This document shows positions 1 to 39,284 of a stretch of 39,284 nucleotides of DNA, piece by piece (within the stretch, counting starts at the first letter, position 1; each line of letters starts with the position of its first letter). A model generated the notes under the pieces. That model ran no database searches, was not told where the DNA came from, and saw only the letters and a list, made by a program, of their open reading frames with translations. A program made the position numbers and the translations under genes. Source of the stretch: a virus; the IMG/VR virus record IMGVR_UViG_3300046512_000366, positions 1 through 39,284 of that record; one strand, 5' to 3'.

Positions 1-1752
1 ATGGATTTTTACGGTGACTTTGACGACTTAAAAGCGCTGATTGCTGCGCAAGGATATGAAGGCGACTGGACGGAAAAGGGAGAAAATTCGATCCAGTTCC
101 AACTGAGCGATCAGGTCGTCATCAAGTGGCGTCCGTTGAACGATGGCAAAAATGGGCCAAAATTATCGGTGCAGGGGCCGCAAAGAGCGAGGTTGCCGGT
201 CGTACGCGCCATAAGCGCTGCAAGCGCGAAGCTGGAGGAGGCAAAGGGTAACGTCGCGGCTCAAGACTATCATTATACGCCGGTCGAACCGGAATACACG
301 GCCGACCATGATTCTGAGTTGGTGATTGGATTGGTTTGTTCAGTCGGCACGAACTTGAAGCCCGTAAACGATCTGTTAGATGAAAGACTAAAAGCTTACG
401 GTTATAAATATAATCAGATTAGAATTTCAGAGCATATAATTTCCGTGTTGGCTGATGTTAATGAAGGTAACTATTACAAACGTACTGATAGGTTAATGAC
501 CGAGGGCAATAACCTTCGGGAGAAGACTAAAGATTATGGTATTTTAGCTAAAGCTGCGGCTGGAAAAATTAATTCTATCCGTTCTACTTTAGGGTCTGCA
601 AAGAACTCGCAAATGCCTATGAGGCGAAAAGCGTTTGTCATAAGCTCACTGAAACATCCCGACGAAGTTGCCGCACTTCGCAAAATATATAGCGGTGGTT
701 TCTTTTTGTTGGGAGTTCACAGCCTCGAAGACAGAAGAAAAGAATATCTTGTAAAAAAGAAGGAAATAGCGGCTTCTGAAGCTGATTTGCTTATTAGTAG
801 AGATGCCGACGAAAAAGATAAGTTTGGTCAGCACACCAGGGACACATACCATTTATCTGATTTCTTCGTCGATTTAGGCGCTAATAGTGATAAACTTGAA
901 CATGACATTGAGCGATTTCTTGATTTAATATTTGGAAGCCCCTTTGTTACGCCGACTTTTGATGAATATGCAATGTTCATGGCATTTTCGGCATCCTTGC
1001 GGTCAGCTGACATGTCTCGGCAGGTAGGGGCCGTCGTCGCGCGCGACTGCGCGATCGTAGCGACTGGTGCCAATGACGTTCCTAAGTATGGTGGGGGCTT
1101 ATATTGGCCTCAGTACAACGCTGAAGGAACGAAAATCGAGGATATCAAAGATGGCCGTGACTATAGGCGAAAAGGTGATACGAATGTTATTGAGAAGAAC
1201 GAAATAATCGAAGATATTGTAAAGAGGGTGAAGCCAGAGTTGCGGGATGAATTTAAAAAGGCTCTTGCGGAAAGTAAGCTTAAAGATATTACAGAGTATG
1301 GTCGAATCGTTCATGCTGAAATGGATGCGCTTCTGTCCTGCGCAAGAGGAAGTATTAGTACTAAAGATGCACATATATTCTGCACAACTTTCCCTTGCCA
1401 TAACTGTGCGAAACATTTAATTGCGGCTGGGATAGGAAGGGTAGTGTATGTGGAGCCGTACCCAAAAAGTAAAGCTCTGGATTTTCATGTTGATTCAATA
1501 ACGTTGCAACATGAGAAGGATAAATTAAGTTTTGAACCGTTTGTAGGTGTTGGTCCTAGAAGTTTCTTTAATCTTTTTTCCGTAAATCTTGGTGCTGGCT
1601 ATCAAATTAAGAGAAAGAATGAAGACGGAACACCAGTAAAGTGGAGTGCCAAAACTGCGCGCTTACGAATGCAAATGCTGCCTAGTAGTTATATTGACCG
1701 TGAAATTGCATCCGCTGCTCATGTCACACAAATTTTGGAGAAAACAAAATGA
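1..1752 (+). CDS. DcdV/AvcD-like antiphage deoxycytidylate deaminase with extra N-terminal module
   Basis: The 583-residue protein has three parts. Residues 1 to about 85 are a small module that is not part of the usual family core. Residues 105-300 start with a P-loop-like segment, IGLVCSVGTN (109-118), lacking the canonical Walker A lysine. Residues about 320-540 are a zinc-dependent cytidine/deoxycytidylate deaminase domain with HAE (438-440; proton-shuttle Glu440) and PCHNC (465-469; zinc Cys466 and Cys469). Kinase-like plus deaminase architecture is typical of DcdV/AvcD proteins, which deaminate dCMP/dCTP during infection and starve phages of cytosine nucleotides. Family members are usually about 500-530 residues, so this one is longer at the N terminus. 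Base composition swings sharply within the gene. A regulatory RNA (AvcI type) would lie upstream, outside the window. A plain ComE-type dCMP deaminase is less likely because of the long N-terminal half. Confidence 0.85.
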   Translation: MDFYGDFDDLKALIAAQGYEGDWTEKGENSIQFQLSDQVVIKWRPLNDGKNGPKLSVQGPQRARLPVVRAISAASAKLEEAKGNVAAQDYHYTPVEPEYTADHDSELVIGLVCSVGTNLKPVNDLLDERLKAYGYKYNQIRISEHIISVLADVNEGNYYKRTDRLMTEGNNLREKTKDYGILAKAAAGKINSIRSTLGSAKNSQMPMRRKAFVISSLKHPDEVAALRKIYSGGFFLLGVHSLEDRRKEYLVKKKEIAASEADLLISRDADEKDKFGQHTRDTYHLSDFFVDLGANSDKLEHDIERFLDLIFGSPFVTPTFDEYAMFMAFSASLRSADMSRQVGAVVARDCAIVATGANDVPKYGGGLYWPQYNAEGTKIEDIKDGRDYRRKGDTNVIEKNEIIEDIVKRVKPELRDEFKKALAESKLKDITEYGRIVHAEMDALLSCARGSISTKDAHIFCTTFPCHNCAKHLIAAGIGRVVYVEPYPKSKALDFHVDSITLQHEKDKLSFEPFVGVGPRSFFNLFSVNLGAGYQIKRKNEDGTPVKWSAKTARLRMQMLPSSYIDREIASAAHVTQILEKTK

Positions 1753-1949
1753 CGAATAATAATGACCTGTTAGCCCATTTAAAAGAGACCGAAGCTGTTA
1801 TCAAAGACTGGCCAGCATGGAAAAAAAATATCTGGCCTGAATCACATGTGGTGCCGAATTCTGTCAGCGTCGTTACAACGGTCCCTGCGACCCAAGGAAA
1901 TTTTTTCGCTGAGCTGGCGTCCTTGCAGCGACACAGAGCAACTATTTAG
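1749..1949 (+). CDS. Small protein coupled to the deaminase gene
   Basis: The start codon overlaps the deaminase stop in an ATGA, so the two are probably translationally coupled. The 66-residue product begins with an acidic, tryptophan-containing stretch (EAVIKDWPAWKKN, residues 15-27). I recall this type of motif from many short prophage-encoded proteins of unknown function. The last residues run into the palindrome at 1936-1955 at the integrase end, so the C terminus may have been altered by recombination there. It has no signal peptide or membrane segment. It could be an accessory or antidote to the deaminase, but nothing in the sequence proves this. Confidence 0.55.
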   Translation: MTNNNDLLAHLKETEAVIKDWPAWKKNIWPESHVVPNSVSVVTTVPATQGNFFAELASLQRHRATI

Positions 1950-1955
1950 TTGCTC
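1936..1955. terminator. Palindrome between converging genes, possible terminator or att-proximal site
   Basis: A perfect 8-bp inverted repeat (GAGCAACT, loop ATTT, AGTTGCTC) sits where the rightward 66-codon gene and the leftward integrase gene meet. Both stop codons lie inside it. On the plus strand it is followed by CGACAATTTT, a weak U-rich tail. It may terminate transcription in one or both directions. The end of an outward-facing integrase gene is also a common place for attP, but no matching copy was found at the right end of the window. Confidence 0.45.
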
Positions 1956-2973
1956 CGACAATTTTGCCCCTGCGTAGATAGTGACGTTGCGTCGTCTTGA
2001 CGCTGTCGTGGCCAAGTAAGTCGCTCGCGGCCTGATCACCGCGCAGGTCGCTAGTGTCGTCTGCAGCCTTCGCGCGCAGGTCATAGAAATGGAACCCCTC
2101 GATCGCACTCTTTAAGGCCGGCGCTGACTCCGCGGCCGCCTTACGCGCTGCATCGAAGTGGTTGCGCAATACTGGAGCCGTGAGCCGCTTCCCGTTTGTA
2201 TTCGTTAACAGCGCACCGGTAACAATCTTGTGTGTCGCCTTCCTCGCGCGGATGCGCACGACTAGCTCGGCCAGCTTGCCAGCGATGATGATCCGCAGCG
2301 GTTGCTGCGTTTTCGCCTGGGTCACGATGAGGTGCCCGTCGATGATGTCGTGCTCGGTCATGCGCAGCGCATCGGCGGGCCGCTGTCCGGTGAGGTAGGC
2401 AAGATCCATTGCGTCGCGCAGCGGCTCGCTGCCTTGCTCGTACACCGCCGCGTACATCGCATCGGTTATATAGACCGTGCGCTTGGCCAGCGAATGCCCT
2501 TTGATTCCCTCGCAGGGATTTGGGAGGTCGGTATACCCCCAGCCGCGCGCCTGATTCCACATCGTCGAGAAAAGGCGCTTGCATCTGTTGGCTGTTGTCG
2601 GCTTGTCGGCGTGGTCGTCGAGGAACATTTTAATGTTCATCGGCTTTATCTGGTCCAGCGGCGCGTCCTGGAACGAAGCCATCAGGTGCTTTATGTCCGA
2701 GGCGTACATGCGAGCCGTGCTGGCGGCCAGCTTCGGAACCGCTGTGGTCATATATTTTTTCTGGACGTCGGAGAAGGTGGCGCCACGATGGGGCGCTTCA
2801 ATCACATTGAGGTCGGCATACTTGCGGAGCGCAAGGATGAAGTCTTGACCCAGCGGGATCTCCTTCCGCTTGCCATCGACGTTGCTGCGGAGGTAGTAGT
2901 ACGTCTTCCCGCCGAACACACGTTTGCGCATGTGCGGTGGGAGATTCAAATTAACGGTTGGCTTTCGACCCAT
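1942..2973 (-). CDS. int: Tyrosine-family phage integrase
   Basis: The 343-residue protein is a site-specific recombinase for integration and excision. The N-terminal arm-binding part (about 1-60) is followed by a SAM-like core-binding domain (about 65-160) and the catalytic domain. Catalytic residues visible are Arg198 in TGQRPADAL, Arg300 in box II, His322 in LLGH and the nucleophile Tyr332 in TQRHYLRR. The first box II position, usually His, is Tyr297 (FYDLRAKAA), which also occurs in some phage integrases. The gene is last in the early-left operon and its start overlaps the excisionase-like gene by 23 bp. This arrangement suits coordinated control of integration and excision. Confidence 0.95.
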   Translation of the reverse strand: MGRKPTVNLNLPPHMRKRVFGGKTYYYLRSNVDGKRKEIPLGQDFILALRKYADLNVIEAPHRGATFSDVQKKYMTTAVPKLAASTARMYASDIKHLMASFQDAPLDQIKPMNIKMFLDDHADKPTTANRCKRLFSTMWNQARGWGYTDLPNPCEGIKGHSLAKRTVYITDAMYAAVYEQGSEPLRDAMDLAYLTGQRPADALRMTEHDIIDGHLIVTQAKTQQPLRIIIAGKLAELVVRIRARKATHKIVTGALLTNTNGKRLTAPVLRNHFDAARKAAAESAPALKSAIEGFHFYDLRAKAADDTSDLRGDQAASDLLGHDSVKTTQRHYLRRGKIVGATK

Positions 2974-3172
2974 GATTTACTCTCGGCTGTACCCATGTTT
3001 TCTGCAGCGGCGCTTCTTTGCGGCCTTCGACGGCCGCTATGGTCACCACCGGCCGGCCAATCGCATTCACCCAGAAGGCGATTCCCATTGTACGCAGTTG
3101 CTCAACCTGCTTAGATTTCACGCGGCGACCCGTCAGTGTGGCCACCTCGTCGAGCGTCAGAAATGTGCTCAC
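2951..3172 (-). CDS. DUF4224 excisionase-like protein
   Basis: The 73-residue protein matches the DUF4224 pattern: an N-terminal LTLDEVATLTGRR helix-turn-helix-like stretch, then KQVEQLRTMGI and a GRPVV turn (residues 40-43). Such proteins are short, winged-helix-like and usually sit directly upstream of phage integrase genes, where they are thought to act as recombination directionality factors. Here it overlaps the integrase start and begins inside the ATGA stop of the preceding gene. The excisionase role is inferred from family and position. Confidence 0.8.
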   Translation of the reverse strand: MSTFLTLDEVATLTGRRVKSKQVEQLRTMGIAFWVNAIGRPVVTIAAVEGRKEAPLQKTWVQPRVNHGSKANR

Positions 3173-3672
3173 GTTTCACCGCCTTTCACGCTGGGCTGCG
3201 CGGTCATGGCGGTGTCATGCGCGACTGCCTCCGGCGGATGAATCGGGCAGGGCCAGCGCAGACCACCATTGCCACTAGGACATGAGCAATTAGGGCTCTG
3301 GGAATTATGGTCGCCAGCGTCCGTATAGCCGTAAAGTATAGCCCGCATGTCGTATGCGCCTGCACTCATCCGCTTCGCCAGTTCCCTGTCCGTCCGCCCA
3401 TGCGACAGCAGGCCTGCCGCCGTCACAACATCGGTCAAGAACTGTAACACCGCCGTATTGGGTGTATTGCCGGGGCTGTGGCCACCAACGTCGGCGGCGG
3501 CGACCGTCAGTTTGAACAGGGTGATCGCCGCGTCGAGCGGACCGGATACCTGGGGGCGCTGGTGGTCCAGCAGACCGCTCGTACGCACATGGAAGCCGCA
3601 AGCGCGCAACACCTGGATCATTTCGTTACCCGTTTCGTTGAGGGCAGCTTGGGGCATTTCTTTCTCATTCAT
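3169..3672 (-). CDS. Uncharacterised early-left protein with cysteine-rich tail
   Basis: I do not recognise this 167-residue protein. Residues 1-110 look like a mixed helical domain (ITLFKLTVAAADVGGHS, LQFLTDVVTAAGLL). The C-terminal part holds a Cys/Pro cluster, CSCPSGNGG then WPCPIHPPE (about 129-148), with three cysteines and one histidine that might bind a metal. It overlaps the excisionase-like gene by 4 bp (ATGA) and the upstream gene by 8 bp, so it is clearly part of the operon. Function unknown. Confidence 0.65.
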   Translation of the reverse strand: MNEKEMPQAALNETGNEMIQVLRACGFHVRTSGLLDHQRPQVSGPLDAAITLFKLTVAAADVGGHSPGNTPNTAVLQFLTDVVTAAGLLSHGRTDRELAKRMSAGAYDMRAILYGYTDAGDHNSQSPNCSCPSGNGGLRWPCPIHPPEAVAHDTAMTAQPSVKGGET

Positions 3673-3886
3673 TGGAATGTTCCAGTATGGTTATTTCGCT
3701 GGGCTCAACCGGTTCGGCGCTGCCCTTCAAGTAGACGACCATTTCGTCGTCGCCGTCGTGCCAGCAGAAGCCGGCTATAAATTTTTTGGCGCCAGCGTGC
3801 AAGATTGGTCGGCACAGCTGCTTGGCGCGGTGTATGCGCAGGTCGTGTTTGTCGGCCTCGTCCCGCCAGTGGCCAGCCGCGCTCAT
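3665..3886 (-). CDS. Small uncharacterised early-left protein
   Basis: This 73-residue protein (MSAAGHWRDEADKHDL start) is hydrophilic, with a His/Trp-containing centre (FCWHDGDDEMVV) and an acidic C terminus. I placed the start at 3886 rather than at an in-frame ATG 18 bp upstream, because 3886 forms an ATGA overlap with the stop of the 35-residue membrane protein gene. No domain recognised. Confidence 0.6.
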   Translation of the reverse strand: MSAAGHWRDEADKHDLRIHRAKQLCRPILHAGAKKFIAGFCWHDGDDEMVVYLKGSAEPVEPSEITILEHSNE

Positions 3887-3990
3887 GCGGGCCACCAGTT
3901 CCACAGCAGAAACCCGCCGAATACCATCGCACCAATGACAATCTCGGCGGCGCTAGGCGGCTGATACTTTGGTGGCGTGCGTTTGCTCAT
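3883..3990 (-). CDS. 35-residue single-pass membrane protein
   Basis: This very short gene encodes a charged, proline-rich N terminus (MSKRTPPKYQPPSAAE) followed by one hydrophobic helix (IVIGAMVFGGFLLWNWW, residues 17-33) and two final residues. A positive N terminus before a terminal helix predicts an inner-membrane protein with its N terminus in the cytoplasm. Its stop overlaps the next start in an ATGA, and an AAGG motif lies about 8 nt before its ATG. Function unknown. Tiny prophage membrane proteins of this kind can act in superinfection exclusion or as toxins, but nothing here shows either. Confidence 0.6.
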   Translation of the reverse strand: MSKRTPPKYQPPSAAEIVIGAMVFGGFLLWNWWPA

Positions 3991-4004
3991 GCGAACATGC
4001 CTTG

Positions 4005-4382
4005 TTAAGCGCCGACGGCGTCGCAGAAAACTTCAACGGCCGCGACAGCCTCGGCAAATTTGTTGACGGGGATGCGTGCCATGGCGCCGTCGATGGCGGC
4101 TATGGACTGGCGTAGCGCTGCGGCCTCAGCCGCTTTCATGCCGACCTTTCCGATGCGCTCGTAGCGGTCGACCACTTCGTTCAGCGTGTCGGTAGCTTCA
4201 GATAGCGCAGGCGCCTCTAGGCCCGCACGGTTCAGCGCCGCCAGCATCTTGGACAACGTGTTGTAGGTCACAGGTGACGGCGCGCCGATCAGCGCCTCCG
4301 TTGCGAGGCGCAGTTCCAGCGCCAGACGGCGGTGCGTCTCGGTGACCATGGGCACGTTGCCTTTCGGGAGCCGGCGGCGCAT
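4005..4382 (-). CDS. Uncharacterised helical early-left protein
   Basis: The 125-residue protein is predicted to be almost wholly alpha-helical (LALELRLATEALIG, NTLSKMLAALNRAG, ALRQSIAAIDGAMARI). The first ATG is 2 nt after the DUF2303 stop. An internal ATG at 4349 has a better ribosome-binding site (AAAGG about 10 nt upstream), so the true protein may be 114 residues. No domain recognised. Confidence 0.6.
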   Translation of the reverse strand: MRRRLPKGNVPMVTETHRRLALELRLATEALIGAPSPVTYNTLSKMLAALNRAGLEAPALSEATDTLNEVVDRYERIGKVGMKAAEAAALRQSIAAIDGAMARIPVNKFAEAVAAVEVFCDAVGA

Positions 4383-4384
4383 GT

Positions 4385-5275
4385 TTACGCCCGGCCGTGC
4401 AGCACGGTGTAGCTGCCAGCGCCGCGCACCTGGTCGACGTAGTCCTTAAACGCCTCTTCCAGTGCCAGGTGAGGGCGATCCAGTTCATACCAGAACTTGA
4501 CCTTGCCGCCGCCGACACGCAACTTCAGGCGGGCGTTGATGCGGTAGCCAGCGCCACCCTTGAACAGGCGCGCGCCAATAGCGAACGTGCGCGGCACTTC
4601 CATCGCGGCCGCACCGCCGGCGCTGGTGGTCAGATTCTCGGTGTACTCCAGCTGTACCTGGCCGTTGTCCAGCCGGCGGGCCGAATTGAAGTTGACCTCG
4701 TTCTTCGCCTGTAGCGACAGCGCGACCAGCAGCAGCTTCTCGCCGGACGGCTCGACCACATCGGCGATGTTGTCCTCCAGATGAATGGCGAACGCTTCCT
4801 GATCCATCTGCTTGCCGTCACTCGCCGCCCAGGTCTCGTACTCTTTGCTCAGCGCGGCGGTGAAAACCGCTCGGTGATCGCGCCAGCCGGCACCGTCGCC
4901 GTCGGACACGTCGGCGTGGTCGTTGAAGATCGCGGTCAGCGTCCGTGATTCGACGTCAGCGAAGATGCGTGTCGTCGCCGGATTGCCCTGCTCGCGGACG
5001 TAGGTCTGGAAGCTGTCCAAGTCGGCCAGGAACACCGTGCCCTTCTTGCGCTGCGGCGCCAGGCGCGCAGCATCGATCGCTGCGGACAGATCGACGTTTT
5101 TGTAGCCGTCAGGGACGAGCAGTTGGGTGACGCCGTCCACCACGACAACCGCATTCGATGCGGCTGCCATAGTAAGCATCTTGCTTAGCGTGCTGGAGTC
5201 GAAATGTGCATGCTCTGCCGGGGTGCTGGTGATTGCTGCACCTTCGACCGCGGCAGTTTGATTTTGAGCAGTCAT
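4385..5275 (-). CDS. DUF2303 (YfdQ-like) phage protein
   Basis: The 296-residue protein matches the DUF2303 family found in early operons of many temperate phages, including the YfdQ-type cryptic prophage protein of E. coli. Recognisable features are LLVPDGYKNVDL (about 52-63), FLADLDSFQTYV, FNDHAD, WRDHRAVF and the C-terminal FWYELDRPH. The biochemical role is not established. The gene commonly lies near recombination or nucleotide-metabolism genes, as here. Its start overlaps the preceding stop in an ATGA. Confidence 0.85.
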   Translation of the reverse strand: MTAQNQTAAVEGAAITSTPAEHAHFDSSTLSKMLTMAAASNAVVVVDGVTQLLVPDGYKNVDLSAAIDAARLAPQRKKGTVFLADLDSFQTYVREQGNPATTRIFADVESRTLTAIFNDHADVSDGDGAGWRDHRAVFTAALSKEYETWAASDGKQMDQEAFAIHLEDNIADVVEPSGEKLLLVALSLQAKNEVNFNSARRLDNGQVQLEYTENLTTSAGGAAAMEVPRTFAIGARLFKGGAGYRINARLKLRVGGGKVKFWYELDRPHLALEEAFKDYVDQVRGAGSYTVLHGRA

Positions 5276-5622
5276 TGGATTGCTTCCTTCAATTCAGTTG
5301 GTTTGCCGCCGCCAGCTTCGCGGAGGTCTAGGGAGTGTTGGCGGGGGTGGTTGCGCGACAGGTTGTCGTCGTCGGTGACGAAGAAATAGTCGTCGCCGCG
5401 TTCCGGCTTCGGTGCTTTGATCGTCACCTTGTCGGTGATGACCACCTTGCTGACTTCATTGCCGCGCGCGGTGGGCTTCACCTTCAATTCCAGGGTGATG
5501 GTGCCGGCCTTGCCCGTGTCGCGCACGGCGGCGAGCAGTTCCTTCATACCAACGGTGAGCTCGCTGTGCGTGCGGCCGTCGCGAAGGTCCTGCAGGACCA
5601 GTGAGAATGCTTTTTGCGTCAT
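5272..5622 (-). CDS. Conserved partner gene of DUF2303
   Basis: A 116-residue protein of mixed beta/alpha character: a helical N terminus (FSLVLQDLRDG), a central strand-rich part (AGTITLELKVKPT, KVVITDKVTIKAP) and a charged tail. It overlaps both neighbours by ATGA. I recall proteins of this size and pattern next to DUF2303 genes in other prophages, but I know no function for them. The ordered strands with Lys/Thr alternation suggest a small beta-barrel or sandwich. Confidence 0.6.
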   Translation of the reverse strand: MTQKAFSLVLQDLRDGRTHSELTVGMKELLAAVRDTGKAGTITLELKVKPTARGNEVSKVVITDKVTIKAPKPERGDDYFFVTDDDNLSRNHPRQHSLDLREAGGGKPTELKEAIQ

Positions 5623-5804
5623 TGGTTTTCCTCTTGGCGCAGATGGTTGATAGGCAGCGCTACTGTCTCGCCGTCGGTGGTGCTGACGGTGGCGACCTTG
5701 GCGCCGTTGCTGATGTCGAGCACGATGTTTTCGACCGTGCCGATTTGCTTTCCGGTGGTGCCGTGAAAGCTCACGGTGTTGCCGGGTTCGATAGCCACGC
5801 GCAT
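5619..5804 (-). CDS. Small beta-rich early-left protein
   Basis: The 61-residue protein starts MRVAIEPGNTVSFHG and is dominated by beta strands (KQIGTVENIVLDI, AKVATVSTTDGETVALP). This looks like an SH3- or KOW-like small barrel, which is an inference from pattern only. The frame stays open further upstream, but that extension is antisense-like and runs through the MazG-like gene, so I used the ATG 10 nt after the upstream stop. Overlaps the downstream gene by ATGA. Confidence 0.6.
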   Translation of the reverse strand: MRVAIEPGNTVSFHGTTGKQIGTVENIVLDISNGAKVATVSTTDGETVALPINHLRQEENQ

Positions 5805-5814
5805 GCGACGGCGA

Positions 5815-6216
5815 TCAGAATTTCTTACCGCCGGCCGCCAGGCGAGCGGCTGGCTTGTGGTCGGGGCGATGCAGGTTGAAGTCCAGCTTTTCGGAGATCG
5901 CGGCGCCCAGGTCGAAACCACGGCTGCCGGCCAAATCGAAAATGCGGATCACAGCGTCGGCGAGCTCAACCTCCAGCATCTTGCGGTGTGGCAGCTTGTC
6001 GTCCATCAGGTCCTTGCGCTCGCCCTCCATGCCCTCGGCGATCTCGGACACGATCAGCATCAGCATTTCGCCAGCATTGCGCTCAATACGGCGGCCGGTC
6101 GCTGGGTCGTTCCACCAGCCGCTGTAAACGGCAGCGCCGTGGCATTGCTGGTTCAGGATCTGGCCGGCCGTCAGCAGCGCCGGCGGGTTGAGTTGGAATT
6201 GCATTTGGGTCGACAT
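5815..6216 (-). CDS. MazG-like all-alpha nucleoside triphosphate pyrophosphohydrolase
   Basis: The 133-residue protein carries the MazG/dUTPase-type metal-binding pattern: SEIAEGMEGE (Glu58, Glu61) and, one helix later, EVELADAVIR (Glu84, Asp87). These ligate Mg2+ in enzymes that hydrolyse NTPs or dNTPs to the monophosphate and pyrophosphate. Phages use them to adjust the nucleotide pool or to lower (p)ppGpp. The N-terminal 50 residues (WWNDPATGRR) are typical of phage versions. A good ribosome-binding site (AAAGGA) lies 7 nt upstream. With a dCTP-depleting deaminase nearby, a nucleotide-pool function is notable, but a direct link is speculation. Confidence 0.75.
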   Translation of the reverse strand: MSTQMQFQLNPPALLTAGQILNQQCHGAAVYSGWWNDPATGRRIERNAGEMLMLIVSEIAEGMEGERKDLMDDKLPHRKMLEVELADAVIRIFDLAGSRGFDLGAAISEKLDFNLHRPDHKPAARLAAGGKKF

Positions 6217-6228
6217 GGTCGGGTCCTT

Positions 6229-6417
6229 TCAGTCGTTATCGTTGGCCTGCAGCTTTTTCACGTCGGCCCGTGCGCGGCGCTGCATGTGTTGCCGTGCGCG
6301 GTTTTCTAAAATAATTCGCAGCGTTGGATGCTCCAGCACCTGCTGCAGCGCCAGGCCGGTTCGTAAGCCGCGATATGCGACCTCTAGTGCGATCTGGTCT
6401 GGCGCTGGCCGGCCCAT
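6229..6417 (-). CDS. Small basic early-left protein
   Basis: A 62-residue, mainly helical protein with a basic C-terminal half (LENRARQHMQRRARADVKKL). Its ATG lies one base after the lipoprotein gene stop, and it ends 12 bp before the MazG-like start. No domain recognised. The basic helix could bind nucleic acid, which is inference only. Confidence 0.55.
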   Translation of the reverse strand: MGRPAPDQIALEVAYRGLRTGLALQQVLEHPTLRIILENRARQHMQRRARADVKKLQANDND

Positions 6418-6418
6418 G

Positions 6419-6676
6419 TCAGCGCTTCGCTGCTGCCACGGCGCACACTTGCGTGCCGTCCGGATGTCGACGCGGTGTGAGAGCTTCGGGCGCGCCGTTG
6501 AGGCTGGAACGTGCGACGTACTGACAGCCCGTCAGGTTGTCGGTGAAGATCAGTAGGCCGCTGCGCCCACCTGGTGGGTCGCTGTCGTCGTGCTGGGCGC
6601 AACCGACCACTGCGGCGCAGGCCAGCAGGATCGACAGCGCGATGGGCGCGGTGGCTGGCGATTTGAGTGTGCGCAT
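6419..6676 (-). CDS. Small lipoprotein, DUF6440-like
   Basis: The 85-residue protein has a signal peptide (hydrophobic IALSILLACAAVV) and a lipobox ending at Cys26 (VVGC), so it should be a lipid-anchored periplasmic protein. The mature part contains GLLIFTDNLTGCQYV and a LTPRRHPDGTQVC tail. This matches the short DUF6440-type pattern of a strand pair around a Tyr-containing turn ending in a proposed ligand-binding strand. An AGGA motif sits about 6 nt before the start. It is unusual for an early operon. A role at the cell surface, such as superinfection exclusion, is possible but untested. Confidence 0.65.
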   Translation of the reverse strand: MRTLKSPATAPIALSILLACAAVVGCAQHDDSDPPGGRSGLLIFTDNLTGCQYVARSSLNGAPEALTPRRHPDGTQVCAVAAAKR

Positions 6677-6684
6677 GGCTGTTC

Positions 6685-6939
6685 CTACTCCGCCAAACCG
6701 GCGGCGCGCATGGCGTCGTGGAATGCGATCGCGTGCGGGAAGTTCGGGTTCGGCTCCTGCAGGAAAACCAGCGCGTCCGCCGGGATCGGCTTCGTGTCGT
6801 GGTCGTAATCCACTGCATGCGACTTACCGTAGTGTGCGCACAGTGCCTCGGCGTTCTTGGACTTGCCGCAGCCGCTGGGGCCGTGAATAAAGATCGCCTT
6901 TTCTGGCGAGGTCGTTGCTTTGCTTTTGGCCTTGGCCAT
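6685..6939 (-). CDS. Mini P-loop ATP-binding protein
   Basis: The 84-residue protein begins MAKAKSKATTSP and contains a canonical Walker A motif, GPSGCGKS (residues 20-27). It then has a YDHD segment and a C-terminal helix (FHDAMRAAGLAE). It is far too short for a full kinase and no Walker B is obvious. The open frame continues upstream, but the ATG at 6939 has an AGGAG ribosome-binding site 6 nt upstream, so I chose it. The family is common in phage early operons and uncharacterised. Confidence 0.75.
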   Translation of the reverse strand: MAKAKSKATTSPEKAIFIHGPSGCGKSKNAEALCAHYGKSHAVDYDHDTKPIPADALVFLQEPNPNFPHAIAFHDAMRAAGLAE

Positions 6940-6956
6940 GATGGTGCTCCTGCTGA

Positions 6957-7097
6957 TTAAAGCGGTTTGACGGAAATGCCGCACGCACCGAAGTGCAGGG
7001 CGATGAAGTCGCCGACGTCGCCGCTGCCGGCGCCGATGGCGAAAAGTTTGATTGGGGCCTGGCCGAGCAGGCAGACCGTGACGGTGTAGGCGCTCAT
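6957..7097 (-). CDS. 46-residue small protein
   Basis: This short gene (MSAYTVTVCLLGQAPIKLF start) begins in an ATGA overlap with the upstream gene and ends 17 bp before the start of the P-loop gene, so it fills the operon gap exactly. The product is hydrophobic but rich in Gly and Cys, with no clear membrane helix. No function recognised. Confidence 0.55.
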   Translation of the reverse strand: MSAYTVTVCLLGQAPIKLFAIGAGSGDVGDFIALHFGACGISVKPL

Positions 7098-7294
7098 TGG
7101 GCCAGCCTGGCGTCGGTGATGCGCCTATGCGCACGCCGGGCAATCTCTAGTCGGGCCTGCCAGTCGCCCCCGGGACCCCCTGCGGCGATGATCTGCCGAA
7201 TGACCTCGATGTGGCCAGCCAACGCCACCGCCGTTTCGAACAGGTCATCGCCGGTGAGGGTCTGGAGCACTGCTGCGCGGGTCAAGGTGCTCAT
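7094..7294 (-). CDS. Small helical early-left protein
   Basis: A 66-residue helical protein (ETAVALAGHIEVIRQIIAAGG, WQARLEIARRAHRRI). Overlaps both neighbours by ATGA. No domain recognised. Confidence 0.6.
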   Translation of the reverse strand: MSTLTRAAVLQTLTGDDLFETAVALAGHIEVIRQIIAAGGPGGDWQARLEIARRAHRRITDARLAQ

Positions 7295-7512
7295 GGCGCG
7301 GTCTCCATGGCACCGGCCGGCACGTAGTCTGCGTTGGTCAGCGGGCAGGGAAGGGCGCGCAGCAGTGGCGCCAGCGGTTCCTCAACCAGGTCGAACTCGT
7401 TGGCCAGCGCCTGCAGGAAGTAGCCACTCCGGCCGGCCGCACTATTCGGGAAGCACGCGCGCGCATCGGCGGCGCATTTCTCCAGCACCTTCAACATGTT
7501 CTTCGCGTTCAT
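7291..7512 (-). CDS. Small helical early-left protein
   Basis: A 73-residue protein starting MNAKNMLKVLEKC, with two helices and a proline-rich C terminus (EEPLAPLLRALPCP). Overlaps both neighbours by ATGA. No function recognised. Confidence 0.6.
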   Translation of the reverse strand: MNAKNMLKVLEKCAADARACFPNSAAGRSGYFLQALANEFDLVEEPLAPLLRALPCPLTNADYVPAGAMETAP

Positions 7513-7961
7513 GCGGCACCAATGACAGAGAGGAGTTCACGAATCGCGGTGACGGTAGCCGAAGAGACCGTCCCCGTCCGCTCGAAGTCGAGGTCGGCCT
7601 GGCGGCAAACGACGACGAGTTCTTCGGCATGAGCCATGCGCGCGGCTACGGTCTTCAGGCGAGACACAGGAACACCGCTCCACGTGTCGGGCGCGGTGGT
7701 GCGGCCGATGAAATGACCGCCAGCGTCGTAAATTGAATAGCAGCCAGTCGAGCACAACCGAATACGCATACCGCTTTCGCGTTGGCGCGTGGTGAGAAAA
7801 TCGTAATGGGCTTGCAGCTGGTCGACGTGCTGCTGCGCGGTTTGCACTTTCAGCGGATCGACTACCAAGGACCTGCGCCCTGACGCAAAGACAGGCGGCA
7901 GGTCTGCAGCGTTGGGGCAGACGATGTTCCGTTCGGGAGCTGCTGCTGCAAATTTGGACAT
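7509..7961 (-). CDS. First gene of the early-left operon, unknown
   Basis: The 150-residue protein (start MSKFAAAAPERN) has a central helical segment (VQTAQQHVDQLQAHYDFL) followed by a strand-rich part with two cysteines (RIRLCSTGCYSIYDAGG). I chose the ATG at 7961 because GGAG lies 7 nt upstream; another ATG 12 bp earlier lacks this. It is the first gene after the early-left promoter, with a leader of roughly 30 nt. Function unknown. Promoter-proximal genes of early-left operons often encode anti-defence or host-takeover proteins. Confidence 0.65.
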   Translation of the reverse strand: MSKFAAAAPERNIVCPNAADLPPVFASGRRSLVVDPLKVQTAQQHVDQLQAHYDFLTTRQRESGMRIRLCSTGCYSIYDAGGHFIGRTTAPDTWSGVPVSRLKTVAARMAHAEELVVVCRQADLDFERTGTVSSATVTAIRELLSVIGAA

Positions 7962-7999
7962 GCCGTTCTCCATCGTTGAGGTATTGCTGCGATGAAGAA

Positions 8000-8028
8000 A
8001 TTATTACATACGTATTTAGATAAGACAA
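8000..8028 (-). promoter_or_regulatory. Early-left promoter (PL-like)
   Basis: On the minus strand the -35 TTGTCT (8028-8023) is followed after 17 bp by the -10 AATAAT (8005-8000), which is preceded by TG, so it is an extended -10. The predicted start is about 7993. The design matches the cro promoter at 9507-9535, and two operators overlap it in the same relative positions. Confidence 0.7.
8003..8016. promoter_or_regulatory. Repressor operator, left 1
   Basis: ATTACATACGTATT: 5-bp arms around a 4-bp centre with one arm mismatch. It covers the -10 of the early-left promoter. Its centre (8009.5) is exactly 24 bp from the second left operator. Confidence 0.7.
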
Positions 8029-8040
8029 TACAAATGTAAT
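8027..8040. promoter_or_regulatory. Repressor operator, left 2
   Basis: AATACAAATGTAAT: the same consensus as the other four operators (AWTAC, 4 bp, GTAWT). It overlaps the upstream edge of the -35 of the early-left promoter. Centre at 8033.5. Confidence 0.7.
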
Positions 8041-8067
8041 TAAAAATTTGTGTTTTAGTAGTTTTGG

Positions 8068-8352
8068 CTAAAAGGGTAGGGCGTACGCTGTATCGCAGGA
8101 TCGTACAGACGTACGCCAATCTATCGTCCGCGAGTCAATGTGTCTCAGCAGGCTCGTCAGGTCGAAGGTAGCATATGATCTTGAAAACCCGCCTACCCTG
8201 GGTGAGAGGAGAAGTATGGGTAAAGTGGGATATATCAATTCGGCTTGCCGAAGCACATGATCTCCGGCAGTCCCGTAGGTATACTCCGGGCTGACCAAGA
8301 CTGCTGCGAGCCTCAGTCGACCGACCACGATAACGGCGTGGGGGAAATTCAC
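8068..8352 (-). CDS. Conserved unknown protein in the lysogeny block
   Basis: The 94-residue protein starts at GTG, 4 bp after the zinc-ribbon gene stop. It contains an ordered pattern, VSPEYTYGTAGDHVLRQAE, then YPTLPILLLSPRVGGFSRSY and FDLTSLLRHID. I recall similar short proteins in prophages and genomic islands of Burkholderiales, without a known function. It looks like a small alpha/beta fold. It lies in the cI direction, between the repressor and the early-left operators, so it is probably expressed in lysogens and is a candidate lysogenic-conversion gene. Confidence 0.6.
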   Translation of the reverse strand: MNFPHAVIVVGRLRLAAVLVSPEYTYGTAGDHVLRQAELIYPTLPILLLSPRVGGFSRSYATFDLTSLLRHIDSRTIDWRTSVRSCDTAYALPF

Positions 8353-8355
8353 AGC

Positions 8356-8676
8356 CTATGGCTTGTGCCCGTATTTCTCGACAAAATTTCGCTTCATCAG
8401 CTCGCATGCACCTGCGATGAATTGAGCCCCACCTGCGCTGTTGGATTTCTTGGCCTGTTCATCCCAGCAAAGTGAAATTGCATCCCTATCCGTTGATTTT
8501 GCTTTTGCTTCCGGCGTGTTGGCGACGGTCGCCCCGAACGCCAGGAATGCTACAGGTATTGCCAGGACCACCCAGAGCCACACGTAGGATCTAGGTCGTT
8601 TGGCGCCACAGTTGGGACAGGCTGCAGCCTTGGTGCTCATCTCTTTGCTGCATTCGGAACATTTGATCATCGCCAT
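8356..8676 (-). CDS. Zinc-ribbon membrane protein
   Basis: The protein (about 106 residues) starts with a zinc ribbon, KCSECSKEMSTKAAACPNCG, with two CxxC knuckles. This is followed by a basic linker and one membrane helix (YVWLWVVLAIPVAFLAFGATV). The C-terminal domain of about 60 residues is probably periplasmic and contains two cysteines (SLCWDEQAKK and GACELMKRNF). The start is uncertain: ATG at 8676 or 8670, neither with a clear ribosome-binding site. It lies downstream of cI in the same direction and has its own promoter-like sequence. Membrane proteins in this position often exclude superinfecting phages, which is inference here. Confidence 0.75.
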   Translation of the reverse strand: MAMIKCSECSKEMSTKAAACPNCGAKRPRSYVWLWVVLAIPVAFLAFGATVANTPEAKAKSTDRDAISLCWDEQAKKSNSAGGAQFIAGACELMKRNFVEKYGHKP

Positions 8677-8705
8677 GAGAGTGTCAACTAATATTGAGAG
8701 CACTC

Positions 8706-8711
8706 ATTATA
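8706..8711 (-). promoter_or_regulatory. Candidate -10 box for the zinc-ribbon gene
   Basis: A perfect TATAAT on the minus strand (8711-8706) in the 77-bp gap between cI and the zinc-ribbon gene. The best -35 at 16-17 bp is poor (TTCTAA-like). It would start transcription near 8699, giving a leader of about 23 nt. It may let the conversion genes be expressed independently of cI. Confidence 0.35.
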
Positions 8712-8753
8712 GGCAAACATTGCAATTTAGAATCTATCGAAAGGTCACTTGTC

Positions 8754-9470
8754 TCAAATTACATCGGACTCTTTTTTCACTACTCTTCCGATGACCAAGC
8801 ATTCCCCGCTCCGGCAACTTTTCCGGTGATACTTGCGCTGATCCGGGTTGTCGGAGCATAGCCACCATTGCCCCATGTCCCTCGTTAGCCTCTTAACGAC
8901 AGCTTCGCCCTCATAGTTCACGGCGAACACCCCGCCATCGGCCATGCTCGTGTCGGCGATGTTAATAATGACTAAGTCACCGTGGTATAAGCTAGGTTCC
9001 ATACTCTCGCCTTTGATAGTCAGCGCAATCAAATTTACCGGCGAGTAGCCATTTCTATCAACCCAGTTTTTTTGGACGGACAGTCTACTTCCATCATAAA
9101 TATCGGGAACGGTCTGAAAGCCAGTGAGGCCCGCTGAAAGACGCAGCTGGACCTTTGGTATTTGATAAAAATCTGGATCGCCATCTTCTACTATCGTTAC
9201 CCGCATTGCGTCTGCGAGAACAGGAGTCGCTCCCCAGGTCGTTGGAAATGGATCGCCTTTTCCCTCAGCCAGCCAAACAGGGTCCACCTCTACGGCCTTT
9301 GCGATGCTCGTTATGCTCCTTGACGTGCTTGTTCGCCCAGTTTCAAGATGCCCAATCGCACCCTGGGACACGCCAGCCTTAGCTGCTAGGTCTGCTTGGG
9401 TGAATTCATGGCCGTCCCGTATGGATTTTTGAGCGCGCGCCCAGATTAGCCGGTCTGCAAGTGTCTTCAT
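8754..9470 (-). CDS. cI: CI-like S24 phage repressor
   Basis: The 238-residue protein is the lysogeny repressor. Residues about 22-66 form an XRE-type helix-turn-helix (TQADLAAKAGVSQGAIGHLE). The C-terminal half is a LexA/S24 autopeptidase with a likely self-cleavage bond Ala113-Gly114 in RLSAGLTG, the nucleophile Ser156 in KGESMEP and the general base Lys193 in VVKRL. All are intact, so RecA-stimulated self-cleavage and SOS induction are expected. The start codon directly abuts operator O1, leaving no room for a ribosome-binding site, so the message is probably leaderless as for lambda cI. Transcribed divergently from the Cro-like gene. Confidence 0.95.
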   Translation of the reverse strand: MKTLADRLIWARAQKSIRDGHEFTQADLAAKAGVSQGAIGHLETGRTSTSRSITSIAKAVEVDPVWLAEGKGDPFPTTWGATPVLADAMRVTIVEDGDPDFYQIPKVQLRLSAGLTGFQTVPDIYDGSRLSVQKNWVDRNGYSPVNLIALTIKGESMEPSLYHGDLVIINIADTSMADGGVFAVNYEGEAVVKRLTRDMGQWWLCSDNPDQRKYHRKSCRSGECLVIGRVVKKESDVI

Positions 9471-9484
9471 ATTACGATTGTAAT
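9471..9484. promoter_or_regulatory. Repressor operator, right 1 (next to cI) and cI -10
   Basis: ATTACGATTGTAAT has perfect 5-bp arms. It overlaps the presumed cI -10 on the minus strand, TACAAT (9482-9477), whose predicted start site is the A of the cI ATG (9470). No good -35 is visible at 16-18 bp, so the promoter may need activation, as lambda PRM does. Confidence 0.7.
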
Positions 9485-9494
9485 AAAAATGTTA

Positions 9495-9508
9495 AATACA
9501 AAGGTATT
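9495..9508. promoter_or_regulatory. Repressor operator, right 2 (central)
   Basis: AATACAAAGGTATT has perfect 5-bp arms (AATAC/GTATT). It is centred 24 bp from each flanking operator. It overlaps the first two bases of the cro -35 on one side and the -35 region of cI on the other, so it is placed to repress cro and possibly contact polymerase at cI. Confidence 0.7.
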
Positions 9509-9535
9509 GTGTAAGCAAAATACATATGTAATAAT
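9507..9535 (+). promoter_or_regulatory. Early-right (cro) promoter
   Basis: TTGTGT (9507-9512), a 17-bp spacer, and AATAAT (9530-9535) preceded by TG form an extended -10 promoter. With six bases of discriminator, the start would be the A of the cro ATG at 9542. The same layout recurs at the early-left promoter. Confidence 0.7.
9519..9532. promoter_or_regulatory. Repressor operator, right 3 (next to cro)
   Basis: AATACATATGTAAT, one arm mismatch. It covers the spacer and part of the -10 of the cro promoter. Its centre (9525.5) is exactly 24 bp from the central operator. Confidence 0.7.
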
Positions 9536-9541
9536 CGGCTT

Positions 9542-9754
9542 ATGGACACTCAAAAAATCACCAACGAGTTGCTGGCAACTGGGATAACGCAGCAGCAGCT
9601 CGCTGACCGAATTCCCTGTAGCCAATCGACGATAAATGCCTTCGCAAAAGGCAATCGTGGCAGTCGTCCTACTTTCTCCATAGGGCTGCGGCTGCTTAAG
9701 CTGCATGAAGAATTATGCGTTGCACCCGTATCTGACTCGACACGCAGCGGATAG
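9542..9754 (+). CDS. Cro-like helix-turn-helix regulator
   Basis: The 70-residue protein is a single XRE-type DNA-binding domain: TNELLATGITQQQLAD, then a recognition-helix region CSQSTINAFAKGN (about 26-38). Position and divergent orientation opposite cI make it the Cro equivalent, expected to bind the three shared operators and favour lytic growth. No ribosome-binding site precedes the ATG and the predicted transcript starts at it, so it is probably leaderless. It is followed by a strong intrinsic terminator. Confidence 0.8.
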   Translation: MDTQKITNELLATGITQQQLADRIPCSQSTINAFAKGNRGSRPTFSIGLRLLKLHEELCVAPVSDSTRSG

Positions 9755-9780
9755 GACCGATCAAAATTGACGCGAGTTTT

Positions 9781-9808
9781 GCCGGCCAGCGCGCGCCGGC
9801 TCTTTTTT
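9781..9808 (+). terminator. Intrinsic terminator after cro
   Basis: A GCCGGC stem (9781-9786 with 9795-9800) is followed by TCTTTTTT. Placed between the Cro-like and CII-like genes, it parallels lambda tR1. Read-through, or a second promoter, would be needed to reach the downstream genes. No N-like antiterminator was recognised. Confidence 0.8.
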
Positions 9809-9915
9809 GCCCCAAAAGTTGCAAATTGGAAATTGATTAATTTAGGAATGGTTTTCATAGCGTAAGTTTGCAACAAAACATTGACATTCACATCATTCTT
9901 TCTAGGGCTTTCCGT
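9809..9915. other. Leader region of the CII-like gene with an inverted repeat
   Basis: The gap holds an 8-bp inverted repeat, GTTGCAAA (9818-9825) and TTTGCAAC (9867-9874), and a TTGACA hexamer at 9881-9886 without a recognisable -10 at normal spacing. It may be an activator-dependent promoter or a regulator-binding site. I see nothing stronger. Confidence 0.35.
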
Positions 9916-10359
9916 ATGAACACACATGACGCATTTCACGACACCGTACACGGATCGCCAGGCGGCTGCGAGGCCCTTGCAGTTCGCCTCGGTATGTCGG
10001 CGGCTGTCCTGCGGAACAAGGCGAATCCGAACGCGGTTGCGAACATCGTCGGCCTGCGCGACGTCGAGCGCGTCATGGCGCTGACCGGGAACTTCGGCGT
10101 TCTGCACGCGCTGGCCAGCAACCACGGTCACGTCGCGATCAAGGTCGAGAATGACGCCGAGCCGTCCGATTTGGCTGTGCTGGAAATGGCGGCGAAGGCG
10201 TGGGCCGCCAGCGGCGACGTTGGCCGCGAGGTCTATGCCGCGCTGGCCGACGGTGTGATCGAGTCGCACGAAGTGGAGAAGGTCAGGGCGGCGGCTTACC
10301 GCGTCACCCAGACGATGAGCGCGCTGGTGTCGCGCCTTGATGGCATGGCGCAGAAGTGA
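9916..10359 (+). CDS. Phage CII-family regulator
   Basis: The 147-residue protein starts MNTHDAFHDTVHG and follows the phage regulatory CII family pattern: GGCEALAVRLGMSAAVLRNKANP (helix-turn-helix, about 17-39), then VERVMALTGNFGVLHALA and a C-terminal helical domain (EMAAKAWAASGD). In such phages it is a transcription activator for lysogeny or delayed-early genes. I used the ATG at 9916, which has AGGG about 9 nt upstream. The frame remains open 48 bp further upstream, but that start is in the leader region. Confidence 0.8.
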   Translation: MNTHDAFHDTVHGSPGGCEALAVRLGMSAAVLRNKANPNAVANIVGLRDVERVMALTGNFGVLHALASNHGHVAIKVENDAEPSDLAVLEMAAKAWAASGDVGREVYAALADGVIESHEVEKVRAAAYRVTQTMSALVSRLDGMAQK

Positions 10360-10370
10360 GGGAGTTCAGT

Positions 10371-10463
10371 ATGCGTGCGAATCGTAAAAAACGGGTGGCG
10401 TGGCTTGTCCATGTTGCTGGCAAAAGCGCTTACCGCGCCCGCCAGCCTGCGTCTGACATCGAA
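10371..10463 (+). pseudogene. Possible truncated rightward gene with a good ribosome-binding site
   Basis: An ATG preceded by GAGGGAG (6 nt spacing) opens a reading frame just after the CII stop (MRANRKKRVAWLVHVAGKSA start). The frame continues to 10697, but everything beyond 10463 is antisense to the well-formed leftward gene. This suggests a rightward early gene whose 3' part was replaced. It could instead be an intact 108-residue gene overlapping the leftward one. Confidence 0.35.
10416..10446. terminator. Imperfect hairpin at the 3' end of the leftward gene
   Basis: GCTGGC (10416-10421) pairs with GCCAGC (10441-10446), with additional inner AGCGC/GCGC pairing. It lies 18 bp beyond the leftward gene stop. 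There is no clear U-run, so termination is uncertain. Confidence 0.3.
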
Positions 10464-10766
10464 TTACACCTTCATAAGAACTCGGTAGGCCTCGGCGCTG
10501 GCAAATGCCATTCGACCTGCGGCATCGATAGCGTGTCCATTGACGGTGCACCATTCCGGAAAAGATTCCGGATCGATGTAGGCCTTGACGACAGCCTTAC
10601 CCTCCCGCGTGAGTTTCTTCCGGCCCTGCTCAGCTTGAGCTTGCCATCGGAGGAAAGTGCCGGGCAGCTTGTCACCATCCACAAACATGGCTTTTAGTCG
10701 GTCGTAGTCTTTTTCGTGATACCAGGCCATCCCGATCCCTACTATTTGACCCAAGCGCTCGTCCAT
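10464..10766 (-). CDS. Uncharacterised leftward gene in the early-right region
   Basis: The 100-residue protein (start MDERLGQIVGIGMAWYHEKDYDR) has the ordered pattern WYHEKDYDRLKAMFVDGDKLP, then DPESFPEWCTVNG and a C-terminal AGRMAFASAEAYR. I recall similar proteins in many proteobacterial genomes, where they are annotated as hypothetical. The ATG at 10766 has GGAA 7 nt upstream; two further in-frame ATGs lie upstream. It is opposite to all its neighbours, as expected for a separately expressed cargo gene (moron). Confidence 0.7.
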   Translation of the reverse strand: MDERLGQIVGIGMAWYHEKDYDRLKAMFVDGDKLPGTFLRWQAQAEQGRKKLTREGKAVVKAYIDPESFPEWCTVNGHAIDAAGRMAFASAEAYRVLMKV

Positions 10767-10813
10767 TTGCATTTTCCAATAATTGAAAACTAGATAATAA
10801 CCTAGGAGCAATG

Positions 10814-11068
10814 ATGTCTTCCCAAATCCCCCAGACCCCTGCCGGCGTGAACGCGCTGCTCGACATTCTGATCGCGCGCGGCCAGCTGAAGAATGATGCG
10901 GCGCTGTCGCGTCTGCTGGAGGTGGCTCCGCCAGTCATCAGTAAGATGCGTCACGGCCGCCTGCCGCTGGGCGCTTTGCTGCTGCTGAAGATCCATGAGC
11001 TGCTCGACATGCCGATCCGTGACATCAAGGCGCTGCTGGTGCCGGCACAGGACGCTGCAGCAGCATGA
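10814..11068 (+). CDS. Small HTH protein before the primase-helicase
   Basis: The 84-residue protein contains a helix-turn-helix (NDAALSRLLEVAPPVISKMRHG, shown here without claiming exact borders; about residues 26-47) and a C-terminal helix pair (LLLKIHELLDMPIRDI). The ATG at 10814 has AGGAG 5 nt upstream; the preceding ATG is only 2 nt from it. It overlaps the primase start by ATGA, so it may regulate replication genes. Confidence 0.7.
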   Translation: MSSQIPQTPAGVNALLDILIARGQLKNDAALSRLLEVAPPVISKMRHGRLPLGALLLLKIHELLDMPIRDIKALLVPAQDAAAA

Positions 11069-13818
11069 CGCTCGACGATGTAGTCAGGGAGATGCTGGGA
11101 TGGGGCCTTCCTTCGCTTCCCAACGGCGTGCCGATCCTGAACGGCAAGATACATCGCTTTGGCAAGGGCAAGAAGGCCTGGTACCGCCTGCGCGAGGTTC
11201 TGCTGGATTCCGGCAAGACCGTTATCACTGGCTCCTTTGGTCAGTGGCAAGGGCGTGATCCCGGTACCGTGCCGGTCACCGTCGACTGGAGCGGGGTGAC
11301 CGATGCCGAGCGCGCCGACTTGGAGCGCCGCCAGGCTGAGGCTGAAAGGCAGGAAGTGGAACGGCGCCAGCGCGCTGCCGAGCTTGCTGCCGGGCGCGCG
11401 CGCCAGCAGTGGGGTTCAGCCACCGGCATCGACCAGGCGCTGGACGTGCCGTACCTCAAGCGGAAACGCATTGGTGGTGAGCACGCACGCGTGACTGGCG
11501 CCGGCGTGCTGTTGGTGCCGGCGCGGAAGTACCGCGCTGGCCAGCGGCCGGAATTGGTCAGCGTGCAGAAGATCGAACCCGATGGTGAGAAGCGCTTCAA
11601 CCTCGGCGCCGATATGATCGGGGCGGCCTGCCTGCTGGGCGCCATCGATGCCCAGACGCGAGTGATCGGCATAGCCGAGGGCTATGCTACCGGCCAGTCG
11701 GCACGCATGGCCACTGGCGATGCTCTGCCTGTCATGGTCGGCTTCAATGCCGGAAACCTGGTTGCTGTGGCGCGTCAGCTGCGTGCGGACTTCCCTGAAG
11801 CAATTCTTCTTTTTCTTGCTGACGACGACTGGCAGACTGAGCAGCGCTTCGCCCGTGATCTGCTGGACCAGTTTGAGGTGGATGGACTGCCGCCCATCAA
11901 TGGCGCTGACCACGTTGTGCTGAGCAAGGGAGACGACCGCGTCACCATTCGCGCCTGGCACCGTACTGACCCGACTGGCACGCCGTACATTGAGGCGGAC
12001 GTACGTGCAGGCCGGCGCGTGCGTCTGTGGAAGTTCGAGAACGCCGGCATCGCCTCGGCCCGCGCTGCGGCGCGCGAGGTAGGTAACGCCGAGGTGGTGT
12101 ATCCGGTATTCGCCCATCGTGGACAGAACAAGTGGACCGATTTTAACGACTTGCACGTCGAGCAGTCGCTGGACGACGTCAGTGCGCAGCTGGGCGGCGT
12201 GCTGGAGCGGCTGCTGGCCGGCGAGGTGCTGCCATTTGTGGCCGCCGACCCTTCGCCCGCGCCCTCATCGGAAGCGGCGCCGGCAGCGGCGGAATCAATC
12301 TCCCCGGCCCCCTCTGGTTTGACTGCGCCGGCAGTGATGAGCGGTGTGTTCTCGCTGGCGTGGGCGTTGTCGCATTGCGCCTTGGTGCAGGGTTCGACCG
12401 ACGTGTGGGACTCACTGAACAAGCTGCGCATGAAGCGCGCCGCATTCGTCGACATGGTCGGCAAGGAAGCGGCCAAGGCGTGGTCCGGCCACGGCGAGCG
12501 ACGCTCGATCAGCCCGCGCAATTTGCCGCGTACGATCCGTGGCGTCGCAGTTGAGGACGGGGGGGCGGGGGAAGACCAGATCGTCATGATGTTGGACCGG
12601 TACACGCTGCTGTACGGGACCAAGACGGTTTGGGATAGCTACAACCGCTCGATCCTCGGCTACGACGCCATGACGTTGGCGCGCGGCGTCGACTTGGCGT
12701 CGCGCTGGTTGAGTCATGGCCTGCGCCGTGAGGTCGATCTGGACAAGCTGGTGTTCGATCCTACCCAGCGGGTGGATCTTAATACGCACATCAACATGTT
12801 CCAGGGCTTCCCGCTGACGCCGAAGAAAAATGACGCTTACGTGGAACTGGTGCTGAGCCTGCTCTACAACTTGTGCGCGCACGAGACGAACGCCGACGAC
12901 GTCTTCAAGTGGGTGCTCAGCTGGCTCGCGTACCCGCTGCAGCACCCGGGCGCCAAGATGCAAACTGCACTGCTTTTCTTCGGCGAGAAACAGGGTACTG
13001 GCAAGTCCCTGTTCTTCGAGGGGATTATGAAGCCCATCTACGGCTCAGCCGGCGCCACCGGCGGGCAGCACCAGCTGGAAGCGACGTACACGATGTGGCG
13101 TTCGCAAAAGCTGTACGTGGTGTTTGAGGAAATCCTCTCGCGCCAGGACAAGTACAGCCACTTTGGCGTCATCAAGCACATGATCACCGGCCGCGATTCG
13201 TCGATCTCGCAGAAGTTCAAGGATGACCGGACCGAGGCCAACCACTTGAACTGCGTGATGCTGTCGAACGAGTTCCAGGCGGTGCCAATCGAGCCGGAGG
13301 ACCGCCGATTCCTCGTGGCCGAGGCGCGTGTGCACCCGGGCGACGAGTTGCTGGAGAAGATCAAGGCGCTGCTCGACAACGGGCTGATCGAGGCCTTCTA
13401 TGCATTCCTGCTGGAGTACGACGTCGGCGATTTCAACCCGCACACCAAGCCGCTGATGACGCCGTCGAAAGAGCGCGTGATCAACTTTGGCCGGCCCGAC
13501 TGGGAGGCATTCTACTTGTCCTGGGCTGCGGGCGACTTGGCGGTGCCGTACTGTTGCTGCCTGTCCGAAGACCTGTACGTCGTCTACACGCGCTACTGCA
13601 ATCGTTTTGGATTCCGGTCCATATCGCTGACCAAGTTCGCGGAGCTGATCGCGCAGCGCATACCCAAGAGCCGCCAATGGGTGCAGCTGGGAACACGGAA
13701 GAAACAATTGCTGACCGTATTCCACGTCGACAGTGATAGCACAGACACATTGCAAAAGCAGGTGGAGACTTTCCGCAACCTCGCAGATATCCGGGAGGCG
13801 AACCGTGATCGCGCCTAA
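11065..13818 (+). CDS. Primase-helicase (Toprim plus DUF5906 SF3-type helicase)
   Basis: The 917-residue replication protein has an N-terminal segment with an alanine/arginine-rich coiled helix (about 80-115). A Toprim domain follows, with the catalytic glutamate in IAEGYATGQS (Glu205) and the acidic cluster LADDD (253-255), then an Ala/Pro linker (about 390-420). The C-terminal superfamily-3-like helicase of the DUF5906 type has Walker A GEKQGTGKS (640-648), Walker B-like YVVFEEI and sensor LSNEFQAVPIEPEDRRF. Such fused proteins prime and unwind at the phage origin, as P4 alpha does. The direct-repeat cluster immediately downstream is a candidate origin. Its start overlaps the HTH gene by ATGA. 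Confidence 0.9.
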   Translation: MTLDDVVREMLGWGLPSLPNGVPILNGKIHRFGKGKKAWYRLREVLLDSGKTVITGSFGQWQGRDPGTVPVTVDWSGVTDAERADLERRQAEAERQEVERRQRAAELAAGRARQQWGSATGIDQALDVPYLKRKRIGGEHARVTGAGVLLVPARKYRAGQRPELVSVQKIEPDGEKRFNLGADMIGAACLLGAIDAQTRVIGIAEGYATGQSARMATGDALPVMVGFNAGNLVAVARQLRADFPEAILLFLADDDWQTEQRFARDLLDQFEVDGLPPINGADHVVLSKGDDRVTIRAWHRTDPTGTPYIEADVRAGRRVRLWKFENAGIASARAAAREVGNAEVVYPVFAHRGQNKWTDFNDLHVEQSLDDVSAQLGGVLERLLAGEVLPFVAADPSPAPSSEAAPAAAESISPAPSGLTAPAVMSGVFSLAWALSHCALVQGSTDVWDSLNKLRMKRAAFVDMVGKEAAKAWSGHGERRSISPRNLPRTIRGVAVEDGGAGEDQIVMMLDRYTLLYGTKTVWDSYNRSILGYDAMTLARGVDLASRWLSHGLRREVDLDKLVFDPTQRVDLNTHINMFQGFPLTPKKNDAYVELVLSLLYNLCAHETNADDVFKWVLSWLAYPLQHPGAKMQTALLFFGEKQGTGKSLFFEGIMKPIYGSAGATGGQHQLEATYTMWRSQKLYVVFEEILSRQDKYSHFGVIKHMITGRDSSISQKFKDDRTEANHLNCVMLSNEFQAVPIEPEDRRFLVAEARVHPGDELLEKIKALLDNGLIEAFYAFLLEYDVGDFNPHTKPLMTPSKERVINFGRPDWEAFYLSWAAGDLAVPYCCCLSEDLYVVYTRYCNRFGFRSISLTKFAELIAQRIPKSRQWVQLGTRKKQLLTVFHVDSDSTDTLQKQVETFRNLADIREANRDRA

Positions 13819-14101
13819 TTTAACAGGGGTTATCTCTGGAAGCCGCAACGGTGTAGCGCTGAAACGCTGTATCCATGCGGGTTTAACAGGGTTAACAGGG
13901 TTTGCAGGGGCAACGCGCATACACGCGATAAATGCGCGTTTTGCCAAATCCATGGCAGCACCAAAGAATAATTCCCATACGCGAAACCACCACTACGTTA
14001 ACCCTGTTAACCCCGTTAAACACTTGTGTTTATGCGGGTTTCAAGTGATCAGGGTTTGCTCTTCCGCCTGTAACGGCTTGATAAAGGGATTGATGTCATG
14101 A
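13805..14101 (+). CDS. Possible small protein encoded across the repeat cluster
   Basis: A GTG start with GGAGG 6 nt upstream opens a 98-codon frame overlapping the end of the primase gene. Its stop overlaps the next start in an ATGA. Both junctions look like real coupled genes. The product is odd because the iteron-like repeats encode part of it (HAGLTGLTGFAG, VNPVNPVK). No domain recognised. It may be fortuitous readthrough of an origin region. Confidence 0.4.
   Translation: MIAPNLTGVISGSRNGVALKRCIHAGLTGLTGFAGATRIHAINARFAKSMAAPKNNSHTRNHHYVNPVNPVKHLCLCGFQVIRVCSSACNGLIKGLMS
13819..13910 (+). repeat. Iteron-like repeats, forward arm
   Basis: Copies of TTTAACAGGG-like decamers: one at 13819-13829, then three in tandem at about 13882-13910 (GTTTAACAGG, GTTAACAGGG, TTTGCAGGGG). 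They lie directly after the primase-helicase gene and resemble helicase-binding iterons of phage origins. Confidence 0.6.
13996..14021 (-). repeat. Iteron-like repeats, inverted arm
   Basis: On the minus strand the same decamer occurs two to three times in tandem: GTTTAACGGGG (14021-14011), GTTAACAGGG (next) and a partial GTTAACG. It faces the forward arm across about 85 bp. A direct copy of ATGCGGGTTT also occurs at 13875-13884 and 14032-14041. Confidence 0.6.
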
Positions 14102-14850
14102 GCGTTGATGTTCGAGAGGCAGTTGCAGCGCTGTCTGCGCTGAGTACAGCGGGCCAGAAGCAGGTGCGGTTCGCCACCAGGGTCGCGCTGACGCGGACCG
14201 CCAAGGCCGCAGCAGAGGCCGAGGTGCGCGAGATGCGTGACGTGTTTAGGAGCCCAACGCCGTACACACTGAACAGCGTGTATGTGCGGCCTGCCACCAC
14301 CTCCAGGCTTGAGGCCGAGGTCAAGCTGAAGGATGATGCGACCAAGGCCGTGCCCGCTTCGAAGTTCCTCGCCGCGCAGGTGAGCGGTGGGCAGCGTGAG
14401 CTGAAGCGCTTCGAGCGCGCGCTGACGGCGACGGGCGTAATGCCCGTGGGCTACCGCGCAGTGCCAGGCAGGGGTGCGAAGCTGGACGCCTACGGCAACA
14501 TGAGCAGGGGGCAGATCGTGCAGATCCTCGCGTTCTTCCGCGCCTTCCCTGAGATGGGCTACAAGGCCAACATGACCGACAAGGGCAAGGCCAGACTAGC
14601 GCGCGGCAGCAAGCGCGTGCAGGGCTTCGCCTACTTCGTGGGCGCGCCGGGTGACCGCCTGCCGCTCGGCGTCTACCAGCGCATTAGCTTTCACGGCGGT
14701 ACTGCCGTCAGGCCGGTGCTGCTGTTCGTGCGCTCGGCCGTCTACCAGCCCGTGTTCGACTTCCAGTACGTGGTGGAGCAGACCGTAAAGACCGAGTTCG
14801 CCGGCGAGTTTGCCAAAGCCTACATCGAGGCGCAGGAGACCGCACGATGA
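14098..14850 (+). CDS. Virion-type protein upstream of terminase (minor tail Z-like, tentative)
   Basis: The 250-residue protein begins with a helical segment typical of phage completion proteins (VREAVAALSALS, ALTRTAKAAAEAEVREM). A mixed domain follows, with TPYTLNSVYVRPAT, RAVPGRGAKLD, FAYFVGAPGD and LLFVRSAVYQP. It resembles proteins annotated as minor tail Z-like in lambdoid prophages, and no other gpZ candidate exists between the connector and tail terminator genes. That assignment is tentative. It has AAAGGG about 9 nt upstream of its ATG. Finding it before the terminase is unlike lambda. Confidence 0.55.
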   Translation: MSVDVREAVAALSALSTAGQKQVRFATRVALTRTAKAAAEAEVREMRDVFRSPTPYTLNSVYVRPATTSRLEAEVKLKDDATKAVPASKFLAAQVSGGQRELKRFERALTATGVMPVGYRAVPGRGAKLDAYGNMSRGQIVQILAFFRAFPEMGYKANMTDKGKARLARGSKRVQGFAYFVGAPGDRLPLGVYQRISFHGGTAVRPVLLFVRSAVYQPVFDFQYVVEQTVKTEFAGEFAKAYIEAQETAR

Positions 14851-15053
14851 TCCTCCAGCCGACCCCCACCGGGACCATTTCGATGCATCCGGGGAAACAG
14901 TTTCAACAAAGAATTATTGCCTCAATGTACCAGTTGTCGAAATGCAACATTTACCCAAGGTACTCCCCAGCCCCGGGTGTCAGGGGTAATTCGAACCCTG
15001 ACTTCGCGCTAGTCATAGCCTCATTCCAAGGGGGTTGTATTGTCAGATCATGA
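14847..15053 (+). CDS. Weak small ORF between the Z-like gene and terS; expected cos region
   Basis: A 68-codon frame starts in an ATGA overlap and runs 14 bp into terS. It has no recognisable domain, and its composition differs from its neighbours in the middle (14890-14960 is AT-rich). In lambda-type phages the cos site lies just before the small terminase gene, so this stretch may be cos rather than coding sequence. A 7-bp hairpin (GTCAGGG/CCCTGAC, 14979-15002) lies within it. Confidence 0.3.
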   Translation: MILQPTPTGTISMHPGKQFQQRIIASMYQLSKCNIYPRYSPAPGVRGNSNPDFALVIASFQGGCIVRS

Positions 15054-15567
15054 CCTTAGCACGCCGCTGACGCAGGCTGACTTCGGTGCTCTGGTCGGCA
15101 TCAGCCAGCAGGCTGTGGGCAACCTAGTCGGGCGCGGCGTGCTGGACACCAGCGTGCCTGGCTTGCAAATGCTGCACGCCTACTGCTCGCACCTACGCGA
15201 GCAGGCCGCTGGCCGTGCCGCCAACGGCGATCTGGACTTGGCGACTGAGCGAGCGGGCCTGGCGCGCGAGCAGCGCATCCGCGTGGCACTGCAGAACGCA
15301 GTCTCGCTCAAAGAGTTGGCGCCGGTGGCGCTGCTTGAAGAGGTGCTGTCGAAAGCCGGCGCGCGCATCGCCGGCATGCTCGATGCGATACCGGGCGGCG
15401 TTCGTCGACGCGTGCCGGCGCTGTCGGCGGACGAGATCACAACCATCGGCGCCGAGATCGCACGCGTGCGCAACATCGTGGCCGCCATGTCGCTGGCCGA
15501 TTTGCGTGACGAGGAGCCCGGCGCCGACGACGCAGACGAATCGACCGAAGAGGAGTTCGATCAGTGA
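15040..15567 (+). CDS. Terminase small subunit, Nu1 family
   Basis: The 175-residue protein matches phage lambda Nu1 in size. It has an N-terminal winged helix-turn-helix (LTQADFGALVGISQQAVGNL, residues 10-29), a central helical part and an acidic C terminus (DEEPGADDADESTEEEFD) that would contact the large subunit. It should recognise cos and load the motor. The start is TTG at 15040 with GGGGG 5 nt upstream; no ATG occurs before residue 45. It overlaps terL by GTGA. Confidence 0.85.
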   Translation: MSDHDLSTPLTQADFGALVGISQQAVGNLVGRGVLDTSVPGLQMLHAYCSHLREQAAGRAANGDLDLATERAGLAREQRIRVALQNAVSLKELAPVALLEEVLSKAGARIAGMLDAIPGGVRRRVPALSADEITTIGAEIARVRNIVAAMSLADLRDEEPGADDADESTEEEFDQ

Positions 15568-17639
15568 GCAACATGTATGAGGTCGTCAACTGGAAGTCGC
15601 AGGAACTCGCCTCCACGCTGGCGCGCGGATTGGGCACCTTCGGTGTGCCGGCGCCGCTGACCCTTGAGGAGTGGTCACGCGCGAACTTCTACCTGTCGAA
15701 AGAATCCTCGTACGTCGAGCAGGACTGGCGGCCGTGGCCATTCCAGCGCGCGATCATGGCCTGCATCAGCAACGACGACATCCGCTTCATCGATTTCATG
15801 AAGTCCGCCCGGGTGGGCTACACGAAAATCCTGTTAGCCGCGATCGGCTACTTCGCCGAGCACAAGCGGCGCAACCAAGTGTTGTGGCAGCCGACGGACG
15901 GCGACAACGACGAGTTCGTCAAGACCGAGCTGGACACCATGCTGCGCGACGTCAAGGTGATGGCCAAGGCGATGCCGGCCCACATGGCGCGCAACAAAGA
16001 CAACACCCTGGCGCAAAAGAAGTTCCTAGGCTGTCTGCTGCACACGCGTGGCGGCACCGCCGCGCGCGCGTACCGCCGGATATCGGTGGACGTCGCCTTC
16101 CTGGATGAGTTGGACGCCTTCCTGCGGGATATCGAGAAGGAGGGCTCGCCGGACAAGCTGGCGGCGAAGCGCGTCGAGGGAGCGACCTTCCCCAAGATGG
16201 TGACCGGCTCCACGCCGAAGCTGTCCGGGTTTTCGCTGATCGAGGACCGCTACAACGGCGCCGACGAGCGCTTCAAGTACGCCATCCCGTGCCCGGGATG
16301 TGGCCTGTTTCACCCGCTGGTGTGGGGTAAGAAGGACGAGACGACCGGATTCAAATGGGTGAACGGGGATCCGACATCGGCTCGCCACCTCTGTCCGAAT
16401 CAGGAATGCGGCCTTCTTATCACCCAGGCCGAGTACTTGGCGGTCGCGGAACATGGGCGTTGGCAAAACGCCGATGGCAGCATCACGATCGACGCCGCCG
16501 GCGTGTTCCGCAACGGTGCCGGAGCCGTGATCGCCCCGCTTGAGCACATCGCCTTCCACGTGTGGACCGCGTACAGCCCGGCGGCGACTTGGACCAACCT
16601 GGTCGACGAGTTCCTGGAAGCCTTCGAGAAGGCCCAAAGCGGCGACATCACCAAGCTTAAGACGTTCACCAACACCACGCTGGGTCTGCCATGGGCGCTG
16701 GAAATGGAGAAGACAGATGCTGAGCAGCTGAAGGAGCGCGCTGAGCCGCATACGTTCGGTACCGTGCCGCGCGGTGGACTGCTGTTGCTGGCCGGCGCCG
16801 ACACTCAGGACAACCGCATCGAGATCACCGTGCGCGCATACGGGCGCGGCTGCGAGACCTGGCAGGTCGACTACAAAATCTTCTACGGCAATCCGTCGGA
16901 GGACCAGGTCTGGCAAGACGTCGCCGAATACCTGTTCGAGACGGAGTTCCCGCACGCCGCCGGCACCAAGCTGAAAATCCATGCCAGCTCAATCGATACC
17001 CAAGGCCACCACACCCAGGCCGTCTATAACTTCGTGCACACGCACGCCGATAAAAAGATCTTCGCTGTGCGCGGCAGTTCCGGCCGGGAAAAGCACATCA
17101 AGGATGGCGTCTCCCGTGTCGATATCGACTGGCGGGGCAAGGTCCGCAAGCGCGGGATGATGCTGTGGCGCGTCGGCACCAACTTGGCGAAAGACCTCAT
17201 TTACGGGCGTCTCGGCATCGAGAAGCCAGGCGCTGGTTACATGCATTTTTCAAAGGACGCGACCGATGAATTCTTTAAGCAAATGGCAGGCGAGGCTCGC
17301 GTTGAGCGAGCTACCGCCCACGGAAAGGAATCGCGCTGGACGGCGATGCGCAAGCGCGTCGAAGCATGGGATTGCACGGTCTACCTGGTCTGGCTCGAAA
17401 CGCATCTGGAGCTGGCGAAGAAGGCGGCGAAGTTCTGGGACCAGTTGGACGAGCAAGTGCAGCCGGCGATAAGTGACCTGTTCAGCACGCCGATGACCAT
17501 CACCACGCCGGCGCCGCTACAGCCAGCAACGTCCGCGTCGGCGCCGGCGGCCACACGACCAACCCAGGCGCCGCCGCAGTCGCGCGTCGCAACCAGCCCA
17601 TTCGCCTCAGACGACTGGGCGAGCAGAGGATTTAGATGA
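15564..17639 (+). CDS. Terminase large subunit, gpA family
   Basis: The 691-residue packaging motor has a Walker A-like SARVGYTK (81-88), a Walker B region VDVAFLDELD (175-184), and a Cys-based zinc motif (CPGCG near 244 and CPNQECG near 278). The C-terminal nuclease starts with GADTQDNR (about 410). These match gpA of lambda, an ATP-driven translocase and cos endonuclease. The last 60 residues are a Pro/Ala/Thr-rich tail. The start is GTG with AGGAG 8 nt upstream, overlapping the terS stop; ATG at 15573 is an alternative. Confidence 0.95.
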   Translation: MSNMYEVVNWKSQELASTLARGLGTFGVPAPLTLEEWSRANFYLSKESSYVEQDWRPWPFQRAIMACISNDDIRFIDFMKSARVGYTKILLAAIGYFAEHKRRNQVLWQPTDGDNDEFVKTELDTMLRDVKVMAKAMPAHMARNKDNTLAQKKFLGCLLHTRGGTAARAYRRISVDVAFLDELDAFLRDIEKEGSPDKLAAKRVEGATFPKMVTGSTPKLSGFSLIEDRYNGADERFKYAIPCPGCGLFHPLVWGKKDETTGFKWVNGDPTSARHLCPNQECGLLITQAEYLAVAEHGRWQNADGSITIDAAGVFRNGAGAVIAPLEHIAFHVWTAYSPAATWTNLVDEFLEAFEKAQSGDITKLKTFTNTTLGLPWALEMEKTDAEQLKERAEPHTFGTVPRGGLLLLAGADTQDNRIEITVRAYGRGCETWQVDYKIFYGNPSEDQVWQDVAEYLFETEFPHAAGTKLKIHASSIDTQGHHTQAVYNFVHTHADKKIFAVRGSSGREKHIKDGVSRVDIDWRGKVRKRGMMLWRVGTNLAKDLIYGRLGIEKPGAGYMHFSKDATDEFFKQMAGEARVERATAHGKESRWTAMRKRVEAWDCTVYLVWLETHLELAKKAAKFWDQLDEQVQPAISDLFSTPMTITTPAPLQPATSASAPAATRPTQAPPQSRVATSPFASDDWASRGFR

Positions 17640-17992
17640 TTCAGGAGCAATACGACATCGTCAGCGCGATGATCTACGAGGCGCGAATAATGCTTGGGGC
17701 GGAACTGCTGCCCGACCACGTCGTGAGCAAGCTGGAGGCGCAACTTCGGCTGCAATGGGGTGGCCAGGCAGTCTACGTAAAGAAAATCGCCGTCGACGTT
17801 GAGGCGCGCCGGCAGGCGATCCGCGCACGCTACAACATGACCAACCGGCGCGAGCTACAGGCTGAATTCGGGATTAGCCGCGGCCAGTTCTACAAGGACC
17901 TGCGCAGCGGCGACGAGGCGGCGGGTGTCTCCTCTTTCCGTAGAAAAGAGACTCGGCACGCGGTAAATTCAGGCGTCGATATCGAGGAATGA
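17636..17992 (+). CDS. Mor-like transcription activator family protein
   Basis: The 118-residue protein has the Mor/C-type pattern: a helical N terminus, then QWGGQAVYVKKI (about 40-51) and a C-terminal helix-turn-helix RRELQAEFGISRGQFYKDLR (residues 71-90). Mu Mor and C are dimeric activators of middle and late promoters. A copy inside the packaging cluster, between terL and gpW, suggests control of late genes. Its last codons are built from the first copy of the late leader repeat (17927-17955). Overlaps terL by ATGA. Confidence 0.75.
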   Translation: MIQEQYDIVSAMIYEARIMLGAELLPDHVVSKLEAQLRLQWGGQAVYVKKIAVDVEARRQAIRARYNMTNRRELQAEFGISRGQFYKDLRSGDEAAGVSSFRRKETRHAVNSGVDIEE

Positions 17993-17996
17993 CCTA
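17927..17996 (+). repeat. Late leader repeat, copy 1 (upstream of gpW)
   Basis: A 29-bp core (17927-17955) begins GTCTCCTCTTT and ends GAGACTCG, with CTCTTT and AAAGAG able to form a hairpin around a 7-nt loop. A further 41 bp, including a purine-rich GAGGAA ribosome-binding site, leads to the gpW start. The second copy at 21463 has 27 of 29 core bases identical and recognisable similarity up to the start codon. Confidence 0.7.
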
Positions 17997-18226
17997 TGAC
18001 CGCCGCCACCACAATGCTCGCCAAGTACATGACCGCCGAAGCCGCCATCCTGGACGGCAAGGAGGTGCGCTTTGGCGATCGTACCCTCCGCATGGAAGAC
18101 CTGAAAGAGGTGCGCGACGGCCGCCTTGAATGGGAACAGCGCGTCGCCGCCGAGGCCAGCCAGGCCGCCGGCCGTCCGACTTTCGGCGGCGTTAGCATCG
18201 CGTTCGCGAACTTCCGGGGTAACTGA
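17996..18226 (+). CDS. gpW-like head-tail joining protein
   Basis: A 76-residue protein of the size and pattern of lambda gpW: an N-terminal helix (AKYMTAEAAILDG), a beta hairpin (KEVRFGDRTLRM) and a second helix (EVRDGRLEWEQRVAA). gpW plugs the portal after packaging and joins the tail connector. Located between terL and the portal as in lambda. Its stop overlaps the portal start (TGATG). Confidence 0.8.
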   Translation: MTAATTMLAKYMTAEAAILDGKEVRFGDRTLRMEDLKEVRDGRLEWEQRVAAEASQAAGRPTFGGVSIAFANFRGN

Positions 18227-19773
18227 TGATGCCGTCGACGCCGAAGGTCCGGCTCAATCTGCTGGATCGCATCGTCTCCGCGCTCTCCCCGAACGCCGGT
18301 CTGCGCCGGTTGCACGCCCGCCACGTCCTGAACCAGTATGAGGCCGCAAAGCCGTCCCGCCTGCGCAAGGCCGCGCGGGATAACCGTTCTCCTGATGCGC
18401 AGGTTCAGCAGGGTGCCGTCGCGCTGCGCGGTCTGGCGCGTAACCTCGAGCAAAATCACGACATCGCCCGTGGTGCGTTGCGAACGATGGTCAACAACGT
18501 CATCGGCCCGGGCGGCATCGGCATCGAACCGCAGCCGCGCCGCAGGGACGGGACAATCCACGAAGAGTACGCGCTGGCTTTGCGGGAGGGCTGGCGCGAC
18601 TGGTGTCTGAACCCCGAGGTCACGCAGAAGCACCACTGGGCGAAGGTGCAGCGTTTAGTCTGCAACACGTGGTTCCGCGACGGAGAGTGCTTCAGTCAAC
18701 GCCTGAAGGGGACCGTGCCGCTGCTGGATCACGGCACGCGCGTTCCATACTCGTTGGAGCTGATGGAACCCGATCTCGTTCCCATGGATTATTTCGATGA
18801 GTCGAAGGGTGTTCAGCAGGGCATCGAGCGCAATGTTTGGGGCCGCGCGATCGGTTACTGGTGTTACAAGGCATTCCCGGATGGCCTGAGTTGGTCCAAG
18901 CGGAATTATGACGTCAAGCGCATCGCCGCCGCCAACATGCATCACATCGCCTCGGTCGACCGCATCGGACAGATTCGCGGTGTCTCGATCTTCGCAAGCG
19001 TGATCACGCGTCTGGAAGACATTAAAGACTACGAGGAGTCGGAACGTATCGCCGCAAAGGTGGCCGCGTCACTTACCGCTTATGTCAAGCGGGGTGGGCC
19101 AGACAACTACGGCGAAGCCCTGACTGGCGCTGATGACGGCGGCGCCGCGCAGATCGGCATGGCGCCCGGCATGATCATCCAAGGGCTGAAGCCAGGCGAG
19201 GAAATCGGCATGATCGATTCCAACCGCCCGAACCCGAACCTCATCACGTTCCGCAGCGGCCAGCTGCGTGCGGCCGTCGCCGGTATCGGTGCCAGCTACT
19301 CAAGTGTGGCGCGCGACTACAACGGCACCTATTCCGCTCAGCGTCAGGAGCTGGTGGAGCAATGGATCAACTACGCCGTCCTTACAGACGATTTCGTCGG
19401 CCAATACGTGCAGCCGGTCTGGCAGGACTTTGTCCAGATCGCGCACATGTCTGGCGTCATCAAGGCCCCAAAAGAAGTCGATCCACTCACGATGGAGGAC
19501 GCGCTCTTCGTGGGCCAGTCCATGCCTTGGATCGATCCGTTGAAGGAGGCGCTGGCTTGGACGGCTCTGGTGCAGGCAGGCTTCGCAAGCGAAGTGGAAG
19601 TCATGCGCAAGCGCGGCGCCAACCCGCGCGATGTCCTGGAACAGATTAATGCCCATCGGAAGACGGCAGGGAAGATGGGCCTCTATTTCTCGTCCGATTT
19701 CGTCAACGTCATGAAGCAGCCGGCCGAGCCGACAGATTCGACGCCACAAACAACTGAAGAGCAGGCTGCCTAG
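18226..19773 (+). CDS. Portal protein, lambda gpB family
   Basis: The 515-residue protein forms the dodecameric DNA entry channel. Recognisable family segments are HDIARGALRTMVNNVIGPGG (about 86-105), WFRDGECFSQRL, DLVPMDYF, MHHIASVDRIGQIRG (about 239-253) and the C-terminal wing PTHE-free part ending QPAEPTDSTPQ. Length is close to lambda gpB (533). It follows gpW directly. Unlike in lambda, two foreign-looking genes separate it from the head protease. Confidence 0.95.
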   Translation: MMPSTPKVRLNLLDRIVSALSPNAGLRRLHARHVLNQYEAAKPSRLRKAARDNRSPDAQVQQGAVALRGLARNLEQNHDIARGALRTMVNNVIGPGGIGIEPQPRRRDGTIHEEYALALREGWRDWCLNPEVTQKHHWAKVQRLVCNTWFRDGECFSQRLKGTVPLLDHGTRVPYSLELMEPDLVPMDYFDESKGVQQGIERNVWGRAIGYWCYKAFPDGLSWSKRNYDVKRIAAANMHHIASVDRIGQIRGVSIFASVITRLEDIKDYEESERIAAKVAASLTAYVKRGGPDNYGEALTGADDGGAAQIGMAPGMIIQGLKPGEEIGMIDSNRPNPNLITFRSGQLRAAVAGIGASYSSVARDYNGTYSAQRQELVEQWINYAVLTDDFVGQYVQPVWQDFVQIAHMSGVIKAPKEVDPLTMEDALFVGQSMPWIDPLKEALAWTALVQAGFASEVEVMRKRGANPRDVLEQINAHRKTAGKMGLYFSSDFVNVMKQPAEPTDSTPQTTEEQAA

Positions 19774-19789
19774 CCTGCGGGAAAGGAAC

Positions 19790-20044
19790 ATGATGATTAA
19801 GTCGATGGTTGCAAACTCGGCAGCGAGCAGCCCGCACCCGGATGATCCGAGCCTGCGCATTCAACACGTCACCCCAGTGGATGGTAACGGACTTCCTGCG
19901 ACTGGCGGGACACATGCCTATGGTTACGATGGTAACGGCAATCTGACGACAGACACTTGGACTGTCGGCGGTAACGTGTACCAAAAAATCTACGGCTACA
20001 CCGGCAATGGCTTGGCCGGGGAATCGGATTGGGTGAAACAATGA
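19790..20044 (+). CDS. Small YD-repeat-like protein
   Basis: The 84-residue protein carries two short aromatic-glycine repeats of the YD/RHS type: HAYGYDGNGNLTTDTWTVGG (residues 42-61) and KIYGYTGNGLAGE. Similar single-repeat proteins accompany phage tail and decoration genes. An AAGGA motif lies just upstream of two tandem ATGs (19790, 19793). Its stop overlaps the hydrolase start in an ATGA, so the two genes form a pair. Confidence 0.65.
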   Translation: MMIKSMVANSAASSPHPDDPSLRIQHVTPVDGNGLPATGGTHAYGYDGNGNLTTDTWTVGGNVYQKIYGYTGNGLAGESDWVKQ

Positions 20045-21378
20045 GTTTCGGCGAGTTCATGAAGAATGCGGCGCTGGCGCGCCTGCCACGCTGGAGCGCC
20101 GATGCTGGGTCTTTGATCGGCAAATCCGGCGCGCCTTTTCGCATCGGCCGCAAAGAGTACTTGGTCGCGTTGCTAGGCAACAGCCTATCGCGCGAGTGCG
20201 GACCAAACCAGAACGGCAACACGCTCAACTGCCCGAATGTCGGTTGGTTCAACTGGCTCAATCCGATGCTGGACAACGCGCTTACGCTGGTGCTGAACGC
20301 CGGCGTAGCGGGTGATACAGCGGAGATGATCTGGAACCGCGTTGACACGGTGATCGCGTCGCCTGCGCAGTATGTCTTTTGCGAAGAGGGGACCAATGAC
20401 GCCATTGCGTTGATCCCTCTCGCCACTACAACAGGATTCATGAAGCTGACGTGGGACAAGCTGCGTGCAAATGGCAAGACGCTTATTTTGCAAACGACAT
20501 TCCCGCTCGCAAAGCTGACCCTTGCTACATCATCCCTGATTCTGCAGTACGGTGATTTCATGCGAGAATATGCGCGTCTCAATCCGGACGTGATCCTTCT
20601 CGACGGTTACTCGGATGGAGTCGATCCTTTGTCAACCTTGGGTTACGCCAAGGCGAATTACATTCGCTCGGACCTCACACACCTGACGCCGCTGTACGGT
20701 CGTGTCAAGGCGAAGAACTATGCGGCCGTCCTGAAGCCGATTTTCCCGTCGTATGCCTATCACGTCTCATCGGTAATCGATACTCGCAGCATCAGCCCCA
20801 ACAGTCGAAACATTGCACCCTATTCGCTGATGACGGGCGCTAGAGATGGCGTCAAGGGCGCCGGCGTGACCAACGATCCTGGTGCAAACGGTGGTTTGGC
20901 CCACGCCTATCAGGCCAGCTGCACAGGTACGGCGACTGCTGTTGTGTCAGTGGTTCCCCGCGCCGACGGCTTCGGCAACGACCAGGTCCTGGTGATGACG
21001 TCGGCCACGAACTTCGACACCGTGCAGTTCGCTAGCAATGACTCGATGTATCTGAACATCGCGAACCTGGACCAGCTGCAGAGTGAGCTTTTCGTGGAGA
21101 TCACGGGTGCGAGCAACATCTACCGCTGGCATATCCGGTTGGCCTTTACCTGTGGTGGTGTCTCTTATGACACGGTGCTGATGGCTAGTTCCACGGAGAC
21201 CGTCGCCCAGTTCGATCAGTCCGATATGCCGAGCATGCCCTTTCGTACACCAATCCTGACCGTTCCAGCTGCTGGCGCGATCACCGGCGCGACGATGACG
21301 CTGGTAGTCACTTTTGGCCCAGGTTTAGGCGGTGCCACCTTTAAGGTCGGCCGTCACTACACCCGAAAGGTAAATTGA
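20041..21378 (+). CDS. SGNH/GDSL hydrolase with C-terminal beta domain
   Basis: The 445-residue protein has all four SGNH blocks in order: the nucleophile Ser in LLGNSLSREC (GNS replaces GDS), Gly in LNAGVAGDT, Asn in EEGTNDA, and the Asp-x-x-His pair in DLTHLT. The first 250 residues should be an esterase or deacetylase. Residues about 270-445 are strand-rich, glycine/threonine-rich and resemble virion-surface beta domains. Possible substrates are acetylated capsule, LPS or peptidoglycan sugars. It sits between portal and capsid genes rather than with tail fibres. A TTG 12 bp upstream is open, but the ATG in the ATGA overlap is preferred. Confidence 0.8.
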   Translation: MSFGEFMKNAALARLPRWSADAGSLIGKSGAPFRIGRKEYLVALLGNSLSRECGPNQNGNTLNCPNVGWFNWLNPMLDNALTLVLNAGVAGDTAEMIWNRVDTVIASPAQYVFCEEGTNDAIALIPLATTTGFMKLTWDKLRANGKTLILQTTFPLAKLTLATSSLILQYGDFMREYARLNPDVILLDGYSDGVDPLSTLGYAKANYIRSDLTHLTPLYGRVKAKNYAAVLKPIFPSYAYHVSSVIDTRSISPNSRNIAPYSLMTGARDGVKGAGVTNDPGANGGLAHAYQASCTGTATAVVSVVPRADGFGNDQVLVMTSATNFDTVQFASNDSMYLNIANLDQLQSELFVEITGASNIYRWHIRLAFTCGGVSYDTVLMASSTETVAQFDQSDMPSMPFRTPILTVPAAGAITGATMTLVVTFGPGLGGATFKVGRHYTRKVN

Positions 21379-21406
21379 CCTATATAGTTTATGCACTTCT
21401 AATGCT

Positions 21407-21424
21407 GGCCGCCTACGGGCGGCC
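21407..21424 (+). terminator. GC hairpin upstream of the capsid gene
   Basis: GGCCGCC, loop TACG, GGCGGCC: a perfect 7-bp stem followed by TAATTTATTT. It is a likely intrinsic terminator or an RNA-processing hairpin separating the hydrolase from the capsid gene. Confidence 0.6.
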
Positions 21425-21462
21425 TAATTTATTTCACAACCTCGAAGGTGATGAGAAAAGTA

Positions 21463-21530
21463 GTCTCCTCTTTACGTAGAAATGAGACTCGCCAAACTGG
21501 AAACTGTGCGTATCCAATAAGGAACGCACA
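21463..21530 (+). repeat. Late leader repeat, copy 2 (upstream of protease/capsid)
   Basis: The 29-bp core (21463-21491) is the same as at 17927 except for two bases. The following 39 bp, with AAGGAA as ribosome-binding site, aligns with copy 1 up to the start codon (distances core-start to ATG: 67 and 69 bp). Confidence 0.7.
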
Positions 21531-23605
21531 TGCCAGCACCCACCGCACAAACGAACGAACCAGCCAAGTGGTACACGATCCGCGCGTCGGCTAAGCCAGC
21601 CGCCGGGGCTGTTCAGGCCGCGAGCAGCGCCGAGATTCTGATTTACGGCGACATCGGCGAGAGCTGGTACGGCGATACGATCGCTGCCAAAGACTTCGTC
21701 CGCGAGGTCGCCGCGCTGGACGTCGATGCAATCACGGTGCGCATCAACAGCTTCGGTGGATCGGTCACCGACGGCATCGCGATCTTCAACTCGCTCAAAC
21801 GCCATAAGGCCACCGTCACCACCGTGGTAGACGCGATCGCCGCGTCGGTCGCCAGCCTGATCGCCATGGCCGGCGACTCAATCGAAATGGCAGATAACGC
21901 TCTGTTGATGATCCACGCGCCTTGGCTGCAATACGTGTCTGGCAATGCGGTCGACCTGCGCGAGTATGCAGACATGCTGGACACCTATTCCGATGCGATG
22001 GCTACCAGCTACGCCTCGCGCTCGAACGACAAGGTCGGTGCATTGGCCTTGCTGACAGACGGGAAAGACCACTGGTACACCGCTGACGAGGCGCTGACGG
22101 CGAAGTTCATTGACCGAGTGGTCGCTAGTCTGCCACTCGCTGCGTCCGCCCATATCAAAAATTCCATCCAAGCGCGCTACGCCTCGTTCGTCGAAAAGAC
22201 GACTCCGGCGGCGCCCGCAGTAGCAGCTTTACCAACCCCCAAGAAGGAGATTCCGACTATGTCCACCCCAGCTCCAGCGGCAGCAGCTGCTCCAGCCGAC
22301 GTCGCCATCCAGGCCGCAGCGAGTGCCGCAGCAGTTGCCGCCCTGGCAGCTGACAAGGCTCGCCGTACCGACATCAGCGCAGCGTTCGCGAAGTTTTCGG
22401 CGCACGAAGGCATGCCGGCTATTTTGGCCGCCTGCCTGGACGATCAGGAATGCAGCGTCGACAAAGCGAATGCCAAAATTCTTGCGCACCTGGGCAAGGA
22501 TTCTGGCCCGGTCGCTGGCACCCACATCATCACGCTGGAAGACTCCCGCGATAAATTCCGCGCCGGCGCCGGTGCGTCGCTGCTGGCCAAGGCCAAACTG
22601 GGTAAGGATGATGCCGCCAACAACTTCCGCAGCTACGGCCTGATGGACCTGGCACGCGAATGCCTGGTACATGCCGGCGTCAACGCACGCGGCATGGATA
22701 AGATGGCGCTGGTAGCGGCGGCATTCACCCATACCGGTAGCGACTTCCCGCTGCTCCTGCAGAATGTGGCCGACAAGGCGATGCTGAAGGGTTATGAAGA
22801 AGCCGATGAAACCTTCCAGAAATGGACATCGAAGGGCACGCTGGGCGACTTCAAGCCAGGCAAACGTGTTGACTTGAATACGTTCCCGACCCTGGCGAAG
22901 ATCCAGGATGGTGGCGAGTACACCTACGCGACCGTTGGCGACCGTGGTGAGACCGTGCAGTTGGCTACCTACGGTAAGAAGTTCTCGATCACTCGCCAGA
23001 CGATCATCAATGATGATCTGGACGCGTTCTCGAAAATCCCACGCCGCATGGGCCGCGCGGCGATCCGCACCATCGGCGACCTGGTGTACGCCATCCTCAC
23101 CAGCAACCCAGCCATGCGCGATAACGTCGCCCTGTTCCACGCCACTCACAAGAACCTGATGGCTGGCTCGGGTATCAGCACCGGATCGGTCGATGCGATG
23201 CGTGTGCTGATGGGCAAGCAGACCGATGGCAATGCTGTGTTGAATATCCGTCTCGCGCAGCTGTTGGTGCCGCTGGCACTGGAAGGTACCGCCAGTGTCG
23301 TGCGCGAAAGCGAGTACGAGGTTGGCGCGGCGACGAAGAACAACACCACGCCGAACTACGTCCGCAACACATTCGAGGTGATCTCCGATGCGCGTCTGGA
23401 CGCCGCGTCCGCGACCGGCTGGTACGGGACCGCAAACTCCAGCACGACGGACACCGTCGAAGTGAGCTACCTGGACGGCGTCGAAACGCCAACGCTGGAG
23501 CAGCAGGACGGCTGGAATGTCGACGGCGTCGAGTTTAAGGTCCGCATGGATGCCGGCGTGGCGCCGTTGGACTTCCGCACGATGGTTGCCAACCCAGGCG
23601 CCTAA
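21530..23605 (+). CDS. Fused ClpP-like prohead protease, scaffold and major capsid protein
   Basis: The 691-residue polyprotein starts with an S14 ClpP-like protease (about 30-215), with the nucleophile Ser106 in AIAASVAS, His129 in MIHAPW and a late Asp in KFIDRV. A Pro/Ala linker and a helical scaffold-like part (about 244-340, AAASAAAVAALAADKARR) follow. The C-terminal half is an HK97-fold capsid protein (FPTLAKIQDGGEYTY, then KKFSITRQTIINDDLDAF). The protease should remove scaffold during head maturation. A strong internal ribosome-binding site precedes Met244, so a scaffold-capsid product without protease is likely. It follows leader repeat copy 2 and is flanked by two hairpins. Confidence 0.95.
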   Translation: MPAPTAQTNEPAKWYTIRASAKPAAGAVQAASSAEILIYGDIGESWYGDTIAAKDFVREVAALDVDAITVRINSFGGSVTDGIAIFNSLKRHKATVTTVVDAIAASVASLIAMAGDSIEMADNALLMIHAPWLQYVSGNAVDLREYADMLDTYSDAMATSYASRSNDKVGALALLTDGKDHWYTADEALTAKFIDRVVASLPLAASAHIKNSIQARYASFVEKTTPAAPAVAALPTPKKEIPTMSTPAPAAAAAPADVAIQAAASAAAVAALAADKARRTDISAAFAKFSAHEGMPAILAACLDDQECSVDKANAKILAHLGKDSGPVAGTHIITLEDSRDKFRAGAGASLLAKAKLGKDDAANNFRSYGLMDLARECLVHAGVNARGMDKMALVAAAFTHTGSDFPLLLQNVADKAMLKGYEEADETFQKWTSKGTLGDFKPGKRVDLNTFPTLAKIQDGGEYTYATVGDRGETVQLATYGKKFSITRQTIINDDLDAFSKIPRRMGRAAIRTIGDLVYAILTSNPAMRDNVALFHATHKNLMAGSGISTGSVDAMRVLMGKQTDGNAVLNIRLAQLLVPLALEGTASVVRESEYEVGAATKNNTTPNYVRNTFEVISDARLDAASATGWYGTANSSTTDTVEVSYLDGVETPTLEQQDGWNVDGVEFKVRMDAGVAPLDFRTMVANPGA
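22243..22261 (+). promoter_or_regulatory. Internal ribosome-binding site and in-frame ATG for scaffold-capsid
   Basis: AAGGAGA lies 9-10 nt before an ATG at 22259, exactly 243 codons into the reading frame and at the end of the Pro/Ala linker that follows the protease domain. It resembles the internal start of Nu3 in lambda gene C. Confidence 0.75.
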
Positions 23606-23620
23606 TCCCTTCGCTTCCTT

Positions 23621-23642
23621 GCCGTCCGCGCCTGCGGGCGGC
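23621..23642 (+). terminator. GC hairpin after the capsid gene
   Basis: GCCGTCCGC, loop GCCT, GCGGGCGGC: a 9-bp stem with one G-U pair, followed by ATAACTTCC without a proper U-run. It probably stabilises the 3' end or attenuates transcription beyond the capsid gene. Confidence 0.5.
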
Positions 23643-23664
23643 ATAACTTCCTTAGGAGCCACTC

Positions 23665-23994
23665 ATGGCAAAGAACTACGTTCAAGAAGGTGATGTGCTG
23701 AACTACACCGCCGGCGGCACTGCGATCGCAAGCGGTGCCGTGGTGCTGATCGGCGCCCGCATCGGCATCGCTCTAGGCGATATCGCCGCCAACGCCACCG
23801 GCGCCGTCGCGGTCACCGAAGTCTGGCAAATCGCGAAGCTTGCGACCGATGTCGTCGCCGTCGGCGTTGATTTGTACTGGGACGCGGCCAATAGCCGCTT
23901 GACCACCACCGCCGGCGGCAATACCAAGGCCGGATATGCGACAGCGGCGGCCGGCAACGGCGTGACCACCGTCAGCATCAAGATCAACGCTTAA
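23665..23994 (+). CDS. Capsid cement protein, DUF2190 family
   Basis: The 109-residue beta-rich protein (GDVLNYTAGGTAIASGAVVLIG, LGDIAANATGAVAVTEVW, VGVDLYWDAANSRLTTT, listed here as short segments) follows the DUF2190 pattern. These proteins trimerise on the capsid surface and stabilise the expanded head. AGGAG lies 6 nt before the ATG. Position directly after the capsid gene agrees. Confidence 0.85.
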   Translation: MAKNYVQEGDVLNYTAGGTAIASGAVVLIGARIGIALGDIAANATGAVAVTEVWQIAKLATDVVAVGVDLYWDAANSRLTTTAGGNTKAGYATAAAGNGVTTVSIKINA

Positions 23995-23996
23995 TC

Positions 23997-24299
23997 ATGT
24001 TCGACGCGCTCGAGGCTCGGGTCAACCAGGCCGCCATGAAGAAGCTAGCCAACGCGGTCGCGCAGATCGCCGGTGTGGACGTCCCGGTAATTTTTGACGC
24101 CACATACAAGCTCGGCAGGGTGGGTGTGGTTGGCATGGGCGCGACGGAGCCTCAGTTGGTGATCAGCAACGCGGACATCCCGCCTGGCTTCATCGAAAGT
24201 CAGATCCAAGTTGGCGGGCGGACTTGGACCGTCGTCGAAGACCAGCCGGATAGCGGACTTCCGACTGGGCTGACAGTTGTTATTTTGGAGAAAGCATGA
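23997..24299 (+). CDS. Head-tail connector protein, FII-like
   Basis: The 100-residue protein has an N-terminal helix (ALEARVNQAAMKKLANAVAQ) and a beta-rich rest with IPPGFIESQIQVGGRTWTV and a terminal LTVVILEKA strand. Size, order and fold pattern fit the gpFII/head-tail attachment family. It lies between the cement and tail terminator genes and overlaps the latter by ATGA. Confidence 0.7.
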   Translation: MFDALEARVNQAAMKKLANAVAQIAGVDVPVIFDATYKLGRVGVVGMGATEPQLVISNADIPPGFIESQIQVGGRTWTVVEDQPDSGLPTGLTVVILEKA

Positions 24300-24739
24300 C
24301 TACAGCGCACCTGCAGGTGGCGGAAAAGATTGTGTCGGTGCTCTTGACCGCCGGAGTCGCTGACGGAAAAGTTTACCGTGCGCGGACACGCGCGATCAGC
24401 AGCGAGTCACCCGTCGGCGTCGTAGTGCGCCTGTCCCGTAGCGCCTCGCTGCTCGCGTCGGTTCAAGGCGGTCCAACGCAGTGGAAGACGCTCATCCAGA
24501 TTGAATGCTACGGGCGCGCAACCGGCGGACAGGCTGACCAAGCTGCGGACCCTACTGTAGATCAAGTCTTCGATGCATTGGCGGCAAGCCCCACGCTCGA
24601 CAACTCGGTCATGTCGGTGGAGCCGCTGGAGGGCGATACGCTCTCTTGGGACTTTGATGGGCTGGACACCAGCCTGGGCTGTACCACGGCCAATTTTCTC
24701 GTTTCGCATCAAACAAAAGGAAGGACTTTGACCCCATGA
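24296..24739 (+). CDS. Tail terminator, gpU-like
   Basis: The 147-residue protein has an N-terminal helix (AEKIVSVLLTAGV), strands around SPVGVVVRLSRSA, the ring-forming QWKTLIQIECYGR strand and a long helix (DPTVDQVFDALAA). This follows the gpU minor tail/terminator pattern. The hexameric ring caps the tail tube and fixes tail length. Overlaps both neighbours by ATGA. Confidence 0.75.
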   Translation: MTTAHLQVAEKIVSVLLTAGVADGKVYRARTRAISSESPVGVVVRLSRSASLLASVQGGPTQWKTLIQIECYGRATGGQADQAADPTVDQVFDALAASPTLDNSVMSVEPLEGDTLSWDFDGLDTSLGCTTANFLVSHQTKGRTLTP

Positions 24740-24915
24740 GTACGAAAACAGCCAAAGGCGCGGATGCCATTGTGCCCGAAATCCCCGCCGGCGAGAGCAG
24801 CATCGCGGCAGTGCAGGTCGAGCCGCAACACGGCGGCAGCTATACCCGCACGCCGGAGACCGGAGCGATCAGCCGGACCTCGGCGCCTCCAGCAGATCAA
24901 CCCGTTCAGGAGTAA
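24736..24915 (+). CDS. 59-residue protein before the tail tube gene
   Basis: A short gene beginning in an ATGA overlap with the tail terminator and ending 3 bp before the tail tube start. Its last codons carry the AGGAG ribosome-binding site of that gene. The product is Pro/Ala/Gly-rich, probably disordered, with MSTKTAKGADAIVPEIP at the start. No function recognised; position suggests a small structural or assembly protein. Confidence 0.6.
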   Translation: MSTKTAKGADAIVPEIPAGESSIAAVQVEPQHGGSYTRTPETGAISRTSAPPADQPVQE

Positions 24916-24918
24916 CCC

Positions 24919-25890
24919 ATGAGCCGCCTTATTCGCAATACCGCGATTCTGGTCAAGTTGGAAACGACCTACGGTCAGGACGCATTGCCGTCCGGCGCCG
25001 CGAACGCGCTACTGGTCAGCAACCTGTCCATCAATGTGCTGAACGCACAGAACGTCGCCCGCGACGTCGTTCGCCCGTACCTTGGCAATTCGGAGCAGCT
25101 GGTCGGCACCCGGTACAAAGAAGTCGGCTTTGATGTCGAACTGGTCGGCTCCGGAACGCCAGGTATCGCGCCAGCGTGGGGCCCTTTGATGCGCGCAATC
25201 GGCTTTGCGGAAGTGCTGACCGCAACGACCCGTGTCGACTATACCCCCGTATCGACGAGCTTCGAATCCGTCACCGTCTACTGGTTCGATGACGGGGTGC
25301 TCCACAAGCTTCTCGGTGCGCGCGGCACAGCGTCGCTGAAAATGAGCGTCGGTGAGATACCAAAGCTCAGCTTCAAGTTTGTCGGCATCGATGGTGGTGA
25401 CACGGCGCTGGCCGCTCCGTCCACGACGTTGGACGCGTGGCGCATCCCGCAGGTTGTGGTCGACGCCAACTCCGGCGACCTGACCTTCGGCGCCACGCAC
25501 GCGGTCGGCATTGCGCCGGCGCTGGTCACCGGCACGACCTATCCGAGCGAAGGCCTTACGGTCGACTTCGGGATTCAGACGCCATTCCAGTCCTTGCTGG
25601 GCGGCGAGTCCGTGCCGATCACCGATCGCAAGGTCACGGGCTCCATCAAGTTGGAGCTGACCGCCGCTCAAGAGGTGGCGATGATGGCCGACGTCAAAGG
25701 CGCAGCACTGACCAGTATCGGGCTGCAACACGGCACGGTGGCCGGCGACAAAGTGCTGATCTTCATGCCGTCCGTGCAGCGTACCGATCCAACCAAGGAA
25801 GACAAGAACGGGAACCGGATGATCGGCTACAAGCTGAACATCAGCCCTAAAACCGGCAACGACGAAATCCGCATCGTCACCAGCTTCTAA
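24919..25890 (+). CDS. Major tail tube protein
   Basis: The 323-residue protein begins MSRLIRNTAILVKLETTYG and contains LVGTRYKEVGFDVELVGSG and GARGTASLKMSVGEIPKLSF (about residues 131-150) plus GLTVDFGIQTPF, typical of siphophage tail tube proteins of the phage_tail_tube type. It polymerises around the tape measure. AGGAG lies 6 nt before the ATG. It is longer than gpV and has an intramolecular duplication-like second half, which may form an outer decoration domain. Confidence 0.85.
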   Translation: MSRLIRNTAILVKLETTYGQDALPSGAANALLVSNLSINVLNAQNVARDVVRPYLGNSEQLVGTRYKEVGFDVELVGSGTPGIAPAWGPLMRAIGFAEVLTATTRVDYTPVSTSFESVTVYWFDDGVLHKLLGARGTASLKMSVGEIPKLSFKFVGIDGGDTALAAPSTTLDAWRIPQVVVDANSGDLTFGATHAVGIAPALVTGTTYPSEGLTVDFGIQTPFQSLLGGESVPITDRKVTGSIKLELTAAQEVAMMADVKGAALTSIGLQHGTVAGDKVLIFMPSVQRTDPTKEDKNGNRMIGYKLNISPKTGNDEIRIVTSF

Positions 25891-25922
25891 TCGGCGCAAG
25901 CCATTCATTGAAAGTCGAAAAA

Positions 25923-26267
25923 ATGAGCTCGAAATACAAAGTCGTCATCAGCAACACCGTAATCGTCCCCGTCAGCGGACATACCAAGGATGGCGCTGGC
26001 CGCCAGGTTCCTTTCCGCTTCTCCCTGATCTGCACCCGAAAGGGCGCCGATGAGCTGAAGGATCAGCTGGATAACGGCGCGCTGACCAAAGACGTTTTGC
26101 GCGAAGTGACCACCGATTGGCGCGACCAGCGCTTGGTGCTGGAGCAAGACGACACGCCCGCCGTTTTCAACGCCGATGCCTTCGACGCGCTGCTCGACAT
26201 CGCCGGCATGGCCACGCTCTGCTTTAACAGGTATTACAAAGAGAACGGCGCAGCGGAAAAAAACTAG
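25923..26267 (+). CDS. Tail assembly chaperone, G-like (zero-frame product)
   Basis: The 114-residue protein (start [19 protein letters not shown]) has a beta-rich N terminus and a helical end ([23 protein letters not shown]). It lies between tube and tape measure, as lambda G does, and binds the tape measure during assembly. It ends at TAG directly after the slippery heptamer at 26258-26264. A TTG 15 bp upstream is open, but the ATG at 25923 is more natural. Confidence 0.85.
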   Translation: MSSKYKVVISNTVIVPVSGHTKDGAGRQVPFRFSLICTRKGADELKDQLDNGALTKDVLREVTTDWRDQRLVLEQDDTPAVFNADAFDALLDIAGMATLCFNRYYKENGAAEKN

Positions 26268-26632
26268 CCGATCTCGCCCGGCTGTCTGCGCTCGGCCTCT
26301 TCCACTCGGAAGCTGACACGCGGAACCGGGCGAGCGCGGTGGAAGAGGCTGCCCAGGCGTTTGGTTTGATAGCCGTCTGGCCGGAAGATCGGGAAAAGCC
26401 GCCGGAAGTCTATCTCTGGCCGGAAAACGTCTATATCTGGCGACTGTTTCAGGCGGTGCGAACCCAGTGGAGTATCGGGGTTGGCGGGCCAACTGGACTT
26501 GACTACGTCAACGTCGAGGTGGTTCTTCGAAAGTGGCGCGTGAAGCGGTCGGAGGAGTTGGACGTCTTTTCAAAGATTCAAGCAATGGAACGAGCAATGC
26601 TCGACGCCTGGAGCGAAAAACGTAATGGCTGA
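25923..26632 (+). CDS. Tail assembly chaperone, GT-like -1 frameshift fusion
   Basis: Slipping one base back at A-AAA-AAC (26258-26264) joins the 114 G-like codons to a further 122 codons in the -1 frame, ending at TGA 26630-26632. The total is 236 residues. The extension starts [18 protein letters not shown] and contains [22 protein letters not shown], broken here only by description, and [15 protein letters not shown]. It has no ribosome-binding site of its own in the right place. A minority GT product from such a site is a hallmark of siphophage tails. The stop overlaps the tape measure start. Confidence 0.9.
26258..26264 (+). promoter_or_regulatory. -1 ribosomal slippery heptamer
   Basis: AAAAAAC in the phase A AAA AAC, immediately followed by the zero-frame TAG stop. 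Both tRNAs can re-pair after slipping. GC-rich sequence with pairing potential (GGCTGTCTGCGCTCGGCC, just downstream) could serve as a stimulator. Confidence 0.9.
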
Positions 26633-29600
26633 AACACGGGTAATCATCACGGCTGAAGCCAACCAGGCAATCCAGGAGTTTAGCCGCCTGCGCGCCGAAG
26701 CAAGCGGCGCGCTCAATCAAATCGGGCGCGGCGGCGGCCAGCTCGACTCCGTCGGCATGTCGGCGAGGGCGACCGCCGCTGCGCTGCGCCAGGTGCCGGC
26801 GCAGTTTACCGATATCGTGGTCAGCCTGCAGGCCGGCCAAAACCCGCTGACCGTCCTTCTGCAACAGGGTGGCCAGCTGCGCGACATGTTCGGCAGCACC
26901 GGCGCTGCGGCTCGCGCGCTCGGCGGCTACGCCATCGGCTTGATCAATCCCTATACTGTTCTCGCCGCTGCTGCTGCTGCGGTAGCGCTGGCCTATTATC
27001 AGGGCAGTAAAGAAGGCGACGCCTACACGAAAGCGATCGTCATGTCGGGCAACGCCGCCGGCGTGTCGAAGGGCCAGTTGGCCGACATGGCACGCGAGAT
27101 CGGCAAGGGTAGCAATACCCAAGGTGCGGCCGCTGCGGCGCTGGCCGAGTTGGTTGGTACCGGCAAGGTTGCGCGCGACAATCTGCAAGCCTTCGCGCTC
27201 ACCGCGGTCAACGCGCAAAAGTCGATTGGCGCCGCCGTTTCTGATACCGCCAAGGATTTTCAAGAGCTGGGCAAGTCGCCGCTCCAGGCAACGGAGCGCC
27301 TGAACGAGCGATACAACTACCTGACCGCATCGGTCTATGAGCAGATCCGCGCCCTGGAGCGTAGGGGAGACGTGGACGCCGCTGCCGATATCGCGCAGAA
27401 AGCCTACGCCTCGGCGATGGACTCGCGCGCATCCACGTTGAAAGCAAATCTTGGCACTCTGGAATCGGCTTGGGATTGGGTCGCCACCAAATCGCGCAAG
27501 GCTTGGGACTCGATGCTCGATATCGGCCGCGAAGACACGCTGACGCAAAAAATCGACAAGGTCAAAAAGCAAATTCAAGGCATCGATCTGGAGCAGATGT
27601 CATTCGTCGGCAGCAGTAAAGAAAACAAGGCGGAATCCAATGTCCGGAAGCAGGCGCTGAAGGACCAGCTGGAAGGCCTGGAAAAGACCCAGCGCGATCA
27701 AGATCGTGTTAATGCCGCCAAGGCGGTGGAAAACAACCTGGAGCAGGCTAAGATCAAGTGGCTGCAGGACGGCGAAAAGTACCTGTCGCGTCAGCAGCAG
27801 TTGCAGGATGCCGTGACCAAGGCGCGCGCCGAGGGCGCGGCGGCGGGCAAGACCGAGCTGGAGATCAACACGCGCGTCGCCCAGGTGACACAAAGCTACA
27901 GCGATATCGCCAACGATTCCATCAATGCTCAGATCGAGGCCATCAAACGGCGTGCCGCAACAGAGGACGCGGTGGTGCGTCGTTCGATGGACCTCCTTGT
28001 CTCCAAAAATAGCATCGGCCTGGTCAATGAGCAGGATTTTATCCGTGCTGTTGCACAGATGGACGATGCGGCATTCGAAAAAGAAAAAGGCCGCCTCGCC
28101 GAAGAGTTGGCGTTAACAACGAAGAAACAGAACAGCCAAAAGGACCAGGCGGCTCTGCGCGGGCAGATCGCCCAGGTCGCCGCCTCGCAGGTAACTCGGG
28201 CGATGCAAGCGGAGAACGAGTTGAACGAGCTGGAGGTGCGCAACACGCGCGCCGCCGCCGACAATTACGCCAACGCGTTCGACAAACAGCAGGCCGCCGC
28301 GCGCCAAATCGACGAGCAGCTCGTTGCGCAGCGTGATTTCAATGCTCAGATCGGTCTGACGAAGGGTGGGCTTGCCCAATTGGCGGCCGCTCGTCTTGAG
28401 GATCGGGCCGCGATCGCCGAACAAAACGCGAGCATTGCCGACGGCCTCGATCTCAGCGGCAAGATGTCAGAGCAGTATCGCCAACAGGCCAAGGGCCTCC
28501 GGGATCTCGCTGCCGCACAATTGGAGGGCGCGTCGAAGAGCGCGATTTCCGACAAGTTCAGCCCGAAAGACCTGGAGGACTTCCTGGATCCGGCCAAGGC
28601 GAAATCGTTTGGCGAGTCGTTGAAGGATGCGTTTGGCGGCGCCGGTGATGCGCTGACAAAGCTGCGGGCTTCCCTCGATGACTATGGTATCGCGCAGCAG
28701 ACGATCGATCGTGCCCGCGCCGCCGCTGCTGTGGCGTTCGCCGGCGACGCGAACAAACTCGCGACTGCCAACGCCCTGATCTCGCGCAAGGAGGCGCAGG
28801 CGCGTATCGGCGCATATGGCGATATGGCGGGCGCGGCGAAAGGATTCTTCAAAGAAAACACGGCCGGCTACAAGGTACTGGAAGGCGCGGAGAAGGCGTT
28901 TCGCGCTGTTGAATTGGCGATGGCCATCGAGAACGCGGTGGTGAAGAGCGGCCTGCTGACTGCGTTCACCGGCCTCTTCGTCGCGAGCAAGGCCACCGAA
29001 ACGGCGACCGATACGGCGGCGACCGGCGCGTCGGTGGTCAATTCCGGTATTCGCGCAGCCGCCGACGGCGTGGCAGCTTTTGCCAAAACACTCGCGTCTA
29101 TTCCGTTCCCGTTCAACATCGCGGCCGGCGCCGCCGTGATCGCGCTGCTCGCAGGAATGGGCGTGGCGATCAGCGGTGGTGGTGGCGGCGCCGACACATC
29201 CAAACAACGACAAGAGACCCAGGGGACCGGTTCTGTATTCGGCGACAGCACGGCTAAGTCCGATTCGATCGCGCGGTCCATCGAGCTGGCTGCGGCCAAT
29301 TCGAGCATCGAGCTTACGCACACCGCCGGCATGCTGACGTCGCTGCGTGCGATCGAGAATTCTATTGGTGGACTTGGGAATCTGCTTGTGCGCGGATCCG
29401 GCCTGACCGGCGAGGTTTCAGGTGGAAGTAAAAGCGCAGCCGAAAATCTTGTGAACAATGATACGTTCCAACTGGTGTTCGGCGGGGTGATCGGACTTGC
29501 GTTCAACAAGCTGGATCAAGCGCTTGGCGGATTTGGTGGTAAGTTGGCCAGCTCTATTTTCGGCGGCAAGGTCACTGCCCTCGATACCGGGCTCACGGCG

Positions 29601-31607
29601 AATGCCGCCTCGTTGGCCTCTATCATGTCCGGCGGCTTGAATGCTCAGCAATACACTGACACGAAGAAGTCCGGCGGATTGTTCCGGAGCGACAAGTACA
29701 GCACGTCGACGACCGAATTGGGCGCCGAGGCGAACGATCAGTTCGCGAAGGTGATCTTGAACCTATCGAGCAGCGTCAAAACCGCTGCAGATCTGCTTGG
29801 TGTGGGCGGTGACGCCTTTACCGCCAAGCTCAATTCCTTTGTCGTCGATATCGGCAAGATCAGTCTCAAGGACCTCAAGGGCGAGGAGATCCAGGCCGCG
29901 CTCGAGGCCGTGTTTTCAAAGCTTGGCGACGATATGGCTGCGTTTGCCGTGGGCGGCCTGGAGTCGTTCCAGAAGGTGGGTGAGGGCTACTTCGAAACGC
30001 TGACGCGCATCGCCACCGATTACGCAAACGTCGATTCCATTCTGGAGTCCGTCGGCGGATCGTTCGGTCAGGCCGGCCTGGCCAGCATTGGTGCTCGCGA
30101 GCGGCTCATCGATCTCGCCGGGGGCATCGATGAGCTAGCAACCCAGACGTCATCCTTTGCGGAGGATTTCCTGACGGAGGCCGAGCGCTTGGCGCCGGTG
30201 CAGAAGTACGTTACGGATCAGCTGGCAGCGATGGGACTGCAGAGTCTGGATACCCGCGACAAATTCAAGGATTACGTTCTCAGCCTGGTCAATTCCGGTG
30301 CGCTGGCGACCGAGGCTGGTGCAAAAGAATATACACAGCTGCTGGCCTTGGAAGGGGCCTATGCGAAGACGCACGCCGCTACGGTCGACCTGACCAAATC
30401 GGAACAGGCGATCGCGGACGAACGCAAGGACCTGCAGGACCAGTACGATGAGTTGACCATGTCCGCAGCTGAGCTGGCTAAAAAGGCGCGCGACGCCATC
30501 GACGGCCACAACTTGGCGCTGTACGACCAGGTGCAGGCCGCTCACGCGGCAGCCGATGCTGCGGACGCGGTGGCCGATGCGCAAGCGGGGCTGCTGTCGG
30601 CTTACCAGAAGCAACGCTCTGAGCTGAAGGGCGTCGTCGACGCGCAAAACGCGGCGGCGGCGGCGACGCAGAAACAGGCCGACTCGTTGAAACTGGGTAC
30701 GCTGTCGAACCTGTCGCCTGAACAGAAATATGAAGAGGCGCAGCGCCAGTTCGACGCGGCTGCGGAGGGCGATGCCAAGATCGCGGCCGGTCAGGCACTG
30801 CTGCAAGCCTCCCAGGCATTTAACGGGTCGAGTGCTGCGTATTCCAAGGATTACGCGAAGGTGCAGGCGCAGCTGGCCCTGCAGGTCGCGTCGCAGCGCG
30901 CTGCCGCGTCGATCGCCCAGCAGCAGCTCTCCGCCCTCGACGCCCAGATCGACAAGTTGGTCGACATCGATTCCGGCGTCGTCGGCCTAAATAGCACGAT
31001 GCAGGAATTGCAAAAGGCTATCCTGACGCTGGGCGCGCAGATGATGGCACAGGCCGCTGCCTCAGCGGGTGCTGGTAAACCAAATAAATCGCTCGCGCAG
31101 CAGGGCCACGAAGCGATCTCGGGTGTGGTGGAGAATCTTTACTCGACTATGCTCGGGCGCCACTCGGAGACGGAAGGGCTCGATTTTTGGACCAGCGCAG
31201 TCGAGACAGGCCAGATCACCTATGACCAATTAGTCCAGGCGTTTTCTGATTCCGACGAATTCAAAGCCCTGAACGCGACAAAGCACGAGAAGGGCGGAGT
31301 GGCGGACGGCTGGGCGATGGTTGGTGAGACCGGGCCTGAGATGGTCAATTTTAGCGAGCCGGGCAGGGTATATACGGCCAGCGAGACGCGCAGCGCGCTC
31401 AACGGCGCCAGCTCGTCGCAGGAGTCGTCCAGCCAGTCCCGGGCTGTCGAGCAGCAGAACGTGCTTATCGCGAACAACAACGCGTTGCTTAAACGTCAGA
31501 ACGACTTGCTTGAGGAGATCGCGTCGGGTGGCGCGACCAGCGAGGACATCCGTGGATTGAAACAATCGATCGTGGTCGCGGTGTCCAAGAAGGCGGTGAC
31601 CGCATGA
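26625..31607 (+). CDS. Tail tape measure protein with C-terminal DUF4214 domain
   Basis: At 1660 residues it is the longest protein in the window. Residues 1-130 match the lambda-type tape measure start ([20 protein letters not shown], then [13 protein letters not shown]), followed by a hydrophobic stretch ([16 protein letters not shown]). Long coiled helices fill about 200-700. A second hydrophobic part is at about 760-860. A DUF4214 domain (about 1495-1550, [19 protein letters not shown]) and the GETGPEMV motif typical of tape measure ends come before a final coiled coil. It sets tail length and enters the host envelope at DNA ejection. The length predicts a tail of roughly 240 nm at about 1.5 angstrom per residue. 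Confidence 0.95.
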
Positions 31608-33211
31608 ACGAACAGGTTTTGCTGGTCGAGATTGAAGGGCTGAACACGGATACAGGGGCGGTAGAAACGCTCCGCTTTTGCGATGGCCTGGCTTACCGGC
31701 TTCGTCCGTCCGAATCGCCCGCCAACGTGCTCTACCGCCCCTTCGTCAAAGACCCGGGCTGGAGCCGCGTGGATGTGTTTACTGCGCCTGGTCAATATGG
31801 GCACCTCACGCCGGGAGAATGCGTGCTCGACGACAGCAGCGGGGAACTGGGTGCTCAGTTGATCCGCTATGCGTTCGACGGCCGCAGCATTATTGTGCGT
31901 ACAGGTTTACGCGGCGCGGCGTACCCGTCAGGCTTCGTGACCGTCATCAATGGCACGATGGCGCGCGCGCCACTGTTCGCCTGGAACCAGATCACGTTTG
32001 TTCCGGCGGATCTTTCGGCAGCTCAGGGGAAGACTCTCCAGACAGCCCGCTTCGCCGGGAACAATGTTCTGCCAAACGGCGTGGAAGGTCTCGACGACCT
32101 GTTGGGCAAGGTGAAGCCACTGGTCTTTGCGCTGGCGTCCAATATGACCCCGGTCCTCTGCAATACCTCAAAGCTGATCTACCAGGTGTCCACGGTCATT
32201 GACACCGGTTTGGTCGCGGTATCTGCCGTGCGCGACGGCGGCGTGCCGCTCACGCTCTCGGCCAGCGGGGCATATACATCGGTGGCCGACATGCTGGCCA
32301 CGGCGCCGGCGGCAAACAACTACCGTGTGCTCTCTACCGCTGCCGATGGATGCTACGTCCGCTTGGGCAGTTCGCCAGTGAAGGGCATCACCTGCGACGC
32401 GGCATACGGCGCGGCGGCCGACAGGACCCATGCCCAGGTGTGGCGCCGTATTCTGATGTTTTCCGGGATCTCGGGCGCCCAGATTTCGGGTTCGGACATC
32501 GATGTGCTCGACGCGGCGCTGTCCGCCGAGATCGAGTTTGCCGTGTTCGATGAGACGAACATCGATAGCGCGCTATCGGTGATCGCCAACAGCGCGGCTG
32601 CGGCCTGGTACGGTGACCCATCCGGCGTCTATCGCCTTGTCCAGTGGTCCGCTCCGGCCGGTTCGCCCGTGGCAACTCTTACCTCCCTGCGCACCGACAC
32701 GATGGGCGTGGATGATCCAGTCGGGAACGATGGGGTTGCGCCGGCCTATTTGGTAAGCCTATCTTATGGCCGGAACTGGACGCCTCAAAAAGACGCCGAC
32801 CTCAATGGCGACAAGACCAGCGCATCGGATACCGTCAGGGCGCCGGGTGCTCGAGCAGGATTGCCTGCGCGCGCGTGGCTCGGGTCTCAATACCGCACAG
32901 CGCTGGCGATCGACACAGACGTCCTCGTGCGATATCGCAATGCTGTGAAGCTGGAATTAACTTCACTGATTTCGGCCGCCGGCCCCGCGCAGGCCTTCGC
33001 GGACACGCTGGGGAACACCTACAAAGTTGCGCGCCAGTTGGTGTCCTTTTCGGGCTGGCTCTCCGACGCCCAGATCAACGTCGTCCGGCCTGGAACGGTG
33101 GTGCTGCTTCGCCAGGAGCGTTGGGATTACGAGGCCGGCCGCCTGATGCGAGTCGCTGGCGTGCAGATCGACCGGCGTACAAAAAAAACCGAACTTACTT
33201 GCTGGGGCTGA
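31604..33211 (+). CDS. Tail tip protein (unassigned)
   Basis: The 535-residue protein follows the tape measure, where distal tail and hub proteins are encoded. It is beta-rich, with [15 protein letters not shown] and [10 protein letters not shown] near residues 90-125 and a C-terminal half containing [29 protein letters not shown] and [20 protein letters not shown] recall proteins of this type in oxalobacterial and pseudomonad siphophages, annotated as tail protein. I cannot separate distal-tail from hub function. A run of eight A residues near the end could give a -1 extension. Confidence 0.65.
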
Positions 33212-33214
33212 TGA

Positions 33215-34084
33215 ATGGCAAACCCGAAATTTTGTTTCCCGAACTGGACCCTGCCGACCGCTAATGTCGTGCCGACGGCCTCCGGCGCCGGTTGGATCGA
33301 CCTCGATAAGCTGCAGGGGGACGTTCTCTCTGAAATGGCCCGGTACCCCGGCGTCAACGTGGCCGGTTCGCGATTGGTGATCGATCTTGGCCAATTGCGC
33401 AATGTGGCGCTCCTCGCGCTGCCACACCATAACGCCGGCATCTACGACAGCGCGCGCATTCGGTTTTGTACCGACGCGGCGCTGACCGATGCTGTGATTG
33501 ATACGGGCTGGAAGGAATTCTTCGGCGTGATCTATCCGTACGGCACGCTCGATCCGTCCCGGGTGGAGTGGATCGACGGTCGCTTGACCGCAGAGGACGC
33601 CGTTGGGGTCGTATATCCCTGGATGCACGAGGAGCCGGTTGCGCAGATCGGCCGCTACCTCGATATTCAGCTCGATTTCAGGCATAACCCGGCCGGCTAC
33701 ATCGACCTCGGCCAAGTCGTCGCGTCTCCCTTGCTGACGTCCGTTCAGGGGATTTCCTACGGCGTGACGGTACCGTTTTACGTGGATCCATCGACTAAGA
33801 CCCGCGCCAAGGGTGGCCCCCAGTTCGCCGACAAACAACGGAAATACCTGATGGCCAGGGTGCAGTTCAACTGGCTCGGTACCGCCGAATTGTATAGCGG
33901 CTTCTTCGAACTGGTGCGGCGCTACGGATTGACGCAACCGTTCTTCTTCATCTACGACTCCGACGCGGATCCAGTCCAGCGGCAAAAGCAGTGCTTCATG
34001 TGCACCGCCGATGAGATCACGGCGCCGAGCAACACGATGCTGGACAACAACACGCTTGGCCTCACCCTTACCCAGGCATTCTAG
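33215..34084 (+). CDS. Tail tip/baseplate protein (unassigned)
   Basis: The 289-residue protein begins MANPKFCFPNWTLPTANVVP and is strand-rich with many aromatics (VVYPWMHEEPVAQIGRYLDI, LMARVQFNWLGTAELYSGFF as separated segments). The end DNNTLGLTLTQAF is typical of phage structural proteins. It lies between the other tail tip protein and the fibre. No enzymatic motif seen. Confidence 0.6.
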   Translation: MANPKFCFPNWTLPTANVVPTASGAGWIDLDKLQGDVLSEMARYPGVNVAGSRLVIDLGQLRNVALLALPHHNAGIYDSARIRFCTDAALTDAVIDTGWKEFFGVIYPYGTLDPSRVEWIDGRLTAEDAVGVVYPWMHEEPVAQIGRYLDIQLDFRHNPAGYIDLGQVVASPLLTSVQGISYGVTVPFYVDPSTKTRAKGGPQFADKQRKYLMARVQFNWLGTAELYSGFFELVRRYGLTQPFFFIYDSDADPVQRQKQCFMCTADEITAPSNTMLDNNTLGLTLTQAF

Positions 34085-34099
34085 AAAGGCGATACCCCA

Positions 34100-36343
34100 A
34101 TGAATTCCATTGATTTCACCATCAACGGCCACCGCTACACGAACGACCCAGCGATCGTTGAGAGCGCCGGCATTCCTCCCGAGTACCAGTTCATCGGGTA
34201 TAACGCGATCAACGCGCTGGCCAACTACGCGATCGATGTCGTCGCGGTCGGGGGCGACACCATTGATGTCGCGGAGATCGCTGCCGCAGCGGCGGCGGCA
34301 AGTGCCGCATCCGCAGTGCTTCTCCCGAGCACTTCCGCAAGCAGCACTTCGTCAATTTTGGTGGGCGTCGGTACCAAGAATTTCAACATGCAGCCCGGTA
34401 AAAACTTCACGCCCGGAATGTTCGTCACGATTGCCCGTACTTCGGCGCCATCAACCATCTGGATGAACGGGCCGCTGGCCAGCTACGATCCGGCAACCGG
34501 CGCGGCGTCGGCAGTGATCACGCGCGCTCTGGGCTCCTCCTCATCGTTTACCGACTGGACCGTAGCGTTGTCGGCGCCGGCATCGCCCGCGAGCGGCGGC
34601 GCCGCAGTCAATGGCGGGAGTGCGCTAACCACCACGTCACTTCGCTATCAAGAGATTCAACCTGGTGGCGCCGGGGATGGATTTACCGTGCCTACGTCGG
34701 TTGTCGGCGTGCAAGGCCCCGGCCTATTTACCATTCGCAATCGTCCGGTGGGCTATGGCTGGGACGCCAATATCAGGAACACCGCCAACGGCATCATCGG
34801 GTTTATTCGCCCGGGCAAGCGTGCGTATGTCGATGCCGGCTTAACCACGTATGACGTAGCTGACGCGTCTTCGATCGGGGCAAACCAGATCAAGCAGGTC
34901 AGCTTTAGCGGAATCGTCGCCGGTACAGCCGGACTGTGGACGAAGGCGGTGCGGCTTCCGTCCGGTGTTCAGATAATCCTGGTGCACGGTGCGGCATTGC
35001 ATGCCGTCGTCTACGACGGCGGAGGGAACTATAGCGGTACGCTGCTGATCCGCGCGTCGTTGTCGACAACGGGGGCAGAGGGCACGGTCGCAGCCGTGCC
35101 AGTCAATGATGGGACCGACAACATCCTGATCACATCGGTTCCTAACGCGGGCACGACGCTGCAGAGCGTTGTCCTTGCCAGTTCGGGTGCTGGCCTGTCG
35201 CTTGGCACGCCCGTTCCGACGAGCGTCTCTGCGATCGATCGGATAGTGGAGCTACGTCAGGTAACTGACGCGGGCGGCGCATTGATCTACGTCCTGGGCC
35301 TGATGAATTCCGCCGGCACCTCAATGGCAACCTACGGCATCAGCGTCACGACCCCGGGTGCGACGGCATTGACTGTCGGCGCCGCTCGCACGGACGTCAC
35401 GACCGGCAGTGTCGGCGCGCTGTTGACCGATCCGGTCAATCCGAACGTGTTCATGACAGTGACCGCATCCGCAGCGACAACTTTGACGATCAAGGCAATC
35501 ACCCTTTCGGCGGCGGCCGCGCAATCTCCTGGTGGGACCGCAACGGCGACGATCACAAGTGGTTCTCCAATTCTGGTGCGGGGCCAGAGCGACAACATCG
35601 ACGAGTTTGGTCCATGGGCAGTTGCGTACACGGTGACGAACTCGGTGAAACTTTCCAAACTGACGCTGACCGGAACCGCGCCGGCGCTCAGTGCTCCCGC
35701 TTCAGTCAATTCGGCAATCACGACGGTATCGGGTAGTGCGCTGGGCCAGACCTTTGCCGCCAACAGCGGCTATTTAAGTGTCGCTGTGACTGGCACCGAC
35801 GCAAGTAGCCGCCCGCTGGTGGAGATGCAGGACTTCGATATGTCCGGCAGCGCGGCGTCGCCTATCGGCACCATCACTGCGGTTGCGATGTCCGCTGCAG
35901 CGACGGCCGTCTGGATTGGGCCGGGCATCGGTACGATTGTGGGATTGTGGCAGCTCTCCACGGCTTCCGAGGTGCTGGTCGCAAATACCCAGCCAGCCGG
36001 AATCTCCGTACCCAATACGCATCGCCTGGGCAACCTTGCTGCCTACGCCCAGGCGCTGTTGCCACCGGACCCGCTGACGATCAAAGCCTCGCGCCATCGG
36101 ACCACCATGCGATCCCTCAACCGCTGCATGGCGATCGGCGACGGCTCCAAACCCAGCATTGAGTACAGCATGCGCGGCGCCTATGGCGAGCCAACCTCTC
36201 GGCCTATCCCGGCAGTTGCCCAGCTGGCCTACGCCAGTTTCAACAATGATGCCTACACCGATAGCGTATGGGTGTCGGCCGGCCTGGCGCCGAACACCAA
36301 CATCATCCTCGAAAACCTCGTTTTAGTGAGCGCCCTCCCATGA
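34100..36343 (+). CDS. Tail fibre / receptor-binding protein (putative)
   Basis: The 747-residue protein has an N-terminal part of about 60 residues (MNSIDFTINGHRYTNDPAI) likely to attach to the tail, then an Ala-rich helix (EIAAAAAAASAASAVLL). Long Ser/Thr/Gly/Ala repeats of beta character follow. The C-terminal domain (LTIKASRHRTTMRSLNRCMA, then YTDSVWVSAGLAPNTNI) may be the receptor-binding tip. Low charge, few Lys/Cys residues and this composition are typical of trimeric fibres. It is the last large virion gene before lysis. The small gene that follows overlaps it. Confidence 0.65.
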   Translation: MNSIDFTINGHRYTNDPAIVESAGIPPEYQFIGYNAINALANYAIDVVAVGGDTIDVAEIAAAAAAASAASAVLLPSTSASSTSSILVGVGTKNFNMQPGKNFTPGMFVTIARTSAPSTIWMNGPLASYDPATGAASAVITRALGSSSSFTDWTVALSAPASPASGGAAVNGGSALTTTSLRYQEIQPGGAGDGFTVPTSVVGVQGPGLFTIRNRPVGYGWDANIRNTANGIIGFIRPGKRAYVDAGLTTYDVADASSIGANQIKQVSFSGIVAGTAGLWTKAVRLPSGVQIILVHGAALHAVVYDGGGNYSGTLLIRASLSTTGAEGTVAAVPVNDGTDNILITSVPNAGTTLQSVVLASSGAGLSLGTPVPTSVSAIDRIVELRQVTDAGGALIYVLGLMNSAGTSMATYGISVTTPGATALTVGAARTDVTTGSVGALLTDPVNPNVFMTVTASAATTLTIKAITLSAAAAQSPGGTATATITSGSPILVRGQSDNIDEFGPWAVAYTVTNSVKLSKLTLTGTAPALSAPASVNSAITTVSGSALGQTFAANSGYLSVAVTGTDASSRPLVEMQDFDMSGSAASPIGTITAVAMSAAATAVWIGPGIGTIVGLWQLSTASEVLVANTQPAGISVPNTHRLGNLAAYAQALLPPDPLTIKASRHRTTMRSLNRCMAIGDGSKPSIEYSMRGAYGEPTSRPIPAVAQLAYASFNNDAYTDSVWVSAGLAPNTNIILENLVLVSALP

Positions 36344-36603
36344 TCGTTTCTACTTCCATTGGCCTCTTCGGCCCCTTCGAACGATGCGAGATGGCACCAG
36401 ATCGCGTACTCACCTGGCCGTACGGCTTTGTGCAAGGTGATGCCGGCGCGGGATTGCCGCTGGCGGTCGTCGGGGCCGTGCAAATCCTGAACATTGATAC
36501 GCCGCCGGGTTTCAGCGCCGACGCATTTAGCTGGAACGGCGAGGCGCTGGTCCCAAATGATCCGGCTGATGGGCCGGAGCCGTTCGAGCCGCCGTCCGAA
36601 TAA
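36340..36603 (+). CDS. Small protein after the tail fibre
   Basis: The 87-residue protein starts at MIVSTSIGLFGPF in an ATGA overlap with the fibre stop. The open frame upstream of this is within the fibre gene and not used. It has a hydrophobic centre (AGLPLAVVGAVQILNID) and a Pro/acidic end (DGPEPFEPPSE). Genes in this place often encode fibre accessory proteins or chaperones. No family recognised. Confidence 0.55.
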   Translation: MIVSTSIGLFGPFERCEMAPDRVLTWPYGFVQGDAGAGLPLAVVGAVQILNIDTPPGFSADAFSWNGEALVPNDPADGPEPFEPPSE

Positions 36604-36647
36604 TTCTCACATAGCCCGCGTCGACGGGCATCCAAATTAGGGCTTAT

Positions 36648-36995
36648 ATGACCGAACCAATATCCACCACCGCCGCCCTCGTCGCTGCCGGCATGAAGTC
36701 CGCGATGGTCTACCTGCCCGGCGCCGCCGGCGCCGCAATCTCGCTGAAGTTCCTTGGGCACGAACTTGGCTTCTGGCAGCGCGTGACGGCCTTTTCCATC
36801 GGGCTGACCTGCGCCGCCTTTGTGGCGCCGGCCGCCATCGAGTATCTCGACATCAAAGGCGATCGCGTCCATGCCGGCATCCAGTTCCTGGTCGGGCTGT
36901 TTGCGCTGGCCGTTTGCCGAGAGCTCTTCGTCGAGATCAATTCTGCGGACCTGATCGGCTCGATCAAGCGCCGCATTTTCGGGAGTAATCCATGA
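36648..36995 (+). CDS. Holin-like membrane protein
   Basis: The 115-residue protein has three likely membrane helices: AMVYLPGAAGAAISLKFLG, WQRVTAFSIGLTCAAFVAPA and FLVGLFALAVCRELF. It ends in a basic cytoplasmic tail (IKRRIFGSNP). This topology and its place before the endolysin fit a holin that opens the inner membrane at lysis. A weak purine-rich AGGG precedes the ATG. Confidence 0.75.
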   Translation: MTEPISTTAALVAAGMKSAMVYLPGAAGAAISLKFLGHELGFWQRVTAFSIGLTCAAFVAPAAIEYLDIKGDRVHAGIQFLVGLFALAVCRELFVEINSADLIGSIKRRIFGSNP

Positions 36996-37141
36996 ATGCT
37001 GCAGCCGTCCAACAGCTCCTTGCCGGCGCGCTTCTCGGCGTCTGTGTGTGGGGTGTCTTGAACCCAAAGCTTCCTACGCGCACCAGCGGCACGCTGGTGC
37101 TTTCCCTGATCGGTATCCTTGCCTTTGCGAGCCTGATATGA
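36992..37141 (+). CDS. 49-residue two-helix membrane protein in the lysis cassette
   Basis: It starts in an ATGA overlap with the holin and ends in an ATGA overlap with the endolysin gene. It has two hydrophobic stretches (QLLAGALLGVCVWGVL and TLVLSLIGILAFASLI) around a basic loop (NPKLPTRTSG). It could be a second holin, an antiholin or a pinholin-type protein. The sequence alone does not decide. Confidence 0.65.
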   Translation: MNAAAVQQLLAGALLGVCVWGVLNPKLPTRTSGTLVLSLIGILAFASLI

Positions 37142-37575
37142 ATCTTTCCGAACACTTCACCCTTGAGGAATTGGTGGCCTCGCAGATCGCGGCGCGGCGC
37201 CGTATCGACAACCGGCCGCCGCCGGCGATCATCGAGAACCTGCGCCGCGTCGCCGCCGTGCTGGAGCGGGTGCGCGCGCTGGTTGGCCGGCCGATCACGG
37301 TGTCGAGCGGCTACCGTTCGCCGGCATTGAACGCGGCGGCAGGCGGTGCGCGCGAGAGCGCTCACCTACAAGGACTTGCCGCGGACATCACGGTGTCCGG
37401 CCTCGCACCGAAGGATCTGGCCAAGGCCATAGTCAAGGCCGGTATCGAGTTCGACCAGTTGATCTACGAAGGCACCTGGGTACACATTGGCCTGGCCGCC
37501 GGCTCGCCGCGTGGTGAAGTGCTGACGGCGACTTTTGCTGCCGGTGGTGTCGTGTACACGCGAGGCATCGCATGA
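37138..37575 (+). CDS. Endolysin, peptidase M15 family
   Basis: The 145-residue protein has the M15 zinc peptidase pattern SAHLQGLAAD (His and Asp ligands, about residues 79-88) and a later WVHIGL (His ligand, near 120). It is preceded by FTLEELVASQIA and VSSGYRSPALN. It should cleave peptide cross-links in peptidoglycan. There is no signal peptide, so it needs the holin. The start at 37138 overlaps the previous stop; the open frame upstream is not used. Confidence 0.9.
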   Translation: MNLSEHFTLEELVASQIAARRRIDNRPPPAIIENLRRVAAVLERVRALVGRPITVSSGYRSPALNAAAGGARESAHLQGLAADITVSGLAPKDLAKAIVKAGIEFDQLIYEGTWVHIGLAAGSPRGEVLTATFAAGGVVYTRGIA

Positions 37576-37961
37576 ATCCTATCGACATTACTATCTCGAA
37601 GTACAAGGTGATCGCTGCCTTCATCGTTTTCACCGTAGCCTTGGCCGGCGCGGCGGTCGCCGGTGCAGTCGTCAACGGGTGGCGGTTGGATGGTGACCAT
37701 CAGCGCGCCATCAGCACCGAGAGGGCTGCTTTCGCACTCCTGTTGACCCAGTATAACGATCTGAAGCTCAAGGTCGAGAAGCAAAATGGTTCCGTCGACG
37801 TGTTGAATGCGAAAACTGAGTCGGCCGACCTGCGCCGCGTTCAGGCTGAACGTTACGCGGTCGGGATCGTGGCGACCACTGAAAAGCGTATCGCCGAGAT
37901 CAAGGCCAGCAAGGCTACGACCTGCGACGGCGTTTTACGCGATGCGTGGGGTCAACGATGA
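37572..37961 (+). CDS. Rz-like inner-membrane spanin
   Basis: The 129-residue protein has a short cytoplasmic N terminus, one membrane helix (VIAAFIVFTVALAGAAVAGAV, about 13-33, given as a description) and a long periplasmic coiled coil (LLLTQYNDLKLKVEKQNG, TEKRIAEIKASKA). It should pair with the following lipoprotein to fuse inner and outer membranes in the last step of lysis. Overlaps both neighbours by ATGA. Confidence 0.8.
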   Translation: MNPIDITISKYKVIAAFIVFTVALAGAAVAGAVVNGWRLDGDHQRAISTERAAFALLLTQYNDLKLKVEKQNGSVDVLNAKTESADLRRVQAERYAVGIVATTEKRIAEIKASKATTCDGVLRDAWGQR

Positions 37962-38284
37962 AAGCGCTAACTTGCCAAATTGGCCAAGTCGCATTGTTCG
38001 TGCTCGCGTTGACCGGGTGTGCAACAATGCAGCCGCAGTGCGAGCCGGCGCAGATCGTCGAGAAGGCGGTCGCCATCGGCTGCTTGGGGGATACTCCTGA
38101 TGAGCCGGTCGACCAGGTGGGCGTCGGAGACTACCCGGGGGACAGGGCCGCTGCCCAAGCGGCGCTGATCGATGCCGCAGCCTGGAAGGGGTACGCCGTG
38201 AAGCTGAAAGCTGCGCAGGCTGGTTGCGATAAAAAGACAGGAATGTCTCTTTTTCCGCCTGCCGCAGCGCCAAGTGCTAGATAG
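37958..38284 (+). CDS. Rz1-like outer-membrane lipoprotein spanin
   Basis: The 108-residue protein starts at MKALTCQIGQVALFVLALTG with a lipobox ending LTGC (Cys21), so it is lipid-anchored. The mature part contains further cysteines and an Ala-rich helix (AAAQAALIDAAAW). It is longer than classical Rz1 and not proline-rich, but the gene overlaps the Rz-like stop by ATGA and matches the common spanin arrangement. It could otherwise be an unrelated phage lipoprotein. Confidence 0.7.
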   Translation: MKALTCQIGQVALFVLALTGCATMQPQCEPAQIVEKAVAIGCLGDTPDEPVDQVGVGDYPGDRAAAQAALIDAAAWKGYAVKLKAAQAGCDKKTGMSLFPPAAAPSAR

Positions 38285-38400
38285 GTTCGGGACTTCACAG
38301 ATCGCTATTTGGATCGATGGGAAACTGAGCACGTATGTGGGTCGTACGCTCGTTGGGCAACCATGTTCATGGCTAGCTAAGATCTAAAGGAAGGGGGGAT

Positions 38401-38862
38401 ATGCACCGCACAGTAGTAGTGTTTCTTTCTAATCCTAAAGGCTCTTGGACGGGTGGGCGCGCTGCGGCGACCGATGGCCCCGAGAGCACACCCGATTCGA
38501 AGCGATTGAAAGTATTGGTGGTCGACGACGAGCGGGATTTGGCAGACCTGACGGTCGAATTGTTGCGCACATACAGAGTTGATGCGTTGGCTGCATATTC
38601 CGGTCGGCACGCGCTCCGCTTGCTTCAGGACGATATAACTATAACGGCCGTTTTTTCCGACGTGATGATGCCAGAAATGACTGGGTTGGATTTGGCAAGG
38701 GTGATCGCTGATCGCTACCCGCGCGTTTCGGTTTTACTTACATCCGGATATATGTTTCCTGAGGTCCTCTCTGAGGATAACCGGTTCGTTTCGTTTGTAA
38801 GAAAACCGTACCGAATAGAAACCGTACTTGCTCTTCTGCGAGATGCGCCTTCATCACAATGA
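38401..38862 (+). CDS. Stand-alone response-regulator receiver protein
   Basis: The 153-residue protein is a complete receiver domain without an output domain: acidic pair Asp42-Asp43, phosphoacceptor Asp87 in VFSDVMMPEMTG, Thr114/Ser115 in LLTSG and Lys135 in RKPY. An additional, probably disordered stretch of about 35 residues precedes it. A very strong ribosome-binding site (AAGGAAGGGGGG) supports the start at 38401. It should accept phosphate from a histidine kinase that is not encoded here. It follows the lysis cassette and may be host DNA beyond the attachment site or a cargo gene. Confidence 0.85.
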   Translation: MHRTVVVFLSNPKGSWTGGRAAATDGPESTPDSKRLKVLVVDDERDLADLTVELLRTYRVDALAAYSGRHALRLLQDDITITAVFSDVMMPEMTGLDLARVIADRYPRVSVLLTSGYMFPEVLSEDNRFVSFVRKPYRIETVLALLRDAPSSQ

Positions 38863-38886
38863 ACGTTTCGTGGCGTCAAGCCCTGA

Positions 38887-38915
38887 TTGAAAGTTTATCG
38901 ATGAGCTGCTAAGCT
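38887..38915 (+). promoter_or_regulatory. Candidate promoter for the last gene
   Basis: TTGAAA (38887-38892), 17 bp, TAAGCT (38910-38915). The -35 is good and the -10 weak. It lies 33 bp before the last start codon. Confidence 0.35.
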
Positions 38916-38948
38916 GAAGTCCTATCTTAGCCGATCGAAGGGTGCGAA

Positions 38949-39284
38949 ATGTCTTATCTGGAGGCTGGCGATCTGGTGCGGATCGCGGACAGTTACTACC
39001 AGGCGCTGGTGATCGGCAGCGCGGACGAGCCTCCTTTGAGCCCTGGGGCGGTGCCGACATGGGTTTGCGTTTGGGAGTGCGATAGTAAATTATTTCAGGA
39101 AATATTTTCCGAAGATAGTTTGATCCTGGTGCGAAAAGAGCGGCGCCGAATTCCCCGGGGAGGGACCCTTATATTCCCTTGCAACGATCACGTGACACCG
39201 GTACAGGCCATGTTCAAGCAGCTACCGACGACGGAAGTCAGGCAGGGCGCGATGTCGGTTCGGGATAAGCTGGCCGCCGACTAG
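38949..39284 (+). CDS. Uncharacterised protein at the right edge
   Basis: The 111-residue protein starts MSYLEAGDLVRIADSYY with AAGGG about 7 nt upstream of its ATG. It has a strand-rich N-terminal half (YYQALVIGSAD, VCVWECDSKLF) and a basic middle (VRKERRRIPRGG). No family recognised. With its own promoter-like sequence it may be a separate transcription unit and may belong to the host chromosome. Confidence 0.6.
   Translation: MSYLEAGDLVRIADSYYQALVIGSADEPPLSPGAVPTWVCVWECDSKLFQEIFSEDSLILVRKERRRIPRGGTLIFPCNDHVTPVQAMFKQLPTTEVRQGAMSVRDKLAAD

Follow-up and report, generated by a model that had tools for sequence, protein, structure and literature searches.

The window analysed here is the whole of an IMG/VR record, 39,284 bases long, and by gene content it represents a temperate tailed phage, encoding terminase, portal, head protease and tape measure proteins in addition to the genes in Table 1. 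Its regulatory region is organized around a leftward repressor gene and a divergent, rightward cro-like gene. The CI protein finds its best Protein Data Bank matches for the helix-turn-helix (HTH) domain in 434 Cro and 434 repressor; its cleavage site (A113-G114) and residues S156 and K193, all unchanged in a comparison of nine sequences, form on sequence grounds the pattern of RecA-assisted self-cleavage. Downstream of cro lies a cII-type activator, but of a family other than that of lambda CII. We place the start of this gene at its first internal ATG, since the listed open reading frame, which runs from 9868, opens with TTG.

Table 1. Features of the switch region and flanking genes, in order of position
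Feature	Coordinates	Strand	Remarks
Integrase	1942-2973	-	
First PL-operon gene	7509-7961	-	no family match; ATG at 7961 after GGAG
Predicted PL	8000-8028	-	TTGTCT (8028-8023)-17-AATAAT (8005-8000)
OL1 AATACGTATGTAAT	8003-8016	-	minus-strand sequence; overlaps PL -10
OL2 ATTACATTTGTATT	8027-8040	-	minus-strand sequence; overlaps first two bases of PL -35
Strong imperfect hairpin	8080-8117	-	fold z = -4.0; followed by CCCTTTT; ~50 bp ahead of PL
Cargo gene between cI and OL (rex position)	8356-8703	-	zinc ribbon and hydrophobic segment
cI, 238-aa repressor	8754-9470	-	Pfam HTH_3 and Peptidase_S24
OR3 ATTACGATTGTAAT	9471-9484	+	holds PRM -10 (TACAAT, minus strand); abuts cI ATG
Predicted PRM	9477-9505	-	-10 TACAAT (9482-9477); weak -35 inside OR2; inferred
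OR2 AATACAAAGGTATT	9495-9508	+	final two bases are the first two of PR -35; covers weak PRM -35 region
Predicted PR	9507-9535	+	TTGTGT (9507-9512)-17-AATAAT (9530-9535); TGT before -10; read from sequence
OR1 AATACATATGTAAT	9519-9532	+	between PR hexamers, overlaps PR -10; exact motif; conserved in relatives
cro-like HTH protein, 70 aa	9542-9754	+	phrog_6831
CII-like activator	9917-10359	+	Phage_CP76 / phrog_101; E 1.8e-35 (Phage_CP76)
HTH protein	10811-11068		
Primase	11065-13818		

On the left, scanning of the genes returned no match to an N-like antiterminator, and an Rfam search found no RNA family. The hairpin between the cargo gene and PL is likely to be a terminator for the cI-cargo transcript, judging from its fold and the T-rich tract behind it. 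Among relatives the interval separating cI from OL varies between about 85 bp and 4.7 kb, and this variability suggests that it serves as a slot for cargo expressed in lysogeny, for example superinfection exclusion functions. Elsewhere in the record, a 449-aa open reading frame (20029-21378, plus strand) that falls between the portal and head-protease genes matches a moron lipase family (phrog_6102, E 2e-33), an unusual position for cargo. A blastn search with 4 kb around the switch region against the phage collection returned no match, and the closest named relative of CI with the same operator class, from Massilia agrisoli (L105), is 57% identical.

The initial annotation had reported five palindromes in two clusters and had named many equal matches elsewhere in the genome as an observation that would count against them. 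An exact search for AWTACNNNNGTAWT (AWTAC-N4-GTAWT) recovers precisely these five, three between cI and cro and two ahead of the leftward operon, and none elsewhere in the record. The reversed pattern has no match, and the only two sites in the record with one mismatch (473 and 3446) are both isolated; the record-wide scan likewise found no third OL site. Within each cluster the start-to-start distance is exactly 24 bp. In 300 simulated windows matched for dinucleotide content, the motif occurred on average 0.04 times and at most twice, and a pair spaced by 24 bp appeared in none of the 300.

The sites are embedded in predicted promoter elements. Consensus readings of PR and PL give a look-alike design, TTGTnT-17-AATAAT, and the placement of the operators on the two promoters is the same, as had been claimed at the outset: the last three bases of the proximal operator (OR1 or OL1) also belong to the -10 hexamer, and the operator beyond it (OR2 or OL2) has two bases in common with the -35. 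Transcription from PR would be expected to begin at about 9541-9543, at the cro ATG, and that from PRM at the cI ATG, yielding a leaderless message as lambda PRM does. The poor -35 element of PRM, lying within OR2, is what one expects of a promoter helped by CI bound to that site. The start codons of cro and cI follow the -10 hexamers of PR and PRM at a distance of 6 nt, with no evident Shine-Dalgarno sequence ahead of either ATG in the record, from which we predict that each mRNA begins at its AUG and is thus leaderless. The GGAG preceding the first left gene indicates, for its part, a leader of about 30 nt on the PL-operon mRNA. Across most of the family, too, cI and cro seem to have no ribosome-binding site (9471-9541 in the window, with counterparts in L005, L087, L090, L093, L097, L100 and L105); four cro genes in the family carry a 5-nt Shine-Dalgarno match.

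Taken together, the locus displays the hallmarks of a lambdoid switch, namely divergent cI and cro genes around operators, a three-plus-two arrangement of sites lying on predicted PR, PRM and PL elements, an HTH-S24 repressor and a CII protein. We consider that the five palindromes are most probably 14-bp CI/Cro operators of a lambda-type lysis/lysogeny switch, with a probability of about 0.93. In such a switch, CI dimers on OR1 and OR2, and on OL1 and OL2, would shut PR and PL, the two early promoters, and from OR2 CI would probably also activate PRM, as we assume; Cro, or CI at high concentration, would shut PRM from OR3. DNA damage would release the switch through RecA-stimulated self-cleavage of CI. 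A spacing of 24 bp, or about 2.3 helical turns, would allow neighboring dimers to touch via their C-terminal domains while placing each site on a promoter element. Binding itself and the order of affinities we infer, as we do activation of PRM, cooperativity between dimers, looping between OL and OR, release in the SOS response and the lack of leaders on the cI and cro mRNAs.

If the palindromes are operators, their layout should be shared by related phages, and the initial annotation had suggested a scan of related prophages. We collected CI relatives from viral contigs and bacterial genomes, mostly of Oxalobacteraceae (Massilia, Janthinobacterium and Duganella), and in a separate, direct search looked for motif pairs at 24-bp spacing. 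The DNA upstream of each CI gene was then scanned de novo, blind to the motif, for three mutually similar palindromes spaced by 23-25 bp with a score of at least 25/30. Such a triple was present in 33 of 169 CI loci, as compared with 0 of 3,380 shuffled sequences (maximum shuffle score 24); 23 of the 33 loci, the window included, had been fetched by the CI protein alone, and the 10 that came via the motif search are biased. The other 136 relatives have no triple at that score; in some the predicted start is off, which would account for the missing triple, or the sites may be more diverged, and others may lack the layout. Motif pairs at 24 bp were also found at several loci where the search brought up no CI relative (L088, L089, L091, L092, L094, L098 and L102-L104). 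Of these, L089 shares a contig with L101, and L094 and L104 come from contigs that also yielded L086 and L096; in the viral contigs L088, L091, L098 and L103 the pairs may belong to another repressor whose specificity is similar, or may have arisen by chance.

The geometry of these loci is held within narrow limits. OR3 directly abuts the cI start in the window (distance 0) and lies at -1 to +2 from it in 28 of the 33 loci; the cro ATG stands 7-12 nt from OR1 in 26 loci, and exactly two matching left-hand sites accompany 16 of the 23 loci examined on that side, counting the window. The three-plus-two layout thus recurs in independent related phages. What varies on this common geometry is the half-site, which reads ATTAC/AATAC, ATCAC, TTAGG, TTTAG, ATAGG or TCAAC. 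The strict 24-bp spacing that had been claimed stands for this phage and for the ATTAC/AATAC class, in which all 13 right-hand clusters are spaced 24,24, but it does not extend to the wider family. In relatives whose operators belong to other classes the spacing is 23-25 bp, so we reject 24 bp as a general law for the family and regard the spacing as constrained rather than invariant.

Variation in the half-site raises the question of whether the DNA-binding proteins vary with it. The 434 operator is likewise 14 bp long, and the A at its position 1 is contacted by Gln28 of the repressor (structure 2OR1). We used the 434 repressor as an alignment guide, with its register confirmed against PDB sequences and its row kept outside all statistics. 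At the position of Gln28, the first of the recognition helix, glutamine is found in 11 of 11 distinct CI helices whose operators have A at position 1, whereas all 11 distinct helices paired with T at that position carry Lys, Glu, Pro, Ala or Val (Fisher p = 2.8e-6 over 22 distinct helices, a value inflated by the shared ancestry of the CI relatives). On a tree of CI C-domains, three supported independent switches of this residue and base are concordant in all three cases (sign test p = 0.25). The recognition helix of Cro follows the same trend, with glutamine in 12 of 12 helices of the A class versus two of nine others (p = 0.0003). Within a single phage, the helices of CI and Cro also resemble each other more than expected (3.5 of 8 matching versus 2.1 when permuted, p = 0.0002), a likeness that holds within an operator class (p = 0.004).

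The behavior of Cro bears on the most serious alternative, in which the sites are bound mainly by CI and Cro uses only OR3, or another sequence altogether. There are precedents for such a division of labor: the Cro protein of the telomere phage PY54 binds OR3 alone (PMC4488713), and that of phiKO2 does not bind OL (PMC4997575). In several relatives, moreover, OR3 differs slightly from the other sites (ATTACAATCGTGAT). Against this stands the covariation of the Cro helix with both the CI helix of its own phage and operator position 1, and we consider the alternative unlikely, if still worth weighing.

The operators also track the N-terminal, DNA-binding half of CI. Operator distance correlates with N-domain distance when C-domain distance is controlled (partial Mantel r = 0.35, p = 0.001); for C-domain distance the correlation is weaker (0.23, p = 0.0025), and the operator classes are intermixed on the C-domain tree. 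This dependence on CI, together with the constant position of the sites relative to cI and cro among phages whose half-sites are unrelated, makes it very improbable that the palindromes serve another regulator of phage or host, such as a CII-like or host HTH protein acting at these promoters, even though the window does encode further HTH proteins (the CII-like activator and the product of 10811-11068). An origin of the palindromes by chance in AT-rich intergenic DNA, prompted by the AT-rich composition of both operator regions, is refuted by the occurrence of two or more sites in 0 of 20,000 simulations of the local composition and by recurrence of the motif in unrelated contigs, and we give it next to no weight. 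The gene context, the overlap with promoters, the recurrence of the layout and the covariation of operators with CI and Cro helices all support the proposal of the initial annotation that the sites are CI/Cro operators setting immunity specificity.

Two relatives suggest how specificity may change under this reading of the sites as CI/Cro operators. The L097 repressor is 81% identical to the window CI in its N-domain and 46% in its C-domain, and its operators are the same; the L006 repressor is 23% identical in the N-domain and 66% in the C-domain, and its operators are of the TTTAG type. Both look like mosaics of N- and C-domains. These mosaics, the N-domain correlation and the covariation of the helices indicate a correspondence between the operators and the DNA-binding domains of CI and Cro. 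One proposition, on which we find the balance to be even, is that phages of Oxalobacteraceae and neighboring Burkholderiales exchange an immunity cassette made up of the CI DNA-binding domain, the operators and Cro. The scaffold would stay the same: three sites on the right and two on the left, spaced by 23-25 bp, with OR3 adjoining the cI AUG, the cro AUG about 9 nt beyond OR1, and leaderless mRNAs for both genes. A swap would involve recombination in the CI linker together with coordinated change of ten half-sites and two recognition helices.

For a phage that has not been studied, the operators provide a testable immunity specificity. The added value of the comparison lies in about six naturally occurring operator classes that share a scaffold, each with matching CI and Cro helices; the series constitutes a data set on how a repressor can change its specificity while the switch keeps working, points to the swapping of immunity cassettes on a fixed scaffold, and can be used to predict mutual exclusion among prophages of Massilia, Janthinobacterium and their relatives.

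Individual elements of the design are familiar from other phages. A literature search on operators of Massilia and Janthinobacterium phages and on those of D3 returned nothing usable, and the VarioGold paper names CI, Cro and CII but not operators. The Pseudomonas phage D3 (AF165214) has an S24 CI that is 29% identical to the window CI in a match covering 91% of its length, and its cI-cro interval, like that of the window, contains three annotated 14-bp operators with a spacing of exactly 24 bp; OL is not annotated in the stretch compared. It differs in operator sequence and in its cro gene, which has a clear Shine-Dalgarno sequence (AAGGAGGG), and the gaps of 12-13 nt to both genes mean that D3 is not leaderless by layout. 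The 434 repressor and Cro, the best solved relatives of the window CI HTH, recognize a different half-site, and Gln29 and Gln33 of 434 correspond to Gly37 and His41 in the window CI.

In the immB region of the telomere phages N15 and phiKO2, five operators (three OR and two OL) have been shown experimentally to bind the CB repressor (PMC4997575), and the cro ATG of N15 directly follows OR1, a placement resembling that in the window. Those sites, in contrast, are 16-bp T-A-(N)10-T-A sequences, and their OL governs repA of a linear plasmid prophage, where the window has a leftward operon with an integrase; with AWTAC-N4-GTAWT operators and an integrase gene, the window departs from an N15-type switch. 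The cI and cro mRNAs of PY54 both begin at the AUG, as mapped by RACE (PMC4488713), an arrangement like that predicted here and, within the literature compared, established by experiment for PY54 only; unlike the window, PY54 has a single recognizable operator (OR3), the one to which its Cro is confined. Lambda shares with the window the divergent cI and cro genes, OR1-OR3 at spacings of 23 and 24 bp, an OL upstream of the left operon and, with our prediction, a leaderless cI message from PRM, but it has six 17-bp operators, three of them in OL (24 and 20 bp apart), and a cro gene with a leader and a Shine-Dalgarno sequence. The design is thus known piecewise from D3, N15/phiKO2, PY54 and lambda, and the window is best described as a lambda-type switch with an operator sequence of its own.
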